Assembly (NCBI RefSeq): GCF_038624605.1
Contig: NZ_CP152020.1
Span: 1,977,312-2,041,311 of the forward strand
Source: Psychrobacillus sp. FSL K6-4046
GTDB taxonomy: Bacteria; Bacillota; Bacilli; Bacillales_A; Planococcaceae
DNA: 64,000 nucleotides
Direction: 5' to 3'
Position 1 is the first letter of the stretch; each line of letters begins with the position of its first letter. The translations under genes and the position numbers were made by a program. This document shows positions 1-64,000 of the stretch, in pieces. The notes under the pieces are model-generated. The model ran no database searches and had not been told where the DNA came from. It saw nothing but the letters and a program-made list of their open reading frames with translations.

Positions 1-504
1 CACCTCTGTATCTAAAGCAAGAAGCATGGCAATTTCTAATTTTCTTTTTTCCCCATGAGAAAGCTCATTCGCAAAGGCATATGCTTTTTTAGACAGTAAA
101 ACCATCTCCAACAGCTGTTCTGCCTCTTCCTGAAATTTATGGTAGCTACTAAAATGACGAAGCATTTGATAACGGACTTTCTGTTTCGATTGCACCGCAA
201 GTCTAACATTTTCCATGACAGTGAGATTTGGGAATACATTTGTTATTTGAAAGGATCTACCTAAGCCTTGTCGCGTCCTCTCGATAGAAGAATACTTAGC
301 CAAAGATCGACCTTTATAAAATACATCGCCTTCTGTTGGCTTCAATTCACCACTAATTAAATTAAAAAAAGTTGTCTTTCCAGCTCCATTTGGACCAATA
401 ATCGATTTGAAATGTTTTTCGGGCATAGTAAAATTCACATGGTCTACTGCAATTTGACCTCCAAATTTAATTGTCAGGTTTTCCGTTCTTAATATAGGTT
501 CCAT
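1..504 (-). CDS. ABC importer ATP-binding protein, LivG/UrtD type (3' end outside window)
   Basis: This is the N-terminal 168 residues of a cytoplasmic ATPase of a branched-chain amino acid/urea-type ABC importer; the gene runs off the left edge. The Walker A motif GPNGAGKTT and the Q-loop region (GLGRSFQ) are visible, followed by the family helical region. The last visible part reads LSHGEKRKLEIAM, which is the LSHGE..RKLE signature loop typical of LivG-like proteins. The ATG at 502-504 has an AGAGGAG ribosome site 10 bases upstream. It lies 113 bp downstream of the binding-protein gene on the same strand, so the two very probably belong to one importer operon whose permeases lie beyond the window. 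Substrate cannot be told. Confidence 0.9.
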   Translation of the reverse strand, partial: MEPILRTENLTIKFGGQIAVDHVNFTMPEKHFKSIIGPNGAGKTTFFNLISGELKPTEGDVFYKGRSLAKYSSIERTRQGLGRSFQITNVFPNLTVMENVRLAVQSKQKVRYQMLRHFSSYHKFQEEAEQLLEMVLLSKKAYAFANELSHGEKRKLEIAMLLALDTEV

Positions 505-617
505 TCGAATTGACTCCTCTCTTAAACACTAACCTTGCTTTAGAAAAAATCTATAACAAGGTTAGTTTCATTCCTAATCCATGTTAGGCAGTCAGTTTCT
601 TCAATTCTTTAATATCG

Positions 618-1838
618 TTACTTCTTGTTTATAATTGGTGGCTCCGTTTCTTCTGGTGACAATTCTCGAATCAGAACCGGTACTGGGTACGGGATACCAT
701 CTTGTTTCTCTAGTTTAATAGAATATAAAGATTGAAGTGCCTGATGATCTTCCGCACGGAACGTCATTTTTCCTTTTGCAGTTTCAAAAGACATACCTTC
801 CATCAACTTAATGAGCTCATTGGCATCTGTATTACCCTCAGATTTTTTTAGTGCTTCTACGATGGCAATGGCAGCTGACATACCACCAGGAGTGAACAGA
901 TCAGGGACTTCTCCATTAAAACGTTTTTTATGCTCCTCAACTAACCAATCATTAATTTCATTGTCTGGTAATGTGTGATAATAAACCGAAAATCCCTCCA
1001 TACCAATTAGCGGCTCCATAATAGATAGAGCAGGGATATCTGGTGCACCCGTAGAGATTTTTATTCCTTTATCCTGCAATTTTAAGTCAGCAATTTGGTT
1101 CCAAGGTGAGTTAGCCCCAGCCCAAACGACGAAAAGATAATCTGGTTTCGCTTGAATTACCTTTTGTAGATTAGATGTGAAATCTGTTGCAGCAGGGTCA
1201 GCGTATTCCTCTAATACGATTTCTGCCCCCAGCTTTTCAGCTGCTGCTTTAAATGCTGTGACTCCATCCCAGCCGAAGGAATAATCTGGTGCGAAGGTCG
1301 CTATCTTCACTCCTTCTTTAGCAATCGCTGCTGCTCCTGCAACTGCATCCTGAGAAGAATTACGAGCCGTACGGAATATATATGGATTAAATTCAGAACC
1401 CGTGATACTATCAGCTACAGCAGGTTCTACGATCATAATCTTTTCATATTCCTCAGCAAGTGGCAGTACAGCTAACGTATCCCCAGAACTAGAGGAACCA
1501 ACTAAGAAGTCTACTTCATCCTCTTCCAAAAGCTTTGTCGCTTTTTGAACAGCAACCTCAGGTTTAGTCTCTGTATCCTCGTAAACAACCTCAATTTTCT
1601 TGCCAGCTATCTCCATTGTCCCGCCAGTCGCATACTCTAAACCAAGTTCAAAACCGTTTCTAGTTTGCTTCCCGTACGACTCCAGTGATCCAGTCAACGA
1701 AGCAAGTACACCAATTTTAATAGTCTCGCCTTCCTGCACCTCGCCTGAAACAGGAGTAGCTTCACCTGACTCCTCACTACAAGCCGCACTAAAAAATAAA
1801 ACCGATAATAGCATTAGAAATAGAATCCATTTTTTCAA
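618..1838 (-). CDS. ABC importer substrate-binding lipoprotein, LivK-like (Peripla_BP_6)
   Basis: The 406-residue product is an extracellular solute receptor anchored to the membrane by lipid. It has a lipoprotein signal (MKKWILFLML...) with lipobox SAAC and the acylated Cys at position 20, then a receptor domain starting IKIGVLASLTGSLESYG, typical of type I periplasmic-binding folds that bind amino acids, amides or urea. It precedes the LivG-like ATPase gene on the same strand and follows the BTAD-type regulator, which suggests regulator, receptor and importer act together (inference). A perfect 14-base core match to the CcpA cre consensus lies 23 bp before the start codon, so carbon catabolite repression is likely. 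The ligand cannot be assigned from sequence. Confidence 0.92.
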   Translation of the reverse strand: MKKWILFLMLLSVLFFSAACSEESGEATPVSGEVQEGETIKIGVLASLTGSLESYGKQTRNGFELGLEYATGGTMEIAGKKIEVVYEDTETKPEVAVQKATKLLEEDEVDFLVGSSSSGDTLAVLPLAEEYEKIMIVEPAVADSITGSEFNPYIFRTARNSSQDAVAGAAAIAKEGVKIATFAPDYSFGWDGVTAFKAAAEKLGAEIVLEEYADPAATDFTSNLQKVIQAKPDYLFVVWAGANSPWNQIADLKLQDKGIKISTGAPDIPALSIMEPLIGMEGFSVYYHTLPDNEINDWLVEEHKKRFNGEVPDLFTPGGMSAAIAIVEALKKSEGNTDANELIKLMEGMSFETAKGKMTFRAEDHQALQSLYSIKLEKQDGIPYPVPVLIRELSPEETEPPIINKK

Positions 1839-1860
1839 TGTTCTTAACCTCCCAATTATT

Positions 1861-1875
1861 TTGTAAGCGCTCTCA
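1861..1875 (-). promoter_or_regulatory. cre site (CcpA operator) before the binding-protein gene
   Basis: TTGTAAGCGCTCTCA contains TGTAAGCGCTCTCA, which fits the classical 14-base consensus TGWNANCGNTNWCA at every position. It lies between the start codon (1838) and the upstream terminator, where a promoter must be. Seen directly; CcpA binding itself is inferred from the family rule. Confidence 0.75.
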
Positions 1876-1951
1876 TGCTTCGTTTTAACTGTACAAAATC
1901 GGAGTTACAAATAAGTTGCAAAATTCTTGGCTAGGGCAATCATGTAAAATT

Positions 1952-2000
1952 AAAAAAGCTTCGAAAATTTTACTGTACGTAAATTTTCGAAGCCTTTTTT
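1952..2000 (-). terminator. Intrinsic terminator after the BTAD regulator gene
   Basis: Inverted repeat GCTTCGAAAATTT / AAATTTTCGAAGC with an 11-base loop, flanked by A and T runs on both sides, so it can work in either direction. It separates the regulator gene (ending 2170) from the binding-protein gene. The rest of 1876-2169 shows no coding sequence. Confidence 0.8.
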
Positions 2001-2169
2001 ATGTTTTATTCGTTAGCAGATAATTCATGGTCGATAATTTCATTTATTTTTGTCTTGCCTATTGCACCATTGCTAAAGCTATTCGATTCGCGCCAGTAAA
2101 CCTGTCTAAAATGAATGCCATTGTGTTAATAAAATTAGTAAAGCTCAAAAATATTTATATCCTTAAAAT

Positions 2170-5100
2170 TTACCCATAATTGATAATCATCTCATACATT
2201 TGAATAGTCGTTTGCATAGGTTCTACGTGAAGCTCCTCGTGCAAAGTCGCTACACAGCGCTCATACCATTTAACTGCCTGCGTTCTATTTTGAAGCTGAT
2301 AATAAGCAAACATGAGCAAACGATAGGCCTCTTCCCACGTATGATCTAAGTGGATAAGCTTCTGGGACCAATAAATTGTTTTCTCAAAGTCCTTCAAACG
2401 TGTACTCGTTTGCGCTAATCTTTCTAATACCAATATATACTGTTGTTCTGTTTTCTCCCGTTCATGGGAAATCCACTCAATCGCTGGCTTTCCTTCTAAT
2501 AGGCTGCCATTATAAAGTCTCACTGCCTTCAATAGGTGCTCTAATGCTAAGGAAGCATCTTTTTCAAGCATACCAAGTGTAGCGTAATCATTGAAAGTTT
2601 CTAAATCACTTCTCACCACTGACTCTGGGTTTAGCCTATACATCGATTGCTTTCGGATTATAAAATATGATTCTCCCCTAGCTTCCCTACTTGGTTCGAT
2701 CACTTTAAGCAATGCGTTTAAAATAACCTTAAAATCTCGATCAGATGATTTTTCATCGGCGTTTTCTTTCCATAAGCTTCTTATTAATTCTTCCTTAGGT
2801 ACAAAACGACTTTTATTCAAATATAAATAAGTAAGAAGTTCCTTCGATTTTTCCCTTTTCCACTTTCTTTCCTCTACTTCATGAATTCCCATATATAACG
2901 TAAAGGAGCCTAAAAGTTGAAGTCTTAAAGAATATCCAGGATAGGCAATCTCCTCTCGTACAACTAATTTTTCTCTCAGCGTTTGTAAAAAAGTATCTTT
3001 ATTTTTGGTTAGAAGTAAGCCCTTTTTTATAAGGGGAAAATTTATCTGTAAGTCAACTGGACCAAATACTGTTTCTTTCTGTAAAAAGAAAAGAAAATTA
3101 TTTTCAACACATATTTTTGCGAATGTAACCATGGAACTTATAAATAACTCATTCATTTGAAGGTCAGCATAAATACGAGAAAGCCAATAATTACTGGCCA
3201 TTTCTCCGTATATATCTCCGTTTTCATAAAATAATGTTGCTGCCTCCTGACACCGTGCTTCTGCCTTATCTAAATCTTCATTTTCATAATAAACAATGGA
3301 CAGACCAAGCATTATATATGCAGATAACCAATAATCATTACTTCTGATTGTTTCACGTAATCCCATTTCCCCATAACTAATAGCTTCCTGAAATTTTCCT
3401 TGCCGGGACTTTAAAATGGAAAGTCCCAAGTAAGGCTCAGCTTTAGCTCTCGAAACATTCAAATCCTCCATACGTTGAACAGCTTTTAAATAAAGTGCTT
3501 CAGGAGTATGAAGGTCAAATGGATTATGTAATATTTCCGCATGACCTTTTCTAATCCATCCCACCGCTTCCACAAAGCCTGATTTTTCCTTAATGCCAGT
3601 TTCAATTCCTTTGTTAGCTGCTTTTTTCGCTTTTTCGGTGTCCCCTGTCAATGAGTAAATGAACGAGAGCAGTAAGGCAGTTTCACGATGAGAATCCGGT
3701 ATTGCTAGTTCATCCTCTAGTCTCATCTCTAAAACTCGTATAGCATCATTTAACATTCCAGTTCTTAAATATATTCGGGCATCCAAGTTACCATTTCTTA
3801 AAATAAATGGATCTAACTTTTCCCTTGTTACCCACTCACTGGCATCTTTCGACCTGCCTAAATTAACTAAATTCTCCGCATGGAGTCTTTTTAGGGAATT
3901 CTGCTCGTCATTTGATATTTCTTTGCTATCATTTGCCCATTTAATAGCTTCCTCTAAAAATGATTTTGCTAATGCTGGTTGAATCGTATCTAGATAAATA
4001 TGGGCAATCCCTGCATTAGCTCTGCTCATGTAAAGAATATTCTGCTTTGCCTGAGCCATTGCTAGGCACTTTTCATATGATTTCCTCGCTTTTTCATAAA
4101 ACGCTCGATATCGATGACATTCCCCCTCAAAATAATAGAGTTCATAAAAATGTTCTCTTGTAGAAGGAGATAAATGATCCTTCATCAACTCCAGCAGCCA
4201 ATCGAATTGACCAGCCAAAATCATGGAATTGGCGTTCGGAATAATCATCTCGGCTAAAAATTGTTCGTTTTTACATTTTACGGCGTGATATATAGCTTGG
4301 ACGACGTTATTTTTCTCTTTAAAAAAACTAGCGACTTCTTTATGTGTTTCATAAAAACCAATAGAATTCGTATGGAGCCACTTATCTTCTAAAAATTGTT
4401 GAAACAAAGCGTGAAACCTATAAGTATTGGAATCACTTAACTTTTGGATAAAAGAATGACTAGAGGTTAATATCTCAAACTGAGCAAATTCTTCCTTACC
4501 AAAGAATTCATCTATTTCTTCAGCAGAAAAGACAGGAAATATACTGAAATTCAATAAAGAAAGCTGATCTTTTGGTGACATATTAGAAAATACTTCTTCA
4601 GAAAGATAGGAAAACAAATCATTAAGCGCAAATTTAGTAAGATCTGCTATCGTTTTCTGAGACTCTACTAATTGAACAGCAATCAATTGGATGGCAATCG
4701 CCCATCCCTCCGTTAGCTTTAAAATATTCTCTGCTTCCACGTTAGTAATCGACTTTTCATGATAATCTTCAAAGAACACTTGAATTTCTTCCTCGCTAAA
4801 CATAAAATCCTGTTCTTTTAGCTCAACTAGTTGACCGTTTAACTTAAGCTTGAGCAACACAGTCCACTTCGGTCGAATCCGAGAAGCTATAACGAGATTA
4901 ATAGAAGGAGGTAGAAATTCTATTATTTTTTCGATTACATAATTTATATGGAATACATGGTCAACTAAATGATAATCATCTAAGACAATCGTAAAAGGGG
5001 TATTAATCATGGCTAGTTCGTTACAAAATAGAGAATACCACCTAGTCAACTCTGTCTCCTTTGGGTAAATGAAATGAATATTGTCTTCTAGTAGACTACT

Positions 5101-5385
5101 CCCGAACGTTGGAACCACTCTTCGTATGCTATGCACTAGATAACGGAGAAAAGGAAGAATATTATCGTCCTCCTCGGATATTGAGTACCATGAAAACGCT
5201 TCCTTTGTGTCGTAGAAATATTGAGCAAGCGCAGAGCTTTTTCCAAATCCTGCACCACTATGTAAAAGACAAACCTTTTTATCTGCTTTACTTTTTAACT
5301 TTTTAATTAGAGAGGACCTTCTCATGTAATTAGAAGAAGGAATCGGTGATGTGAGCTTAGATACTAATATTGTTGGTTGTTCCAT
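2170..5385 (-). CDS. Large MalT-like ATPase regulator with C-terminal winged helix and BTAD domain
   Basis: A 1071-residue STAND-type transcriptional regulator. The N-terminal ATPase has Walker A GAGFGKSS (44-51) and Walker B TIVLDDYHLVD (about 132-142), the LDDYH form typical of MalT relatives. Residues about 380-780 are helical TPR-like repeats, a usual place for ligand or partner binding. The C-terminus is not LuxR type: from about 819 (LQLLGSFTLYMG) an OmpR-like winged helix is followed by a bacterial transcriptional activator domain (about 921-1071). It lies directly upstream of, and on the same strand as, the importer genes, and is separated from them by a terminator, so it probably senses the importer substrate or a product of it (inference). 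Start ATG has a GGGGGGA ribosome site. Confidence 0.85.
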   Translation of the reverse strand: MEQPTILVSKLTSPIPSSNYMRRSSLIKKLKSKADKKVCLLHSGAGFGKSSALAQYFYDTKEAFSWYSISEEDDNILPFLRYLVHSIRRVVPTFGSSLLEDNIHFIYPKETELTRWYSLFCNELAMINTPFTIVLDDYHLVDHVFHINYVIEKIIEFLPPSINLVIASRIRPKWTVLLKLKLNGQLVELKEQDFMFSEEEIQVFFEDYHEKSITNVEAENILKLTEGWAIAIQLIAVQLVESQKTIADLTKFALNDLFSYLSEEVFSNMSPKDQLSLLNFSIFPVFSAEEIDEFFGKEEFAQFEILTSSHSFIQKLSDSNTYRFHALFQQFLEDKWLHTNSIGFYETHKEVASFFKEKNNVVQAIYHAVKCKNEQFLAEMIIPNANSMILAGQFDWLLELMKDHLSPSTREHFYELYYFEGECHRYRAFYEKARKSYEKCLAMAQAKQNILYMSRANAGIAHIYLDTIQPALAKSFLEEAIKWANDSKEISNDEQNSLKRLHAENLVNLGRSKDASEWVTREKLDPFILRNGNLDARIYLRTGMLNDAIRVLEMRLEDELAIPDSHRETALLLSFIYSLTGDTEKAKKAANKGIETGIKEKSGFVEAVGWIRKGHAEILHNPFDLHTPEALYLKAVQRMEDLNVSRAKAEPYLGLSILKSRQGKFQEAISYGEMGLRETIRSNDYWLSAYIMLGLSIVYYENEDLDKAEARCQEAATLFYENGDIYGEMASNYWLSRIYADLQMNELFISSMVTFAKICVENNFLFFLQKETVFGPVDLQINFPLIKKGLLLTKNKDTFLQTLREKLVVREEIAYPGYSLRLQLLGSFTLYMGIHEVEERKWKREKSKELLTYLYLNKSRFVPKEELIRSLWKENADEKSSDRDFKVILNALLKVIEPSREARGESYFIIRKQSMYRLNPESVVRSDLETFNDYATLGMLEKDASLALEHLLKAVRLYNGSLLEGKPAIEWISHEREKTEQQYILVLERLAQTSTRLKDFEKTIYWSQKLIHLDHTWEEAYRLLMFAYYQLQNRTQAVKWYERCVATLHEELHVEPMQTTIQMYEMIINYG

Positions 5386-5439
5386 CGAATCCCCCCTAAA
5401 GAAACCGTTTATTTAAACATATCCTAACATAAAATTTAA

Positions 5440-5468
5440 TTGAATAGATAGATAATTACAGTTATGCT
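5440..5468 (+). promoter_or_regulatory. Candidate sigma-A promoter of the GNAT gene
   Basis: TTGAAT and TATGCT are separated by exactly 17 bases, and the -10 element is 33 bases before the start at 5502. The region is the divergent promoter space between the regulator (minus strand) and this gene. Confidence 0.5.
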
Positions 5469-5501
5469 AAAATATATGAATTTTAGAAAAGGGGTTATGA
5501 A

Positions 5502-6044
5502 ATGAGTTTTCCAATATTAAAGACAGAGAGATTAAATTTAATAGAAATAAATGAAGAGCATGTGGCTAGCATTTACTCCATTTTTTCCAATGAAGAAGTC
5601 ATTCAATATTACGGAATGTCCCCATTAACTAGCATCGACCAAGCAGCAACAATGGTAAAATCCTTTGGGAATGGGTATGAGCAAAAAAGATCCATGCGTT
5701 GGGGAATCGTTTGGAGAGAAACAGGAGAATTAATCGGTACAGTAGGGTTAAATAACCTATCCTTAAATAGCAAAAGAACAGAAATCGGCTATGATTTATT
5801 GCCCGCCCATTGGAGAAAAGGAATTGTGACGGAAGCTGTAGAAGCCGTGATTGATTATTGCTTTAATGAATTAAAACTTTTTCGTATAGGGGCTGTAACC
5901 TTCCCTCAAAATGAAGCATCATTCGCCTTACTCTTAAAAATGGGCTTTGAAAAAGAAGGTGTCTTAAAAGGTTATCTATATCAAGATACCGAATCACATG
6001 ACGCTTTTATTTTTTCTATTACCCAGCCTGAATGGAAGAAATAA
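5502..6044 (+). CDS. RimJ/RimL-type GNAT N-acetyltransferase
   Basis: 180 residues with the Acetyltransf_3 layout: an N-terminal strand LKTERLNLIEI, a central part GELIGTVGLNNL, then the family's acetyl-CoA segment (DLLPAHWRKGIVTEAVEAVIDYCF), and the late strand FRIGAVTFPQNEASFALLLKMGF. Family members acetylate the alpha-amino group of ribosomal proteins or small amines using acetyl-CoA; the acceptor here is unknown. The gene is monocistronic, with an AAAAGGGG ribosome site, and faces away from the BTAD regulator. It is one of at least six GNAT genes in this window. Confidence 0.88.
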   Translation: MSFPILKTERLNLIEINEEHVASIYSIFSNEEVIQYYGMSPLTSIDQAATMVKSFGNGYEQKRSMRWGIVWRETGELIGTVGLNNLSLNSKRTEIGYDLLPAHWRKGIVTEAVEAVIDYCFNELKLFRIGAVTFPQNEASFALLLKMGFEKEGVLKGYLYQDTESHDAFIFSITQPEWKK

Positions 6045-6110
6045 GTAAGAAACTTATATTAGCTTTTTCATGATAAAAACTTCAAGTAAAAAGCAGGGAG
6101 GAAAATAAAA

Positions 6111-6926
6111 TTGAGATTATCTGAATTCCATCCAATTTTCTATCACCTACGTATTCAACAGAAAAGATTAGTCAGGTCGATAATCAATTTACAAGATGTG
6201 CAAAAGCTAGCTACCAGCAAGTTACTGTCAACCACATTTCCATACACCTGCAAAAAACACCAATCATTGTTGAGAAGGACATTAGGTGAAAGCGACCCTC
6301 AATTGCAAGAAAACAAAATAACAAACTTGAAGATTGCTTCTAGTAAAATAGATGGAATCATTATCAAACCTGGTGAGATTGTTTCCTTTTGGAAGCTTGT
6401 TGGAAAAGCTACAAAAGCAAAAGGCTATATTGAAGGCATGCAGCTCTCCAGAGGAGAGGTGAAGAAGGGCATTGGCGGTGGGATATGTCAGCTTGCAAAC
6501 CTCTTATATTGGATGGTGCTACACACACCTCTTAATGTTATAGAAAGACATCATCATAGTTTTGATCCTTTTCCTGACTCGGGGCGTACGCTTCCTTTTG
6601 GCAGTGGAGCCAGTGTCTTTTACAATTATGTTGATTTACGATTTTATAATCCGACACCTAACTCATTTCAAATAAAGGTTTGGGTAACTGATAAACACTT
6701 GAAGGGTGCCATTTTCGCTAAAGAAGAAATGCCCTATTCCTATCATATCGATGAAAGAAATCATCAATTTTTAAAACAAAACGGGAAAAACTTTCGTCAA
6801 AACGAGATTTGGAGAAAGACTATCGATAAAAGAACAGGTCAAATGATAAAAGAAGAGTTGCTAATCCATAACTTTTCGGAAGTGAAGTACCCTATACCAG
6901 ATTTAGCTCATGTAGAGAATTGTTAA
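6111..6926 (+). CDS. VanW family protein
   Basis: 271 residues with a full VanW domain: KPGEIVSFWKLVGKATKAKGY, GGGICQLANLLYWMVLHTPL and ERHHHSFDPFP, the family's conserved core. VanW proteins occur in some vancomycin resistance clusters but mostly as stand-alone proteins of unknown role in Gram-positive cell envelopes. No signal peptide is visible. The start is TTG at 6111 with an AGGGAGG ribosome site 8 bases upstream; there is no ATG that fits better. No vanH/A/X, vanS or vanR is near, so a resistance role is not supported. Confidence 0.85.
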   Translation: MRLSEFHPIFYHLRIQQKRLVRSIINLQDVQKLATSKLLSTTFPYTCKKHQSLLRRTLGESDPQLQENKITNLKIASSKIDGIIIKPGEIVSFWKLVGKATKAKGYIEGMQLSRGEVKKGIGGGICQLANLLYWMVLHTPLNVIERHHHSFDPFPDSGRTLPFGSGASVFYNYVDLRFYNPTPNSFQIKVWVTDKHLKGAIFAKEEMPYSYHIDERNHQFLKQNGKNFRQNEIWRKTIDKRTGQMIKEELLIHNFSEVKYPIPDLAHVENC

Positions 6927-6947
6927 AGAATAAGGCTATGATCCAAA

Positions 6948-7229
6948 GAAATCTTAGATCAGAGAGTAGAATTGATTTTTCGCCCCAGCCGGACGCTTTC
7001 CTCGGGGTGAGCGATAAGCCATCACAATCACTTACGCGCGTGGTTGTGATGTCTTATCTGTCTCACTCATCCCGTAGGAGTCGCCGTCTGGCGCTCCAAT
7101 CAATAAATAGGAACCTCTTTGATGCATCGATAAATTGCTTATAAATTTACTCGCTTAAATAAAGCCGAAAAACTGTCACCAACCCCAATTTCATCTTCTA
7201 TTTATGTTCTTAATAGCCATTTAAAGTTC
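6948..7229 (+). repeat. Interspersed repeat family A, copy A1
   Basis: About 280 bp that recurs as an inverted copy at 62161-62437, including low-complexity flanks (both contain TTTATGTTCTTAATAGCCAT). Two shorter relatives lie at 42289-42410 and 47806-47960. The centre forms a long hairpin: GTGAGCGATAAGCCATCACA pairs, with small bulges, with TTGTGATGTCTTATCTGTCTCAC. The reading frame at 6920-7144 is only this repeat. Bases 7230-7537 hold no gene; one imperfect inverted repeat (7392-7403 with 7448-7459) is visible. Confidence 0.85.
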
Positions 7230-7537
7230 AATTGTTTATGTTTACAGTCACTATAAAAAAGAATTGTTAGTCAAAATCAACCAAAAATTTTAACAAAGCT
7301 AAGAATAAATAAATCTTAAACACAGTTGTTTAATGAAATCGACAATAGGAAAGATAAGCTTTGTACCATATAGTTTCATATATTTTTACTCTAGGTGGAA
7401 GCTTTTGGGTGTGTTATGATCTGTTATCAGCTTAACTCCTTCGCTAGAGCTACCACCTACATCTACAAACCTATATTTAAACGAAATGTTTATTCATAGT
7501 TGGGAGTTAACCAGGCAAAAATGTTGAAGTGCTGCTC

Positions 7538-7948
7538 TTATTGAAATATCCATTCGTTATACTCGCCTCTTTTTTTCTGTAGCTGCCAATCCGTTTTTAA
7601 AAAGTAATTGTTAAATTCAGAAGCAACTGGGCAGAGAGCATTAATAGGTACAGCCTTTATAAAAAGTAACATTTTTTTTAAAATCCCTTTTCCACGATGC
7701 TCATTGCTTATAGCAAATTGATAAAGCGAGATAGTATTAGTTGTTTTCTTTGGATAAAACCGCATTGCTCCAACTATTTCACCATCTACTACGGCTACAA
7801 CCATTTGATTTCTTCTAATGGCTGCTTGTATGCCAAGAGGACACAAAAACTCAGCTGAGTAAAGCTCGCTGCTAATAGGATTTAAATGCTCTATAAAAAA
7901 GGAATTTACTTTATGTATTTCAGTTGGTGAAGCCATTATTATCCTCAT
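7538..7948 (-). CDS. GNAT family acetyltransferase
   Basis: 136 residues, MRIIMASPTE to NEWIFQ. The acetyl-CoA-binding pattern is seen in VAVVDGEIVGAMRFYP followed by LYQFAISNEHRGKGILKKMLLFI, where EHRGKGI is the Q/RxxGxG/A loop. The acceptor is unknown. The start was set at the ATG 7946-7948, 7 bases after AAGGGAGGG; the longer frame upstream lacks such a site and overlaps the gene before it. It starts 13 bases after the serine hydrolase stop, so the two form an operon. Confidence 0.82.
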   Translation of the reverse strand: MRIIMASPTEIHKVNSFFIEHLNPISSELYSAEFLCPLGIQAAIRRNQMVVAVVDGEIVGAMRFYPKKTTNTISLYQFAISNEHRGKGILKKMLLFIKAVPINALCPVASEFNNYFLKTDWQLQKKRGEYNEWIFQ

Positions 7949-7961
7949 TCGTTGCCCTCCC

Positions 7962-9002
7962 TTAAGAATTAATCCATACTTGATATATTTCACCGATGAT
8001 ACCATCTAACTGATGAACACCGAGATCAGCGTTAGTCATGATCACAGCACCTTTGTTTAAATATGGAAACGCCACCATCATACTTTGATAGCCTACACCC
8101 CACCCAAGTGATGTAATTTCTAGCTCATTCCCTACTTTATCAAGAAACACGCTAAGTCCAGACCATTCTTTTCCTCCTTGGGGAGTAATCAATTCTTTAG
8201 CAACCGTTGAAGAAATGCCTGTTATGCTTTCTCCTTTTAGCGCATTCATTAGTTCTTGGACTAGCTTTGCAATATCTTTAGATGTAGACCATAATCCTGA
8301 AGCAGCTGAGTATGGATAGATCGTATATTTACCCTCCACAACGTCTCCGTGCTTGCTGTGACCACATGAAAAGTTTTCCTTACATATACTAGACGAACTA
8401 ATAACATATTTACTATTTTCCATATTTAATGGTCGAAAAATGAATTTATCCATTACTTGAGGAAATGGCTCTTTTAAAACGTCTTCTATAATTTGCTGAA
8501 TGATACAATATCCTGCATCTGAATAATGAAATTCACTTCCAGGTTCATATGTAACATTTATAGGGTAAGCAGTGTAATGACTTTCTCCTTCCAAAAGTTT
8601 GATCATTGATGGGGCACTATAATTTGGATTTAACTCTGTAAAACTATTTACAGGGTCTTTAATACCCGACTGATGGCTTAGTAAGTTTCGTAGTGTCACC
8701 GCTTTTAGTTTTGTAAATTTATTTTCGGGTAAATGCCAACTTACAAGTTTCTTATTTATATCTTCATCTAGGTTAATTTTCCCTAATTCGGTGAGCTTCA
8801 TGACTAGCATTCCAGTTAAAAACTTGCTTAACGAACAAGCGTTAAAAAGAGTATCTTCTTTAACATTTTTCTCACACCCCTTTTCTATGGAGCCTTCATT
8901 GACACCCTCACTTATTTGCCCTTGATCAATAAATGTAATGCTTATACCAGGTACCTTATAAAATTTCATTCGCTCTGCCAGTTCAAAACCCTCTATTATC
9001 AT
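7962..9002 (-). CDS. Serine hydrolase, beta-lactamase class C/penicillin-binding protein-like family
   Basis: 346 residues of the beta-lactamase-related fold. The catalytic SxxK is S57-L-S-K60 in NACSLSKFLTGM, the second motif is Y160-S-D162 (YSD instead of the commoner YSN), and LLSHQSGI and LGWGVGYQSM match family positions. There is no signal peptide, so it is probably cytoplasmic, which argues for an esterase or peptidase rather than a secreted beta-lactamase. It is followed closely by a GNAT gene. Start ATG has a GGGGGG ribosome site. The substrate is not known. Confidence 0.85.
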   Translation of the reverse strand: MIIEGFELAERMKFYKVPGISITFIDQGQISEGVNEGSIEKGCEKNVKEDTLFNACSLSKFLTGMLVMKLTELGKINLDEDINKKLVSWHLPENKFTKLKAVTLRNLLSHQSGIKDPVNSFTELNPNYSAPSMIKLLEGESHYTAYPINVTYEPGSEFHYSDAGYCIIQQIIEDVLKEPFPQVMDKFIFRPLNMENSKYVISSSSICKENFSCGHSKHGDVVEGKYTIYPYSAASGLWSTSKDIAKLVQELMNALKGESITGISSTVAKELITPQGGKEWSGLSVFLDKVGNELEITSLGWGVGYQSMMVAFPYLNKGAVIMTNADLGVHQLDGIIGEIYQVWINS

Positions 9003-9071
9003 AAAATCCCCCCATTATTTAGATACTAACACGAATATATGTTCTTATAAAGAATATTTTGTTAATTCATG

Positions 9072-9239
9072 CAAGAAAAGCGCAGGCACCTACGTCTGCC
9101 CCGACAGGCAAATGGGGAAAAGCGAAGAGGCAGTTCCTCAGCCACCGGAGCTTTTATCCATTTGACCCCGAGGGGCAAGGTGAGGTAACTAGACATCAAT
9201 TTATCCACAGGTTCAGAATTTTATAATTTCCTAAACAAC
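9072..9239 (+). repeat. Interspersed repeat family B, single unit with tail (B1)
   Basis: One unit starting CAAGAAAAGCGCAGGC and ending GACATCA, followed by the family's tail (CAGGTTCAGAATTTTATAAT). Nested inverted repeats are AAATGG/CCATTT, AAAAGC/GCTTTT and GCCCC/GGGGC. It fills most of the space between the hydrolase gene and the aconitase terminator. Other copies are at 21031-21446, 24304-24347 and 45168-45460. Confidence 0.85.
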
Positions 9240-9240
9240 A

Positions 9241-9277
9241 AAAAAAGAACCTAAATCATTTAAGATTTAGGTCCTTT
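9241..9277 (-). terminator. Intrinsic terminator of the aconitase gene
   Basis: On the minus strand GGACCTAAATC and GATTTAGGTTC form a stem with a short loop, followed by a run of T. It lies 11 bases after the aconitase stop codon. Confidence 0.85.
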
Positions 9278-9287
9278 AATCTATTTA

Positions 9288-11996
9288 TTAAGCTTCTAGC
9301 ATTTTGTTACGTAATACCATTTGAAGGATACCACCATGACGGTAGTAATCTACCTCAACCTCTGAATCGAAACGAGCAAGCACGTTGAATTCTTTTACAG
9401 AACCATCTTCAGCTTTAGCTGTTACTTTCAGAATATCACGAGGTTTAACTCCTTCAGCAATGTTAATGCTGATTTCCTCTTTACCAGTCAATCCTAAAGT
9501 TTCAGCATTTTCTCCTGGTAAGAAGTTAAGTGGTAGAACACCCATCATTACAAGATTTGAACGGTGAATACGCTCAAAGCTTTCTGTAATAACAGCTTTA
9601 ATACCTAAAAGATTTGTTCCTTTTGCTGCCCAGTCACGAGATGATCCCATCCCGTAATCTTTTCCGCCGATTACTACTAAACCAGTACCTTCTTCTTGGT
9701 ACTTCATAGCAGCATCATAGATAGACATGATTTCGCCCGTTGGCCAGTAAGTAGTGTATCCACCTTCTGTACCAGGAGCAATTTGGTTACGGATACGGAT
9801 ATTAGCGAATGTACCACGCATCATTACTTCATGGTTACCACGACGTGAACCGTATGAGTTGAAATCACGAATTTCTACTCCATTCTCACGCAAGTATTTA
9901 CCTGCTGGTGTATCTTTACCGATAGCACCTGCTGGAGAGATATGGTCAGTTGTAATAGAGTCACCGAATTTCGCAACTACGCGAAGTCCAGCAAGCGTTT
10001 CAATTGAACCTGGCTCCTTAGATAATCCTTGGAAGAATGGTGGGTTTTGAATATAAGTTGATTTGTCATCAAATGAATACAATGATTCAGTTGAAGTTTC
10101 AATAGCATTCCAAGCTTCGTTTTCATCAAATACGCGTGCATATTCTTTTTGGAATAGCTCACGAGTAACTACTTTAGAAAGCACTTGGTTAACTTCTTCA
10201 GTTGAAGGCCAAATATCAGCAAAGTATACTTCGTTACCATCTGCGTCTTTACCAAATGAATCTTTTTGAAGATCGATGTCAACAGTACCTGCAAGAGCAT
10301 AAGCCACTACTAATGGTGGTGAAGCTAAGTAGTTAGCTTTTACTAATGGATGTACACGACCTTCAAAGTTACGGTTACCAGAAAGAACAGAAGTTACGAA
10401 AAGATCTTCGTCAATGATTGCTTTCTCGATTTCTGGTAATAATGGACCAGAGTTACCGATACATGTTGTACAGCCGTATCCAACTGTGTTAAATCCGATT
10501 TCATCAAGGAATTTGTCTAGTCCTGAATCTTGTAAATAACCAGTAACAACCTTAGAACCTGGTGCTAATGAAGTTTTTACGTAAGCAGGAACTTTCAATC
10601 CTTTTTCTACTGCTTTTTTCGCAACTAAACCAGCTGCAAGCATTACATATGGGTTAGATGTGTTTGTACAAGAAGTGATTGCAGCAATAGCTACAGCACC
10701 AGTTGGCATAACAACATCTCTGTCTTCAAATTTAACAGTTGCAGATTTATCAAATTCTTTCTCTGATAATCCGAAGCCTTGTGTACCTTGAGGAGCTACT
10801 ACGCTTTCACGGTAACGAGATTTCATATCAGTAAGAGGAATTAAATCTTGTGGACGTTTTGGTCCTGAAAGGTTAGCTTGGATATCTCCAAGGTCAATTT
10901 CAATTACATCTGTATAAACAGGCTCTAGAGCTGGATCAAAGAACATGTCATTTGCTTTTAGGTAAGCTTCAACTACTTCGATATGCTCTTCTTCACGGCC
11001 AGTTAGACGCAAGTATTCAAGAGATTCTTCATCAATTGCGAAGTACCCACATGTTGCACCATATTCTGGAGCCATATTAGCGATTGTTGCACGGTCAGCA
11101 AGTGGTAATTTAGATACACCAGGACCAAAGAACTCAACAAATTTACCAACAACACCGCGTTGACGAAGTACTTGAGTAACTTTAAGCGCTAAGTCAGTTG
11201 CAGTAGTTCCGTTTGGAAGATCTCCTACTAATTTTACCCCGATAACTTCTGGGATTGGGAAATAAGAAGGTTGACCAAGCATTCCTGCTTCAGCTTCGAT
11301 ACCACCTACACCCCATCCAAGTACACCAAGACCATTGATCATTGTTGTATGTGAATCAGTACCTACTACTGAATCTGGGAATGTTTCTAGTGTTCCGTCA
11401 GCACTTTCGTTCACATGAACGATTGGTGCTAAGTACTCTAGGTTAACTTGGTGAACGATACCAGTTGCTGGAGGTACAGCACGGAAGTTATCGTATGAAG
11501 TTTGTGCCCATTTCAAGAAATTGTAGCGTTCTGCATTACGTTCAAACTCAAGATCCATGTTTGCTTGTAAAGCTGATGCCGTACCGTATTTATCTACTTG
11601 TACGGAGTGGTCGATAACAAGGTCAACTGGAATAGCAGGGTTGATTTTATCTGGATTTCCGCCCATTTCGTTCATCGCAGAACGTAATGCTGCTAAATCA
11701 ACTACTACTGGTACTCCTGTGAAATCTTGTAGGACAACTCGAGAAGGCTTAAATGGAACCTCTGCTTCTGGATCCGCATCTTTACCCCATTTTGCTAATT
11801 GTTCAACGTGCTCATCTTTAATTACATATCCATCATGTTGACGTAACACAGACTCTAGTAATACTTTAATTGAGTATGGTAGACGTGATACGTTTGCAAT
11901 TCCTGCTTCTTCTAAAGCAGCTAAACGATAATAAGTATATTCTTTTCCATTTAGCGTGAAAGAAGTACGGCTATTGTGTAAGCTATCTTTTGCCAT
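9288..11996 (-). CDS. acnA: Aconitate hydratase A
   Basis: 902 residues, the normal length of bacterial AcnA/CitB. It isomerises citrate to isocitrate in the TCA cycle in the cytoplasm and, in Bacillus, can bind RNA when its cluster is lost. The three [4Fe-4S] ligands are C443 ([10 protein letters not shown]), C509 and C512 ([12 protein letters not shown]); [20 protein letters not shown] and [10 protein letters not shown] are further active-site signatures. ATG start with TTAGGAGG. The upstream region carries a CcpC-type dyad and half-site placed as in B. subtilis citB, so citrate-responsive repression is likely. Its own terminator follows. The neighbourhood with ccdA, yneI, ccdC and yneK is conserved in Bacillus. 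Confidence 0.98.
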
Positions 11997-12056
11997 TTGT
12001 ATTCCTCCTAATATCTATTGAAAAGACTCTATTCAAGTAACTTTTCTCCACCATTA

Positions 12057-12085
12057 ATCATAACTTAACTCTAGCGATAAGTAAA
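12057..12085 (-). promoter_or_regulatory. Candidate aconitase promoter
   Basis: On the minus strand, TTTACT (12080-12085) and TATGAT (12057-12062) are 17 bases apart, which would start transcription near 12050. The half-site TTAT/ATAA at 12077-12080 overlaps the -35 end, at about -27 to -30. Confidence 0.65.
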
Positions 12086-12108
12086 TTACATTAAAATTAT
12101 TATAAGTA

Positions 12109-12123
12109 ATAATTAATTCTTAT
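12109..12123 (-). promoter_or_regulatory. CcpC operator dyad (ATAA-N7-TTAT) upstream of aconitase
   Basis: ATAATTAATTCTTAT is a perfect ATAA-N7-TTAT dyad. Its centre, 12116, is 66 bases upstream of the start site inferred from the promoter; the second half-site is near -27. CcpC of B. subtilis represses citB from a dyad at -66 and a half-site at -27, so the arrangement matches. The dyad overlaps the stop of the DinB gene. Confidence 0.75.
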
Positions 12124-12616
12124 GACCTTTTATCTTTTTAATAGTTTTCTCTAATTGCTTTAAATGTCTTTTTTCATGTAAACCAACGAATGGAAACCAC
12201 TGTACAAGTGGTACCCTGCCGAATAAAGGATGCTTTAGTGACTTATCTTGAAAAACTTGATAATCATTATTAGCATATACTTTTAATAATTCCATTCTAG
12301 CTGCATGTAATTGACTTTTCATCACCTCTTTTGTCTCGTAATCTGGCTTCGGCACGGTATACTTTGGCGCCTTAACTTTGATCAAACGAAGGGTCGAAAC
12401 CTGAATCGGCTTTTTTTTCGCATGCGGACTATTAGGATCAGCTAACTCCGACTTAATCCCTTTTACAATCGTATTCTCCATTTTAACCAAATGTTCCATA
12501 ATCTCTTTTGGTGACCAAGAGTTTTGATCAGGTTTTCGATTGAACTCCTCCTCGCTTAATGAATCTACAAGTCTAAAAAGCTCTGCACGTATTGTATTGT
12601 TTTTTTCAAGAAACAT
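12113..12616 (-). CDS. DinB family protein (YfiT/DinB_2 type)
   Basis: 167 residues of a four-helix-bundle DinB-type protein. The metal-ligand triad is H42 (EIMEHLVKME), H147 and H151 (GLHEKRHLKQLE). Family members are putative metal-dependent transferases, some of them thiol (bacillithiol)-dependent S-transferases; the role here is unknown. ATG start. It is followed 116 bp later by the aconitase gene on the same strand, with the aconitase operator overlapping its stop codon. Confidence 0.85.
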   Translation of the reverse strand: MFLEKNNTIRAELFRLVDSLSEEEFNRKPDQNSWSPKEIMEHLVKMENTIVKGIKSELADPNSPHAKKKPIQVSTLRLIKVKAPKYTVPKPDYETKEVMKSQLHAARMELLKVYANNDYQVFQDKSLKHPLFGRVPLVQWFPFVGLHEKRHLKQLEKTIKKIKGHKN

Positions 12617-12774
12617 TATTTACCTCCACTACACTATGTTTTGTTTATATCTATTCTTATACCCACTATACAACCTTGCAATCTAATTTCTTTTCTCTCT
12701 TTATACTTCACTTATTTTACTTCTGATATCTATGTACTTTTCAAAAGTTGAATTAATTGTTTCCCTTTCGTATG

Positions 12775-12974
12775 ATCGGACACGCTTGGTATTGGTATGC
12801 GATTAAGGCAATCACCATGGAAACACTATTATTTGGTTTTTATTAGAATGGCCTGTTAATCGTTTTCTGTTCCATAGTTGAGTCCTTTTATAGAAGTCGG
12901 TAACCGATTATCCTAGTGTTTTTCATTATACTCTTTGAAACTATATTGAGAAATATGATTATGTTATTTTAGCT
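12775..12974 (+). pseudogene. Possible remnant of a membrane protein gene
   Basis: In one plus-strand frame the gap 12617-13061 reads like an aromatic-rich membrane protein (IGHAWYWYAIKAITMETLLF) interrupted by in-frame stops near 12844, 12901 and 12972. No start signal is visible. This may be chance; there is no recognised homologue. The rest of the gap shows no gene. Confidence 0.22.
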
Positions 12975-13061
12975 TGTGTGTTTCTAAGTATGTTACTCAA
13001 GAAGTAAATCATGAATTTTACGGGAAAATAAAGACGGAATATTTAAATTAAAAAGCAAGAG

Positions 13062-13087
13062 GTTTAACGTCTTCTCATGTTGGCTAT
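13062..13087 (+). promoter_or_regulatory. Candidate sigma-B (general stress) promoter
   Basis: GTTTAA - 14 bases - GGCTAT fits the Bacillus sigma-B consensus GTTTAA-N12/14-GGGTAT with one mismatch. It ends 46 bases before the start of a GlsB/YeaQ-type stress gene, a common target class. Confidence 0.65.
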
Positions 13088-13133
13088 ACAAAGAGTGTAA
13101 TCGAATAATAATTATTTGAGGAGATGAAAGTAA

Positions 13134-13382
13134 ATGGGACTAATTTTATACTTAATAATCGGTGGAATCATCGGTTGGCTAGCAGGACTAATTCTTGGTA
13201 AGGATATCCCTGGTGGAATTATAGGAAACATTGTAGCTGGTATCATCGGTGCTTGGATCGGTGGAATGATTTTCCCTGATATGGGACCAGTAATTTGGGA
13301 CATGGCAATTATTCCAGCTTTAATCGGTGCTATTATCCTAGTTGCTATTTTAAGTTTAATCTTGAAAAGTATGCGTAAATAA
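13134..13382 (+). CDS. GlsB/YeaQ/YmgE family stress-response membrane protein
   Basis: 82 residues, very Gly/Ile rich, with three hydrophobic segments (LILYLIIGGIIGWLAGLILG; glycine-zipper middle; C-terminal LIGAIILVAILSLILK). This is the transglycosylase-associated small membrane protein family, induced by envelope or general stress in many bacteria; molecular function is unknown. A TGAGGAG ribosome site precedes the ATG. A sigma-B-like promoter lies upstream and a terminator downstream, so it is a single-gene unit. Confidence 0.9.
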   Translation: MGLILYLIIGGIIGWLAGLILGKDIPGGIIGNIVAGIIGAWIGGMIFPDMGPVIWDMAIIPALIGAIILVAILSLILKSMRK

Positions 13383-13420
13383 TTTTAATGAAGTTAACAC
13401 TGATTTAAAAAATTATTTCT

Positions 13421-13482
13421 AAAAAAAGAGACTGCCCCAACCTTTGATTAATATCAAAAATTGGAGGCAGCCTCTTTTTTTG
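13421..13482 (+). terminator. Terminator after the GlsB-like gene
   Basis: AAAAGAGACTGCC pairs with GGCAGCCTCTTTT across a loop, followed by T7. Confidence 0.85.
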
Positions 13483-13555
13483 TGAATTTAAAACCTAAGG
13501 AAGGTTAAAATAGTTTGATTGGAACTTGAGCAGAAAGGTCACTCTAATTAGTCCA

Positions 13556-13600
13556 TAAAAAAACCTATTAAAAACTCCAAGGAATCTTTAATAGGTTTTA
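13556..13600 (-). terminator. Terminator of the Sco gene
   Basis: On the minus strand AAAACCTATTAAA and TTTAATAGGTTTT form a 13-base stem followed by a T run, 10 bases after the sco stop. Confidence 0.85.
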
Positions 13601-13609
13601 AGTATGAAT

Positions 13610-14197
13610 TTATTTACCTTCTTCAATCAATGTTTCCATGTCAATTACAATTTCTTCTTTAGGTACGTCTTCGAATCCGGTGTAATTTTTAACTGCAACA
13701 CCGTTTTGATCGATCAAATAAAAACGAGATCCGTGAATTACTTGGTCATCATTTGGATTATTTCGAACGAGTGCTTTAAACGATTGCTCGGCAAATTGGG
13801 AGATATATTCCTGAGAATAACCAGTTAAAAGCTCCCAGTTACTTTGATCAGGCACTTCAAACATGTCCAAGTATTCTTGTAAAACTTCCGGCGTATCCAC
13901 CTCAGGGTCTACACTGAATCCCACAATTTTATAATCCTCTATACCTTTATCCTTTAGCATTCCTTGTATTTCTGCAAGATTAAAGGTCATTGGCGGACAA
14001 ATTGTTTCACAATTCGTAAAGATAAAAGTAGCCAACCAAACCGTTCCCTTTAAATCCTCTAAAGAAGTTTCTTCGCCTCGTTGATTGTCAAACTCAAATT
14101 CTTCTATTTCCCAGTTTGTTTGGGCTTTAAAGTCACTGCTTCCACAACCTGCTAGTACCAATAAGCTTATCATTATAATACCCAATATTTTTTTCAT
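13610..14197 (-). CDS. SCO1/SenC family copper-binding lipoprotein
   Basis: 195 residues. A lipoprotein signal with lipobox LAGC places it on the outer face of the membrane (Cys18). The thioredoxin-like domain has the copper/redox motif C63-E-T-I-C67 and the distal ligand H155 (VIHGSRFYLID), the complete Sco set. Sco proteins deliver copper to, or reduce, the CuA site of cytochrome c oxidase. The presence of ccdA, ccdC and yneI about 2-3 kb away fits a respiratory assembly neighbourhood. It has its own terminator and is monocistronic. Confidence 0.93.
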   Translation of the reverse strand: MKKILGIIMISLLVLAGCGSSDFKAQTNWEIEEFEFDNQRGEETSLEDLKGTVWLATFIFTNCETICPPMTFNLAEIQGMLKDKGIEDYKIVGFSVDPEVDTPEVLQEYLDMFEVPDQSNWELLTGYSQEYISQFAEQSFKALVRNNPNDDQVIHGSRFYLIDQNGVAVKNYTGFEDVPKEEIVIDMETLIEEGK

Positions 14198-14290
14198 TGT
14201 ATGACTCCTTTATAACATCCTAGCCTAATCTTAACCAATGTGGATATTGCGTTCAACTACTCTGTCTTTTAGATTTCAACAGTTTTGTGT

Positions 14291-14419
14291 CTATACATTG
14301 CTCAAGGATAACAGTGCATTTTTAATTTCTTCAAGCTTGCTCTCTACTCTGTGCATTAAATAGAATGACACAAAAATAGGAAAGCCTACATCTTGAATAA
14401 CTGAAAGCCACTGGTCCAT
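14291..14419 (-). CDS. YvrJ family small protein
   Basis: 42 residues, MDQWLSVIQD VGFPIFVSFY followed by LMHRVESKLEEIKNALLSL: one membrane helix with the conserved GFPIxVxxYLxxRxExKL motif of YvrJ proteins, resembling phage BhlA/UviB-type holin-like peptides. The start was moved to the ATG at 14417-14419, 8 bases after AAAGGAGG; the longer frame upstream has no ribosome site. A second YvrJ gene lies at 40826. It follows the DUF1659-DUF2922 pair, but a hairpin terminator intervenes. Function unknown. Confidence 0.8.
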   Translation of the reverse strand: MDQWLSVIQDVGFPIFVSFYLMHRVESKLEEIKNALLSLSNV

Positions 14420-14536
14420 AGGGATAACCTCCTTTTCATCTTCTCCAAAAGTACAAGCGACTATAACACTATTTACTAGAAGATCCAAGCCATTTTTCAA
14501 ACATGCTCTCTGCTATTTTTCCAATCTCCGGTTCAA

Positions 14537-14574
14537 AATTGAAAAGGTATTAAGAGCTGTTCTCTCTTAATACC
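14537..14574 (-). terminator. Hairpin between DUF2922 and YvrJ genes
   Basis: Perfect 11-base stem GGTATTAAGAG/CTCTTAATACC with a 7-base loop, then TTTTCAATTTT on the minus strand. It may end or attenuate the DUF1659-DUF2922 message before the YvrJ gene. Confidence 0.75.
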
Positions 14575-14586
14575 CCCCTAACCATG

Positions 14587-14799
14587 TTAGATTATAGAAT
14601 TGACATTACGTTCCACAACTTTAGCACCTTTAATACCGCTTAGACTAAAGCTATCTACATGAAAAGTGTTGCTGTTAATGAGTGATTGCATCCCTGCTTC
14701 TATTTCCTCACGAGTTAGATTTTCGCGAGGCTCGTCTACTGATAAGGTCAATTCCTTTCCATTATCTGTTTCAAATTGAAGTTGTAATGTTTTAGCCAT
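14587..14799 (-). CDS. DUF2922 family protein
   Basis: 70 residues starting MAKTLQLQFETDNGKELTLS and containing LTREEIEAGMQSLINSNTF, typical of DUF2922. Family members are short, cytoplasmic and almost always encoded beside DUF1659 and YvrJ proteins in Bacillales; the role is unknown. GGGAGG ribosome site precedes the ATG. It starts 18 bases after the DUF1659 stop, so the two are co-transcribed. Confidence 0.85.
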   Translation of the reverse strand: MAKTLQLQFETDNGKELTLSVDEPRENLTREEIEAGMQSLINSNTFHVDSFSLSGIKGAKVVERNVNSII

Positions 14800-14817
14800 G
14801 TTTTACCCTCCCTATTT

Positions 14818-15033
14818 TTAGTTTAAATTAGATGTTTGTACTTTCTCTGCTATGATAAATGGACTTGCGGATAAGCCTGAGAGAATTATTACCGCAGCTT
14901 CTAATTGGTCTGCAGTAGCACTAGCTTTTACATTTCGATACGTTTTTGACTTTGTTTTTAACTTACCATTTTCACCCATACCAGCTTCAAAAGTAATTCT
15001 TAATACGGAATGCTTGTGTTCTAAATTAGCCAT
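14818..15033 (-). CDS. DUF1659 family protein
   Basis: 71 residues, MANLEHKHSVLRITFEAG..., containing KSKTYRNVKASATADQLEAA, typical of DUF1659. Start set at the ATG 15031-15033, 6-7 bases after GGGAGGTG; the longer frame would begin with the GTG inside that ribosome site. First gene of the DUF1659-DUF2922(-YvrJ) cluster, divergent from the YneK gene. Function unknown. Confidence 0.85.
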   Translation of the reverse strand: MANLEHKHSVLRITFEAGMGENGKLKTKSKTYRNVKASATADQLEAAVIILSGLSASPFIIAEKVQTSNLN

Positions 15034-15149
15034 CTGAATCACCTCCCTTCACTCTCTATATAGAAAGTTTTTACTCGAAAGGATACATTCCTGATGAAAA
15101 ATTATTTCAAACACCTTATACTAATAGATAGAAGAATGAGGTGAAGAGA

Positions 15150-15611
15150 TTGTTAGAAGGATGGTTTATGTGGTTTATACTTTTTTGGGTTGTTGTCTTA
15201 GTGTCTTTGATGGGAATAGGCGGATTTTTCATGTTCCGAAAGTTCCTCAAATCGATGCCTAAAAGAGATGGTAAATCTGATCTCGACTGGGAAGAATATT
15301 ATGTAGATAAAACGATACACCTATGGAACGATGAACAAAAAGCTTTGTTAAATGAGCTAGTTACTCCAGTACCTGATTTATTCAGACCTGTTGCAAAACA
15401 AAAAATAGCTGGGAAAATTGGAGAAATTGCTTTAAAAGAAAATGCCAAGGCTATCACACAGGAACTGTTGATACGTGGCTATATCATCGCTACTCCTAAA
15501 AGAGATCATAAGTTTTTACGTAAGAAACTCAAGGAAATGGAAGTAGATGTTTCACCATTTGAAAAGTATTTTGCTTTGTCAGAGGATCGAAAAAAAACGA
15601 GCACCCCTTAA
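15150..15611 (+). CDS. yneK: YneK-like protein, DUF2621
   Basis: 153 residues: one N-terminal membrane helix (FILFWVVVLVSLMGIGGFFM) and a conserved cytoplasmic part with DLDWEEYYVDKTIHLW and ELVTPVPDLFRPVAKQKIAG, the DUF2621 signature. B. subtilis yneK sits in the same ccdA-yneI-yneJ-yneK cluster upstream of citB, so this is probably its orthologue. The start is taken as TTG 15150, 6 bases after GAGGTG; the alternative GTG 15141 lies inside the ribosome site. Its direction is opposite to ccdC here. Function unknown. Confidence 0.75.
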   Translation: MLEGWFMWFILFWVVVLVSLMGIGGFFMFRKFLKSMPKRDGKSDLDWEEYYVDKTIHLWNDEQKALLNELVTPVPDLFRPVAKQKIAGKIGEIALKENAKAITQELLIRGYIIATPKRDHKFLRKKLKEMEVDVSPFEKYFALSEDRKKTSTP

Positions 15612-15630
15612 AAAGGATGCTCGTTTTTAT
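15591..15630. terminator. Bidirectional terminator between YneK and CcdC genes
   Basis: AAAACGAGCAcCC and GGaTGCTCGTTTT form a stem with A and T tracts on both sides. It overlaps the 3' ends of both converging genes. Confidence 0.85.
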
Positions 15631-16112
15631 ATTGGCTGTTTTTGCATTTTCTTAAACTGTATGAACATTGCAATTCTCCAAGGGACAATCATCCCAAATG
15701 CTAAAATCCAAAACATTCCACTTAATGCTCCCACATCGATTGTAGAGCTAAGAACAATCTTGCCAACTAAACGAATGATTAAAAGCCCGATTAATATGAA
15801 GATGAATGCTTTTGACTGTTTCAGATAGATTTCTCCATCCTTATGCTCAAACTTAGACGTCCATATCAGAACGATAGAAAATAACATTCCGATTAACAAA
15901 GCTTCACCTATTTGCGCTAGCGTTACTCGAAAGAAGGGAAACACAAACATTAATGCCCCGGTTGACATAAACAAAGGGGGTAATAATATTTTTTTAGCAC
16001 TTGCTGGTTTTTTTGCTGATTTTGCCCGTAAGGTTGTTACTAGAATTCCCATACCTAGCGCAATGACTGTTGAGACAATGATCATAACATTGGCCGGAAT
16101 ATTTTCTAACAT
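15627..16112 (-). CDS. ccdC: CcdC-like membrane protein (YneJ, DUF1453)
   Basis: 161 residues with four to five hydrophobic helices (IVSTVIALGMGILV; LLPPLFMSTGALMFVFPFF; EALLIGMLFSIVLIW; AFIFILIGLLIIRLVG). The AKSAKKPASAKKILLPPL loop is typical of CcdC. The family lies next to ccdA in Bacillus and is linked to cytochrome c maturation, but its biochemical role is unclear. It follows yneI by 40 bases on the same strand, forming ccdA-yneI-ccdC. Confidence 0.85.
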   Translation of the reverse strand: MLENIPANVMIIVSTVIALGMGILVTTLRAKSAKKPASAKKILLPPLFMSTGALMFVFPFFRVTLAQIGEALLIGMLFSIVLIWTSKFEHKDGEIYLKQSKAFIFILIGLLIIRLVGKIVLSSTIDVGALSGMFWILAFGMIVPWRIAMFIQFKKMQKQPI

Positions 16113-16152
16113 TGGTATTCCCCATATCTTTTAGTTTCTTCATCTTATAGAT

Positions 16153-16518
16153 TTAATATATGTCTGTTACATTGCGTAACACATTGATGAGTTGGTCCGG
16201 ATCAAACGGTTTAGTGATGAAATCCTTTGCTCCGTATTCCAACGCATCGACAATAAGCTTTTGCTGCCCAAGTGCAGTAATCATTACTATCCTGGCTTCT
16301 GGAAATTCAGCAATAATATGCTTTACTGCTTCGAGTCCCGTCATCGTTGGCATAGTAACATCCATTGTGACTACATCTGGTTTTAACTTTCTATATTGCT
16401 CGATAGCCTCAAGCCCATTAGCGGCTTCGCCCACTATCTCAAATGGATGATCATCTAGCATTCGTTTAATCGTTGTACGCATGAATACTGCGTCATCCAC
16501 TACTAAAACTGTCGGCAT
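16153..16518 (-). CDS. yneI: Stand-alone CheY-like response regulator (YneI/CcdB)
   Basis: 121 residues, a receiver domain only: acidic pair D8-D9, phospho-acceptor D53 (VTMDVTMP), T81 and K103 (ITKPF), all as in CheY. There is no output domain, so it must act through protein contacts. B. subtilis YneI (CcdB) sits between ccdA and ccdC in the same order; its role there is dispensable for cytochrome c synthesis. No kinase gene is near. Starts 16 bases after the ccdA stop with AAGGAGG. Confidence 0.9.
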   Translation of the reverse strand: MPTVLVVDDAVFMRTTIKRMLDDHPFEIVGEAANGLEAIEQYRKLKPDVVTMDVTMPTMTGLEAVKHIIAEFPEARIVMITALGQQKLIVDALEYGAKDFITKPFDPDQLINVLRNVTDIY

Positions 16519-16534
16519 ATCGTTGCCTCCTTAT

Positions 16535-17245
16535 TTAAAATCCAGTAAAGTCTCCAAAAATAGGGCTTAATATACGAATTATATAAGTTAATCCGTCGAA
16601 AAACAATAGAATCCCTAAAGCAATCATAATATAGCCACCGACTTTAACAATCAGATTACTATTTTTACGAATCCAGTTCAATCTAGTGATAAAGAAGGAC
16701 AGAACAAAGAATGGGATTGCAAAGCCTAGAACATATGCAAGCATATACCAGACGCCTGAACCAGGATTAGATCCAGCTAGTAATAATACAGACGCTAGAA
16801 TCGGACCGGTACAAGGTTGCCAGCCTGCTGCAAAAGCCATACCTATCAAAAAAGTCCCTAAGTATCCAGATGGTCTGTTTTTAAAATGTAATTTTTTTTC
16901 TTTCATTAAAAATTCCGGTTTAAAAACTCCAACGACTATTAATCCAAATACAACGATAAAAATTGCACCAACTTGACGGATTAAGTCATCATACTGGATA
17001 AAAAATGTACCAATTAACGATGTGGCAAATCCTAATGCGATAAATATAGCAGAGAAACCAAGCAAGAAAAATAATGTATGTAGCATGCCTCTTTTTTGCA
17101 TTAGCTTTTTATCTGTTTTAATTTCTTCTAGTGACATACCAGTTATATAGGATAAAAATGCAGGATACAACGGTAAAGTGCATGGGGAAATAAAGCTTAA
17201 AAACCCAGCACCGAACGCCAGTAGTAAGTTAAGATCTGTACTCAC
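16535..17245 (-). CDS. ccdA: CcdA cytochrome c biogenesis protein (thiol electron carrier across the membrane)
   Basis: 236 residues with six predicted membrane helices. The two redox cysteines are in [13 protein letters not shown] (first helix) and [13 protein letters not shown] (fourth helix), the CcdA hallmarks. CcdA passes electrons from thioredoxin to extracytoplasmic thiol proteins such as ResA, for haem attachment to cytochrome c and for spore maturation. The start is taken as GTG 17243-17245 ([14 protein letters not shown]), 6 bases after AAGGAAG; the longer frame begins with a TTG inside the ribosome site region. First gene of ccdA-yneI-ccdC. Confidence 0.93.
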
Positions 17246-17335
17246 GGCAGTCTTCCTTTCCAAATTACTGTTCCTATCGTATCAAATTTCCTTAACTTTT
17301 ACCCTATTAAAGCTTGTGACAGCTTTTTGAATTTT

Positions 17336-19120
17336 TTATGCTATATCCTCGACTACCCCATTTTGAAGCAGGTACATTTTGTGATATAGACCTTTCTCAT
17401 TCAATAATTGCTGATGTGTGCCTCTTTCTACTATTTCCCCATGGTGAAGAACGAGGATCAATTCTGCATCTTGAATTGTACTTAGACGATGCGCAATAGC
17501 AATAGTCGTTCTTCCTTTACGCATTTTTTCTAAGCTGCTTTGGATGGCAACCTCAGTCTCAGTATCGATATTTGCAGTTGCTTCATCTAAAACAAGGATT
17601 TTAGGATTCGTTGCGATAGTTCTTGCAAACGCTATTAGCTGTCTTTGACCACTCGAGAACGTAGACCCTCTTTCCGACACTTTCTGCTTATATCCATTTG
17701 GTAATTTTTCTATAAACTTATCGGCTTGCACGAATTCAGCTGCTTCTCTCACTTCTTCGTCAGTCAAATCGTGACCGTGAAGTCTTATGTTGCTCTCAAT
17801 ATCCCCATAAAAAAGGAATGGATCTTGTAGCACTAACCCCATCTTGTTTCGAATTTCAGCAGTCTGGAAATCTTTCACAGAGTGCCCGTCAATTTTTATA
17901 TCTCCATGTTCAAATTCATAGAAACGCATAAGTAGATTTATAATTGAGCTTTTCCCGCTTCCTGTATGGCCTACTAATGCTACTGTTTGGCCTGGCTCAG
18001 CAGTAAATGAGATATTCTTTAAGACATCCGTTTTTCCATCATAGGAAAAAGTAACATTTTGAAACTCTATTTTCCCTTTGTCAATCGTAGCTGTTTCCAC
18101 ATTTTTTTGTGTAGGCGCCAAATCACTCTCGTCTAACAGCTTAAATACCCTAGATGCAGCAACAATCGCTAATTGAAAAATCGATAACCTTTGCATCACC
18201 TGGTTGATTGGCTCAAAAAATCTATCTATATAAGTAACAAAAGCATAGATCACCCCAACCTCCACGATATTGTCCATGGAAGTGACTCCAAAGTAGCTGA
18301 GGAGAATAATAATTGCTAAAGCATATACCATATCGATTGCTGGTCGCAGTAACAGGCTGTCTAGCTTTATATTTCTTCTTCCAGCCTTCCAATGTGATTC
18401 GTTGATATCATTGAACTCATCCTGCAACCGATCTTCCTGTCTAAATGCTTGAATCATAGTCATCCCTTGTAAAGACTCTGCCAGCTTTGCATTCAACTGA
18501 CTTAGTCGTTCTCTCAAGTCCTGGTAAACTACCGAGCTGTATCGACGGTAGGTGATGATAATTACAAACAAAATAGGCAGTAAAATGGTAGTAATTAATG
18601 CAAGCTTTACGTTCAGTAAGAACATAGCAATATAGACTCCAATAACTAGGAACCCACTTTGTACAAAGCCTACTAATACACTAACAAACATATCCTTAAT
18701 TGCTTCGGTATCATTGGTAACCCTAGAGACGATGCTACCTGCAGGAGTCTTATCGAAATAACGTATTCCTAGGCGATGGACTTTCGAAAAGACATCAATA
18801 CGCATCTGTTGAATGATTTTTAATGCAATCTCTTGGAACTTTAACAACTGGAAGTAACTTACGAGAACATTTCCAATTTGGATAAATATATATCCCAATG
18901 CCAGACCAACGAGTGGTCCAGTAGGAAATTCTCTTGGTGTTAAATAATTATCCATAAACGTTTTTATTAAATATGGTCCAAGGATATCTCCAGTAACCGT
19001 TAATATTAATAAAAACAATGCAAAAGCAATCATCTTTGTATGTGGTTTTAAGTAGGTCAGCAGTCTTTTAAGAACTAGCCATTGGTCTTTCCCAGTCAGT
19101 GTTGGCTGTTTTTCATTCAT
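17336..19120 (-). CDS. ABC multidrug exporter half-transporter, YheH/BmrD-like subunit
   Basis: 594 residues: six-helix membrane domain (about 30-320) and nucleotide-binding domain (about 355-590). Walker A is GHTGSGKSS, Walker B with catalytic Glu is ILVLDEATANID, the signature loop is the unusual FSSGQRQL, and the H-loop is IAHRLST. Its start overlaps the stop of the upstream half-transporter (TGATG), so translation is coupled. Together they form a heterodimeric exporter in which this subunit supplies the working Walker B and the partner the canonical LSGGQ, as in BmrCD. It is about 80 residues shorter than B. subtilis YheH. Likely exports drugs or lipid-like compounds. Confidence 0.88.
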   Translation of the reverse strand: MNEKQPTLTGKDQWLVLKRLLTYLKPHTKMIAFALFLLILTVTGDILGPYLIKTFMDNYLTPREFPTGPLVGLALGYIFIQIGNVLVSYFQLLKFQEIALKIIQQMRIDVFSKVHRLGIRYFDKTPAGSIVSRVTNDTEAIKDMFVSVLVGFVQSGFLVIGVYIAMFLLNVKLALITTILLPILFVIIITYRRYSSVVYQDLRERLSQLNAKLAESLQGMTMIQAFRQEDRLQDEFNDINESHWKAGRRNIKLDSLLLRPAIDMVYALAIIILLSYFGVTSMDNIVEVGVIYAFVTYIDRFFEPINQVMQRLSIFQLAIVAASRVFKLLDESDLAPTQKNVETATIDKGKIEFQNVTFSYDGKTDVLKNISFTAEPGQTVALVGHTGSGKSSIINLLMRFYEFEHGDIKIDGHSVKDFQTAEIRNKMGLVLQDPFLFYGDIESNIRLHGHDLTDEEVREAAEFVQADKFIEKLPNGYKQKVSERGSTFSSGQRQLIAFARTIATNPKILVLDEATANIDTETEVAIQSSLEKMRKGRTTIAIAHRLSTIQDAELILVLHHGEIVERGTHQQLLNEKGLYHKMYLLQNGVVEDIA

Positions 19121-20874
19121 CAGACATCCCTCCCTTTTTCCACAAGATTCTCTAATTGCTGTAACTGATACATTTCATAATACATCCCTTTTAGTTCCAT
19201 TAGCTCTTCATGCGTCCCTTTTTCTTTAATAGTACCTTCATCCATCACAATAATTTGATGTGCATGCGCAATGGCACTTAAACGATGGGAAGTAATAATA
19301 GTCGTTTCATCTGTACGACTTTTCTTCAATGATTCTAATATTGCTTCCTCTGTTCTCGCATCAACAGCTGAAAGAGAATCATCAAGTATTAGTAATTCTG
19401 GCTTCATCATCAAGGCACGTGCAATTGAAATACGTTGCTTCTGTCCACCTGATAACGATACTCCCCGCTCTCCTACTATCGTGTTATAGCCGTCCGTAAA
19501 TTGAAGGATATCTTCGTGGATATTGGCCAATCTTGCTGCTTCATAGATTTCATCCATCGTTGCATCTGCATTTGCGAACGCTATATTACCAGCAACGGTC
19601 GTAGAGAATAGGAAGTGATCTTGAGGAACATAACCAATCGCCTCTCTCAAAGCTCTCTTCTTATAGGCAACTATGGAATGGTCGCCATACATAATAGTAC
19701 CGCGATACCCCTCAAACTCTCTCATTAACAATTTTAAAATTGCTGTTTTCCCAGAGCCAGTCTTCCCTACAATTCCTAAAGTTTCTCCTTGCTTTAGGGT
19801 AAATTGGATATTGTGCAAAGCAACACGATCGTCACCAGTAAATTTGAAATCTTCAATATTAAATTGAATATCACCTTTAGGCTTATGATCCAATGCTCCT
19901 GCATGGTCATCGATTTCAATTTCTTCCTCTAATATATTTCTTATCCGATCATAGGAAGCTCTTCCACGCTCTACAATATTAAATAGATAGCCAAATGCTA
20001 GCATCGGCCAAACTAGTAATCCTAAATAGGAAGTAAAAGCAAATAGGTCTCCAATACTCATCTCATCAGCTAATATAAAACGTGTTCCAAACACAATAGA
20101 CAAGAAGAAACACATTCCCACGACTAAAGAAATCGTTGGGTCAAATAGAGAATCTACCTTGGCTACATGCATATTTTTAGCGACAACTTCTTTTGATAGA
20201 TTAACAAAATCGTCTGTGTCTTCTTTCTCTTGACCGAATGTTTTAATGACTTTTACCCCGGAAATACTTTCTTGAGCTTTATCATTTAAACTAGAAAAAG
20301 CCTCCTGTGCAAAACGGAAACGTTGGTGGAGCAGCTTTCCATAATAACTAGTAGAAATGGCCATCAATGGTAATGGCAGTAAGGCAATGATTGTCAGCTT
20401 CCAGTTAATCGTAATTGCCATTGCAGCTATAACAAAGCCCCCCGTTGCCAAGGAATCCACCAAGGTTAAAACACCTGATCCAGCCGTCTGTTGTACTGCA
20501 GACAAATCGTTTGTCGCATGAGCCATAAGATCTCCAACCCGTTTTTTCTGGTAAAAGGAAGGAGCCATTTTGGTGAAATGATTAAATAGTTTTTCTCTCA
20601 ATAACCTAGCGAGATAAATAGAAGAACCAAAAATCATAATACGCCAGTAATAACGTAGAACATACATCCCTATTGCTGCTAAGGCTAAAATAGTAAGCCA
20701 TTTAAATAAAAACTCGTTAGTAAGTGTCCCCGCATGAATCTCGTCTACTACTAACCCAATAATCTTTGGTGGAAAAAGCTGCAAAAATGCAACAAATAGA
20801 AGCATTAAAACGCCAAATAAATATTGCTTTTTCCTTTGTTTAAAATACCAGCCCAACTCCAAGAATACTTTCAC
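19120..20874 (-). CDS. ABC multidrug exporter half-transporter, YheI/BmrC-like subunit (degenerate ATP site)
   Basis: 584 residues: membrane domain, then a nucleotide-binding domain with Walker A GKTGSGKTA, canonical signature LSGGQKQR and Walker B LLILDDSLSAVD, where Asp replaces the catalytic Glu. With the FSSGQ of its partner this makes one degenerate ATP site, the mark of BmrCD-type heterodimers. The start is GTG with GGGGGA upstream. The first 120 bases upstream were checked for a BmrB-like attenuator peptide and none was found. First gene of a two-gene operon. Confidence 0.88.
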   Translation of the reverse strand: MKVFLELGWYFKQRKKQYLFGVLMLLFVAFLQLFPPKIIGLVVDEIHAGTLTNEFLFKWLTILALAAIGMYVLRYYWRIMIFGSSIYLARLLREKLFNHFTKMAPSFYQKKRVGDLMAHATNDLSAVQQTAGSGVLTLVDSLATGGFVIAAMAITINWKLTIIALLPLPLMAISTSYYGKLLHQRFRFAQEAFSSLNDKAQESISGVKVIKTFGQEKEDTDDFVNLSKEVVAKNMHVAKVDSLFDPTISLVVGMCFFLSIVFGTRFILADEMSIGDLFAFTSYLGLLVWPMLAFGYLFNIVERGRASYDRIRNILEEEIEIDDHAGALDHKPKGDIQFNIEDFKFTGDDRVALHNIQFTLKQGETLGIVGKTGSGKTAILKLLMREFEGYRGTIMYGDHSIVAYKKRALREAIGYVPQDHFLFSTTVAGNIAFANADATMDEIYEAARLANIHEDILQFTDGYNTIVGERGVSLSGGQKQRISIARALMMKPELLILDDSLSAVDARTEEAILESLKKSRTDETTIITSHRLSAIAHAHQIIVMDEGTIKEKGTHEELMELKGMYYEMYQLQQLENLVEKGRDV

Positions 20875-21030
20875 TATATTTCCCCCATATTACAAATTAA
20901 GACTTTACTAGTTTAGCAAATGTTTGAACATTACGAAAGATGGAAAAACAAAATAATTCGGAAACAGAAATATTTTATTAGATAATATCAATTGTGTTCG
21001 TACAAGAAATTATAACTATGATACATTTAA

Positions 21031-21446
21031 CAAGAAAAGCGCAATCGCCTGTCTCTGCCCCGACAGGCAAATGGGAAAAAGCGAGGAGGCAGTTCCTCAG
21101 CCACCGGAGCTTTTATCCATTTGACCCGAGGGGCAAGGCGATGAAGCTAGACATCAAGAAAAGTGCAAGCGCCTATGTCTGCCCCGACAGGCAAATGGAG
21201 AAAAGCGAGGAGGCCGTTCCTCAGCCACCGGAGCTTTTATCCATTTGACCCCGAGGGGCAAGGCGATGAAGCTAGACATCAAGAAAAGCATAATCGCCTG
21301 TCACTGCCCCGACAGGCAAATGAAGAAAAGCGAGGAGGCAGTTCCTCAGCCACCGGAGCTTTTATCCATTTGACCCGAGGGGCAAGGCGATGGAGCTAGA
21401 CATCAATTTAACGACAGGTTCACAATTTTATAATTTCCTAAACAAT
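21031..21446 (+). repeat. Repeat family B, three tandem units plus tail (B2)
   Basis: Units begin with CAAGAAAAG at 21031, 21155 and 21280 (spacing 124 and 125 bp) and end GCTAGACATCA; the last is followed by the family tail ending AATTTCCTAAACAATAAAA. Each unit contains GCCTGTC...GACAGGC-type and nested AAATGG/CCATTT, AAAAGC/GCTTTT and GAGGA/TCCTC pairings. It accounts for most of the 600-bp gap between the exporter and the dehydrogenase gene; the reading frames in it are artefacts. Confidence 0.9.
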
Positions 21447-21473
21447 AAAAAAACATAGGAAGGCGGCATTAAA

Positions 21474-22220
21474 ATGTTCGATGACAAGGTAGTAATCATT
21501 ACTGGAGCAGCTCAGGGTATTGGCAGAGGAGTTGCGCAAGTTTACGCAGAGAACGGTGCTCACGTGATTTTAGCTGATAGCAATGAATCGCTTGGTAGAG
21601 AAACGGAGGAGTCTCTTTTACAGCAGGGGTACTCTTGTCTTTTTATAAAAACGGATGTCCGAGTGGAAAAAGACGTTATAAATCTAATGGAACAAACTAC
21701 TAAAGAATTCGGAACGATTGACATACTGATTAACAATGCAGGGAAATTTCAACCGAGCTCGCCTTACGACTTATCGTTGGATGAGTGGGATGACGTCATT
21801 CATACAAATTTACGAAGTGTTTTCCTTTGTAGTCGTGAAGCAGCCAAAATTATGAGAACTAATGAGTACGGTGGCTCCATCGTATCGATGGCTTCTACAA
21901 GAGCTTTTATGTCCGAGCCCAACTCCGAGTCCTATGCTGCTACTAAAGGCGGCATTATTTCACTGTCCCATTCCTTAGCAAGTTCATTAGCTAAGGACAA
22001 TATTACAGTTAATTGTATATCTCCCGGATGGATTGAAACTGGGGATTATAATGACCTCCGGGAGGTAGACCATGCTCAGCATTTCTCGGGTCGTGTAGGA
22101 AAACCAAGTGATATCGCTAAGGCCTGTCTATATTTGACGGATCCTTCTAACAACTTTGTAACAGGCACAAATGTAACAATTGACGGCGGCATGACAAAAA
22201 AGATGATCTATGAGGCATGA
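21474..22220 (+). CDS. Short-chain dehydrogenase/reductase (classical SDR)
   Basis: 248 residues with the whole classical SDR pattern: cofactor motif TGAAQGIG (10-17), D61-V, NNAG (87-90), catalytic S141, Y154 and K158 (YAATK), and the C-terminal TIDGGMTKKM. A36-D-S after the second strand (HVILADSN) suggests preference for NAD(H). The substrate is unknown; FabG-like reductases and glucose-dehydrogenase-like enzymes share this form. GGAAGGCGG ribosome site. Single gene with its own terminator; the repeat B2 tail ends 27 bases upstream. Confidence 0.9.
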   Translation: MFDDKVVIITGAAQGIGRGVAQVYAENGAHVILADSNESLGRETEESLLQQGYSCLFIKTDVRVEKDVINLMEQTTKEFGTIDILINNAGKFQPSSPYDLSLDEWDDVIHTNLRSVFLCSREAAKIMRTNEYGGSIVSMASTRAFMSEPNSESYAATKGGIISLSHSLASSLAKDNITVNCISPGWIETGDYNDLREVDHAQHFSGRVGKPSDIAKACLYLTDPSNNFVTGTNVTIDGGMTKKMIYEA

Positions 22221-22240
22221 GTCCCTCTTCTAAACTAAGA

Positions 22241-22290
22241 AAATCCTTTCATTCTTTTATATAAGAGGGTGAAAGGATTTTTATATTTTT
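22241..22290 (+). terminator. Terminator after the SDR gene
   Basis: AAATCCTTTCA (22241-22251) pairs with TGAAAGGATTT (22270-22280), followed by TTTATATTTTTTT. Confidence 0.85.
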
Positions 22291-22402
22291 TTATATTATT
22301 TGAGGATTACACTAGGAACTGACTTCACTATTAATTGTAGGTGCGTTAAGCTACTGATCTGTAAAAGTTATTATGTATAGATTGCTTAGCGCTGATCGGG
22401 AA

Positions 22403-22912
22403 TCAAATATGTCCACCTATTAACGTATAATGAACGAACTCTATACTTTCTCCGGCTATGTAAAATTCCTTAGCTTGGACCTTTTGAAATCCGTTTTTCT
22501 CTAAAACCTTTTGTGAAGCGATGTTATTAGCTGTGGTTTTAGCATTCACTTGATTAATTTCTTCCCATGAAATGGTTTGTAGCAACACTGCTACTGCTAG
22601 ACTAGCAATCCCTTTCCCTGTGTGCTCTGCTCCAATTCTGTAGCCCAAATCCGCCTTTTTTTGTTGTTTGTCAATATCTATTAAATTAATACGCCCTATT
22701 ATAGATTCGGATTCCTTGATGAGAAAAAAATAGGATTCTCCCCTTGCTTGTTCCTCTTACAAAGCAATATTCTTCCTCATAAATATTTCGTGATGATAGT
22801 AATCTCCTCCCCTTGAAGGTACGGTCTGTTCAAAATAAGTCCTGTTTTTGGATTCAAAAAGATAGAGCTCTTCTATATCCTCCATCTTTAGCCTTTCAAT
22901 ACTAATGTTCAT
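22403..22912 (-). pseudogene. GNAT acetyltransferase gene interrupted by one in-frame stop
   Basis: Reading from ATG 22910-22912 gives 169 codons in one frame, with a single TAA at codon 52 (22757-22759). Before it: MNISIERLKMEDIEELYLFE; after it, EEQARGESYFFLIKESES, IIGRINLIDI, and ADLGYRIGAEHTGKGIA, a normal RimJ-type acetyl-CoA loop. Everything else of the family is intact, so this is a recent nonsense mutation, a sequencing error or a stop that is read through. The downstream part could also be made alone from an internal TTG. Confidence 0.85.
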
Positions 22913-22943
22913 TTAAAAAATCCCTCTTTCTGAAGACGAGCTA

Positions 22944-23342
22944 TTAATTACTTTGATTCTTATTCAACAACTGTATTCGCTCTTTTTCTTCCTGTTTATC
23001 CATGTATTCAAAAAAGCCAATTTGGTTTTCCCATGGATCCATAAAAGTAGCCCATTTGGCCCCAACTTCTTCCCTCGAGTGAATTTCGAAGTATTCTACA
23101 CAAAGTTCCTTCATCACTCGTTCACGTTCTGCTTCCAAATCCTTCACAGCTAAACGCAATGGACCGCTCCCCTTTGCTGGAACGCCTACTGAAAGTTGAA
23201 GCCAACACCCTGAGATTACTTCCCATTCCACAAACCCATCATGTGGAATAAGCTCTGCCTCTCTTTTTAATAACGTTTTATACCATTGAAGACCTTTTTG
23301 GAAATCGGATACTCTTATCTGGACCGTCATTTCAAAAAACAT
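22944..23342 (-). CDS. VOC superfamily (glyoxalase-like) protein
   Basis: 132 residues with two beta-alpha-beta-beta-beta halves: MFFEMTVQIRVSDFQKGLQWYKTLL and GSGPLRLAVKDLEAERE, ending ATFMDPWENQIGFFEY. The DPWENQIGF motif is typical of VOC dioxygenase/glyoxalase relatives and contains the usual C-terminal Asn/Glu region, but the N-terminal His ligand position is not obvious. Enzymatic role unknown. It is 32 bases upstream of the broken GNAT gene and follows another GNAT gene on the same strand, so it may belong to a small accessory cluster. Confidence 0.8.
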   Translation of the reverse strand: MFFEMTVQIRVSDFQKGLQWYKTLLKREAELIPHDGFVEWEVISGCWLQLSVGVPAKGSGPLRLAVKDLEAERERVMKELCVEYFEIHSREEVGAKWATFMDPWENQIGFFEYMDKQEEKERIQLLNKNQSN

Positions 23343-23420
23343 TAGCTTTCCTCCGTTATTTAACTTGATTGTATATTGGTTTTTGTCTCCTGCTTCATAC
23401 GTTTATTATGCTTAGACACA

Positions 23421-23852
23421 CTATCTCGTTTGATGAACAAGGATCTTTTCTTCCCACACACACAAGAACCGCTCTACCCCAGGATACTTTTCACCAAGAC
23501 TCGAATCAGTAAATCCACATCGCCGATAAAAACCTACCGATTCACAGTCTGTTTCCGCGGTTAATCGATGAAGCCCTAACTCCTGCACGACATAATCTAG
23601 CATCCTGCTTCCTAGCTTTTGTTTTCGACTATCTGGGGTAACTGCTATATGCTTTATTTCTGCATGATGTCTCTCTATCATTTCTATTCCTATACATGCA
23701 ACATAGACGTCATTGGTTTTCCAGCCATAAAGCGTTCTTGTTTCTATTTGTTGATAAGCATTATATTCTTCTATTACTTTGTCCGTTGACGTGGCAAGCT
23801 CTAGTAACTTAAAAATATGTATGTCTATTTGGTTTTCTACAATTTCATTCAA
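23421..23852 (-). CDS. GNAT family acetyltransferase
   Basis: 143 residues. The core HAEIKHIAVTPDSRKQKLGSRMLDYV is the acetyl-CoA-binding strand, loop and helix; GLHRLTAETDCESVGFYRRCGF is the C-terminal half, as in amino-acid-type acetyltransferases such as YjcK or PhnO relatives. A Lys (KQKLG) replaces the commoner Gly in the loop (normally RGxG), which could weaken CoA binding. The acceptor is unknown. Start ATG 23850-23852; no strong ribosome site is visible. Confidence 0.8.
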   Translation of the reverse strand: MNEIVENQIDIHIFKLLELATSTDKVIEEYNAYQQIETRTLYGWKTNDVYVACIGIEMIERHHAEIKHIAVTPDSRKQKLGSRMLDYVVQELGLHRLTAETDCESVGFYRRCGFTDSSLGEKYPGVERFLCVWEEKILVHQTR

Positions 23853-23909
23853 CTAAATATCTCCCCCTTCCTGTCTATCCATTGCTCTGAAATAATGATA
23901 AAAATACTA

Positions 23910-24191
23910 CTATCTTTTACTTTTTTGCATGATTACGAAGCAATTGATCCATGTGAGAATAGGTACGGATAACAGGATAATTAAAGAGCTATTTGTGAGC
24001 TTCAAAAATACTTTAGCATCCATTGCATACAAATTAGCCGCAGCTATTCCTAAAAAGCACACATTTACTATACAGCTTGTCAGCATAGCCTTCCGTCGAC
24101 CCCACCTTTTTAACACAAACAAGGATAAGGAAGTTGAAACTATAAAGGTTATTACTATTATTATCGCGACAATTACATACAGAGCTTTCAC
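23910..24191 (-). CDS. Hypothetical small membrane protein
   Basis: 93 residues with three predicted membrane helices (LYVIVAIIIVITFIVSTSLS; AMLTSCIVNVCFLGIAAANL; SLIILLSVPILTWINCFVIM), split by a basic loop KRWGRRK. No family was recognised. The start is unclear: the frame opens with TAG GGG GTG AAA GCT CTG, and the AGGGGG lies right against the GTG, so CTG at 24182 is possible. It sits between an accessory GNAT gene and a truncated repeat B. Confidence 0.5.
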   Translation of the reverse strand: MKALYVIVAIIIVITFIVSTSLSLFVLKRWGRRKAMLTSCIVNVCFLGIAAANLYAMDAKVFLKLTNSSLIILLSVPILTWINCFVIMQKSKR

Positions 24192-24303
24192 CCCCTAGTT
24201 TTAATAATTCTTTGTTTATGTGCAAAATACCTTCCTTATCCTCAAAGACTTTCATTGTGTTTAACGCCGTTTAAGTCCAATTTCTCGCAATCCCCAATCA
24301 AAA

Positions 24304-24347
24304 CAAGAAAAGCGCAGGCGCCTATCACTACCCCCACATGCAAATGG
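24304..24347 (+). repeat. Truncated repeat family B fragment (B3)
   Basis: CAAGAAAAGCGCAGGCGCCT followed by a mutated version of the first hairpin; only the first 40-45 bases of a unit remain. Confidence 0.7.
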
Positions 24348-24466
24348 GGAAGTATTAGTAGGTTTAAAACCTTCTTAAAAACAGCGTTAACTGAAAACTC
24401 GAATTGGGAAATAGATTCAATTTATGAAATAATAGATTTATATTAATTTATAAAGGAATGATGATA

Positions 24467-24901
24467 ATGTACATAGAAAAGATTGCATCTGATGCTTCAT
24501 TACAAGAAGCTTTTGACATCAGAAAAAGTGTGTTTGTTGAAGAGCAGGGTGTTCCTTTAGAGGATGAATTTGACCAATTCGATCGATTGGATGGTCCGTG
24601 CCAGCATATTTTAGTGTCTATCGATCATAAAGCAGTAGGCACGGGTCGTATTCGAGCGGTCGATGGAGTAGGAAAGCTAGAACGCATCTGCATTTTAGAG
24701 CCATTCCGTAAACTCGGATTAGGAAAAGTCATTATCCATTCCCTAGAGGAAATAGCGAAGGATATGAGTCTTTCTAAGGTTAAGCTTCACGGTCAAACGC
24801 ACGCCGAGGGCTTCTACGCGAAACTTGGTTATCACACAGCCTCCGATCCTTTCATGGAGGATGGTATTCCCCACCTTTTAATGACCAAACAGTTAAATTA
24901 A
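24467..24901 (+). CDS. GNAT family acetyltransferase (YjcF-like)
   Basis: 144 residues. The part DIRKSVFVEEQGVPLEDEFDQ with VGTGRIRAVDGVGKLERICI and PFRKLGLGKVIIHSLEEIA is typical of the YjcF/ElaA-like group; HGQTHAEGFYAKLGYHTASDPF ends the fold. The acceptor is unknown. Of three nearby in-frame starts, ATG 24467 is chosen because AAAGGA lies 9 bases upstream; the others overlap that site. It is followed by a bidirectional terminator. Confidence 0.85.
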   Translation: MYIEKIASDASLQEAFDIRKSVFVEEQGVPLEDEFDQFDRLDGPCQHILVSIDHKAVGTGRIRAVDGVGKLERICILEPFRKLGLGKVIIHSLEEIAKDMSLSKVKLHGQTHAEGFYAKLGYHTASDPFMEDGIPHLLMTKQLN

Positions 24902-24943
24902 TTAGCTATGTTAAAGGTAAAGGTTGATTTTAAATACACATAA

Positions 24944-24977
24944 AAAATGAGCTAGGATATTTCCTCCTGGCTCATTT
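24944..24977. terminator. Bidirectional terminator between GNAT and MFS genes
   Basis: AAAATGAGCTAGGA and TCCTGGCTCATTTT pair around a 7-base loop, with A/T tracts on both sides. Confidence 0.8.
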
Positions 24978-25040
24978 TGCTTTGATATTGATTTTTTATT
25001 AAGCACCTCGTTAGTTCAACAAAAAGACTTTATTCGGAGG

Positions 25041-26207
25041 TCATGTATCTGAAACAGCTGATGCCTTTTTTGTTTCTTTGACTTTTTGGGTACTAAGGAC
25101 AAAACTAAGAACTGCTGCAATGCTACAAACATACGGAAGGAAAGAGTATCCCCATTTAGAAATGACAAAACCACCAATCATTGAGCCAAGGGTAATACCA
25201 ATATACAAAGCGGTATTATTCCACGCCATGACAATTCCTCGTTCGTTTGAATATTCAACCGCTAATCTTGCTTGGTATGAAGTAAATCCTGCATACCCAA
25301 CTAAAGCCCATAAGAACAAGAAGAAATAGATCCAATCATCTGATGTGAAGAATATACCTAAACAAACAAATATTAGAGTCAAGAACATGAGCGTAACTTT
25401 CGATATATTCCTTTCTCCAAAGTTATCTGTTAATTGTCCACTTATAAGACTTCCTAAAACAGCTCCGATACCATAAAAAGTTATAGCTAATGCGATTTCT
25501 GTTGATGAGAATCTATTTTCAGAATAAAGAGAAGCTCCTAAGTAAACATAAAGAGCATACATTGAAATCGCCCAAAAGGTTGTAACACTTACCGAACCAA
25601 GTATTCTTAGCAAATTTCCTTCTAATAGATTCCTTGTTAAATAGATTCTAGGAACATATTTCCAGGTGTTGAAATTTACTACTGCCAATATAGCTCCTAT
25701 AACAGCCATTATAACAAATACTGAACGCCAACCGAGAAAATGCTCTAATAACATACCGAATGGAGCTCCTGCCCAAAGAGCTGTTAAGTGTCCTGAAACA
25801 ACAATCGAAAGCCATGTCCCTGTCCGATTTGGTGGTGCAGTATCTCCAATGATTGCGTAAATCAAAGGAGTAATTGAAGCAACAGATAAACCAGCTAAAA
25901 CACGACTAACAATTAACCAAAAAAATGAAGGAGCAAAAGCAGTTAGTATGTTAGAAATGACGAACAACAATAAGCCAAATGTAATTAATGGTCTCCGTCC
26001 ATTTTTATCTGAAAGCCATCCAAAGAAAGGAGCGGAAAAAGCATATGTGACTGCAAAAACTGTTACCATCCATCCAGTCATCGCTGAACTAACATTATAG
26101 GCTTCCGAAATGAACGGTAGTAAAGGAGATACTACAAATAAGTCAATACCCATTAAAAACAATGTTATCCAACCAACACTTAAACCTACCTTCCCACTAA
26201 ACTCCAT
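25041..26207 (-). CDS. MFS transporter (DHA1-type drug exporter-like)
   Basis: 388 residues and 12 predicted membrane helices. The loop 2-3 motif GWLSDKNGRRPLI is the standard MFS signature, and VLAGLSVASITPLIYAIIGD is typical of drug:H+ antiporter family 1. Probable role is proton-driven export of a small compound; the substrate is unknown. The start is ATG 26205-26207 (MEFSGKVGLS) behind GGGGGATGTA; the ATG four codons upstream overlaps that site. An IS3-family element ends 93 bases upstream and may have replaced or altered its promoter. Confidence 0.87.
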   Translation of the reverse strand: MEFSGKVGLSVGWITLFLMGIDLFVVSPLLPFISEAYNVSSAMTGWMVTVFAVTYAFSAPFFGWLSDKNGRRPLITFGLLLFVISNILTAFAPSFFWLIVSRVLAGLSVASITPLIYAIIGDTAPPNRTGTWLSIVVSGHLTALWAGAPFGMLLEHFLGWRSVFVIMAVIGAILAVVNFNTWKYVPRIYLTRNLLEGNLLRILGSVSVTTFWAISMYALYVYLGASLYSENRFSSTEIALAITFYGIGAVLGSLISGQLTDNFGERNISKVTLMFLTLIFVCLGIFFTSDDWIYFFLFLWALVGYAGFTSYQARLAVEYSNERGIVMAWNNTALYIGITLGSMIGGFVISKWGYSFLPYVCSIAAVLSFVLSTQKVKETKKASAVSDT

Positions 26208-26385
26208 TACATCCCCCATTTATAATTATTGTTACATGTATATTCTTTAAAGCTATAAAAAGGACCTCTTGTTCAACTAAACCGCTGCGTTAGCTTAAGT
26301 GTAACATTCACCCCCTCTGTTAGGATAGAAGTCGTACGAGGCTAACGTGATATGATTAAGTAAAATACACGGAGGTCGATCGTTA

Positions 26386-26898
26386 ATGACAAAACAAAAT
26401 GGAACACGTTACACACAAGAACGAAAAGCAGAAATTTTGAAGCGTATGATGCCACCTAACAACGAAGCGGTTTCGCAAATTTCCAAAGCGGAAGGTATTT
26501 CAGAAGTGACGCTATATAAGTGGCGAAAGCAAGCTCGCGTAGCTGGAACTGCAACGCCAGGTAATGGACAAACAAGCGACAAATGGAACAGTCAAGATAA
26601 GTTTTTTATCGTGATGGAAACATTTGCGATGAATGAACTGGAGCTTGCGGAGTATTGCCGTAAAAAGGGTTTGTATCTGGAACAGATTGAAGCATGGAAG
26701 AGTGTTTGCCTTCAGGCAAATGGGCAAGCATTTGATCAGTCCAAGCAGTTGAATGTTCAACTAAAAGAAGAACAGAAACGTGCAAAAGCATTAGAAAAAG
26801 ATTTACAAAAGAAGGAGAAAGCGTTGGCGGAAGCTGCGGCATTACTACTTCTAAGAAAAAAGGCCCAAGCGATTTGGGGGGACGACGAGGACGAATGA
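26386..26898 (+). CDS. IS3-family OrfA (DNA-binding part of transposase)
   Basis: 170 residues: helix-turn-helix EAVSQISKAEGISEVTLYKW followed by a Lys/Glu-rich leucine-zipper-like coiled coil (about 120-160: LKEEQKRAKALEKDLQKKEK). OrfA alone binds element ends and regulates transposition; with OrfB it makes the transposase. The frame ends in GACGAATGA, where the orfB ATG overlaps its stop. At 170 residues it is longer than the 90-100 residues usual in IS3 relatives, which marks an IS3 subgroup with an extended OrfA. GGAGG ribosome site. Confidence 0.9.
   Translation: MTKQNGTRYTQERKAEILKRMMPPNNEAVSQISKAEGISEVTLYKWRKQARVAGTATPGNGQTSDKWNSQDKFFIVMETFAMNELELAEYCRKKGLYLEQIEAWKSVCLQANGQAFDQSKQLNVQLKEEQKRAKALEKDLQKKEKALAEAAALLLLRKKAQAIWGDDEDE
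26856..26862 (+). other. Programmed -1 frameshift site A_AAA_AAG
   Basis: In the orfA frame the codons AGA AAA AAG contain the slippery heptamer A AAA AAG. Slipping by -1 continues KKGPSDLGGRRGRMIDPANR into orfB with no stop. A short stem CCCAA/TTGGG begins two bases after the heptamer and could stimulate slipping. Confidence 0.75.
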
Positions 26899-27953
26899 TT
26901 GACCCGGCAAATCGCACACTAGCCGTGAAATTAATACAAGAAGCCAATCAAAATGGTGCACGAATAGCGAAGGCTTGTCAGGAGCTACACATCAACGTAC
27001 GTACGTATGAGCGTTGGGTATCCGATGGCGGAGTGAAAGTCGATCAGCGACCACTTACAAAACGTCCCGTACCGAAAAATAAATTATCACCAGAAGAAAG
27101 AGACGAAATTATCACCGTTGTGAAACAAGCAGATTACGCGGATTTACCACCAACACAAATCGTTCCGAAGCTCGCAGATAAAGGTACTTATATTGCATCT
27201 GAATCCACCTTTTATCGTGTATTAAAAGAAGAAAAGATGCAAAATCATCGGGGACGTAGTGGTAAGCCACAGCGAAGAATCCCAGAAAGCCATCTTGCGA
27301 CGGCTCCCAATCAAGTGTGGACATGGGATATTACCTGGTTGGGTGGACCCGTGAAAGGTTTATTTTATCGACTCTATTTGATTCTAGATTTGTTTAGTAG
27401 AAAAGCAGTCGGCTGGGAAGTATGGGAAACAGAAGAATCCAAACATGCGGAAGCACTCGTGAAAAAAGCAGTGATCAGTGAAAAAATTCAAGGAACGCCA
27501 CTTGTTCTACATTCGGACAATGGTAGCCCGATGAAAGCTGCGACATTCCTAGTGTTACTCGAGAAACTGGGCATTCAAAGTTCCTTTTCAAGACCACGTG
27601 TGAGTAATGATAATCCGTATTCAGAAGCGATGTTTCGGACGCTAAAATATCGACCTGATTTCCCGCATAAAGGCTTTGAAACACTCGAAAAAGCAAGACA
27701 ATGGGCGCAAAAGTTTGTCCATTGGTACAATGAGGTTCACTTACACAGTGGGCTCAATTACGTAACGCCAGTACAGTGCCATACGGGAGCACATTTGGCG
27801 ATATTAGAAAGGCGAAAAGATGTGTACGAAGTTGCGAAAGAGAAGCATCCTGAGCGATGGGCTCGGAAAACGAGAAACTGGGCACCACATGAACAAGTAG
27901 CGCTTAATCCCATGCGGGATGAGGCTAAAAAAGAAGTATTAGTTAAACCGTAA
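26895..27953 (+). CDS. IS3-family OrfB (DDE integrase-type transposase)
   Basis: About 352 residues from ATG 26895, or a fusion with OrfA by frameshifting (the same frame is open from 26856). An N-terminal helix-turn-helix (RIAKACQELHINVRTYERW) precedes an rve core with the catalytic triad: D in WTWDITWL, D in LHSDNGSPM and E in NDNPYSEAMF. This catalyses element excision and integration. The ATG overlaps the orfA stop (ATGA), so coupled reinitiation is an alternative to frameshifting. Confidence 0.92.
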   Translation: MIDPANRTLAVKLIQEANQNGARIAKACQELHINVRTYERWVSDGGVKVDQRPLTKRPVPKNKLSPEERDEIITVVKQADYADLPPTQIVPKLADKGTYIASESTFYRVLKEEKMQNHRGRSGKPQRRIPESHLATAPNQVWTWDITWLGGPVKGLFYRLYLILDLFSRKAVGWEVWETEESKHAEALVKKAVISEKIQGTPLVLHSDNGSPMKAATFLVLLEKLGIQSSFSRPRVSNDNPYSEAMFRTLKYRPDFPHKGFETLEKARQWAQKFVHWYNEVHLHSGLNYVTPVQCHTGAHLAILERRKDVYEVAKEKHPERWARKTRNWAPHEQVALNPMRDEAKKEVLVKP

Positions 27954-27964
27954 TCCCCCGTTAC

Positions 27965-28016
27965 CCTGTTGGTTGGAATGGAAAGAACGCTCTTCCTTTC
28001 CATTCCAATCAACAGG
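27965..28016 (+). terminator. Long hairpin after the transposase genes
   Basis: A 21-base stem (CCTGTTGGTTGGAATGGAAA with its complement, one mismatch) and a 10-base loop, 12 bases after orfB and inside the element. There is no T run after it; it could protect the 3' end or block read-through. Confidence 0.6.
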
Positions 28017-28111
28017 CCAGCAAGCACAGCGCGGTAGCCTAGACTGAATTAGGGGTTACAAGATTATAAGAACATGTATTTTTAAAATACTAAACTAGCT
28101 AAATGCGACAA

Positions 28112-28210
28112 CTATATTGACAAACACCGTGATCGGGCGTTCACCGCTATAACCTCTACTACTCCATTCACTTCCATCTCCACTAAAAAGCATTTTGCAC
28201 CACATTTCAT
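28112..28210 (-). CDS. Hypothetical 32-residue ORF
   Basis: ATG 28208-28210 is preceded by GAGGAGGGTTTAAT, a strong ribosome site. The product starts MKCGAKCFLVEMEVNGVVEV and ends SRCLSI. It is not part of the IS and no family was recognised. The strong ribosome site is the only support; it could be the remains of a longer gene. Confidence 0.35.
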   Translation of the reverse strand: MKCGAKCFLVEMEVNGVVEVIAVNARSRCLSI

Positions 28211-28326
28211 ATTAAACCCTCCTCAAGCATTACTTTAAATTTATCTAAAAAGAAACTTTTAATCAAAAATTAGGATCATCGAATAGATAGTTTAGAAACA
28301 TGTGACCTCGAGTGAATTACACTCAA

Positions 28327-28508
28327 TTTATGGGACACTTATCATATTTTATGGGCGAGTTTTCACTGTTTATGGGACACTCTCCAACCATTTACGGGCG
28401 CTTTCCTTATTTATGGGACACTTCTTAATCTTTATGGGACATTATTTCATATTTTACGGGCGAGTTTTCAATGTTTATGGGACACTCTCCATTCATTTAT
28501 TGGCGCTC
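28327..28508 (+). repeat. Tandem repeat of nine TTTAYGGG units phased at about 21 bp
   Basis: Units start at 28327, 28348, 28369, 28391, 28410, 28431, 28453, 28474 and 28496 (spacing 19-22). The core TTTATGGG or TTTACGGG continues as ACACT or CG(A/C). Units 2-4 and 7-9 are a 105-bp higher-order duplication. It ends 155 bp before the RSH gene. The reading frame over it gives only repetitive nonsense (YGTL, FYGRVF). Confidence 0.85.
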
Positions 28509-28662
28509 ATACGGGTAGACTCCAAATGTTTAGGATTGTTCTATCCTTTAAAAAGGAATTCTGACATTTCGGTAGAATAAATATAAATACCACTTATTAG
28601 TCTAAATTGCTTTGCTCAAGGAGGACTTAATACATATATTAATAAATGGAGGTGATTTTCAA

Positions 28663-30069
28663 ATGAAGGAAGTAAAAGAGCAGCTTATACATAGCTGTAA
28701 CTATTTAGAGGAAAGAGAATTAGTTCAACTAAAAAGTGCCATGGATTTTGCTGAAAAGGCGCATGTTGGCCAAACACGAGCAACTGGTGAACCTTACATT
28801 ATCCACCCTTTCGAGGTGTGCCTGATTTTGTCCGAATACAAGGCGGACATAACAACTTTAGTCTGCTCCTTACTTCATGATGTAGTGGAAGATACAGCAG
28901 TTGGCCTCAAGGAAATCGAGCTTTTATTTGGGAAAGATGTCGCCTTTATCGTGGATGGGTTAACGAAGTTTGAAAAAGGTACGTTTGAAAAAGAGGAGTA
29001 TAGTGCCATTAATATGGAGAAGCTCCTATCCTATGCTATTCAAGATATACGAATAGCAGCTATTAAACTAGCAGATCGTTTGCATAATATGAGAACCCTA
29101 GCTATCAAAAGAACGGAAAAGAAAATTCCCTATTCAAACGAAACACTTCTTTATTTTTCACCATTAGCAGAAAGAATAGGGTTGTTTACACTCCAAAGGG
29201 AGTTGGAAGAGCTAGCCTTCAGCTATTTGCATCCGGAACGGTATAAGCAATTTCGAGAGAAGATAAATAACTATACAAAAGTTTATGAAGAATCGTATGA
29301 GGAATTTATTACTAAACTAATGAAAGAGGATACTTCACACATAATTACCAAACATAGATGGATTAATATCCCCTTATTTCAAGGGTACAACTTGTTAAGT
29401 GAAGGATTTTACCTTTCTGATATGTTTACTGTTCACATTACCATTGATTCTACCTTCAACTGCTATACAGCTCTTGGTCTCGTGCATTCCACATTTGAAA
29501 CAATGCCAGATCATTTTGTAGACCAAATTGCCATTGAAAAACACCCCTTTATCAAACAGCTCAAAACAAAGGTTAGGGTAGCTGGTATTCCAATGACAAT
29601 TGTTTTACAGGATAGGCAAACACAATACTTCTACCAGAATGGGATATTCGCTTGCTTAAAGACCATTGATTCTACAACACTAAGTACCTCTCTTTTAGGG
29701 AATTCGATTCCTTTTGCTAAATCCATTACCAATAACCCAATTGCATTTTGTGAGCTAGTCTCTTTAGAACTTTTTTATAAAGAAATAGAAATATACACAC
29801 CAAAAATGGATATTATTAAGTTACCAATTAACTCCAACATCATTGACTTTGCATATGCACTTAATCCGACTTTGGCAAATAAACTAGCCTTTGCTAAAGT
29901 AAATGGCACGATAAGATCACTTCAAACAATTTTAAAGGATAAAGATATAGTAGAGCTCCATGTGAAAAATAAAATAACTGCTAATGCAAAGTGGCTTCAT
30001 TTTGTGAAAACCTCAAATGCTGTTAAAGAAATAACCGATATCGTGAATGATGAGACAAACCCTGCTTAA
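28663..30069 (+). CDS. RelA/SpoT-like protein: intact HD hydrolase, degenerate synthetase, TGS, no C-terminal regulatory domains
   Basis: 468 residues. Residues 1-200 are the (p)ppGpp hydrolase domain with all catalytic motifs: H48-P, H72-D73, E76-D77 (LLHDVVEDT) and LADRLHNMRTL (136-146). Residues about 230-370 align with the synthetase domain (CYTALGLVHSTFETMPDHF) but the ppGpp synthetase motifs YQSLHT and EVQIRT are gone. A TGS domain follows (375-433, EIYTPKMDIIKLP, IDFAYALNP, KVNGTIRSLQ). The zinc-finger/helical and ACT domains of canonical Rel (about 730 residues) are absent. It is probably hydrolase-only. Start ATG 28663 has GGAGGTGATTTTCAA; the longer frame does not. Confidence 0.85.
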   Translation: MKEVKEQLIHSCNYLEERELVQLKSAMDFAEKAHVGQTRATGEPYIIHPFEVCLILSEYKADITTLVCSLLHDVVEDTAVGLKEIELLFGKDVAFIVDGLTKFEKGTFEKEEYSAINMEKLLSYAIQDIRIAAIKLADRLHNMRTLAIKRTEKKIPYSNETLLYFSPLAERIGLFTLQRELEELAFSYLHPERYKQFREKINNYTKVYEESYEEFITKLMKEDTSHIITKHRWINIPLFQGYNLLSEGFYLSDMFTVHITIDSTFNCYTALGLVHSTFETMPDHFVDQIAIEKHPFIKQLKTKVRVAGIPMTIVLQDRQTQYFYQNGIFACLKTIDSTTLSTSLLGNSIPFAKSITNNPIAFCELVSLELFYKEIEIYTPKMDIIKLPINSNIIDFAYALNPTLANKLAFAKVNGTIRSLQTILKDKDIVELHVKNKITANAKWLHFVKTSNAVKEITDIVNDETNPA

Positions 30070-30105
30070 CACACCATAAGAGTCTAGCAATCTTACGGTG
30101 TGTTA
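30067..30105. terminator. Hairpin between convergent RSH and methyltransferase genes
   Basis: TAACACACCaTAAG and CTTAcGGTGTGTTA form a 14-base stem (one mismatch) that includes the RSH stop codon. There is no strong T tract, so it may be a weak terminator. Confidence 0.5.
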
Positions 30106-30107
30106 GG

Positions 30108-30908
30108 CTAGTTTGCGATTAATACTATACTGTTTAATGATTGAACATCCTTATTAGTAGCTTTCTCTAGCAAGGCATAATAACTCTGAATTAGCGTCTG
30201 TATTTTAACGGGAGAACGATTAAATTTCTCTCTCACTGATATCGCATAATCTACTTCCCATTTGCCATCTTGTAGGAACGATGCATCCACATTTTTTGAG
30301 TCAACTAGGTTCCAACCTGATTCTTTCAGCATATTCTTAAGTTGTTGCTTGTGAAAAACATTTTGGATATTACCCTCGTCTTCAAACTGTTCTGCATATA
30401 TTGCTAATATGCTCGCTGAGTAAAAATGGGCAAGCTGCTCTGGCTTAGTCCATTCTAAATCCCACTCAGCGATACATATGCGCTTAGCTACCTTCTTTAA
30501 TCGTTTAAGATAAGAAAGCAACGTAGCAGGTTCTTGAAAATACCAAAGACAGTGAGAGAGAATAGCTACATCATATGCCTCGTCTATTTTCATCGTTAGG
30601 AAGTCTGCTTCTAGATCAAAAGATATTCGGTTACCTATTGGGGAGGATTTTATAAAGTCAGTTGCTTCTCCTAAGGTTATGGGTTTACCGTAATCTCTGC
30701 CAGCAATATCAATTGCCATTACAAATCCTGTTTCACCTACTGCATCTGCCAATGCAACTGTTGTATCACCTTGACCACACCCGATTTCTAGCACTCTCAT
30801 CCCCTTTTCAATATTAAAGGATTGTACCAGCCCTAGGCGATGTTGAAGCTGTATACGTTGAATAGAAGAACTTCCTACTGTCTTCATATAAGTTAATAAT
30901 TTTTCCAT
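30108..30908 (-). CDS. Class I SAM-dependent methyltransferase
   Basis: About 266 residues. The SAM-binding motif I is VLEIGCGQGDTT, with the acidic motif II in FVMAIDIAG and motif IV in YDVAILSHCLWYF. Members of this general group methylate small molecules or quinone rings; the substrate is not known. Start assigned to ATG 30906-30908 because AGGG lies 8 bases upstream; GTG 30914 is also possible. It is divergent from the hypothetical gene at 31003. Confidence 0.85.
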   Translation of the reverse strand: MEKLLTYMKTVGSSSIQRIQLQHRLGLVQSFNIEKGMRVLEIGCGQGDTTVALADAVGETGFVMAIDIAGRDYGKPITLGEATDFIKSSPIGNRISFDLEADFLTMKIDEAYDVAILSHCLWYFQEPATLLSYLKRLKKVAKRICIAEWDLEWTKPEQLAHFYSASILAIYAEQFEDEGNIQNVFHKQQLKNMLKESGWNLVDSKNVDASFLQDGKWEVDYAISVREKFNRSPVKIQTLIQSYYALLEKATNKDVQSLNSIVLIAN

Positions 30909-31002
30909 TTTCACTACCCTTTCACTAAAGTTTAAATGAAAATAAACAATAGTATGAATTAATGTAATATACTTACTTTATCATAACAAAAGGAGGAGCA
31001 AA

Positions 31003-31467
31003 ATGATCAAAAAGTTACTGGATGAAACTGAAAATATCAGCTACTTTGTTTACTTAACCAACCGAGGAGATGCCTTCCCTAAAATAGGTGATAGCCTAGA
31101 GGAAATTTATACAAACCTTCGAGAAGAAGTTTCTATGGGTTACACGGATCTGTGGGTACTAAAGAGAGTTGGATTGTTGAATAAGCATGATACATTCTAC
31201 TTTTCAGAAAACGATCGAACTGCAGATGACGAATTAAAAAGAGCCCAATACCTTCCTGAAAAGATTTATATCACATTCACCTTTGTACAAATTAACGAAG
31301 CAACTTCTCCTATGTACACCAATTCAGGCGGCACTATGACCCACCTCACTTATGAAGAGGCAGAAGAGTATGCTGTTAAACATATTGATAAAATGAAACA
31401 GAAATATCCAGAAAGAGAGTTTTATGTTTTATATGCTCGTTTAGTGGAAAGAAATACTTGGCATTAA
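31003..31467 (+). CDS. Hypothetical cytosolic protein
   Basis: 154 residues, ATG with an AAAGGAGGAG ribosome site. The sequence has a central stretch TDLWVLKRVGLLNKHDTFYF and GGTMTHLTYEEAEEYAVKHI, soluble, with no signal peptide or membrane helix and no motif I can assign. Its own terminator follows directly. Divergent from the methyltransferase gene. Confidence 0.75.
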   Translation: MIKKLLDETENISYFVYLTNRGDAFPKIGDSLEEIYTNLREEVSMGYTDLWVLKRVGLLNKHDTFYFSENDRTADDELKRAQYLPEKIYITFTFVQINEATSPMYTNSGGTMTHLTYEEAEEYAVKHIDKMKQKYPEREFYVLYARLVERNTWH

Positions 31468-31476
31468 TAGAGACTT

Positions 31477-31514
31477 GAAAAGGGACCATTCGCGAAAGAA
31501 TGTCCCTTTTTTTA
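31477..31514 (+). terminator. Terminator after the hypothetical gene
   Basis: AAAAGGGACcATTC and GAATGTCCCTTTT form a stem with loop GCGAAA, then T7. It lies between convergent genes and could also serve ileS on the other strand. Confidence 0.85.
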
Positions 31515-31518
31515 GTTT

Positions 31519-34500
31519 TTATTCGAGTGCTATTTCAATCTCATGACCACCAATCGTCACACTTATACCTGATACTCTTTGTTGTTTAACGATAAGCTGA
31601 TTTATTAATACACTTTGTTCTAGCAATGGATAAAAACTGTTTATGATTGCATGCATCTCGGCAGTTGTGTGAAGGGTGATATTTACTCTTTTTTCTACAG
31701 GTAAAAGCAACTGCTTCCGATAGGATTGGATTGCCCTGATTAACTCACGCATCCACCCCTCACGTATCAAGGCTTCCGTTAATGTCACATTTATCACAAC
31801 AGTCATGTCATTACTAGTTCCATAAGCAAAGCCATCCTTTACTTTATTCTCTATTAAAACGTCTTCTAGTAAAACAAGATTTTCTTCTAACTTTATACTT
31901 CTATTTTGAATAAGCTCGCTTACCTGACTAGATGTTAAGTTATTTAGCCTCACATTAATACTATTTGAATGTTTGCCAAACTTAGCAGCTGATTTTTTAA
32001 AATCTAATCTCACAGTTGAAGTAAAATATTCTTCTCCGCTGTTAAGCAGATGAATCTCCTTGATATTTAGCTCTTCCCTTATAATATTTTCATATGCACT
32101 CCAATTTATTGGCTTGCTGCTCTTCACAAACAATTGTGCTAGAGGCTGCTTTACCTTTATAGCAAGACTGTTGCGAATGCTTCTTCCTAGTTCAACAACC
32201 TGTAATACCTCACCCATTTCTCGCTCGAGTAATTGATCGATTAGGGATTCATCAGACTGTGGATAATCAGCAAGATGGACACTTTTCCCAGTAAGTCCCA
32301 CGTATATTTCTTCCGCGATAAAAGGTGTAAATGGCGCAAGTAATTGGCTTACTTTAGTCAATACCTCGTAAAGCGTTTCATATGCTGCTACCTTATCCTT
32401 ATTAAGACCACTTGACCAAAAGCGTTCCCTCGACCTTCTTACGTACCAGTTGCTGATTTGTTCCACTAAATGTGCAATATCTCTGGCTGCACTCGTAAAG
32501 TTAAACTCATCTAATTTAATGTTAACGTTACGAATTGTACTATGAAGGCAGGACAGAATCCATTTATCTAATGTTGTTTGCTGAAGGGCTTTATCTCCCG
32601 TTACAACATATTTATCTAAAGTAGTATAGAGCGTATAAAAATGATAAACATTGTCTAGTGTATCAACCAGCTTAGATTTTGCCTCTTGAACAATTCGTTC
32701 AGAAAATCTTTTTGCATTCCAGGGGGCACTGTCAACGAGTAAAGCCCATCTCAGCGAATCTGCCCCATAGTGTTGGATCAGCTCAACGGGATCCAACGCA
32801 TTTCCTTTGCTTTTAGACATCTTTTGGCCGTTCTCATCTAAAATATGCCCAGTGGAAAGAACACGCTTATATGGTGATTTGCCTGTAAACAGTGTAGAAA
32901 CAGCCAAAAGACTATAAAACCATCCTCTTGTTTGATCAATCCCCTCTACGATCAAATCTGCTGGAAACTGTTTAGAGAATAGCTTCTCATTCTCAAATGG
33001 ATAATGATATTGGGCAAATGGCATAGAACCGCTGTCAAACCATACATCAATCACCTCAGGAGTTCTCCTCATAGTTCCAGCACACGAAGGGCAACAGAGA
33101 CGAACATCATCTACGTATGGCTTGTGGAGCTCAATACTTCCTAGAGGATGTAGCGAATACTTGCTTAATTCTTCTATACTCTTAGGGGCGAGCTCAAGCT
33201 TACAATTGCTGCATTCCCACACATTAAGTGGGGTGCCCCAATAACGATTACGACTGATATTCCAATCGACCATTTGCTCTAAAAAGTTGCCGAACCTACC
33301 ATGTTTGAGGTGCTCTGGATGCCAAGATACGGATTCATTATTAGCTAAAAATTGTTCTTTTAAGGCTGTAGTTTGTATAAACCAGCTTTCCATTGCGTAA
33401 TAGAGCAATGGGGAATCACAGCGCCAGCAATAGGGATAGCTATGCTCGTATTTTTCCTTGTAAAACAGTAGCCCTTTATGGGAGAGTAATCGTATAATCT
33501 CTAAATCACACTCTTTAACAAAACGTCCTTCCAACCCCTCGACGGCTATTGTAAACCTCCCTCTTTCATCTACTACATGAATAAAAGATAAGCTATTTTC
33601 CTTCATCACTTTGTAATCCTCTTCCCCATACGCTGGTGCGATATGGACAATACCAGTTCCGCTATCACTTGAAACATAATTTGCGGTAACTACTTTATAT
33701 CCCTTTTTTACATGTACAAGATCAAAAAGTGGGGTATAGGAAAGACCCTCTAATTCTGCCCCCTTTAAGGTGGAAAGAATCTCATATCCATCTTTCAAGA
33801 CTTTTTTAACTAAATCTCTTGCGAGGATATATACCTCCTCCCCTTTCTTCGCTCGAACATATTCAAGCGAAGGATTAACCGCTAGGGCTACATTTGCCGG
33901 CAGTGTCCAAGGAGTAGTAGTCCATCCAAGAAAATACTCATTCTCTTTATGTGTAAGTTTAAACTTAACTATTGCTGATAAGTCTTTAACCGTTTTATAC
34001 CCTTGAGATACCTCATGTGAACTTAAGGTCGTTTGACAACTAGGACAATATGGGGAAACCCGATGACCTTTTTGCAGCAGACCTTGATCATGTATAGTAC
34101 CAAGGATATTCCATACACTTTCAATGTAGCTATTACTCATCGTCATATAGGGGCTATCCATATCGACCCAGTATCCCAGCTTTTCTGTGAAGTCACGCCA
34201 TTCCTTTTCATAAACAAATACACTTTCCTTACATTTCTTGATAAATGCTTCGACCCCATAGTCTTCTATATCCTTCTTACCAGAAATACCAAGCTGTTTT
34301 TCTACGCCAAGTTCAACTGGTAGCCCATGGGTATCCCAGCCCGCTTTTCGAATGACCTGATAACCCTTCATTGTTTTATATCTAGCGACCAGATCCTTTA
34401 TCGTTCTGCCGAGGGCATGCCCTACATGTGGCAAACCGTTCGCTGTAGGAGGACCTTCGTAAAACACAAATGTAGGATTTCCATCTCGTTGCTCAATAGA

Positions 34501-34587
34501 TGCTTGAAATACATTATGCTCCTCCCACATTTTTCTTATCTGCTGCTCGCGTTGTAAAACCGTCTTCTTTACGTCCTTGTTAACCAT
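31519..34587 (-). CDS. ileS: Isoleucyl-tRNA synthetase, type 2 (eukaryote-like)
   Basis: 1022 residues, about 100 longer than the housekeeping Bacillus IleRS. Class I signatures: H54-V-G-H57 (PHVGHALGR) and K589-MSKS593. The CP1 editing domain (about 200-400) has [10 protein letters not shown] and [16 protein letters not shown]. Four Cys (C459, C462, C499, C502) form a zinc ribbon inside the catalytic insertion, and the C-terminal zinc finger of type 1 enzymes is absent: both point to type 2 IleRS. It charges tRNA-Ile and rejects valine. Type 2 enzymes are naturally less sensitive to mupirocin (family knowledge). A T-box leader controls it. Confidence 0.96.
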
Positions 34588-34623
34588 CTGATATCACTCC
34601 ACGTTCAAATTAATAAAACATAC

Positions 34624-34866
34624 AAAAAACCCGCCCCAGTAAAGGGACGGGTTTAACCGTGATACCACCCTAATTCCATTGAAATCTTCACCTCAATAGC
34701 ACTTAGCCACGTACAAGCATACGCGTTCCTTTTAACGGTAGACACCCGATCACACTTACTTAGTTCAGTGCGACTTCTCAGAGAGGATTTTCAAAAATAA
34801 CCTAAACACCGACTTTCAGCATAGCATCGGCTCTCTTTGGAATAGATTTATCTTTTACTTTTTCTC
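34624..34866 (-). ncRNA. T-box riboswitch leader of ileS
   Basis: On the minus strand the leader contains AGGGTGGTATCACGG (34657-34671), the conserved T-box that pairs with uncharged tRNA acceptor, followed by the terminator AACCCGTCCC...GGGGCGGGTTTTTT (34624-34654). Upstream stem I includes GAGAAGTCGCACTGAAC. The specifier is perhaps AUC at 34748-34750 (in GTGATCGGG), which would fit isoleucine, but that assignment is tentative. When tRNA-Ile is uncharged, antitermination raises ileS. Confidence 0.92.
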
Positions 34867-35010
34867 ATCAACGAATTTGTATGGTTTTATTGTGGATAAA
34901 TTTATCATGTATGTAAAACGAATGTCAATAGAATTATTTGTTACTTAGCGAAAAATATAAATATTCGATCTTTTAGTTCGTTTCAAATGTTACTTATCCA
35001 AGGAACAAGC

Positions 35011-35559
35011 TTATTCTCTAAGCGCATAATAAATTAGAAAGTCTACCCATTCTTCCTCTTCCATAGAAAACTTCTCTCGTGTGCACTCGTATTTAAAGCC
35101 GGCTCTTTTAGCAAGAGTTTCGGACGGTCTATTATCAACATTAATATGAAGTTCAATTCGTTGGAACTTTAACGAGTCAAAAAAATATTTTTTAGCTTCT
35201 CTCACACTTTCGACTCCATACCCCTTTTTCCAATATTGGTTATGAATAGAATATCCCATCATAGCCCATTGATAATCCATCCTAAGAATTGTGATTAGTT
35301 CTACCTTTCCAATATTAACTCCATCCTCTTTTCTAAAAATACCCATTATATACATTTCATCGTTCTCTTGAGCCTTATTAAAACCTTTGATCCAATCAGA
35401 GAACCATTCATTAGACGCCTTCTCCATTATTTTGTATCCTTCGTCATATTTATATTGAGAAGGTAATCGATTATTAAATCCATTTGACCAGCTCTCATAA
35501 TCTTCCTCATTAAATGTTCTGAGGATCAAGCGATCAGTCTCCAAATATAATTCTTTCAT
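35011..35559 (-). CDS. RimJ/RimL-type GNAT acetyltransferase
   Basis: 182 residues: MKELYLETDRLILRTFNEED, the acetyl-CoA region MMGYSIHNQYWKKGYGVESV and the C-terminal IELHINVDNRPSETLAKRAGF, the Acetyltransf_3 pattern. Start set at ATG 35557-35559 with GGAGGGGG upstream. Acceptor unknown. Monocistronic between the ileS leader and the CNNM genes. Confidence 0.87.
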   Translation of the reverse strand: MKELYLETDRLILRTFNEEDYESWSNGFNNRLPSQYKYDEGYKIMEKASNEWFSDWIKGFNKAQENDEMYIMGIFRKEDGVNIGKVELITILRMDYQWAMMGYSIHNQYWKKGYGVESVREAKKYFFDSLKFQRIELHINVDNRPSETLAKRAGFKYECTREKFSMEEEEWVDFLIYYALRE

Positions 35560-35691
35560 CGCTATCCCCCTCCGCAAATAATTTTGATCTCAAAATAATC
35601 AAAACTAAAACGTGATGGTTGTATTTAATCTATTCTCTAAAATTCAAATAATCTTTTCTCCGTTAAGCCCAAAAACGATTCAAGTATAAAT

Positions 35692-35740
35692 AATTAAAAC
35701 CCGAATAGGCCCACTTGTTACATGTCCACTATTCGGGTTA
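35692..35740 (-). terminator. Terminator of the CNNM/CBS gene pair
   Basis: AACCCGAATAG and CTATTCGGGTT form an 11-base stem with a loop of about 20 bases; GTTTTAATTA follows on the minus strand. It lies 33 bases after the stop of the second gene. Confidence 0.75.
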
Positions 35741-35773
35741 CTCTTCCAATGTATTGTTTAAATGTGGTTAAAG

Positions 35774-36838
35774 TTATGTTGCATATACGAAATCTCCATC
35801 ATCTTCATCTTGGATCTCACCAACAATTTCTGATAATATATCCTCCATTGTTACTAGACCCACGATAACTCCTTTACCATCGGTTACAATGGCCATGTGC
35901 TTACGTGTTTGTTGCATTTTTAAGAATACCTCTTTAATAACTGTTGAATTTTTAAATCTTGGGATGTCATGGATGAAGAATGTCACGTCATTAGAACGTC
36001 CAGCAGCGATATCCGTTAACATTTCCTTTGTGTTAATAAATCCAATTACGTCATTCTTCTTTTTTAAAACGTCAATGACTGGATAGCGTGTATATTCGAA
36101 CTCTTCAATGACCGCCACCATTTGCTCAAGCGTTTGCTGTTTTTCTAACATAATCACCTCTGAGCGGGGAATCATAATGTCCTTTAGCTGACGAGTATCA
36201 AATGCAAATATATTTTCCAGATAAGCAAGTTCGGTTTGGTTGATTTCTCCACCTGCAAAGCTTTGTGTAACAATCATTTTCAACTCTTCTTCAGAATACA
36301 CTTCGTCATGTCCTGCAGGCTTTACACCAAATATTTTTAATAACGAACGAGCAGAACCATTTAAAGCTGAGATAAACGGCTTAGAAACTTTCCCGAACCA
36401 ATAAAGAGGTGGTGCTAAAAGAAGTGTCATTTTATCAGCATATTGAATTGCTAATGTTTTAGGCATTAATTCACCAAGGACTACGTGTAAAAATGTGACA
36501 ACCGATAACGCTATGGCATAGGAAAGTGCGGTTGAAAGAGCTTCACCTAAATTTAAATATTCAAATACTGGTGCTAACATTTTTTCAACGGTTGGTTCTC
36601 CAAGTGCTCCCAAAATCAGAGCTGTCACTGTTATTCCTAGCTGACAGGCTGATAAATAGTAATCTAAATCTTGTGTAACTTTCTTGGCGACGACTGCTTT
36701 TTTATTTCCCTCCGAGATAAGCTGATCAATTCGTGACATACGCACTTTTAAAATCGCGAATTCTGCCCCTACGAAAAACGCTGTCAATAAAATAAATAAT
36801 GTGATTAAGGCTAAGTTTAAAATAATTATACCGTCCAA
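35774..36838 (-). CDS. CNNM/CBS-domain membrane protein without CorC domain (HlyC/CorC-like)
   Basis: 354 residues: an N-terminal CNNM domain with three to four membrane helices (LALITLFILLTAFFVGAEFA, SACQLGITVTALILGALGEP), then a pair of CBS domains (DIMIPRSEVIMLEKQ onward) ending DGDFVYAT. The family exports or transports Mg2+ and other divalent cations. Compared with its neighbour (438 residues) it lacks the C-terminal CorC_HlyC domain. TTG start at 36838 with AAGGGAG; that site is held in a hairpin. Second gene of a tandem paralogous pair. Confidence 0.88.
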   Translation of the reverse strand: MDGIIILNLALITLFILLTAFFVGAEFAILKVRMSRIDQLISEGNKKAVVAKKVTQDLDYYLSACQLGITVTALILGALGEPTVEKMLAPVFEYLNLGEALSTALSYAIALSVVTFLHVVLGELMPKTLAIQYADKMTLLLAPPLYWFGKVSKPFISALNGSARSLLKIFGVKPAGHDEVYSEEELKMIVTQSFAGGEINQTELAYLENIFAFDTRQLKDIMIPRSEVIMLEKQQTLEQMVAVIEEFEYTRYPVIDVLKKKNDVIGFINTKEMLTDIAAGRSNDVTFFIHDIPRFKNSTVIKEVFLKMQQTRKHMAIVTDGKGVIVGLVTMEDILSEIVGEIQDEDDGDFVYAT

Positions 36839-36842
36839 TTAA

Positions 36843-36870
36843 CTCCCTTATGGAAAGGGATTCACCTCCA
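36843..36870 (-). promoter_or_regulatory. Ribosome-site hairpin before the CNNM gene
   Basis: The RNA reads GGAGGTGAA-UCCCUU-UCCAU-AAGGGA-GUUAA-UUG: a 6-base stem with 5-base loop that holds the proximal AAGGGA ribosome site, preceded by a second strong site GGAGGTG. The same arrangement occurs before the neighbouring gene at 38205-38236. Confidence 0.6.
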
Positions 36871-36887
36871 TTAATAATTAATCGTAA

Positions 36888-38204
36888 TTATTGTTTAAAA
36901 TAATTTTGTTTGAAGATCACTTCTTTAATATGATAGTTTTCTACTTCACCAATAATCCATAGATGATCACCGTGCTGTATTTCCATTCCTTCGTTAACTT
37001 CCGATGTGTTTTTAAAACCTTCATTTAGTGCCCAACCACCAATTGTATCGATATCTTCACTATCCTCGAAATCTATACCAAAGCGATCCTCTAATTCTTC
37101 TAATAATGTTCGGTTGTTAATTGTATACTCGTTTTCGCCCGTCTTACGAATTTCATCCACTTCATCCGCATCAAATTCATCACGAATTTCTCCTACGAGC
37201 TCTTCTAGTATATCTTCCAACGTTAAAATACCAGCGGTACCACCATATTCATCGACAGCTACCGCAATATGTACACGCTCCTCCTGCATTTTTAATAATG
37301 CATTTTGAATCGGTGTTTGCTCAAACACAAATGGAATCGTGCGAACAAAATCACTCAAATCAGCAGGACGATTCGTTACTATGCGACTAAGTAACTTATT
37401 TGCATTTACAAAGCCAATAATTTTATCTTTATCGTTTTCCTCAACGACTGGATAACGAGTGTAATTATGCTCATCTAAAATCGATACTATTTCTGTAGTA
37501 TTCATATCCCTATCAATAGCAACGAACTCTGGGCGAGGAACCATAATGTCTTTGACAACACGCTCATCGAAGGCGAATACATTCTCCATATATTCCAATT
37601 CCTGCTTATCAATTTCCCCACCTTGGAAACTTTGAGACATGATTATTTTAAGCTCTTCTTCCGAATAGGCTTGATCTTCGCTAGCTGCTTTTACCCCTAC
37701 AGCACGTAACAGAAATCGTGAAGTACCATTTAATGCTCTAATAAACGGATACATTACTTTACCGAAATAATATAGACTTGGTGCCAACATTAATGTGACT
37801 TTCTCCGAAAATTGAATCGCTAATGTTTTTGGAGCCATTTCCCCAATAACGACATGTAGGTAACTTACAATCGCAAGTGAAATACCATAAGATAAAATAT
37901 TCATTACAGTTTCAGGGGTATTGAGCCATTCAAAAATAGGATACATTAAATGCTTAACGTAAGGCTTTGTAAAAGCACCTAACCCAATAGCTGTGATTGT
38001 AATACCTAACTGACACGCTGATAAGTAATAATCAAGGTCACTTACAACTTTCTTTGCAATCTCAGCTTTCTTATTACCTTCTTCGATTAACTGATCAATT
38101 CTGGATTTGCGGATTTTGACTACTGCAAATTCAGCTGCTACGAAAAATGCTGTCAAACCTAAAAAGATGATTAATAAAATGATATTTAATATACTCGAGT
38201 CCAA
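36888..38204 (-). CDS. CNNM/CBS/CorC family cation transporter (hemolysin C-like)
   Basis: 438 residues: CNNM membrane domain (IILLIIFLGLTAFFVAAEFA; SACQLGITITAIGLGAFTKP; VIGEMAPKTLAIQ), CBS pair (DIMVPRPEFVAIDRD to EEYGGTAGILTLEDILEELVGEI) and C-terminal CorC_HlyC domain (about 350-430). Predicted divalent cation (Mg2+) efflux or homeostasis protein. Start is TTG at 38204 with GAGGGAACATA; an upstream GGAGGTG lies behind a hairpin. The two genes are 49 bases apart and probably co-transcribed. Confidence 0.9.
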   Translation of the reverse strand: MDSSILNIILLIIFLGLTAFFVAAEFAVVKIRKSRIDQLIEEGNKKAEIAKKVVSDLDYYLSACQLGITITAIGLGAFTKPYVKHLMYPIFEWLNTPETVMNILSYGISLAIVSYLHVVIGEMAPKTLAIQFSEKVTLMLAPSLYYFGKVMYPFIRALNGTSRFLLRAVGVKAASEDQAYSEEELKIIMSQSFQGGEIDKQELEYMENVFAFDERVVKDIMVPRPEFVAIDRDMNTTEIVSILDEHNYTRYPVVEENDKDKIIGFVNANKLLSRIVTNRPADLSDFVRTIPFVFEQTPIQNALLKMQEERVHIAVAVDEYGGTAGILTLEDILEELVGEIRDEFDADEVDEIRKTGENEYTINNRTLLEELEDRFGIDFEDSEDIDTIGGWALNEGFKNTSEVNEGMEIQHGDHLWIIGEVENYHIKEVIFKQNYFKQ

Positions 38205-38236
38205 TATGTTCCCTCATTTCGAGGGATTCACCTCCG
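38205..38236 (-). promoter_or_regulatory. Ribosome-site hairpin before the CNNM/CorC gene
   Basis: The RNA reads GGAGGTGAA-UCCCUC-GAAAU-GAGGGA-ACAUA-UUG. Compared with the copy at 36843 one base pair changed from U-A to C-G while the stem stayed intact, so the structure, not just the sequence, is kept. Confidence 0.6.
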
Positions 38237-38393
38237 TTATTTTTAATACTCTCTTGTTATATGACTCTTAAAAAATCTTATCTAATATATTATAACGAAA
38301 ACCATCACGTTATGGTTTCAAAAAAACAAATTTTTTTCATCTTTCTCAACTTTCTACCTGAAGTTCTTCAAGTTTCCTTACAAATAACATAGA

Positions 38394-38421
38394 CACCCAC
38401 CTGTAATTGCACAGGTGGGTG
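38394..38421 (-). terminator. Terminator after the RRNPP/propeptide genes
   Basis: Perfect 11-base stem CACCCACCTGT/ACAGGTGGGTG with a 6-base loop, followed by TCTATGTTATTT on the minus strand, 44 bases after the propeptide stop. Confidence 0.7.
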
Positions 38422-38464
38422 ATATAAGTTAAATATTTATCCAAAGTCCATGACTAGACTTTTA

Positions 38465-38581
38465 CTAGTTTGTATTTCCAGACGATGTTGGTCGAGGTGC
38501 TTCTTCTTCAGCAAATGTAGAAGTTCCAAAACTAAATAAGACCGTTAAAGTTACTAAGCTTAGAATGAGTAATTTTTTCAT
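38465..38581 (-). CDS. Putative secreted signalling propeptide of an RRNPP quorum-sensing pair
   Basis: 38 residues. Signal peptide MKKLLILSLVTLTVLFSFG with a basic start, long hydrophobic core and cleavage likely after STFA; then EEEAPRPTSSGNTN. The ATG begins one base after the regulator stop (TAAAATG) and uses GGGAGG inside the regulator's last codons, so translation is coupled. Size, Sec signal and position match PapR, NprX and Phr-type propeptides, which are exported, trimmed, re-imported by an oligopeptide permease and bound by the TPR domain of the regulator. The mature peptide is probably a C-terminal 5-8 residue piece (inference). No homologue was recognised by eye. Confidence 0.7.
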   Translation of the reverse strand: MKKLLILSLVTLTVLFSFGTSTFAEEEAPRPTSSGNTN

Positions 38582-38582
38582 T

Positions 38583-39893
38583 TTATAAATCCTCCCATTT
38601 TGTAATAGATTTTTTTCTAAACAATATTTCATTCGCCTTTTGATAATAAAGGTTCGCTGCTTTAAATCTTCTATTCCTATAGTAGTAGTCCGCTAAAAGA
38701 ATAGAGTACTTTTGAACATGTCGATCGTCATGGACTTTTTCAAAATAATTAATACCTTTTTTAACAATAGCTTCAAATTCATCCGAATTGTTATGAAGAG
38801 CCTGGTATATGTGAAGATGGTGTATGTAAGATTTAATATTGCTTCTTTGCTGAATGCTAGCCTCGTCCATTTTACTGAAACCCGCTTCACACCAGCTGAG
38901 GACCCTTTGATGGTCGTTTTGCTTGGAATATTCTTTGACAATGGAAAGTGTGGTTATCATATAACCTTCCACCTGCTGAGGACCTTCCTTATACGATAGA
39001 CTAAGTGTATAGTACTCAATTGCCTTTTCATGATTTTCTTGGATAGCCTGGAGAGATCCTAAATTTTGATAGAGCATTCCTTTATATTGAGTTAGCTTAT
39101 AATCCATAGCCAGCTTTTTTGCTAAGTTATAGTTTTTCTCTGCTTCTTGATAATTTTTCATATTTTTATAGGCCATACCTGTAACTATATAGCTATCAAT
39201 CGCTCGTTCAAAGAGTAGGTTATCCATATAATACTTAAGTGATTTACTAGAATGATTAATGGCATTAAAGTACTCATTACATTTAAAGTAGCTCAAGCTT
39301 ATAACATTATGAAAATCTGCGAGTTCCCATTCTTCAAAGGAGCTATAGTTTACGAGTTTTAGAGCATCTTCAAGCTTTTCTAGTGCAGTACAATATTCTG
39401 CGATTAAATAGTTATATATTCCAAGGTTTAAATTTAGAAGAAACCTTTGTTTGTCATCAAAATCTGCTTCCATTTTTATTAGGACTTGATAAATTGGATA
39501 GATTTGAAGGACTTCCTCATTAATAATCAACATCAATCGAAACATGTATAAATTGTAACTGTAAAAATTTTTTAAATTGGTAAAATTAATCTTCCGCGAT
39601 GTATATTGTTGCAGGGATTCCCTGACCATTTCTTGATCTCTACTTAAAATCGCACTTTTATATAATGCATATAAGTCTTCAATAACTTTGTTTTCTTCTT
39701 CCAGTGGCATTTCTTCTAGCATCAAGTTCAATCGTTTTAACAATGGCTGTGCTACATCTTCGCTAGGTATCGTTGAGTTACTTTCTATCTTGCTTAAATA
39801 GGAAGTAGAACAAATCCCTTTTGCCAAAACCGTTTGTTTAATATTCCGATTTAACCTTTCCTGCTTAATTATGAGACCAATACTACCACCCAT
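38583..39893 (-). CDS. RRNPP-type regulator (XRE helix-turn-helix plus TPR), NprR/PlcR-like
   Basis: 436 residues. The XRE domain is at about 7-62: IGLIIKQERLNRNIKQTVLA with recognition helix CSTSYLSKIESNSTIPSED. The rest is TPR-like helical repeats (for example SSFEEWELADFHNVISLSYF and NYQEAEKNYNLAKKLAMDY), the peptide-binding part. Length is close to NprR (about 420) and longer than PlcR (about 285). ATG with AAGGAGGTGA. It is followed by a propeptide gene and faces the split sigma operon, its most likely target. The receptor could also act without a peptide, as some TPR regulators do. Confidence 0.8.
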   Translation of the reverse strand: MGGSIGLIIKQERLNRNIKQTVLAKGICSTSYLSKIESNSTIPSEDVAQPLLKRLNLMLEEMPLEEENKVIEDLYALYKSAILSRDQEMVRESLQQYTSRKINFTNLKNFYSYNLYMFRLMLIINEEVLQIYPIYQVLIKMEADFDDKQRFLLNLNLGIYNYLIAEYCTALEKLEDALKLVNYSSFEEWELADFHNVISLSYFKCNEYFNAINHSSKSLKYYMDNLLFERAIDSYIVTGMAYKNMKNYQEAEKNYNLAKKLAMDYKLTQYKGMLYQNLGSLQAIQENHEKAIEYYTLSLSYKEGPQQVEGYMITTLSIVKEYSKQNDHQRVLSWCEAGFSKMDEASIQQRSNIKSYIHHLHIYQALHNNSDEFEAIVKKGINYFEKVHDDRHVQKYSILLADYYYRNRRFKAANLYYQKANEILFRKKSITKWEDL

Positions 39894-40105
39894 CGGAAGT
39901 CACCTCCTTGCAATGTAGTATAGGTTATAATTCTCTTTCCATCGCTGAATTCCTTTTTTTATTTTTTCGACTATTTTCTACATCCCTATAAAAAAATACG
40001 AAAAACATAGCGAAAATCAATATTTTGTACAATAATTCACTTAAAAAAAGAAATTCTTATTATAGTGCATTAAATAATAATACTTTTTTCTTTTTATTTC
40101 ACAAC

Positions 40106-40151
40106 AAATATTAGTATATTTCTTATCCAAATATTAGTAATATTTAGGATA
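40106..40151. promoter_or_regulatory. Palindromic operator-like sites between the RRNPP regulator and the sigma operon
   Basis: AAATATTAGTAATATTT (40129-40145) is a perfect 8-1-8 palindrome, extended by TATCC (40124) and GGATA (40147) with one bulged base to about 28 bp. A near copy, AAATATTAGTATATTT, lies at 40106-40121, so the centres are about 23 bp apart. The 424-bp gap 39894-40317 is otherwise AT-rich and without a gene; a weak dyad CAACAAGTCACTCGTTG is at about 40230-40250. Confidence 0.5.
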
Positions 40152-40317
40152 TACAATTATATATTTTACTTTTATTTCAAAAACATTTCAAGGGAGTTGT
40201 AAAAAATAATAAAAAAATCCCTTTATATGAGAACAACAAGTCACTCGTTGCTAAAGTCCCTTTTTCCTTAGCGCCAGCCAAGTATTACATTCTATTTTCA
40301 AGGGGGGAATGTTAAAA

Positions 40318-40833
40318 ATGGTTACTGGTAATAAAAAGATTATAGAAGAGTTTCTCAGCTACCCTGACAATCAAAAGATGCTTGAAGAATATCAATACAC
40401 CAATAGCCAAGAGATTAAAAACAAATTAGATAGAGAGTTTAAAAGATTTTACCAAAATATCCGTATCTTAACCTATGTGCTTAAGGTATTACATTTTGAA
40501 AGTAAACGATTTGATCAAAAGGAGCGTCTTCACAGAAGGAGGAATATTTTATCACTTGACGGTGATGAAAAAATATCAGTCATTTATCATGAAAGATTTT
40601 TTACAGACTTTATTGGATTCTCAGATGACATATCAGACCACATCTCGTCTGATAAATTATTTTTTAGTATAAGAAAGCTTTCAGAACGACAGAAGAAAAT
40701 ATTATCACTCGTCTTTGTAAAACAAATGACCGACCGGGAAATTGCACATTATTTTGGCATTTCACAACAAGCGGTTTCAAAATCAAGACGAAATATAATC
40801 GAAAACATTCGAAAGGAGCTTACGTATGATTGA
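40318..40833 (+). CDS. Sigma-70 region 4-type factor, SigO-like
   Basis: 171 residues. The C-terminus is a clear sigma region 4: LSERQKKILSLVFVKQMTDR, EIAHYFGISQQAVSKSRRNI, ending RKELTYD. The N-terminal half has no recognisable region 2, unlike normal sigma factors, which resembles B. subtilis SigO (YvrI), a split sigma that needs the small partner RsoA. Start chosen at ATG 40318, 10 bases after GGGGGG; ATG 40309 is only one base from that site. The gene overlaps the YvrJ gene by 8 bases and starts a three-gene operon. Confidence 0.8.
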   Translation: MVTGNKKIIEEFLSYPDNQKMLEEYQYTNSQEIKNKLDREFKRFYQNIRILTYVLKVLHFESKRFDQKERLHRRRNILSLDGDEKISVIYHERFFTDFIGFSDDISDHISSDKLFFSIRKLSERQKKILSLVFVKQMTDREIAHYFGISQQAVSKSRRNIIENIRKELTYD

Positions 40834-40999
40834 AGCTAGCAATATTGTTCAGTTACTTGGCAACTTCGGCTTTCCAATTGTAGTCTCCATTTATTTACTT
40901 CACCGTTTTGAAAATAAGCTGGAGGCACTAGAAAATTCATTACACAATCTATCCAATACTGTCGTTCATAACCTAGAAAAGAAAAAAGGGGGGAAATAA
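40826..40999 (+). CDS. YvrJ family small protein (second copy)
   Basis: 57 residues, too short for routine gene calls. The sequence MIEASNIVQLLGNFGFPIVV followed by SIYLLHRFENKLEALE carries the YvrJ motif GFPIVVSIYLLHRxExKL; a single membrane helix is followed by a charged tail. ATG 40826 overlaps the end of the sigma gene, with GAAAGGAGC upstream. In B. subtilis yvrJ lies in the sigO-rsoA-oxdC region, so this linkage is conserved. Function unknown; holin-like or anchoring roles are guesses. Confidence 0.8.
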   Translation: MIEASNIVQLLGNFGFPIVVSIYLLHRFENKLEALENSLHNLSNTVVHNLEKKKGGK

Positions 41000-41000
41000 A

Positions 41001-41186
41001 ATGGACGAAGCTGAAATTTTGAAGCTTCTTAAACAGCTAGAGCCTAAAATGGAAAGTGTTCTATATCAAACAAGCTTTGAATACAGAGAAGACCTAGAGC
41101 AGGACTTAATAGAAAAGATAATAAAAATTATCAATAACAAGGTTACGCAAGAGGTGCCGGGATTCTTTGAGATGAATAGGAGATGA
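41001..41186 (+). CDS. RsoA-like sigma region 2 partner protein
   Basis: 61 residues: MDEAEILKLLKQLEPKMESV followed by LYQTSFEYREDLEQDLIEKI, which resembles sigma region 2 (REDLEQE... motif) as in B. subtilis RsoA, the co-sigma of SigO. The C-terminus ends VPGFFEMNRR. It starts two bases after the YvrJ stop with GGGGGG. Together with the region-4 protein it would complete a split sigma factor. The assignment rests on length, motif and operon, not on a full alignment. Confidence 0.65.
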   Translation: MDEAEILKLLKQLEPKMESVLYQTSFEYREDLEQDLIEKIIKIINNKVTQEVPGFFEMNRR

Positions 41187-41224
41187 GATTATATTTTTAA
41201 CTTTCCACAACTTTTACTCATTGA

Positions 41225-41267
41225 CCTTTAACACCCTTCCTTGCAAGTATGGGTGTTAAAGGATTTT
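41225..41267. terminator. Terminator after the split-sigma operon
   Basis: Perfect 12-base stem CCTTTAACACCC/GGGTGTTAAAGG, followed by ATTTTAAG. It overlaps the end of fosB on the other strand and may serve both. Confidence 0.75.
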
Positions 41268-41694
41268 AAGCTTCTTCATAAAACCGCATATGTTGCTTGT
41301 CCTCTTTATAATACTTCAAACGATCCTCTAATGTACCAGTATGAAACTCGAATTTATGCCCATCTGGATCTGTAAAATAAATGGACTGCTTATCTCTTTC
41401 CTCTCTCTTTCGCGAAGGAAGGATTGTCACGTTTAATATTTCTAGTCTTTTACAAATATCCTGGAAGTCCTTTTCTTCTACGGTAAATGCGATATGCGTA
41501 TAGGAATATTTTATATCATTTCTAGGTATATGTGGCTCTTCATTTAAAGCTAACCATATTCCATTTACGTCAAAATAAGCGGTACTATTTCCAACTACTA
41601 ATAGTTTTGCATTTAACACCTCTTTATAAAACTGTATGGACCTTTGAAGATTAGAAACAGAAAATAATAAATGGTTAATGCCCTTAATATCCAT
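41266..41694 (-). CDS. fosB: FosB bacillithiol transferase (fosfomycin resistance)
   Basis: 142 residues, the normal FosB length. Metal ligands H8 ([10 protein letters not shown]), H67 ([10 protein letters not shown]) and E116 ([10 protein letters not shown]) are all present; [19 protein letters not shown] and [14 protein letters not shown] match the FosB end. It opens fosfomycin by adding bacillithiol (or Cys) using Mg2+/Mn2+, in the cytoplasm. Start ATG 41692-41694 with AGAGGT, which overlaps the end of the histidine phosphatase gene by 11 bases, so the two are one operon. B. subtilis FosB is under sigma-W; no such promoter is obvious here. Confidence 0.93.
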
Positions 41695-42256
41695 GTAGTA
41701 CCTCTTCTTCTGATATTCTTTTAACATCCCTCAATTTTCTACCTTCAAATGACAACTGATAAATATCAGGCATCTGGAGCTGATCCCAGAAAGCTAAATT
41801 ATATTTGACATCAAAATAATTCATGATTAAAACCATTATATTACCATGAGTTCCAATCACCACGTTTTTGTCCTGCCATTCATCTAATACCTGCAATAAG
41901 GACGTTACACCTCTCTCCTGTGCAACTAGATTTGATTCCCCTCCCTCCCATGAAAAAGCTGGTTCTTCCCCAACCTTTGCTATTGCTTCATCAAAATTCG
42001 AAACCGGATGTTCTGATAATGTTCTTTCTCTAAAGCCTTCTACTAGCTCGATCGTCAAATTAAATTGCTGTGCCACTTTTTCTACAGTTTGTATAGCCCT
42101 TTTATAAGGACTAGATATAACATGGTCAATATCATGGTGCATTAACAAATTCGCAACAAGATTTGCATCATTTAAACCTCTAAGAGATAATGGTCGACCT
42201 ACCTCGTCTGTTGAATAGGTTGAATGCGCGTGTCTTACAAAATAGATGTTAGTCAT
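41684..42256 (-). CDS. Histidine phosphatase family protein (phosphoglycerate mutase-like)
   Basis: 190 residues, starting [25 protein letters not shown] is the RHG-type motif with the phospho-acceptor His. The second catalytic His is in [13 protein letters not shown], and the acid is probably E in FRERTLSEH. Substrate unknown; small-molecule or protein phosphate. Start set at ATG 42254-42256 behind GGAGGAAGGGG; the longer frame lacks support. The end overlaps fosB by 11 bases. Confidence 0.88.
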
Positions 42257-42288
42257 TAGAGACCCCTTCCTCCTCAAGTTATAAATAA

Positions 42289-42410
42289 TGATTTTCGCTC
42301 TCAGTCGGTCCTTTTACGCGGGATTGGCGAAAACCATCAACCCAGACTACGAACGTGTTGGATGATTTATCTGTCTCACTCATCACCTTTAGTTGGTGCA
42401 ATCAATATAA
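42289..42410 (+). repeat. Repeat family A, degenerate copy A2
   Basis: Shares TTATCTGTCTCACTCATC and GCAATCAATAT with copies A1 and A3; the left half is diverged. Confidence 0.55.
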
Positions 42411-42473
42411 ACATTAAATAGATCATGTTACATATAAGCTGCTATTCCATTGGCTGAAATAACTTAAAGAACG

Positions 42474-42674
42474 TTATTTAGCTTTCTCACTCCTAATCTT
42501 CCTGACGAGCTTCATAAAATAGAGGAGGAAAAACAATGCTAGTAATAAGTTCGGTAAAAAGAGAAGTGCAGGTGGAAGAAATTTCATTGAAAGAAAAGTA
42601 ATCACAATAGGGATAATCACTAGCCATATCCAGACTCTTGAACGCTTATTTGAATAGCTTATAGTGGATTTCAT
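42474..42674 (-). CDS. Hypothetical small membrane protein
   Basis: 66 residues with two membrane helices (VWIWLVIIPIVITFLSMKFL and ALLFLPNLLLALFFLLYFMK) between basic ends. AAGGAGGAGG ribosome site; a second ATG seven bases before is out of frame. No family recognised. Bases 42675-42968 upstream hold no other gene. Confidence 0.75.
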   Translation of the reverse strand: MKSTISYSNKRSRVWIWLVIIPIVITFLSMKFLPPALLFLPNLLLALFFLLYFMKLVRKIRSEKAK

Positions 42675-42968
42675 TCATTCCCTCCTCCTTGTGAATTTTA
42701 TTTTAAAGACTTGTTACCTACAATTGGCGAGGATTAATGACTTTTTATTTATTTAAAAAACTTCTATGTATGAATCTAACCTCTTAACTATTTTTATTTC
42801 TTTTCTGGTTTCCCATTAATTCATATTTCGACATAATAGTTTACTTTTCCTCTGCATAGGAAATATATTTAAAAGTATAATAACATTGGAAGTTCTTTCA
42901 TTAGGTCACTATTTTATTTATTGATATGATGAATGAGTAATTATCCATAGAAAAGGAGTTGGTTTTTT

Positions 42969-43901
42969 ATGTCTAATAAAGTGGAGATTGGTAGTACTGG
43001 GTTATTTGTAAATCCCATAGGTCTAGGCACTAATGCTGTTGGAGGACACAATATATTCCCTAATTTAAAGGACGAAACTGGTAAAGAAATTGTTCGTGCA
43101 GCCCTTCAAAATGACATTAACTTTATAGACACCGCTTATATGTACGGGCCGGAAAAATCAGAAATTCTAATTGGTGAGGTACTTAAAGAGACAGGACAAA
43201 GATCTAATGTTGTTCTTGCTACAAAAGGTGGACAAAAGTACATGAATGACAAAATGGAAGTAGACAATTCACCAAAATTTCTAAGAGAGACGGTCGAAAA
43301 CAGCTTAAGACGCCTACAAACAGACTATATTGATTTATTTTATATACACTTTCCAGATGAACAAACACCGAAATATGAGGCTGTTGGAGAACTTCATAGA
43401 TTAAAAGAGGAAGGAAAAATCCGTTCTATAGGGGTATCCAACTTTTCAATGGATCAGTTAAGAGAAGGAAACAAAGATGGTTATATTGAAGTCATCCAAT
43501 CTGGCTATAATCTTTTTAAACGAGATGCAGAAGATGACTTAATCCCTTACTCTCTAGAAAATAATATCTCCTTTATACCTTATTTCCCATTAGCTTCTGG
43601 CTTATTGACAGGAAAATTTTCTCCTAATAGTACATTTGAAGATGGACGAGCAAAGAACCCATTGTTCCAGGGAGATGCATTCATTCAGAATTTAAATAAA
43701 GTGGATGAATTGAAGGCAATTGCCAACAATAAGCATGTAGCGGTTTCTAATCTCGTGTTAGCTTGGTATTTAAAACAGGAATCAATTGACGTTGTAATTC
43801 CTGGTGCTAAAAGGCCAGAGCAAGTACTAGAGAATATTAAGACTCTAGAAATTGAGCTTTCTAAAGATGAAATAAACAAAATCTCTAGTATCTTCCACTG
43901 A
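42969..43901 (+). CDS. Aldo/keto reductase
   Basis: 310 residues of an (alpha/beta)8 barrel. The catalytic tetrad is visible: D and Y in NFIDTAYMYGPEKSE, K in VVLATKGGQ and H in DLFYIHFPDE; the cofactor-binding end reads VIPGAKRPEQVLEN. It probably reduces aldehydes or sugars with NADPH, as IolS/YhdN-like enzymes do. AAAAGGAG ribosome site. Followed 66 bases later by an acyl-CoA dehydrogenase-like gene, possibly in the same unit. Confidence 0.9.
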   Translation: MSNKVEIGSTGLFVNPIGLGTNAVGGHNIFPNLKDETGKEIVRAALQNDINFIDTAYMYGPEKSEILIGEVLKETGQRSNVVLATKGGQKYMNDKMEVDNSPKFLRETVENSLRRLQTDYIDLFYIHFPDEQTPKYEAVGELHRLKEEGKIRSIGVSNFSMDQLREGNKDGYIEVIQSGYNLFKRDAEDDLIPYSLENNISFIPYFPLASGLLTGKFSPNSTFEDGRAKNPLFQGDAFIQNLNKVDELKAIANNKHVAVSNLVLAWYLKQESIDVVIPGAKRPEQVLENIKTLEIELSKDEINKISSIFH

Positions 43902-43967
43902 TTTATCTTTTTATCAATTTAAGCGCCTAGACTTGCATAGCAATATATAGAGAGAGGATGTCAAGCT

Positions 43968-45125
43968 ATGGACCAATTTATTAAAACAGAAGAACAATTT
44001 GAGCTAATTGCTAAGATAAACGATTTAAAACCAGTTTTTAGACATAGAGAGCCGGAGCTCGATCAACTCGGCTCCTTCCCTTTTGCCGATTTCCAAGATT
44101 TAAAGAATATAGATTATCCTACTTTAACTTTACCAAAGGAGTACGGAGGGCAAGGCTTAGGATTGTATGAATACATACTAGCACAGGAAGCTATTTCTGA
44201 GGGAAGTGGTGCTACAGGACTATCCATTGGATGGCATAATGGGATTGTTTTGGAATATGCAGAAAACAACCATTGGGAGCAGGATGCTGCTGACTGGCTT
44301 CTAAAGGAAATAGCAAATGGTGCGATCATTAATAGTGCAGCCACTGAAAATAATGCCGGCAGCCCTACACGAGGTGCTCTTCCCCGTACAACGGTTATAC
44401 GGGATGGCAAGGATTTAGTGATTAATGGGGAGAAAACTTTTACATCTGCTTCCCCTGTACTCGATTATATTATAGTTACATGCACAAACGAAATCGGCAT
44501 TATTGAAATGATAGTAGTACCTAAGGATAGTCCTGGTGTTTCTATTCTTGAAACATGGGATATGCTTTCCATGAGAGGAACTGCAAGTCATACCCTCATT
44601 TTAGAAAATGTTAGAGTTTCCGGAAATCATATCCTGAAAGCCTTACCTGCTACCAAGACAGAAGCAAAGGGATGGATGCTTCATATTCCAGCCTGCTACT
44701 TAGGGATCGCTGCTGCAGCAAGGAAATACGCAGTTGACTTTGCAGCTTCTTATATCCCCACCTCTTTAGGAAAGCCAATCGCGGAGACTCCAAATATTAA
44801 GCATATCATAGGCGAAATGGAACTAGAGTTATCCATTGCAAGACATATGCTCTATGGTACGGTGGAACGATATGAGCAAGCAGAAGATAAGACGACCCTT
44901 CAAGAGTCACTGGATATTACTAAAATAGCCGTTACGAATGGAGCTATTAAAATAGTCGATTTGGCTATGAAAATAGTTGGCTCTAGAGCCCTATCTCAAT
45001 CTAATCCGATGCATCGCTACTACCTAAATGTAAGAGCAGGATTATACAACCCTCCGATGGAAGATATGATAAAGTCAAAATTAGCAAGTGCTGCTATTGA
45101 TGCAGCTAAAAAAGACGAAAATTAA
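43968..45125 (+). CDS. Acyl-CoA dehydrogenase-like flavoprotein (YdbM-like)
   Basis: 385 residues. The three-part ACAD fold is seen: N-terminal LPKEYGGQGLGLYEYILAQE, middle ATENNAGSPTRGALPRTTV with VINGEKTFTSASPVLDYIIV, and helical C-terminal part. The usual catalytic Glu near the C-terminus (in the RxxEGT/MHRYYLN region) is not evident: the stretch is NPMHRYYLNVRAGLYNPP. That suggests a monooxygenase- or DszC/YdbM-type enzyme rather than a typical beta-oxidation dehydrogenase. GAGAGAGG ribosome site. A terminator begins at its stop codon. Confidence 0.85.
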   Translation: MDQFIKTEEQFELIAKINDLKPVFRHREPELDQLGSFPFADFQDLKNIDYPTLTLPKEYGGQGLGLYEYILAQEAISEGSGATGLSIGWHNGIVLEYAENNHWEQDAADWLLKEIANGAIINSAATENNAGSPTRGALPRTTVIRDGKDLVINGEKTFTSASPVLDYIIVTCTNEIGIIEMIVVPKDSPGVSILETWDMLSMRGTASHTLILENVRVSGNHILKALPATKTEAKGWMLHIPACYLGIAAAARKYAVDFAASYIPTSLGKPIAETPNIKHIIGEMELELSIARHMLYGTVERYEQAEDKTTLQESLDITKIAVTNGAIKIVDLAMKIVGSRALSQSNPMHRYYLNVRAGLYNPPMEDMIKSKLASAAIDAAKKDEN

Positions 45126-45168
45126 AACGAAGCGAATGGAAAGCAGTCCATTCGCTTCGTTTTAATTT
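45125..45168 (+). terminator. Terminator after the acyl-CoA dehydrogenase-like gene
   Basis: AAAACGAAGCGAATGGA and TCCATTCGCTTCGTTTT pair perfectly over 17 bases with loop AAGCAG, then TTTT. Confidence 0.9.
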
Positions 45169-45460
45169 TGTTTAAGAATTTATAAACTTCGAAACCTGTG
45201 GATAAATTGATGGCTAGCTCCATCGCCTTGCCCCTCGGGGTCAAATGGTTAAAAGCTCCGGTTGCTGAAGAGCTGCCTCCTCGCTTTTCTCCATTTGCCT
45301 GTCGGGGCAGAGACAGGCGATTGTGCTTTTCTTGATTGGCTAGCTCCAGCGCCTTGCCCCTCGGGGTCAAATGGTTAAAAGCTCCGGTGGCTGAGGAACT
45401 TCCTCCTCGCTTTTCTCCATTTGCCTGTCGGGGCAGACATAGGCGATTGCGCTTTTCTTG
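45168..45460 (-). repeat. Repeat family B, two units plus tail (B4, minus strand)
   Basis: Two inverted copies, each with GGGGTCAAATGG, GCTCCGG and the GCCTGTCGGGGCAGA hairpin, ending in CTTTTCTTG; the family tail (TTAAGAATTTATAAACTTCG) lies on the left. It directly touches the stop codon of the next gene at 45461 and may have set its C-terminus. Confidence 0.88.
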
Positions 45461-45658
45461 TTACGTCCCAAGGGTTAAAAGGAGGTAAGAGGCTGCGTAT
45501 AAAAAAGTTACAAGGTATGTAATGATATACATCATTACTTCAAACCTGTTAAGTTTTCTGTCCCTCTTCGTCTTTTTAAGCAGACGAATATATGCATATC
45601 CACATAGCCACAGCAATAGGATCGTTACCTCGTTTACACTTTCTATTAAGTTAACCAA
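45461..45658 (-). CDS. Hypothetical small membrane protein
   Basis: 65 residues with two membrane helices (SVNEVTILLLWLCGYAYIRL and MMYIITYLVTFLYAASYLLL) joined by a basic loop KKTKRDRKLNR. TTG start with AAGGAGAAAATCTG. Its stop abuts repeat B4. No family recognised. The gap 45659-45815 contains a short piece that resembles the flank of repeat A3 (GTAGAATTG). Confidence 0.65.
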   Translation of the reverse strand: MVNLIESVNEVTILLLWLCGYAYIRLLKKTKRDRKLNRFEVMMYIITYLVTFLYAASYLLLTLGT

Positions 45659-45815
45659 CAGATTTTCTCCTTACCAATCATATTTAATTCATGTTTATAA
45701 TTACCGTTTTTGTAGAAAACCAAGAACAATAGCTTTTTAATACTGAAGTAGAATTGGCTTACAATCTTACCGGAATTTTTCCATGGGGGGTAAACGATAA
45801 AACATTAATACAAAT

Positions 45816-46532
45816 CTAAAGAAACTCACTAACCGAAACAATTTCAAATAGTCCACTTTCTTTTAAAAATTGAGCTACCAAATGGACATGAGCTGCTCCT
45901 ATTATCAAAAGTACCCGATCATTCGAAGAGGAGATTTCAGCGAGGTTTGCAAACAAAATAAGATTCCGTTGGTACCACCATCTCATCCAATCAATCCCCA
46001 CATAGTCGCTCCCCCGACCTATACGAGCAATATGCATATACATTTCATGTTGCTTTTTTATGTATTTCTCTTCGTTTAGGCTTCTAATTAGCTCATCTAT
46101 CCTTTTTTCACCTAGTGGGAGTATGAGCTTAGAACGATAAGTATCTATTAATTGAAAAACCTCTGTTTGTTCTTTTTCTACCCAATTCAGAACTTCTCCG
46201 ATTGATCGATTTCCAACGTTCTCTATCCAATCTATCGCATATACCTCTTCGTGTTTTAACTCCGCTGCCGCTCGAAAACCAAACTGATGTATTTCATCTA
46301 TTGCTAGCTCTAGTTCATTATTTAAATATTGATGATACTCTTCGTTTAATAAGTGATTTTTTTCTTTTTCAACTTCTAATGCAATTTTGTTAGGATGGAA
46401 TTCTTTTATAGCATCTACAACTTTTCTTATCTCCTCTTGCCTTTTAGTAGATCGTAAGTTATCCGTGTCTACACTGTATAAATCAGAAGTATTTCCCATA
46501 TGAAATGTCCCTAATACCATGATTTTGGTCAT
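45816..46532 (-). CDS. DUF5694 family protein (TraB/TIKI-like)
   Basis: 238 residues. MTKIMVLGTFHMGN at the start and LLIIGAAHVHLVAQFLKESG near the end are the conserved GTFHM and GxAHV motifs of DUF5694, a branch of the TraB/ChaN/TIKI fold whose relatives are metal-binding proteases or haem-binding proteins. Cytoplasmic, no signal. Function unproven. Monocistronic. Confidence 0.8.
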   Translation of the reverse strand: MTKIMVLGTFHMGNTSDLYSVDTDNLRSTKRQEEIRKVVDAIKEFHPNKIALEVEKEKNHLLNEEYHQYLNNELELAIDEIHQFGFRAAAELKHEEVYAIDWIENVGNRSIGEVLNWVEKEQTEVFQLIDTYRSKLILPLGEKRIDELIRSLNEEKYIKKQHEMYMHIARIGRGSDYVGIDWMRWWYQRNLILFANLAEISSSNDRVLLIIGAAHVHLVAQFLKESGLFEIVSVSEFL

Positions 46533-46644
46533 TTTTAATTATCATCCTCTCCCAATAGGTTAAAATTAATTTCATTAACACCTCGCAGAGTTAACATAAT
46601 TTTCTATTATTTTCCCATATAAAGGAATAAAGGTAAGAAGACGA

Positions 46645-46684
46645 AAAATAAAAAACAGAGCAAATTCTATGCGAATTGCTCTGC
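46645..46684 (-). terminator. Terminator of speD
   Basis: On the minus strand CAGAGCAATTCGCATAGAATT then TGCTCTG: stem CAGAGCAA/TTGCTCTG, followed by a T run. 59 bases after the speD stop. Confidence 0.75.
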
Positions 46685-46743
46685 TATTCTAGATGATTTT
46701 ATCTTCATTTTGAACGATTTAACATGATACTTAGAGCTTAATA

Positions 46744-47565
46744 TTATTCGGTTCGTGTCATGTTTTTGGCGTAAAAAATTTCATCCATTTCTGTTTTAAG
46801 CTTTTTGGTGATAGAGATTTTCTCTTCATTGGATAGCTCGTCTTCCTTGTAACCAAAGAGGTAGTTATTCAAATCAAATTGTTTCAGCTTACATTTGGTA
46901 TGAAAAATATTTTCCTGATAAACATTCACATCAATCATATGGTAATATTCCTGCAAGGCATTCGGAATATAATTTTGAATGGAATTAATATCGTGGTCAA
47001 TGAATAATTTATGACCCTTCACGTCTCTCGTGAATCCCCTCACTCGGTAATCCATGACCATTACATCGGTTTCGAAGGAATGTATTAGATAGTTTAGAGC
47101 TTTTAAGGGCGATATTTCTCCGCAAGTCGAAATGTCTATGTCTGCTCGAAACGTACTAATCCCTTCATCTGGATGATATTCAGGATACGTATGAACGGTA
47201 ATATGACTTTTGTCTAGATGACCAAGAACGACCTCTGGTATAGGCCCAGGGGATTGCTTAAATGATTCTATCGGTGTTTGATCCACGGGTCCTTCTGACA
47301 CTAAAATGGTCACACTTGCACCCTGGGGCTCGTAGTCCTGTTGCGCTATGTTTAAAATATTCGCTTCTATAATTTCGGACACTTTTGTTAATATATTGGT
47401 TAGACGCTCAGCGTTATATTGCTCATCAATGTATTCAATATATTTTTCCCTTTCTTCCTTCGTCCTTGTATAACAAATATCATACATATTAAAACTTAGT
47501 GTTTTCGTCAGATTATTAAAACCATGTAACTCGATTCTTTGTTTTGGTGTCAAACTCATAGACAT
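46744..47565 (-). CDS. speD: S-adenosylmethionine decarboxylase proenzyme, E. coli-type (class 1A)
   Basis: 273 residues, close to E. coli SpeD (264) and more than twice the length of the usual Bacillus SpeH (about 126). Cleavage before S120 ([13 protein letters not shown]) makes the pyruvoyl group; [20 protein letters not shown] and [17 protein letters not shown] (C148) are class-1A signatures. It converts SAM to decarboxylated SAM for spermidine synthesis. Two ATGs are possible (47565 or 47559, the latter better placed for GTGGGG). It lies downstream of metA on the same strand. Confidence 0.95.
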
Positions 47566-47677
47566 AACCCCACTTCCAATAATTGAAAATCATACTTTTA
47601 TAGATATGTGTATCCACAAAATACAATGTCTCTTCAATTTTGTCTTCCCTAATATTTGAATAAATAAAACTAAAATC

Positions 47678-47712
47678 AATAAAAAACTCCTGAATATTAA
47701 AACAGGAGTTTA
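47678..47712 (-). terminator. Terminator/attenuator upstream of speD, downstream of metA
   Basis: AAACTCCTG and CAGGAGTTT form a 9-base stem with a 10-base loop; TTTTTTATTG follows on the minus strand. It can end the metA transcript (300 bp away) and would reduce read-through into speD (start 113 bases later). Confidence 0.65.
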
Positions 47713-47805
47713 TATGTGTCAATTTCAAAATTCCTGTTTTTATAGAAAAACACGAACAATTAAAAGAGAACAATAAAATTTATATGATTTTTAATAATAA
47801 AGTAG

Positions 47806-47960
47806 AATTGACTTTCGCTCATATCGCGGACGCTTTCCGTGGCGTGAGTGATAAGCCATCACCCATCGCTTTCGCACGTGGTTGTAACGTTTTTATCTGT
47901 CTCACTCATCCCTGCTTACGTCGCCGCCCTCCGCTGCAATCAATATATATAATGTTCACT
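47806..47960 (+). repeat. Repeat family A, copy A3
   Basis: Keeps GGACGCTTTCC, GTGAGTGATAAGCCATCAC, GTGGTTGTAACG and TTATCTGTCTCACTCATCCC. The gap 47712-48012 otherwise holds no gene. Confidence 0.75.
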
Positions 47961-48012
47961 TTTAATCTTTAAAATGCTTTTTATGAAATTGACTCATATA
48001 TAATTTTTCTAT

Positions 48013-48921
48013 TTACTCCCAGTTATAAGGAGTAGCCTGATAAACATAGTAATTCAACCAATTAGAAAATAATAAATGTGTATGTGCCCTCCATGTATTT
48101 AATGGCTTATTAGAGGGATTATTATTTGGGAAATAGTATTTGGGCATCTCAATATCTATTCCTTTAGTTATGTCTCTATGATATTCCTCTGCTAATGTGT
48201 GCGCATCATACTCTAAATGACCAGTGACCATCACCATTTTATTGTCGTTCGATTTTACAAGAAACACACCTGCTTCCTCCGAAGTGGATAAAATAGTTAG
48301 TCGCTCATGCTTTTCTATTTCTTCTTCAGATACAGAAGTGTAACGAGATACGGGAGCATTAAACTCTTCATTAAATCCTCTTATTAAATTCTCCACTTGG
48401 TCAGTTAATATATGCCGATACACTCCCGAGCATTTACGAGAAAGTGTGAATTTATCTATACCAAAATGATAATACAGTGCAGCCTGCGCGCCCCAACAAA
48501 TATGTAAGGTGGAGGTAACATTTGATTTAGACCATTCCATTATTTCCTTCATTTCATTCCAGTAATCGACCTCCTCAAATGGCAACTGTTCTACTGGAGC
48601 ACCAGTGATAATCATCCCATCAAACTTTTTTTCTCTTATTTGATCAAATGTCGTGTAGAAAGTATCCAAATGGGTTTTGCTGGCATTCTTGGATTCATGC
48701 GTCGCTGTATTCATAAAGGTTATATTCACTTGTATTGGGGTATTCCCCAGAAGCCTTAATAGCTGAAGCTCCGTTTTTTCCTTCTCAGGCATTAGATTAA
48801 AAATAATAATGTTAAGTGGACGGATGTCCTGCTTGTAAGCACGCTCTTGATCCATGAGAAAAATTTTCTCTTCTTTTAACAGCTTAGCTGCAGGTAATTG
48901 TTTCGGAATATTGATAGGCAA
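48013..48921 (-). CDS. metA: Homoserine O-acetyltransferase (MetA family)
   Basis: 302 residues. Catalytic C142 ([15 protein letters not shown]), H235/E237 region (GHLEYDAH) and the [20 protein letters not shown] start are MetA hallmarks. Residue 111 is Glu ([13 protein letters not shown]); family work links E111 to acetyl-CoA and G111 to succinyl-CoA, so this is predicted to acetylate homoserine, the first committed step of methionine synthesis. A SAM riboswitch lies upstream. ATG start, GGGAGGGG ribosome site. Confidence 0.95.
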
Positions 48922-49008
48922 TGACTTTCCCCTCCCAATGAAATGTGCAAGAGCACCTGTGATTTCGCCTCAAACTAAGTAGGAAATCGAACAGGAGCAA
49001 GGCAATTA

Positions 49009-49169
49009 TTAAAATAAATACCTCTCTTTCCATGTAAGAAAAGAGAGGCAGGAATTTGCTAACTAGCTCTTATCTTCCAAGATCGTCTTGTTAGGAATTA
49101 GCACCTTTCTGTACAACAGAGGTTGCCGAAGTATCACAGGGCCTAATCCCTCCACTTCTCTTGATAAGA
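49009..49169 (-). ncRNA. SAM-I (S-box) riboswitch of metA
   Basis: The minus-strand aptamer (about 49066-49169) has CTTATCAAGAGAAGTGGAGG, GGCAACCTC, AAAGGTGCTAATTCC and the closing GATAAGAGC, the S-box landmarks. The expression platform is a terminator CCTCTCTTT/AAAGAGAGG (49021-49048) with a following T-rich run. SAM binding should stop transcription of metA. Confidence 0.95.
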
Positions 49170-49254
49170 ATATTAAATTATTTAAATTATTCGTTAATAA
49201 GTTATATTAGCACGCTCTATTACTTATATCAACCCATTTTGAAAAGTATTCGGG

Positions 49255-51123
49255 TCATTCTGCTAAATCTAGCCATTTCTCCAATAATTGCTCCAATTGC
49301 TCCTCTACCCGAAGTTTTTCCAAGCTTAATGCCTCATAATTTTCCCAATCATTCTCTATGCTAATTTGTTTAGTTAGCTCACCTATAACATTTTCGAGCT
49401 CACTTATTCGCTTTTCCAAAGGAATTTCCTTTTGTTGTTTGGCAGGTGTTGCTTCTTTTAATGGCTGATTGATTATTTCTTTCCTAGTATTTTCTTTCGA
49501 GCAAAACTCATTCCATTTTTCCCTTGCCCATTCGTAAGGGCCTTCAAATGTGGTAAGCTCGCCATGCTCTAGCCAAGCAGTCCTTGGAAATAGTTTATTT
49601 AGAAAATATCTATCGTGAGATACAGCAATAATAGTCCCTGTAAAATCATCTAGCGCTTCCTCTAATACTTCTCGTGAATCAATATCAAGATGATTCGTTG
49701 GCTCATCTAATATGAGACAATTTATGTCTTGATGCATTAGCTGAGCAAGACGGAGTCGCATTCTTTCTCCTCCGCTTAAATCAGCAATTCTTTTAAAAAC
49801 ATCCGCCCCATAGAACATAAACTTCGCTAAAATGTGTCGAGCCTCTCCTTCTGCCACATTTACTTCTGCTCTAAAAATATCTATTAAGCGAGCTTTTGGA
49901 TCTGTTATTTCGAAATGTTGAGAAAGATATCCATGGCGCACATTACTACCAAATCGAGCTTCACCCGAATCTATTAACTCTACTCCTCTAAGAATATTCA
50001 AAATGGTAGTTTTACCCGTTCCATTCCTACCAACGATTGCAAGACGGTCCTTCCAATATACATGAAGCTCTGCACTGTTTAATAACATTTTTTCACCAAA
50101 GCTTTTGAAAGCCTCTTCCATTATGACAACTTCTTTTCCGCTTCGGGGTGCCGCGTCAAAAGATAGACTCATTTTCTTAGGATCTATTAGAGGTTTACGA
50201 ACCTTTTCCATCCGCTCTAATGCCCGTTCCATATTCCTCGCCTGACGGTGTAAACTCGCATTTGGAGGAACTGCTTGGTTAGCCCAAATCCTTAACCTCT
50301 TTATTGCTTCTCTCATTTTCTTTATCTTTTTTTGTTGCTCCTCATACTGTTGAAATTCACGAGTAAGTTTTTCTTCCTTTTCGATTAAAAAAGAAGAATA
50401 ATTACCATGATATTTCGTAAGCATACCATCCTCAAGATCTGCAACTTTTGTAACTACCTTATCTAAAAAATATCGGTCATGTGAAATAATAACAACTGTA
50501 CCTGTATAACTAACTAAATACTCCTCTAACCACTCTATTGCAAACAAATCCAAATGATTAGTCGGCTCATCCAACAGTAAAAGGTCTGGCTTGGTTAATA
50601 GTAGCTGTCCAAGCATTATTTTCGTTTGCTCTCCACCACTTAAACTTGAAAATGGCTGTTCTACAAAACCACCTAGCTGTAGCCCTTCAACTACTTTATC
50701 AATTTCGGAATCAATCGTATATCCGCCCTGTAACGTGAATTTTTCTTGTATGTCTCCATACTGCTTTAGGAGTTTTTCCATTGCCTCGGCATTTACCACT
50801 GCTAGTTCTTTTTCAAGTATACTCATCTTTTTCTGTAGTAGCAGAGTATCCTCGAAAGCATCGTATAACAGGTCTTTTCCTTTAACGCTTTCTGAAAAAG
50901 TAGGAATTTGGGCTAAATAACCTATTTTCGCTCCCTTTTTAAAAGTGATAATTCCATGATCAGGTTTTTCAATACCCGCTATTAGCTTAAATAGCGTTGT
51001 TTTCCCACTCCCATTTCGTCCAACTATTCCTAATTTGTCCCCCAATTTAATATCTAAAGACAGATCCTCAAATATAAGATTACCACCAAGCATTTTACTT
51101 ATTTCCTGTATTTTGCATATCAT
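49255..51123 (-). CDS. ABC-F family ribosome-associated ATPase under leader-peptide control
   Basis: 622 residues, two ABC domains and no membrane part. Walker A GRNGSGKT (35-42) and GRNGTGKT, signatures SSLSGGEQTK and DLSGGERMRLR, and Walker B LLLDEPTNHLDL and LILDEPTNHLDI. The interdomain linker is long and basic (MREAIKRLRIWANQAVPP, then HRQARNMERALERM), which in ARE ABC-F proteins reaches the peptidyl-transferase centre. A C-terminal coiled coil follows. ATG 51121-51123 is used, 9 bases after GAGGAAG; 16 residues of upstream frame have no site. A leader ORF and terminator precede it, typical of antibiotic-inducible ABC-F genes. Confidence 0.85.
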   Translation of the reverse strand: MICKIQEISKMLGGNLIFEDLSLDIKLGDKLGIVGRNGSGKTTLFKLIAGIEKPDHGIITFKKGAKIGYLAQIPTFSESVKGKDLLYDAFEDTLLLQKKMSILEKELAVVNAEAMEKLLKQYGDIQEKFTLQGGYTIDSEIDKVVEGLQLGGFVEQPFSSLSGGEQTKIMLGQLLLTKPDLLLLDEPTNHLDLFAIEWLEEYLVSYTGTVVIISHDRYFLDKVVTKVADLEDGMLTKYHGNYSSFLIEKEEKLTREFQQYEEQQKKIKKMREAIKRLRIWANQAVPPNASLHRQARNMERALERMEKVRKPLIDPKKMSLSFDAAPRSGKEVVIMEEAFKSFGEKMLLNSAELHVYWKDRLAIVGRNGTGKTTILNILRGVELIDSGEARFGSNVRHGYLSQHFEITDPKARLIDIFRAEVNVAEGEARHILAKFMFYGADVFKRIADLSGGERMRLRLAQLMHQDINCLILDEPTNHLDIDSREVLEEALDDFTGTIIAVSHDRYFLNKLFPRTAWLEHGELTTFEGPYEWAREKWNEFCSKENTRKEIINQPLKEATPAKQQKEIPLEKRISELENVIGELTKQISIENDWENYEALSLEKLRVEEQLEQLLEKWLDLAE

Positions 51124-51172
51124 TATGTTTAGCTTCCTCTCCAAATTATTGCTGGAAGCATTTTTCTGCATA

Positions 51173-51205
51173 CAAAAAGACTGCTCGAATAAGCGAGCAG
51201 TCTTC
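51173..51205 (-). terminator. Attenuator terminator between leader peptide and ABC-F gene
   Basis: Stem AGACTGCTCG/CGAGCAGTCT with a 6-base loop and TTTTTGT after it on the minus strand, 28 bases after the leader stop and 50 bases before the ABC-F start. No gene ends here except the leader, so it must act as an attenuator. Confidence 0.85.
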
Positions 51206-51231
51206 TAATGTGGTTCAGAAAGAATGGCTTA

Positions 51232-51363
51232 TCAGCTGTGAATTTCATGTAATTGTCTAAAAAAGGACAGACTGGTCCCGTTAGTAGCAAATCCATGAGT
51301 AATCGCACATGATGTGGATAAAAATTCCAATATAAATCCATGTGCATTCACAGTGTTTTTCAT
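51232..51363 (-). CDS. Leader peptide of the ABC-F gene (putative ribosome-stalling uORF)
   Basis: 43 residues starting MKNTVNAHGFILEFLSTS and ending RQLHEIHS. GGAGGTGAAGGAAGA before the ATG is a strong ribosome site. It is followed directly by an intrinsic terminator and then the ABC-F gene. This is the arrangement of vmlR, lsa and msr-type genes, where a ribosome stalled by an antibiotic on the leader prevents the terminator forming (family knowledge). The stall sequence and the drug are unknown. Confidence 0.7.
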   Translation of the reverse strand: MKNTVNAHGFILEFLSTSCAITHGFATNGTSLSFFRQLHEIHS

Positions 51364-51438
51364 TCTTCCTTCACCTCCGTCCATTAATGTAAGATTATTT
51401 TAACATATTACATTATTTCGTACAATGTGAATTTTTAT

Positions 51439-51666
51439 TTATTCGTAACCTTCTAATCCCTCTAAGCCAGGATCATTTAACTCATTCGTATTTGGCATTC
51501 CTGCATCGTTTTCTTTATTTACTTCTGCATTTCCTGATTCAGGCCCATAATTTTGCCTATTATTATCAATGATTTCAGGCGGTGGAAGTTCATTGGATGT
51601 GCGGTCTTCACCGCAGGCACTCAAGGGCAACAAAGTAAAAATCAATATAGCTATAATTTTTTTCAT
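51439..51666 (-). CDS. Hypothetical lipoprotein
   Basis: 75 residues. Start ATG 51664-51666 with AAAGGAG: MKKIIAILIFTLLPLSACGE is a lipoprotein signal with lipobox LSAC. The rest is short, acidic and Asn/Glu/Pro-rich (PPPEIIDNNRQNYGPESGNA), so it is probably a disordered surface protein. No family recognised. It shares the strand of the ABC-F leader. Confidence 0.7.
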   Translation of the reverse strand: MKKIIAILIFTLLPLSACGEDRTSNELPPPEIIDNNRQNYGPESGNAEVNKENDAGMPNTNELNDPGLEGLEGYE

Positions 51667-51752
51667 GTCATACTCCTTTTGATACTGCAACTAAAAATGA
51701 CAAGCTGCAATTCCTTTTCACATAGAATGGACCAATCCAATCATTTTATCCA

Positions 51753-51786
51753 CAAAAAAACCAGCATTAAAAATGCTGGTCTTTTT
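51753..51786 (-). terminator. Terminator after the AI-2E/Spo0M-like operon
   Basis: ACCAGCATT and AATGCTGGT form a stem with an A-rich 4-base loop; A and T tracts on both sides. Confidence 0.8.
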
Positions 51787-51791
51787 GCTAA

Positions 51792-52196
51792 TTATTCTTC
51801 AATGTCGAAATGTATCTCATCTTCATCGTTATATTCAGAGCCATTTTCAAACAATACAGTCGTTCTCAATATAAGCGTTGTCATTTCCTCTGCACCATCT
51901 GGAAGCCATCTTTCATCTGGCATGATTTCAAAAGGAATCATTTGCATATCCTTTGAAGCTACTGTGCCTACCAGTTCTATAGAATGCTTGGAAACAACTT
52001 TGGGAGCTTCTCCATTAATCACTTTAAAGACTTCTAACTTAATATTCTCGATTTGCTCATAGTCATGAACTCCATCAATATAAATCGTACCTGAAAGATT
52101 GATCCCATGTTCAATATAAGGATGATCCACCACAGTATCAATCTTTATGGATTTCACTTCAATACTGGAGTTGAATTTTTTGGCCATTATTCTCAT
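51792..52196 (-). CDS. Hypothetical protein, possibly Spo0M-like
   Basis: 134 residues. The pattern of alternating strands LSGTIYIDGVHDYEQIENIK, then MIPFEIMPDERWLP and ILRTTVLFENGSEYNDEDEI, resembles the arrestin-like fold of Spo0M sporulation-control proteins, but the match is only by eye. It begins inside the stop of the AI-2E transporter gene (ATGA), so the two are translationally coupled and probably function together. A terminator follows. Confidence 0.55.
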   Translation of the reverse strand: MRIMAKKFNSSIEVKSIKIDTVVDHPYIEHGINLSGTIYIDGVHDYEQIENIKLEVFKVINGEAPKVVSKHSIELVGTVASKDMQMIPFEIMPDERWLPDGAEEMTTLILRTTVLFENGSEYNDEDEIHFDIEE

Positions 52197-53389
52197 TCCA
52201 CCTTGTTATTTGTGTACTCATAGTGTTTTTCAACAATTGGTTCAAATTTATTGTACCTCTTTTTAAACATTGTGTAAAAATGGGAAACGATAACTTTTAA
52301 AATAGCATAGCCAGGTATACCCAAAATTACTCCAGGAACTCCGAACATTGCACCAGAAGTAATCAATACAAAAATTATTGTAATCGGATGCACATGCAAT
52401 GATTTGCCCATAATTTGTGGCGATATAAACTTCCCTTCAATTAACTGAACAATTGTCCAGACTACTGCAAGTTTGATAAGCATGAAAGGAGAGGTAACTA
52501 AGGCAATAATTGCAGCCGGAGTTATCGCTATAACTGGACCTAAGTATGGAACAACGCTCGTAACCATTGCTATAACACCCAACAATAATGCATAATCCAT
52601 CCCAATGATGGTGAAACCAATAAAGATCATAATACCTATACACATAGAGACAAGAATTTGACCCTGAATATACGAGCTGATCTGCTTATCGATGCTAGTA
52701 AAAACCGACTTTATGTCATCTCTCATGCGGGGTGGAAAAATTTTTAGTACATAAGCAGGAAGCTTTTCCCCATCCTTTAAAAGATAGAATAAGATAAAAG
52801 GAACAGTAACGATTGCCAGTATAAAGCTAGTTAATATACCGATAACAGAGGAAATTCCTGTTGCAATTCCTGTAAAGGTTTCCTGGAAAAATGCACCTAG
52901 CTCCTTCGGTAAATCATACAGAAGATTAGCAACATCGGTTTCTATTTGCAAATAGTACGTGCTTATAAGAGAGTTCGTTCTCAAGAATGAATCTAAGCGG
53001 GTTAAGACTTCTATAAAATAACCTGGAAGCTCTTCTGCCAATTTAAAAAATTGAGCTTTTAAAAATGGAAACACTAAGAAAACTAATAAGGTAATAATAC
53101 CAACCAAAGCTAAGAAGATGAGTAGTATACCAATCACTCGTTTAACTTTAATTTTTTCTAGCATACGCAATATTGGTCTAAGTAAATAATAGATGATGAC
53201 TGCTAATATGATTGGTAGGATGACATTCCCTAGAAAAACGGTTAATGGGACAAATATGAAGGAAATTTCATCATAAATCATGATAATTAAGCCAATCATT
53301 AAAAGCAGTATGAGCGTAAATATAGTATTACGACCACCTAAAAATTTTATGTATCTAGTTGAGAAAAAAGAAGGTTTTTCAGGTTCCAA
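52193..53389 (-). CDS. AI-2E family transporter
   Basis: 398 residues with about eight membrane helices. Conserved AI-2E transporter features include YYLLRPILRMLEKIKVKRVI, the Glu/Gly motif LLGVIAMVTSVVPYLGPVIA and the end part GKSLHVHPITIIFVLITSGA. Members include TqsA and Na+(Li+)/H+ antiporters; the substrate is not known. Coupled to the downstream small gene by an ATGA overlap. ATG start. Confidence 0.88.
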   Translation of the reverse strand: MEPEKPSFFSTRYIKFLGGRNTIFTLILLLMIGLIIMIYDEISFIFVPLTVFLGNVILPIILAVIIYYLLRPILRMLEKIKVKRVIGILLIFLALVGIITLLVFLVFPFLKAQFFKLAEELPGYFIEVLTRLDSFLRTNSLISTYYLQIETDVANLLYDLPKELGAFFQETFTGIATGISSVIGILTSFILAIVTVPFILFYLLKDGEKLPAYVLKIFPPRMRDDIKSVFTSIDKQISSYIQGQILVSMCIGIMIFIGFTIIGMDYALLLGVIAMVTSVVPYLGPVIAITPAAIIALVTSPFMLIKLAVVWTIVQLIEGKFISPQIMGKSLHVHPITIIFVLITSGAMFGVPGVILGIPGYAILKVIVSHFYTMFKKRYNKFEPIVEKHYEYTNNKVE

Positions 53390-53456
53390 TTTTACATAAC
53401 ATCCTTTCCTAACTTAATTTTACGAATGAATAAATTTTATCGCAAATTTAAAAGTC

Positions 53457-54407
53457 CTATTCCCCTAAAAAATCTTCTATGGCCTTTCTATTCTGATCCT
53501 CGTCAATCACTAAAACATCTCCTGCGTGACTATAGTTCTTATCGTAATAGCTTCCTGGTACAGGGACAGTCATTTTATCCATTTCTAGTTTTCCACTAAC
53601 TATAGCATCCATGATTCGAATAACTTTATCCTTACGTGAATAGTCTGTTTGAATATATCCTTCAGCTGCACCTATAAATTTGGGTACATTAGAAACATTT
53701 TGTATGGAGATTACCTCGTCCTTTAATGCTTCCATTACTTTTTGTTGGCGCGCAACCCTTCCAAAATCACCTTCTCCGTCGGCTCGGAATCGTGCGTAAC
53801 CAAGTATTTCCTGTCCATTGAGCTGTTGTTCACCTTTTGTAAGTGAAACTCCAATTTTTTCAGACATATCCTTCTCTACATCCATTGTAATTCCTTCAGG
53901 AGCGAGAATATCTACCAATGATTCAAAGCTTCTAAAATCTATTAATGCATAATGATGGATAGGTATATCAAACATATTCTGAAGAGTTGCCTGCAATAAT
54001 GGCACTCCGTCTAAATAATAGGCTGTATTAAGCTTATAAGACTTGTAGTTAGGTATATCCGCATAAATATCTCGCATAAATGAAATGACTTTAACGTCAT
54101 TTTTTTCTTTATCCCAAGAAATGACCATCATTGTATCTGTTCGGGATCTCTCTTTCCCTCCCGCTCCGGAATCTGCTCCAAGGACTAGAATATTTTCTCG
54201 TTCACCTTTTGACCAAGCATCCCCTTCAAAGTCAATATCCTGTTTTACTTTTGTTTCATTAGCTAAATTATAGCCTTCCCGATATTGTAAAAATGAGTAA
54301 ATACCAATTGTTAACCCAGCTAGTAACAGAACAGTAAGGAATACTCTTCCTTTCCGTAGTTTTTTTTTCGGTTTATATCGTCTTTCTGTATTTCTTTCTT
54401 CAGTCAT
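53457..54407 (-). CDS. LytR-CpsA-Psr (LCP) family cell-wall ligase
   Basis: 316 residues: a short basic cytoplasmic N-terminus (RRYKPKKKLRKG), one membrane helix (VFLTVLLLAGLTIGIYSF) and an extracellular LCP domain. SRTDTMMVISWDKEKNDVKV, SFMRDIYADIPNYKSYKLN and ILGYARFRADGEGDFGRVAR carry the conserved Arg/Asp residues. LCP proteins attach teichoic acids or other glycopolymers to peptidoglycan. Start moved to ATG 54405-54407 after GGGGAG. Monocistronic. Confidence 0.93.
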   Translation of the reverse strand: MTEERNTERRYKPKKKLRKGRVFLTVLLLAGLTIGIYSFLQYREGYNLANETKVKQDIDFEGDAWSKGERENILVLGADSGAGGKERSRTDTMMVISWDKEKNDVKVISFMRDIYADIPNYKSYKLNTAYYLDGVPLLQATLQNMFDIPIHHYALIDFRSFESLVDILAPEGITMDVEKDMSEKIGVSLTKGEQQLNGQEILGYARFRADGEGDFGRVARQQKVMEALKDEVISIQNVSNVPKFIGAAEGYIQTDYSRKDKVIRIMDAIVSGKLEMDKMTVPVPGSYYDKNYSHAGDVLVIDEDQNRKAIEDFLGE

Positions 54408-54524
54408 ATTAAATCTCCCCTTGAGCTCTTCATAGATGCTGTTTTGATGGTGCACGTATTTAGTTTCCCATATTTATATCATACTCTTATAATAACGTAT
54501 TTACAGTGCGTTGGTTTCAGAATT

Positions 54525-54553
54525 TTGTACAACTTGAAAAGTAATGGTAAAAT
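54525..54553 (+). promoter_or_regulatory. Candidate sigma-A promoter of msrA
   Basis: TTGTAC - 17 bases - TAAAAT, 29 bases before the msrA start. It makes the longer msrA frame (ATG 54544) unlikely because that start would lie within the promoter. Confidence 0.5.
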
Positions 54554-54582
54554 CATTTTACTATAATAGGAGGGATATAAAA

Positions 54583-55104
54583 ATGATAGAAAGAGCTACG
54601 TTCGCAGGAGGCTGTTTTTGGTGCATGGTAAAACCGTTTGATACTTGGGAAGGCATACATAAGGTAACATCAGGATATATGGGTGGTCATATCGAAAATC
54701 CCACATATGAACAAGTGAAAAAAGGGGACTCAGGTCATTTAGAGGTGGTTGAAATCCAGTATGACTCCTCTATGTTCGATTATGAAAAACTACTAGAAAT
54801 ATATTGGCAACAAATAGATCCAACGGATGCTGGTGGTCAATTCCAGGATCGAGGCGAAAGCTATACGACAGCAATATTCGTATATAATGAAGAACAACGC
54901 ATGCTCGCAGAAAAGTCTAAAGAGCAGCTAGCGGCTAGCGGTAAATTTTCCAAACCGATTGTTACGGTAATTCGAGATGCTGAAACGTTTTACAAAGCAG
55001 AGGACTATCACCAAGACTTCTATAAAAAAAGTCCTGATCATTATAAAGAAGATCTTGCTCAATCAGGACGCGTGGAGTTTATCGAAGAACATTGGGAGAA
55101 ATAA
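54583..55104 (+). CDS. msrA: Peptide methionine sulfoxide reductase A
   Basis: 173 residues. The active-site motif is FAGGCFWCM with the catalytic Cys in [23 protein letters not shown] and [14 protein letters not shown] are MsrA signatures. It reduces the S-epimer of methionine sulfoxide in proteins, with thioredoxin. Start taken at ATG 54583 behind AGGAGGG. The usual MsrB partner is not fused and not adjacent. Confidence 0.95.
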
Positions 55105-55236
55105 TTTAAACTTAACGTCAGATTTTTAAGGTAAGATGCTGCAACTATGAGTGTATGGACTGCTGTCGTTCATACACTCGTAGGCATGTTCATTTAGCTT
55201 TCCAATGATTGGTCATCAACTATTTTATTTTTATGA

Positions 55237-55560
55237 TTATTTAAAACCTTTTCCAACTACGGTTTCTTTATCCAAATCTACAACCACAGTCAAATCCCCA
55301 TTTTTATCAGAATCCGTATGATTAAATGAAACTGAATATACTACTTTATCTCTGTCATAATCATCAAAAAGATATTTTTTATTTTCTTCTGTTACGTTAA
55401 TCTCTTCAACCACAGAATCCATGGGAGAAGTTGGTATTAAATCTTGTTCAGATTCCGAAAGACTATTGAATGCTACCATCTCAATTTCAAGTGAAGAACA
55501 TCCGAATAAAGTGATCATTAATAAAGATAATAGATGTAGCTTTAAAATTTTCTTTATAAT
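55237..55560 (-). CDS. Hypothetical lipoprotein with an apparent AUU start
   Basis: About 107 residues. From the ATG at 55518 only half a signal peptide would exist, but reading 14 codons further back gives IIKKILKLHLLSLLMITLFG followed by CSS, a complete lipoprotein signal, opened by ATT 55558-55560 placed 5 bases after GGGAGG. So the start is probably the rare AUU (as in infC), or an ATG that has mutated. The mature part (SESEQDLIPTSPMDSVVEEI) is acidic and has no recognised domain. Confidence 0.55.
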   Translation of the reverse strand: MIKKILKLHLLSLLMITLFGCSSLEIEMVAFNSLSESEQDLIPTSPMDSVVEEINVTEENKKYLFDDYDRDKVVYSVSFNHTDSDKNGDLTVVVDLDKETVVGKGFK

Positions 55561-55625
55561 CGTTTCCTCCCTATCATTTACCGTATACCTATCATAACAT
55601 TAACATGCCCTTACTAGCGTTAGTG

Positions 55626-55814
55626 TCAGCCTTGACGTAGCAGTCTTATACTGATGACCAGGTAAACGATTTTTCTAAAAGTATTACTATATCCACCACG
55701 CCATACTTCTATCTTAAAACCATCAATATCTACCATATTGATTTCTCCATTAAATACACTCTGGATGGTTTCAACATTTTTAGGAATTTCCTTTAAAATA
55801 TCCCACCAATAGGG
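55626..55814 (-). pseudogene. Possible gene remnant in the gap before ykpA
   Basis: One minus-strand frame without start reads PYWWDILKEIPKNVETIQSV, then NMVDIDGFKIEVWRGGYSNT, which looks like real protein, bounded by TAA upstream and TGA at 55626. No start codon with a ribosome site was found. Family unknown. Confidence 0.3.
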
Positions 55815-55864
55815 TTAATATAAGCCCAACAAATCAACGTTTGATAGCTTTTGTTTGAACACCG

Positions 55865-55873
55865 TGCTATAAT
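55865..55873 (+). promoter_or_regulatory. Extended -10 promoter of ykpA
   Basis: TGCTATAAT is an extended -10 element (TGn followed by TATAAT), 31 bases before the ykpA start; no good -35 is visible at 16-18 bases. Confidence 0.6.
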
Positions 55874-55903
55874 AAGAGCATTGTGAATTTTAGGAGGTAT
55901 AGC

Positions 55904-57505
55904 ATGATTGCAGTAAGTAATGTAAGTCTTCGATTTGGTGATCGTAAATTATTCGAAGATGTAAATATAAAGTTTACACCTGGTAACTGTTATGGGTTAA
56001 TCGGTGCAAACGGAGCTGGTAAATCTACATTTATCAAAATCTTGTCGGGGGAAATTGAGCCACAAGAAGGTAATGTGATTATGAACCCAGATGAGCGCTT
56101 AGCGATTTTGAAGCAAAATCACTTTGAGTATGAAGAATACAATGTGCTTGAAACAGTGATCATGGGTCATAAACGTTTATATGAAGTAATGAACGAAAAA
56201 AATGCAATTTACATGAAGGAAGACTTTTCTGACGAAGATGGTATGCGTGCCGCTGAGTTAGAAGGAGAATTTGCAGACCTTAACGGTTGGGAAGCTGAAT
56301 CAGAGGCAGCCATCCTTTTACAAGGACTAGGTATTCCTGATAGCATGCACCAAAAGAAACTGTCTGAATTAACTGGGTCAGAAAAAGTAAAAGTACTTTT
56401 AGCTCAAGCTTTATTTGGCAAACCAGATGTACTTTTACTAGATGAGCCTACCAACCATTTAGATATCAAAGCAATTCAATGGCTAGAAGATTTCCTTATC
56501 AACTTTGAAAATACTGTAATCGTAGTTTCGCATGACCGTCACTTTTTAAACAAAGTATGTACACACATTGCAGACCTAGATTTCAGCAAAATCCAAGTTT
56601 ATGTAGGAAACTATGACTTCTGGTATGAATCAAGCCAGCTTGCTACTAAAATGGCTCAGGATCAAAATAGTAAAAAAGAAGAAAAAATTAAAGAACTACA
56701 AGCCTTCATTGCTCGCTTTAGTGCGAATGCATCTAAATCAAAGCAAGCAACATCTCGTAAAAAAATGTTAGATAAGATTGAACTAGATGATATTAGACCT
56801 TCTTCTCGTAAATATCCATATGTGAACTTCTCTATGAAGCGTGAAATTGGTAATGACGTATTACAGGTTCAAGATTTAGGTTACTCGCTAGAGAACGAAA
56901 AACTATTCTCAGGTATGAACTTCACTATGAACAAAGACGATAAAATTATCTTGTTAGGTGATGAGCTTGCTAAATCTGCTTTACTTCGTATGCTTGCAGA
57001 AGAGGAAGAGCCACAAGAAGGCTCTATTCGTTGGGGTGTAACTACATCTCGTGCGTACTTCCCATTAGACAATGCAAAATACTTTAACGGTACAGAAACT
57101 TCACTAGTTGATTGGTTACGCCAATATTCACCTGATGATGAAAGTGAAACATTCCTTCGTGGTTTCCTAGGACGTATGCTTTTCTCTGGGGAAGAAGTGA
57201 AGAAGAAACCTTCTGTCCTTTCTGGTGGAGAAAAAGTTCGTTGTATGCTTTCTAAAATGATGCTTTCCGAAAGTAATGTTTTATTGCTAGATGAGCCTAC
57301 TAACCATTTAGACTTGGAATCCATCCAAGCATTGAATAATGGATTAATTGCGTTCAAAGGCGCTATGATATTCACTTCTCATGACCATCAGTTCATCCAA
57401 ACGATTGCAAATCGTGTAATCGAAATCCGCAAGGACGGCTCTATTCTAGATAAACAGCTGACATACGATGAATTCTTAGAATGGAAAGAATCTCAAAAAT
57501 TATAA
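55904..57505 (+). CDS. ykpA: ABC-F protein YkpA (translation factor type)
   Basis: 533 residues, two ABC domains, no membrane part. Walker A GANGAGKST, signature LSELTGSEKVKVLLAQALFG (first site degenerate: TGSEK instead of SGGxx) and LSGGEKVRCML in the second, Walker B LLLLDEPTNHLDI and LLLDEPTNHLDL. This combination and the length match B. subtilis YkpA, a housekeeping ABC-F. Role: ribosome-bound translation factor, probably not drug resistance. Start at ATG 55904 with TAGGAGGTA; no leader peptide or attenuator. Confidence 0.9.
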   Translation: MIAVSNVSLRFGDRKLFEDVNIKFTPGNCYGLIGANGAGKSTFIKILSGEIEPQEGNVIMNPDERLAILKQNHFEYEEYNVLETVIMGHKRLYEVMNEKNAIYMKEDFSDEDGMRAAELEGEFADLNGWEAESEAAILLQGLGIPDSMHQKKLSELTGSEKVKVLLAQALFGKPDVLLLDEPTNHLDIKAIQWLEDFLINFENTVIVVSHDRHFLNKVCTHIADLDFSKIQVYVGNYDFWYESSQLATKMAQDQNSKKEEKIKELQAFIARFSANASKSKQATSRKKMLDKIELDDIRPSSRKYPYVNFSMKREIGNDVLQVQDLGYSLENEKLFSGMNFTMNKDDKIILLGDELAKSALLRMLAEEEEPQEGSIRWGVTTSRAYFPLDNAKYFNGTETSLVDWLRQYSPDDESETFLRGFLGRMLFSGEEVKKKPSVLSGGEKVRCMLSKMMLSESNVLLLDEPTNHLDLESIQALNNGLIAFKGAMIFTSHDHQFIQTIANRVIEIRKDGSILDKQLTYDEFLEWKESQKL

Positions 57506-57506
57506 T

Positions 57507-57550
57507 ACGTAAAAAGGGTATTCGTAAATATTTACGATACCCTTTTTTTT
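57507..57550 (+). terminator. Terminator after ykpA
   Basis: AAAGGGTATtCGTAAA and TTTACGATACCCTTT form a long stem followed by a T run. Confidence 0.88.
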
Positions 57551-57575
57551 ATATCCCATGGTACTTTTTTCGTAT

Positions 57576-57612
57576 AAAAAAGGGTGTTAGACGTATAGTC
57601 TTACACCTTCTT
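57576..57612 (-). terminator. Terminator overlapping the YkvA gene end
   Basis: On the minus strand AAGGTGTAAGAC and GTCTAACACCCTT pair, then T6. It includes the stop codon of the gene. Confidence 0.7.
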
Positions 57613-58089
57613 AGATGTTTTTATAAAACGTCCTAGCAATGAACGTGCTGGTAATTTCCCAAGCAAGCTATCACTTGTTTCCGATACCTTTTTCATTGTA
57701 TCTAACAGCTTATGTTCTCCAGCCCAATGCTCTTCTACGATCTCAGGGGAAAACTTATTTAAAAGCATATTGACAATAAATGCTGCAACAATAATATCAT
57801 CCATGTATCCACCTGGTCCTATTAAGCCCTCGGGTAACATATCAATTGGAGTAATAAAGTATAGGATACCGCTACCAATAAGTGTTTTACTTTTTGCGTC
57901 AATGCGATCATCTAGCATAGATTTTATAAGTAAATGGAAAAAATCTGGAGCAAAAAGAAGGTATGGAGTAAACTTACCTAACTTGTTTGATTTGGAATCT
58001 ACATATTTCGTTATTTTAGCACGTAGTTTTGTGTAAAAGTCTTGTTGCTCCTCATAGGAAGGTAATTCCTTTTTTAACTCTAAATTCAT
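57601..58089 (-). CDS. YkvA family DUF1232 protein
   Basis: 162 residues, starting MNLELKKELPSYEEQQDFYT. DUF1232 core: GSGILYFITPIDMLPEGLIG, PGGYMDDIIVAAFIVNMLLN, which has one or two hydrophobic stretches and the conserved PxDxxPE motif. Function unknown; linked with membranes. Start set at ATG 58087-58089 with AAAGGGG; 31 residues of upstream frame are not supported. Confidence 0.85.
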   Translation of the reverse strand: MNLELKKELPSYEEQQDFYTKLRAKITKYVDSKSNKLGKFTPYLLFAPDFFHLLIKSMLDDRIDAKSKTLIGSGILYFITPIDMLPEGLIGPGGYMDDIIVAAFIVNMLLNKFSPEIVEEHWAGEHKLLDTMKKVSETSDSLLGKLPARSLLGRFIKTSKKV

Positions 58090-58271
58090 ACAAAGCTCCC
58101 CTTTCTTGTTCTCACTATACCAAAAATTTTGGAAAAAGAAACTTAAATAGCACTCATTCGAGTATATTAATGAGCACTTCAAAGAGTTAGTTTTATAATT
58201 AGCCCTTTACTATAAAAAAATCATAGTAGTAAACTGGTGAAATCTATTTATATCTTACTTAAATATGGCCA

Positions 58272-59111
58272 TTATTGTAAATACATTTTATCTAGTTTCA
58301 AGTATTCATTTAAAGCCTGCTGTAATGTGCCATAAGTTCTTGTATCTTTATCAAATAGCATGCCTAATCGAATCATTTGTCGAACAACCTCAGGTCTTAA
58401 ACCAGTAATTACTGTTTGGCATCCCATCATTGATGTACCATAAATTGTCTTTAACAGATGTTCTATTACTTCTGTCTCCATTTCTGCTATACCTGATAAA
58501 TCTATTATTAAAGTTTGGATTCTGAGTTTACTAATTTCAGTTAATACTTTTTCTTCTAGAATTGAAGTTCTATATGTATCTACTGATCCAATTAAAGGTA
58601 AAATACAAATGGAAGGTGTGATCGGTATTATTGGTACCGATAAAGTTTCAACTACTTTTTTCTGAGAGGATATCAAAGCATCTTTATAAGTTGAATAATT
58701 AATAAAAAATTCATTTAAGAAGTTGTCAATTCTATTATTTAGCTGCTTTTCAATTTTAAAGAAGTCCTCTAGGTCCATCATTTGATCGGAATCATTCAAT
58801 TCCTTTATAAACCTCCACATGGTTCGACGGATAGCTTGCACCCATTCTAATTTAAAAGAAAGCGTTAAAGAATGAGTTGCCCACGCAATTCCTTCTTGTT
58901 TAGCAAATAGATCTAACTCCTCATCATTACCCTCGATAATGTTTTTAATAAGATGATGTGCATTGTTGATAAGGTCAATATCACCAACTCTTAAAATATC
59001 ATTTATCTTATCTTTAACATTTACTGCCTCTGATAAAAGATTATCTTCGACTTTCCCCTTGTTACCTTCGAAATATTCTTTAATTCCTCCGTCTAATAAT
59101 AGCTTTTCCAA
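58272..59111 (-). CDS. RsbR-like STAS-domain stressosome protein
   Basis: 279 residues: a variable N-terminal globin-like half (about 1-155) and a C-terminal STAS domain (about 160-270) with ITPSICILPLIGSVDTYRTS, LIIDLSGIAEMETEVIEHLL and GCQTVITGLRPEVVRQMIRL. RsbR paralogues form stressosomes that control sigma-B through RsbT. Of the two phospho-Thr, the first (EMETEV, T) is kept and the second position, T205 in B. subtilis RsbRA, is replaced (Gln in VVRQMIRL). No rsbS/rsbT is near. A sigma-B-type promoter exists at 13062. Confidence 0.85.
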   Translation of the reverse strand: MEKLLLDGGIKEYFEGNKGKVEDNLLSEAVNVKDKINDILRVGDIDLINNAHHLIKNIIEGNDEELDLFAKQEGIAWATHSLTLSFKLEWVQAIRRTMWRFIKELNDSDQMMDLEDFFKIEKQLNNRIDNFLNEFFINYSTYKDALISSQKKVVETLSVPIIPITPSICILPLIGSVDTYRTSILEEKVLTEISKLRIQTLIIDLSGIAEMETEVIEHLLKTIYGTSMMGCQTVITGLRPEVVRQMIRLGMLFDKDTRTYGTLQQALNEYLKLDKMYLQ

Positions 59112-59262
59112 GTGACATCCCCCTATAATTTAAATAAAATTAAACACTCGATTCTTATACCCAAATTCTTTGAATATTAAACACTATGTAGATAGTGTTT
59201 TCTTTAGAGTTTAATATATTTTTAGGAAAAAAAATAGCCCATCATAATGATGGGCTTCCTAC

Positions 59263-59463
59263 TTATAGTTTTGTTACATTTGCAGCTTGTGGCCCGCGAT
59301 TTCCTTCTACAACTTCAAATTCTACACTTTGGCCTTCTTCAAGTGATTTGAAGCCATCACCTTGAATAGCAGAGAAGTGTACGAATACATCATTTTCTCC
59401 TTCAATTTCGATGAATCCAAATCCTTTTTCTGCATTAAACCATTTTACAGTACCTTGTTTCAT
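59263..59463 (-). CDS. cspB: Cold-shock protein (CspA/CspB family)
   Basis: 66 residues, the normal length. RNA-binding motifs RNP1 KGFGFIEIE and RNP2 VFVHFSAI are intact. It binds single-stranded RNA as a chaperone in the cytoplasm. TGGAGGTAA ribosome site. Its 5' leader contains a long dyad (59508-59566), as expected for a cold-inducible gene. Monocistronic. Confidence 0.96.
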
Positions 59464-59507
59464 GTTATTACCTCCAAAAATAAAATTAACAATATGTAAA
59501 CTAAAAA

Positions 59508-59566
59508 TTCACATATTCCATGAAGTACCGACATCACATCATCGATCACTACATGGGATATGTGAA
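59508..59566 (-). promoter_or_regulatory. Long dyad in the csp 5' leader
   Basis: TTCACATATTCCATGAAGT (59508-59526) and ACTACATGGGATATGTGAA (59548-59566) pair over 17 of 19 positions, counting one U-G pair. It starts 45 bases before the start codon. Cold-shock leaders often form temperature-dependent folds; here this is inference. Confidence 0.6.
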
Positions 59567-59655
59567 TTGCTCAACCGGTTTATACTTTATTGTTACTATA
59601 AATTATAGCAGTTGGATAAATTTAGTCAACAAATAATTACATTATTCTAAATCGT

Positions 59656-59931
59656 TTACTTGATATTAAATATTATTCCATGGAAAATTTGTAAGTCATC
59701 TTCACACGACTCACAATAACATTGTTCCTTTACTGACCAAAATGCCCAGTACTTATTGTTTCTCATCTCTTCTTTTGGGAACTTCCTTCTTAATTCGGTT
59801 AGTTTTTTTTCTAAAAATGAGCGAGCTTGGTCCTCTTGATCAAATTCCGCTTTTTCCATTATAAACTCTTCCCAGCCCTCAAAAGCCCACCACGGCTCAT
59901 AGTCTGCTTTCATATAAATAACCTCATACAT
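59656..59931 (-). CDS. DUF1033 family protein
   Basis: 91 residues, beginning MYEVIYMKADYEPWWAFEGW, the DUF1033 pattern, with FPKEEMRNNKYWAFWSVKEQ and Cys-containing CYCESCEDDL at the end (possible metal site). Short, soluble protein of unknown role found in Bacillales. Monocistronic. Confidence 0.85.
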   Translation of the reverse strand: MYEVIYMKADYEPWWAFEGWEEFIMEKAEFDQEDQARSFLEKKLTELRRKFPKEEMRNNKYWAFWSVKEQCYCESCEDDLQIFHGIIFNIK

Positions 59932-60176
59932 ATTGTAATCGCCTCTAATACTTTTTATTAATACATATTTTACTGCTCACAAAGAAAATGTCTACTCTTT
60001 TGACTTTTGAAACTGAATAAATTGAAAAAATTTGCTATTTACGTTAAGTTATAAATAACATCAAAGTAAATAAAAGAGAAATTAAACGGTAATATGCTCC
60101 CATTAATTTCGACATATATGAAACCTTCTTTTCTCTCGTTCGTATAATGTAGTGTATATATAAGGAGGTCTTGACT

Positions 60177-60848
60177 ATGACACAAGTAATACAAACCGTC
60201 ATTCGTCATATTATTAATGTTCCTGTCATGATTACATCATGGCTAATTTTCTTCTTCCCAGTTGAATTAGGTTTTTTTGTAAGCTCAGCGTTAGCAGTAG
60301 TTACCTACCTAACTTCTAATTTTGCTATCAAAAAAATTCAACAGAGATCTATTATGAAGAAATATGATTTAACTTCATCAGAGTATTTTCATATTCGAAA
60401 GCAGATTAAGGAAGCAACAGCAAAAGTTCGTACACTTAATAACCATTATTTAAAAGTACGATCAGTGAGCTCTTTTAAACAGCTTTTCGAATTAAATAGA
60501 TTAGCAAAACGAATTATTGCTTTAGTTAAAGCAAACCCAAAGAAATTTTACCAAGCTGAAAACTTCTTCTACGCTCATTTAGATTCGGCAGTAGAGCTAA
60601 CATCTAAGTATACATTCTTAGTTTCTCAGCCATCAAAGAACAAAGAAATGAAAATTGCTTTGCAGGATACTCGTGAAACACTAGAATCCATTAACTCTGT
60701 CATGGAAGATGACTTAAAAAATGTTCTTGCTAGTGACATGGAGCACTTAAGAATGGAACTTGATTTTGCTAAACTATCCGTATCTAAAAACGAAAAACCC
60801 TTATATCTAAAAGGAGAGACAACAAATGAGCGAAAATATCTCGAATAA
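60177..60848 (+). CDS. xpaC: XpaC-like membrane protein
   Basis: 223 residues. Two hydrophobic stretches near the start ([20 protein letters not shown] and [20 protein letters not shown]), then a helical cytoplasmic domain, the XpaC family layout (named for hydrolysis of 5-bromo-4-chloroindolyl phosphate; real role unclear). Start ATG 60177, 8 bases after AAGGAGG; the TTG at 60171 is too close. The end overlaps telA by 23 bases, so they form an operon as in B. subtilis xpaC-yaaN. Confidence 0.85.
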
Positions 60849-62022
60849 AACAGACGATCTTTTAATGGACGAACTACTTAATAATCCATTTTCTCTAAAT
60901 GAAACAAAGCCTCAAACTTTAACTAAACAAGCAAATGAGGCGCTACCAACTAAATTAATTGATCGCTTATCGGAAGAAGAGAAACAAAAAGCTAAGCAGC
61001 TAGCAGATCAAATACCTGCTGGTAATTATGAAGCGATTTTAACATATGGAGCCAATGCTCAAACAGAGCTTACCCGCTTTTCACATCAAATGCTGGACCA
61101 TGTGCAAAAGAAAGATATCGGACCAGTTGGAGATATATTAGGCGATTTAATGAAAAAACTTTCAGAGCTAAATCCTGAAGAGCTTTCCAACGAAAAGAAG
61201 AGTGGCATTAAAAAGCTTTTTAATCGTGTAAACAGATCTGTTCAAGAAATGATGACAAAATATCAAAAGCTTAGTACGCAAATCGATCGTATCGGTATTC
61301 AATTAGAGCATTCAAAACGTGGTCTAGTAGAGGATGTTCAAATGTTAGATAAGCTATATGATCAAAACAAAACATATTTTCAAGCATTAAACGTTTATAT
61401 TGCAGCTGCTGAACTAAAAAAAGATGAAATACTCAACGTTACGATCCCAGAACTAAAAAGAAAAGCAGAAATGTCAAACGACCAAATGGCTTACCAGGAA
61501 GTTAATGATATGGCCCAATTTGTAGATCGACTTGAAAAACGAGTTTATGACCTACAGCTTTCACGTCAGATTACCATTCAAAGTGCGCCACAAATACGTA
61601 TGATCCAACAAACGAACCAAACGTTAGCTGAAAAAATACAATCTTCTATCATGACATCCATTCCATTATGGAAAAACCAGATTGCGATTGCCTTAACGTT
61701 AAATCGTCAGCAAAAAGCAGTAGCAGCTCAAAGACAAGTTACAAAAACAACTAACGACTTACTATTGAAAAACTCGGAAATGCTCAAAGTGAATAGTATT
61801 GAAACAGCTAAAGAAAATGAGCGAGGTATCGTAGAAATCGATACATTGAAGAAAACACAGGAAAATCTTCTGCAAACAATCGAGGAAACGATGCGTATTC
61901 AAGCAGATGGCAGAGTTAAGCGAAAAGCTGCTGAAATTGAAATTGGTCGAATGGAAGAAGAATTAAAACAACGTCTCCTTCTTATTGCAGACCAATCTAA
62001 AAACAGATCCGTACAACCATAA
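60826..62022 (+). CDS. telA: TelA family toxic anion resistance protein
   Basis: 398 residues, mostly helical/coiled coil. [20 protein letters not shown] followed by [20 protein letters not shown] and [20 protein letters not shown] are the TelA core. The family is linked with tellurite and cell-wall-drug tolerance (YceH, YaaN) but has no known enzyme activity; it is probably membrane- or partner-associated. AAAGGAGAG ribosome site inside the end of xpaC. A long terminator follows. Confidence 0.92.
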
Positions 62023-62038
62023 ATTGCATATCAATAAA

Positions 62039-62090
62039 ATAAAGACTGGAGTCTAACTCAGAATCTTGAGTTTGACTCCAGTCTTTTTAT
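62039..62090 (+). terminator. Terminator of xpaC-telA
   Basis: AAAGACTGGAGTC/GACTCCAGTCTTT extended by AACTCA/TGAGTT, loop of 6 bases, then T run. Confidence 0.9.
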
Positions 62091-62160
62091 TTGGCTATGT
62101 TAAAGGATAATGTTTATATTTTTAAAATGATTTGGTGTTCCCTACTTCTATAAACAAAGG

Positions 62161-62437
62161 AACTTTTAAATGGCTATTAAGAACATAAATAGATTGTGAA
62201 ATTGACAGTTTTTTAGCTTTGTTTATGCGAGTAAATTTTTTTAATGCTTTATAGATGCTAAAGCTGTTCCAGTTATTGATCGGAACGCCATACGGCGACT
62301 CCTACTGGATGAGTGAGAGTGAGACAGATAAGACATCACAACCACGCGCGTAAGCGATGGGTGATGGCTTATCGTTCAACCCGAGGAAAGCGTCCGGCTG
62401 GTGCGAAAAATCAATACTACTCTCTGATCTAAGATTT
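62161..62437 (-). repeat. Repeat family A, full copy A4
   Basis: Inverted copy of A1 (6948-7229), 55 kb apart, nearly 280 bp, with the same hairpin. It lies between the telA terminator and the VWA gene; the rest of 62091-62510 holds no gene. Confidence 0.85.
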
Positions 62438-62510
62438 GTTTGCATTATAAATCAACCATAACCTTTAACATAGCCTCTTTATAAAACAATACTGAGATTG
62501 ACTATTCTTC

Positions 62511-64000
62511 TTAGCTTTTTACGACATGCTGAAGCATTTTACGCAGTAAGCGCAACGTTTCATCTGAGAACCTCTCCATAGAGGAAGCTGTCGCTGTTTT
62601 CTTACCGAAGATAAGCTGGAACAGGTTAATTTGTTCGTCTGTTGGGTCCTCTTCATTAAGAAATAAATGAAGTATAGAAATCTGCTTTCGCTCGACTTCC
62701 AATACTGCCTCAGCAGTATCCATAATACCATTTTGTGCATAGCCAAAAGCTGAGGGCTCTCCGTCTGAGAAGACAAGTAGAAATTTATGTGTCTCTGGTC
62801 TAGTTTCTAAACGTTTGCCTATCCAACGGATTGCAAATCCATCTCGGTTATCCTCATGAGCTTCCATGGCCAAAATGTTTTGGCCACTATCCTTTTGTCC
62901 ATCTTCTAATCGATGAATCCATTCAAATGTATTAGGCTGGCTAGTTTCAGTTGCCTCATAGGCATCTTCATAATGAAGTACGATTTCATGAACAATGTTT
63001 AATTCTCTTAGTACATCGTGGAATAATAAAACAGCCTTTTGGGTCTCTGGCATTTTATCCTGCATAGATGCAGACCCATCTACCAGTAAACCAAATACGG
63101 CGTTGAGTCTTGTACTTGGAGCATCTTTTTTGTAGAACGGCTTAGGTCTTTCCTCTGTCCATATAGACGTCATTCGAGTAGAAAGTCGACCTTTTGATAA
63201 ATTGGTCCGCTTATCTACCTTTTTTTGTTCCATACGTTTTTTCATTTCATGGACAAAGGCCTTAACAAAGGGAGCTTGCTCCTGCCGGATTGTCTGCAGT
63301 TCTAATTTCGTATGTGGATGGAGCATGCTTTCAATTCTCTTTTCTTCGTATATCACATTTAAATGTTCATATCCAAAGCTCTTGCCTGCCTTCTTGGTAC
63401 TTCCCATTTTATCCTCTACTTGATCTGACGAAAGATTTTCCTTCGTATTCCCAGAGGATTGTCCCCTACCCGTTTCCGTAATGTCATGACCCTCTCGGCC
63501 TTCTTCAGCGTTGACATTTTGTTCAGCTTTCCCATCTGTTCCGTGTTCCAGCTCATACTGTAGATGGACTCCGCTTTCCTGTTCATTTTCTCTATGCCAG
63601 GATCTAAATACTTCCTCGATTGTGTCTTTCCTTTCATCCTCACCTTTTATAGAATCCTTCATGCCTTGATGATAATGAAAGTCTTTATTCATTAAAGTAT
63701 TAGGAGAAAGAATCGCATAAAATTGTAAAATAGAATCAGTCGAAATATATTCCCTTAAAAAATTTACAAGCTGATACGCTAAATTAATAGAGTCATTTGT
63801 AGATCTGTGATCGTATACTCTTTGAATCATGCTGTTAGTTTGAACAAACGAATCAGGACCTTTTGCATTAATTGTACCTTCATATAAACTAATATAAAGG
63901 TAACTAATATAAGCATCTGCTAAAAACCCTTTTTGAAGATTAACAATTAACTGTTGCTTATGAAAGGCAAGGTATGTCTCCACTCTTGCAATAAAGATTT
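62511..64000 (-). CDS. CobT/VWA-domain protein (N-terminal part outside window)
   Basis: At least 495 residues; the frame is open to the right edge, so the GTG at 63983 is probably internal and the real start lies outside. The C-terminal VWA domain holds a MIDAS: D-G-S-A-S (LLVDGSASM), plus FSDGEPSAFG. A long acidic, low-complexity middle (about 120-200) is typical of this CobT-like group. Such proteins work with a MoxR-type AAA+ ATPase, here expected next to it outside the window, as chaperone or metal-insertion pairs. Role not known. Confidence 0.85.
   Translation of the reverse strand, partial: IFIARVETYLAFHKQQLIVNLQKGFLADAYISYLYISLYEGTINAKGPDSFVQTNSMIQRVYDHRSTNDSINLAYQLVNFLREYISTDSILQFYAILSPNTLMNKDFHYHQGMKDSIKGEDERKDTIEEVFRSWHRENEQESGVHLQYELEHGTDGKAEQNVNAEEGREGHDITETGRGQSSGNTKENLSSDQVEDKMGSTKKAGKSFGYEHLNVIYEEKRIESMLHPHTKLELQTIRQEQAPFVKAFVHEMKKRMEQKKVDKRTNLSKGRLSTRMTSIWTEERPKPFYKKDAPSTRLNAVFGLLVDGSASMQDKMPETQKAVLLFHDVLRELNIVHEIVLHYEDAYEATETSQPNTFEWIHRLEDGQKDSGQNILAMEAHEDNRDGFAIRWIGKRLETRPETHKFLLVFSDGEPSAFGYAQNGIMDTAEAVLEVERKQISILHLFLNEEDPTDEQINLFQLIFGKKTATASSMERFSDETLRLLRKMLQHVVKS

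Follow-up and report, generated by a model that had tools for sequence, protein, structure and literature searches.

The window, the whole stretch of 64,000 nucleotides analyzed from Psychrobacillus sp. FSL K6-4046, carries on its minus strand a gene for a 436-residue regulator that is followed, after a single base, by a mini-ORF of 38 codons. RRNPP systems are known in many Bacillota, and in two of them, PlcR-PapR and NprR-NprX, the propeptide gene likewise lies downstream of that for the regulator or receptor. The features of the locus are the following.

38394 to 38421, minus strand: intrinsic terminator 3' of the pair, a hairpin of 12 pairs with a folding z-score of -5.7 (hairpin search and folding)
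38465 to 38581, minus strand: putative propeptide gene, 38 codons, with a hydrophobic leader (residues 1 to 24) ending in STFA, the cleavage site being placed by eye, and a 14-residue tail, EEEAPRPTSSGNTN (ORF list, mini-ORF scan, alignment)
38483 to 38509, minus strand: codons 25 to 33, the conserved block EEEAPRPTS, most likely with the mature pheromone inside (inferred from an alignment of 17 Psychrobacillus propeptides)
38583 to 38597, minus strand: regulator codons W-E-D-L-stop (TGGGAGGATTTATAA), holding the GGAGG Shine-Dalgarno site of the propeptide gene (sequence, alignment, comparison of receptor gene ends)
38583 to 39893, minus strand: receptor/regulator gene, 436 residues in the ORF listing of the window, with an HTH_3 domain (residues 9 to 57) and a TPR superhelix (about residues 64 to 431) (Pfam domains, profile searches, AlphaFold model)
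40050 to 40104, minus strand: candidate operator TTGTGAAAT...ATTTC, 55 bp overall and degenerate in this species (upstream alignment, pattern tests)
40126 to 40151, minus strand: conserved upstream element TATCCTAAATATTACTAA (written as the minus strand) inside an imperfect palindrome, with TACTA invariant in 17/17 aligned species (upstream alignment)
40309 to 40833, plus strand: SigO-like sigma factor gene with sigma-70 region 4 (Sigma70_r4, E 5e-9), found at the locus in 11/18 genomes
40826 to 40999, plus strand: yvrJ, for a small membrane protein, divergent from the regulator gene and adjoining it in 18/18 genomes (PHROG 4898, holin)
41001 to 41186, plus strand: gene for an RsoA-like protein, possibly the second half of a split sigma factor (NCBIfam sigO_reg_RsoA, E 1.3e-9, 37.9 bits against a cut-off of 100)

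The mini-ORF, MKKLLILSLVTLTVLFSFGTSTFAEEEAPRPTSSGNTN, is preceded by GGGAGGATTTATAAA, with the ribosome site GGGAGGA. The ORF coordinates agree with the sequence-only reading, which had described a regulator gene followed one base on by a 38-codon ORF with its own ribosome site, and the terminator that it had placed after the pair was recovered as well. Among the 51 ORFs of at least 120 residues in the window, not all of which are genes, only the regulator has a ribosome site and a leader mini-ORF at its stop codon. Elsewhere in the window, at 45122 to 45490, the six-frame ORF list shows a coding-like segment that recurs after some 140 bases, perhaps an intergenic repeat.

How might the small gene be translated? 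The last codons of the regulator, TGG GAG GAT TTA (WEDL), are also the Shine-Dalgarno site of the propeptide gene. Gene ends were compared in 58 rows, reduced to 56 genes with this type of end by removing L021 and L022, 5'-truncated upstream copies that repeat L036 and L037. GGAGG is present in the final codons of 36/38 receptor genes that have a mini-ORF versus 1/18 that do not, a link whose Fisher P value of 4e-12 overstates the evidence because the genes are related. Where genes of the GGAGG type have GAG, the peptide-less ones, that one gene aside, have GAA or CAA; across the compared receptor rows, roughly one Glu codon in four is GAG. The exceptions are few: the mini-ORF of L023, which lacks GGAGG, is by inspection a chance ORF, L027 has a near site, and the sole peptide-less gene with GGAGG, L041, has a propeptide gene that a premature stop interrupts. 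The peptide-less receptors fall into two clades, one of Kurthia, Viridibacillus, and Rummeliibacillus and one made up of the first tandem copy of Paenisporosarcina. Most peptide-bearing receptors of this branch can be told from orphans simply by the overlap of the WEDL codons with the Shine-Dalgarno sequence.

Named relatives, Psychrobacillus sp. BL-248-WT-3 at 99% and P. faecigallinarum at 81%, agree with the assignment of the window to Psychrobacillus. The regulator occurs in 18 of the 19 Psychrobacillus genomes, G002 being the one without it, and a mini-ORF lies at its stop codon in all 18 (17/17 aligned loci plus L054). Fifteen regulator loci were added later, 5 of which were already in the set and 10 of which were new (L165 to L168, L171 to L175, and L179). 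At each of these ten previously unused loci, a mini-ORF with a leader lies at -1 or +1 relative to the stop and GGAGG is present, the tails including DPPRPIV, AQIPRITS, and DQLPKLF; two tandem first receptor copies within these ten loci have no mini-ORF. Codon comparisons point to selection on the encoded peptide, as dN is below dS in 37/37 within-group propeptide pairs (the weakest at 0.078 versus 0.081); for the propeptide of this species and that of P. faecigallinarum, dN is 0.06 and dS is 2.09.

Which part of the propeptide is kept? The hydrophobic leader with basic residues near its start is conserved in 17/17 aligned Psychrobacillus propeptides. It was judged a Sec leader by eye and by composition; by eye, too, its A-x-A-like end is clear in this species and not in every species, and no obvious signal-peptidase site was seen ahead of the block in seven of them (L014 to L020). 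The same 17 propeptides share the block E[END]E.PR[PVI]T, with exact PRPT in 15/17 and PRVT and PRIT in the remainder, and the residues 3' of it vary in both sequence and length. The sequence-only reading's choice of the last few residues as the pheromone was set aside after the alignment. With the extreme C terminus variable and the internal E.E.PRPT kept, the pheromone more likely contains the block than equals the final residues, and the mature peptide probably includes PRPT. Searches of the propeptide against family models gave weak matches only, located in or starting from the leader; the Pfam model Bacillus_PapR reached 14.5 bits (cut-off 27) over residues 1 to 15 only.

The regulator also has relatives with peptides of their own. 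A second receptor in the same genome, 30% identical to the regulator, has a propeptide with the tail DAKPEITSI and the block KPEITS, and in its group of 11 loci, this one included, the propeptide is intact at 10. The paralogue propeptide at L040 (about 1717 to 2022, minus strand) carries five tandem copies of QDKP[DE]ITS, a putative multi-copy pheromone precursor, and a third homologue in the genome studied here, L004 (around G000:C1:3054275-3055486), has a propeptide with three copies of IPIHPPIG. Several pheromone copies per propeptide are a trait reported for known systems (PMC9765709; PMC11343458). Among Metabacillus and Peribacillus receptors, the propeptides of L083, L086, and L087 repeat SEPDHPKIV three times. 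The broken paralogue gene mentioned above lies near position 3277 of L041 (genome G007), where its Shine-Dalgarno site is still present. Paenisporosarcina-type loci (L066, L067, L068, L070, L075, L167, and L168) have two tandem receptors with a propeptide gene after the second only, and receptors of Viridibacillus, Rummeliibacillus, and Kurthia (L071, L072, L074, L077 to L080, L082, L089, L091, and L097) have none at the stop. As such peptide-less relatives exist, this type of receptor can persist without an adjacent peptide gene.

What kind of receptor is it? Two hallmarks of RRNPP(A) systems are found here: a receptor whose HTH_3 and TPR domains exceed the Pfam cut-offs and whose fold is nearest to NprR and Rap, and an adjacent ORF, with its leader recognized by composition, at each of the Psychrobacillus and new loci counted above. 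For the AlphaFold model (pLDDT 92.2, pTM 0.85), apo NprR (Z 32.6; 348 residues at 2.8 A) and RapI (Z 32.1) share the top of the VIA matches listed, and Foldseek places RapI first. PDB searches rank NprR first with a 40-sequence profile (4gpk, E 4.9e-35), after which come a designed TPR protein (8e-35) and Rap proteins; with an 11-sequence profile, designed TPR proteins and Rap3T come ahead of NprR, and with the single sequence Rap3T is best and NprR is absent from the matches up to E 1. NprR was therefore set aside as the clear nearest relative, the top match shifting with the query among Rap3T, designed TPR proteins, NprR, and RapI. Also among the matches listed are AimR structures (VIA Z 18 to 19) and PlcR (Z 18.6 over 211 residues); Rgg and PrgX are absent from the 50 VIA matches listed, which is no evidence against either. 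Neither 50,697 phage records nor IMG/VR, the latter searched by patterns, yielded a relative, and the plasmid relatives come to 10 records, all below 30% identity.

Comparison with characterized systems gives a mixed picture. Rap-Phr shares the TPR superhelix and, by prediction, an exported propeptide, a likeness that the tandem-copy propeptides predicted in relatives of the regulator extend; unlike the regulator, Rap has no DNA-binding HTH, and Spo0F contacts of the Rap kind, judged from the equivalent positions of NprR, are not conserved. AimR-AimP (arbitrium) resembles the pair in its HTH-TPR receptor, its downstream propeptide, and its long-spacer inverted boxes, which are found here only in some relatives of the regulator. 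In contrast to AimR-AimP, the pair is chromosomal, and the boxes of AimR are 6-mers with a 25-bp spacer, called unusual by the authors who reported them (PMC6458997), versus candidate 7-mers 44 to 48 bp apart here. PlcR-PapR has the same plan of an HTH-TPR regulator and a downstream propeptide, but PlcR aligns over a shorter stretch and the PapR model matches the leader alone. The sequence-only reading, which had named PlcR-PapR, NprR-NprX, and AimR-AimP as having this layout, is partly supported: by the tests made, the pair does not belong to the NprR subfamily, and PapR gives just a weak match.

An RRNPP-type receptor/propeptide pair is strongly supported, because the mini-ORF accompanies every Psychrobacillus regulator, dN is below dS in every propeptide pair, block repeats occur in tandem in relatives, and the fold is that of NprR and Rap. 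There is good reason to regard it as an RRNPP-type peptide quorum-sensing pair, and the mini-ORF product is very probably an exported pheromone for the adjoining receptor. The two genes would be cotranscribed, and the propeptide would be translated from the Shine-Dalgarno site within the last codons of the regulator, exported by Sec, and trimmed to a short peptide around EEAPRPTS. Once reimported, presumably by an oligopeptide permease, the peptide would bind in the TPR groove of the regulator and alter the binding of the HTH to DNA. The regulator would most likely control its own promoter and the divergent operon, which has the holin-like yvrJ as its constant member and in this species also encodes the SigO/RsoA-like split sigma factor.

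Could the pair instead be NprR-NprX proper, known from the Bacillus cereus group, with a receptor that is both a Spo0F-binding sporulation inhibitor and a transcription factor? NprR has the HTH and TPR fold, is with Rap the closest structure, and leads both the VIA matches listed and the 40-sequence profile search; moreover, the proline-centered block KPEITS of the paralogue (DAKPEITS) resembles the NprX peptide SSKPDIVG given in PMC4970707. This identification is nonetheless very improbable. The single-sequence search does not list NprR, and the regulator block (PRPT) and neighborhood are different. Identity is 58/342 aligned residues (17%), the NprR chain compared lacking its HTH, and the four positions described as Spo0F contacts of NprR (PMC4970707), D107, Y118, E188, and Y223, are N106, M117, L191, and L226 in the regulator, all changed. 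A published rule assigns a receptor to a known cluster at >=30% identity over 80% of a reference receptor (PMC10075063); applied here to the single NprR chain, the value is 17% over the 342 aligned residues. The NprR peptide contacts R126, H201, N306, and D309 are not kept either, which means that the peptide cannot be bound in just the same way; the position of W167 in the NprR peptide site is aromatic in 36/40 rows, and the tetramer residue F225 corresponds to F228. An exchange of charge between R126 of NprR and the residue following the peptide proline was considered and dropped, since alignments disagree on the partner (E126 or N125) and give no consistent pairing. Resembling NprR in fold and layout, the regulator is not NprR; it is an RRNPP branch of its own near NprR and Rap, as judged against a single NprR chain. 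Two further readings concern the peptide rather than the receptor. It could be a secreted effector, antimicrobial or wall active, whose production the regulator controls without binding it, and the pairing of a sigma factor and a small, holin-like protein does recall the UviA/UviB bacteriocin module (PMC9527704). But the tail is just 14 residues long, its proline-centered block is common to NprX-like paralogues and occurs in tandem copies in one, and the TPR fold of the regulator is that of peptide receptors, which makes an effector very improbable. Action within the producer or at the membrane, with no export and reimport, has a parallel in the leaderless peptides described for another RRNPP receptor (PMC10518010) and fits the species in which no obvious cleavage site was seen, yet the leader with its basic start is kept in every aligned propeptide, and this route seems highly improbable.

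An RRNPP pair being the preferred reading, what does it control? Other neighbors, such as CNNM, ileS, and glyoxalase genes, are found at few loci, unlike yvrJ, which is beside the receptor in 18/18 Psychrobacillus genomes (17 loci plus the window itself). It remains in the seven genomes whose locus lacks the SigO-like and RsoA-like genes, three of which have a more distant sigma relative elsewhere. YvrJ gives two to three matches per regulator-bearing genome and none in G002, so that the one genome without the regulator is also without YvrJ; a further YvrJ-family match is present in the window at 14294 to 14398, minus strand. The linkage might be an inherited neighborhood only, with the regulator controlling itself and unlinked genes. 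For this speak the operator-like repeats, the clearest of which precede the regulator's own gene (8/8 genomes), and the finding that outside Psychrobacillus, in the stretches covered around the receptor, YvrJ adjoins 0/15 later-added family loci and none of L061 and L066 to L100. Against it stand the constancy of yvrJ amid changing neighbors, even without the sigma and RsoA genes, and the double absence in G002. Mere inheritance is a serious contender that falls somewhat short of an even chance; regulation of the divergent yvrJ operon by the receptor is slightly favored.

YvrJ itself matches PHROG 4898 ("holin") in 14/14 proteins scanned of the 18 (best E 7e-9), while Pfam returns the YvrJ family only, and no function for it was found in the literature consulted. 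SigO-RsoA is reported to drive yvrJ in B. subtilis (PMC8103513), where split sigma factor and YvrJ genes likewise occur together, and in the Clostridium module UviA-UviB a small holin accompanies a sigma factor; different from the present locus, no peptide receptor beside either is mentioned in the sources consulted. A quorum-sensing link, if true, would be a first handle on YvrJ. As far as literature listings show, the pair itself is not described in work on RRNPP in Lysinibacillus or with holins, on Psychrobacillus quorum sensing, or on YvrJ and sigma factors, and term searches found neither Psychrobacillus nor Planococcaceae named in the main texts of three RRNPP surveys (PMC10075063, PMC9765709, and PMC12700828). 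The first of these reports 21 new candidate RRNPP subfamilies, among which that of the pair may be. With this pair come a pheromone that can be put to the test, a conserved candidate for the output in YvrJ (accompanied or not by SigO/RsoA-like proteins), and, in part of the relatives, an unusually spaced operator-like repeat.

Upstream of the regulator, the sequence-only reading had seen strong palindromes. These are weaker than that: a scan gave one arm pair of 79% and one pair 80 nt apart, and TCCAAATATTAGTAATATTTAGGA at 40126 to 40149 is an imperfect palindrome with arm lengths one base apart. There is a conserved block within 420 bp upstream of the 17 orthologues, and TTGGGAAA...TTTC occurs in 15/17 aligned Psychrobacillus species; it also stands upstream of the first receptor copies of L167 to L170. 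A pattern-free scan of 350 bp upstream showed no excess over shuffles at most loci, the one studied here included. Spaced inverted patterns are clearer in relatives: TGGGAA...TTCCCA, with a spacing of 44 or so bases, in 9/12 more distant receptors and GAAAG...CTTTC in 11/11 upstream regions of the paralogue group. The pattern of the regulator's own group is half conserved (16/17), being weakest in this species and missing in L005. Shuffle means were 0.00, 0.06, and 0.01, respectively, for patterns that were defined post hoc and compared with mononucleotide shuffles, and no related operator pattern was found in 20 further upstream regions. Exact TTGGGAA-N44..48-TTCCCAA is present in 8/8 genomes searched, all of which are the source of the pattern, each with one site starting 110 to 125 bp before the receptor gene; two sites lie elsewhere, the reversed pattern has one, and the strict repeat occurs in only 2/10 new loci. 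The spaced repeat is a reasonably likely operator of the receptor in the Paenisporosarcina and Metabacillus types, and in this species it is a doubtful one.

Can a regulon be read from these patterns? Across 19 genomes, a stricter form of the focal pattern gave 21 sites, 11 of which precede the regulator gene (reversed pattern, 4); of the 10 away from it, six are one homologous sequence in six genomes. Within the genome studied here, no scan showed an excess, whether for the focal operator (14 sites versus 12 for the reversed control), the paralogue pattern (4 versus 4), or TTTCCTAAATATTACTAA with up to 3 mismatches (16 versus 31), and no regulon was readable. NprR-NprX forms a tetramer for which binding to two sites has been proposed (PMC4970707), and that the receptor might likewise meet DNA as a tetramer occupying both boxes is no more than a natural guess. 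A further reading, which we consider rather unlikely, is a distinct RRNPP branch in which the pheromone would directly gate a split sigma factor and the holin-like YvrJ, with the receptor acting as a tetramer at two boxes separated by about five helical turns; were the gating to hold, cell density would control membrane permeabilization or non-Sec release. In the paralogue group, a second GAAAG...CTTTC copy is present at 7/11 loci. In this genome, a second GAAAGT...ACTTTC (L048, 4242 to 4293; G000:C1:3489541-3489592) lies 69 nt before a DUF4288-like gene beside the paralogue (26.9 bits in Pfam, marginally below the cut-off, 27), making that gene a candidate target.
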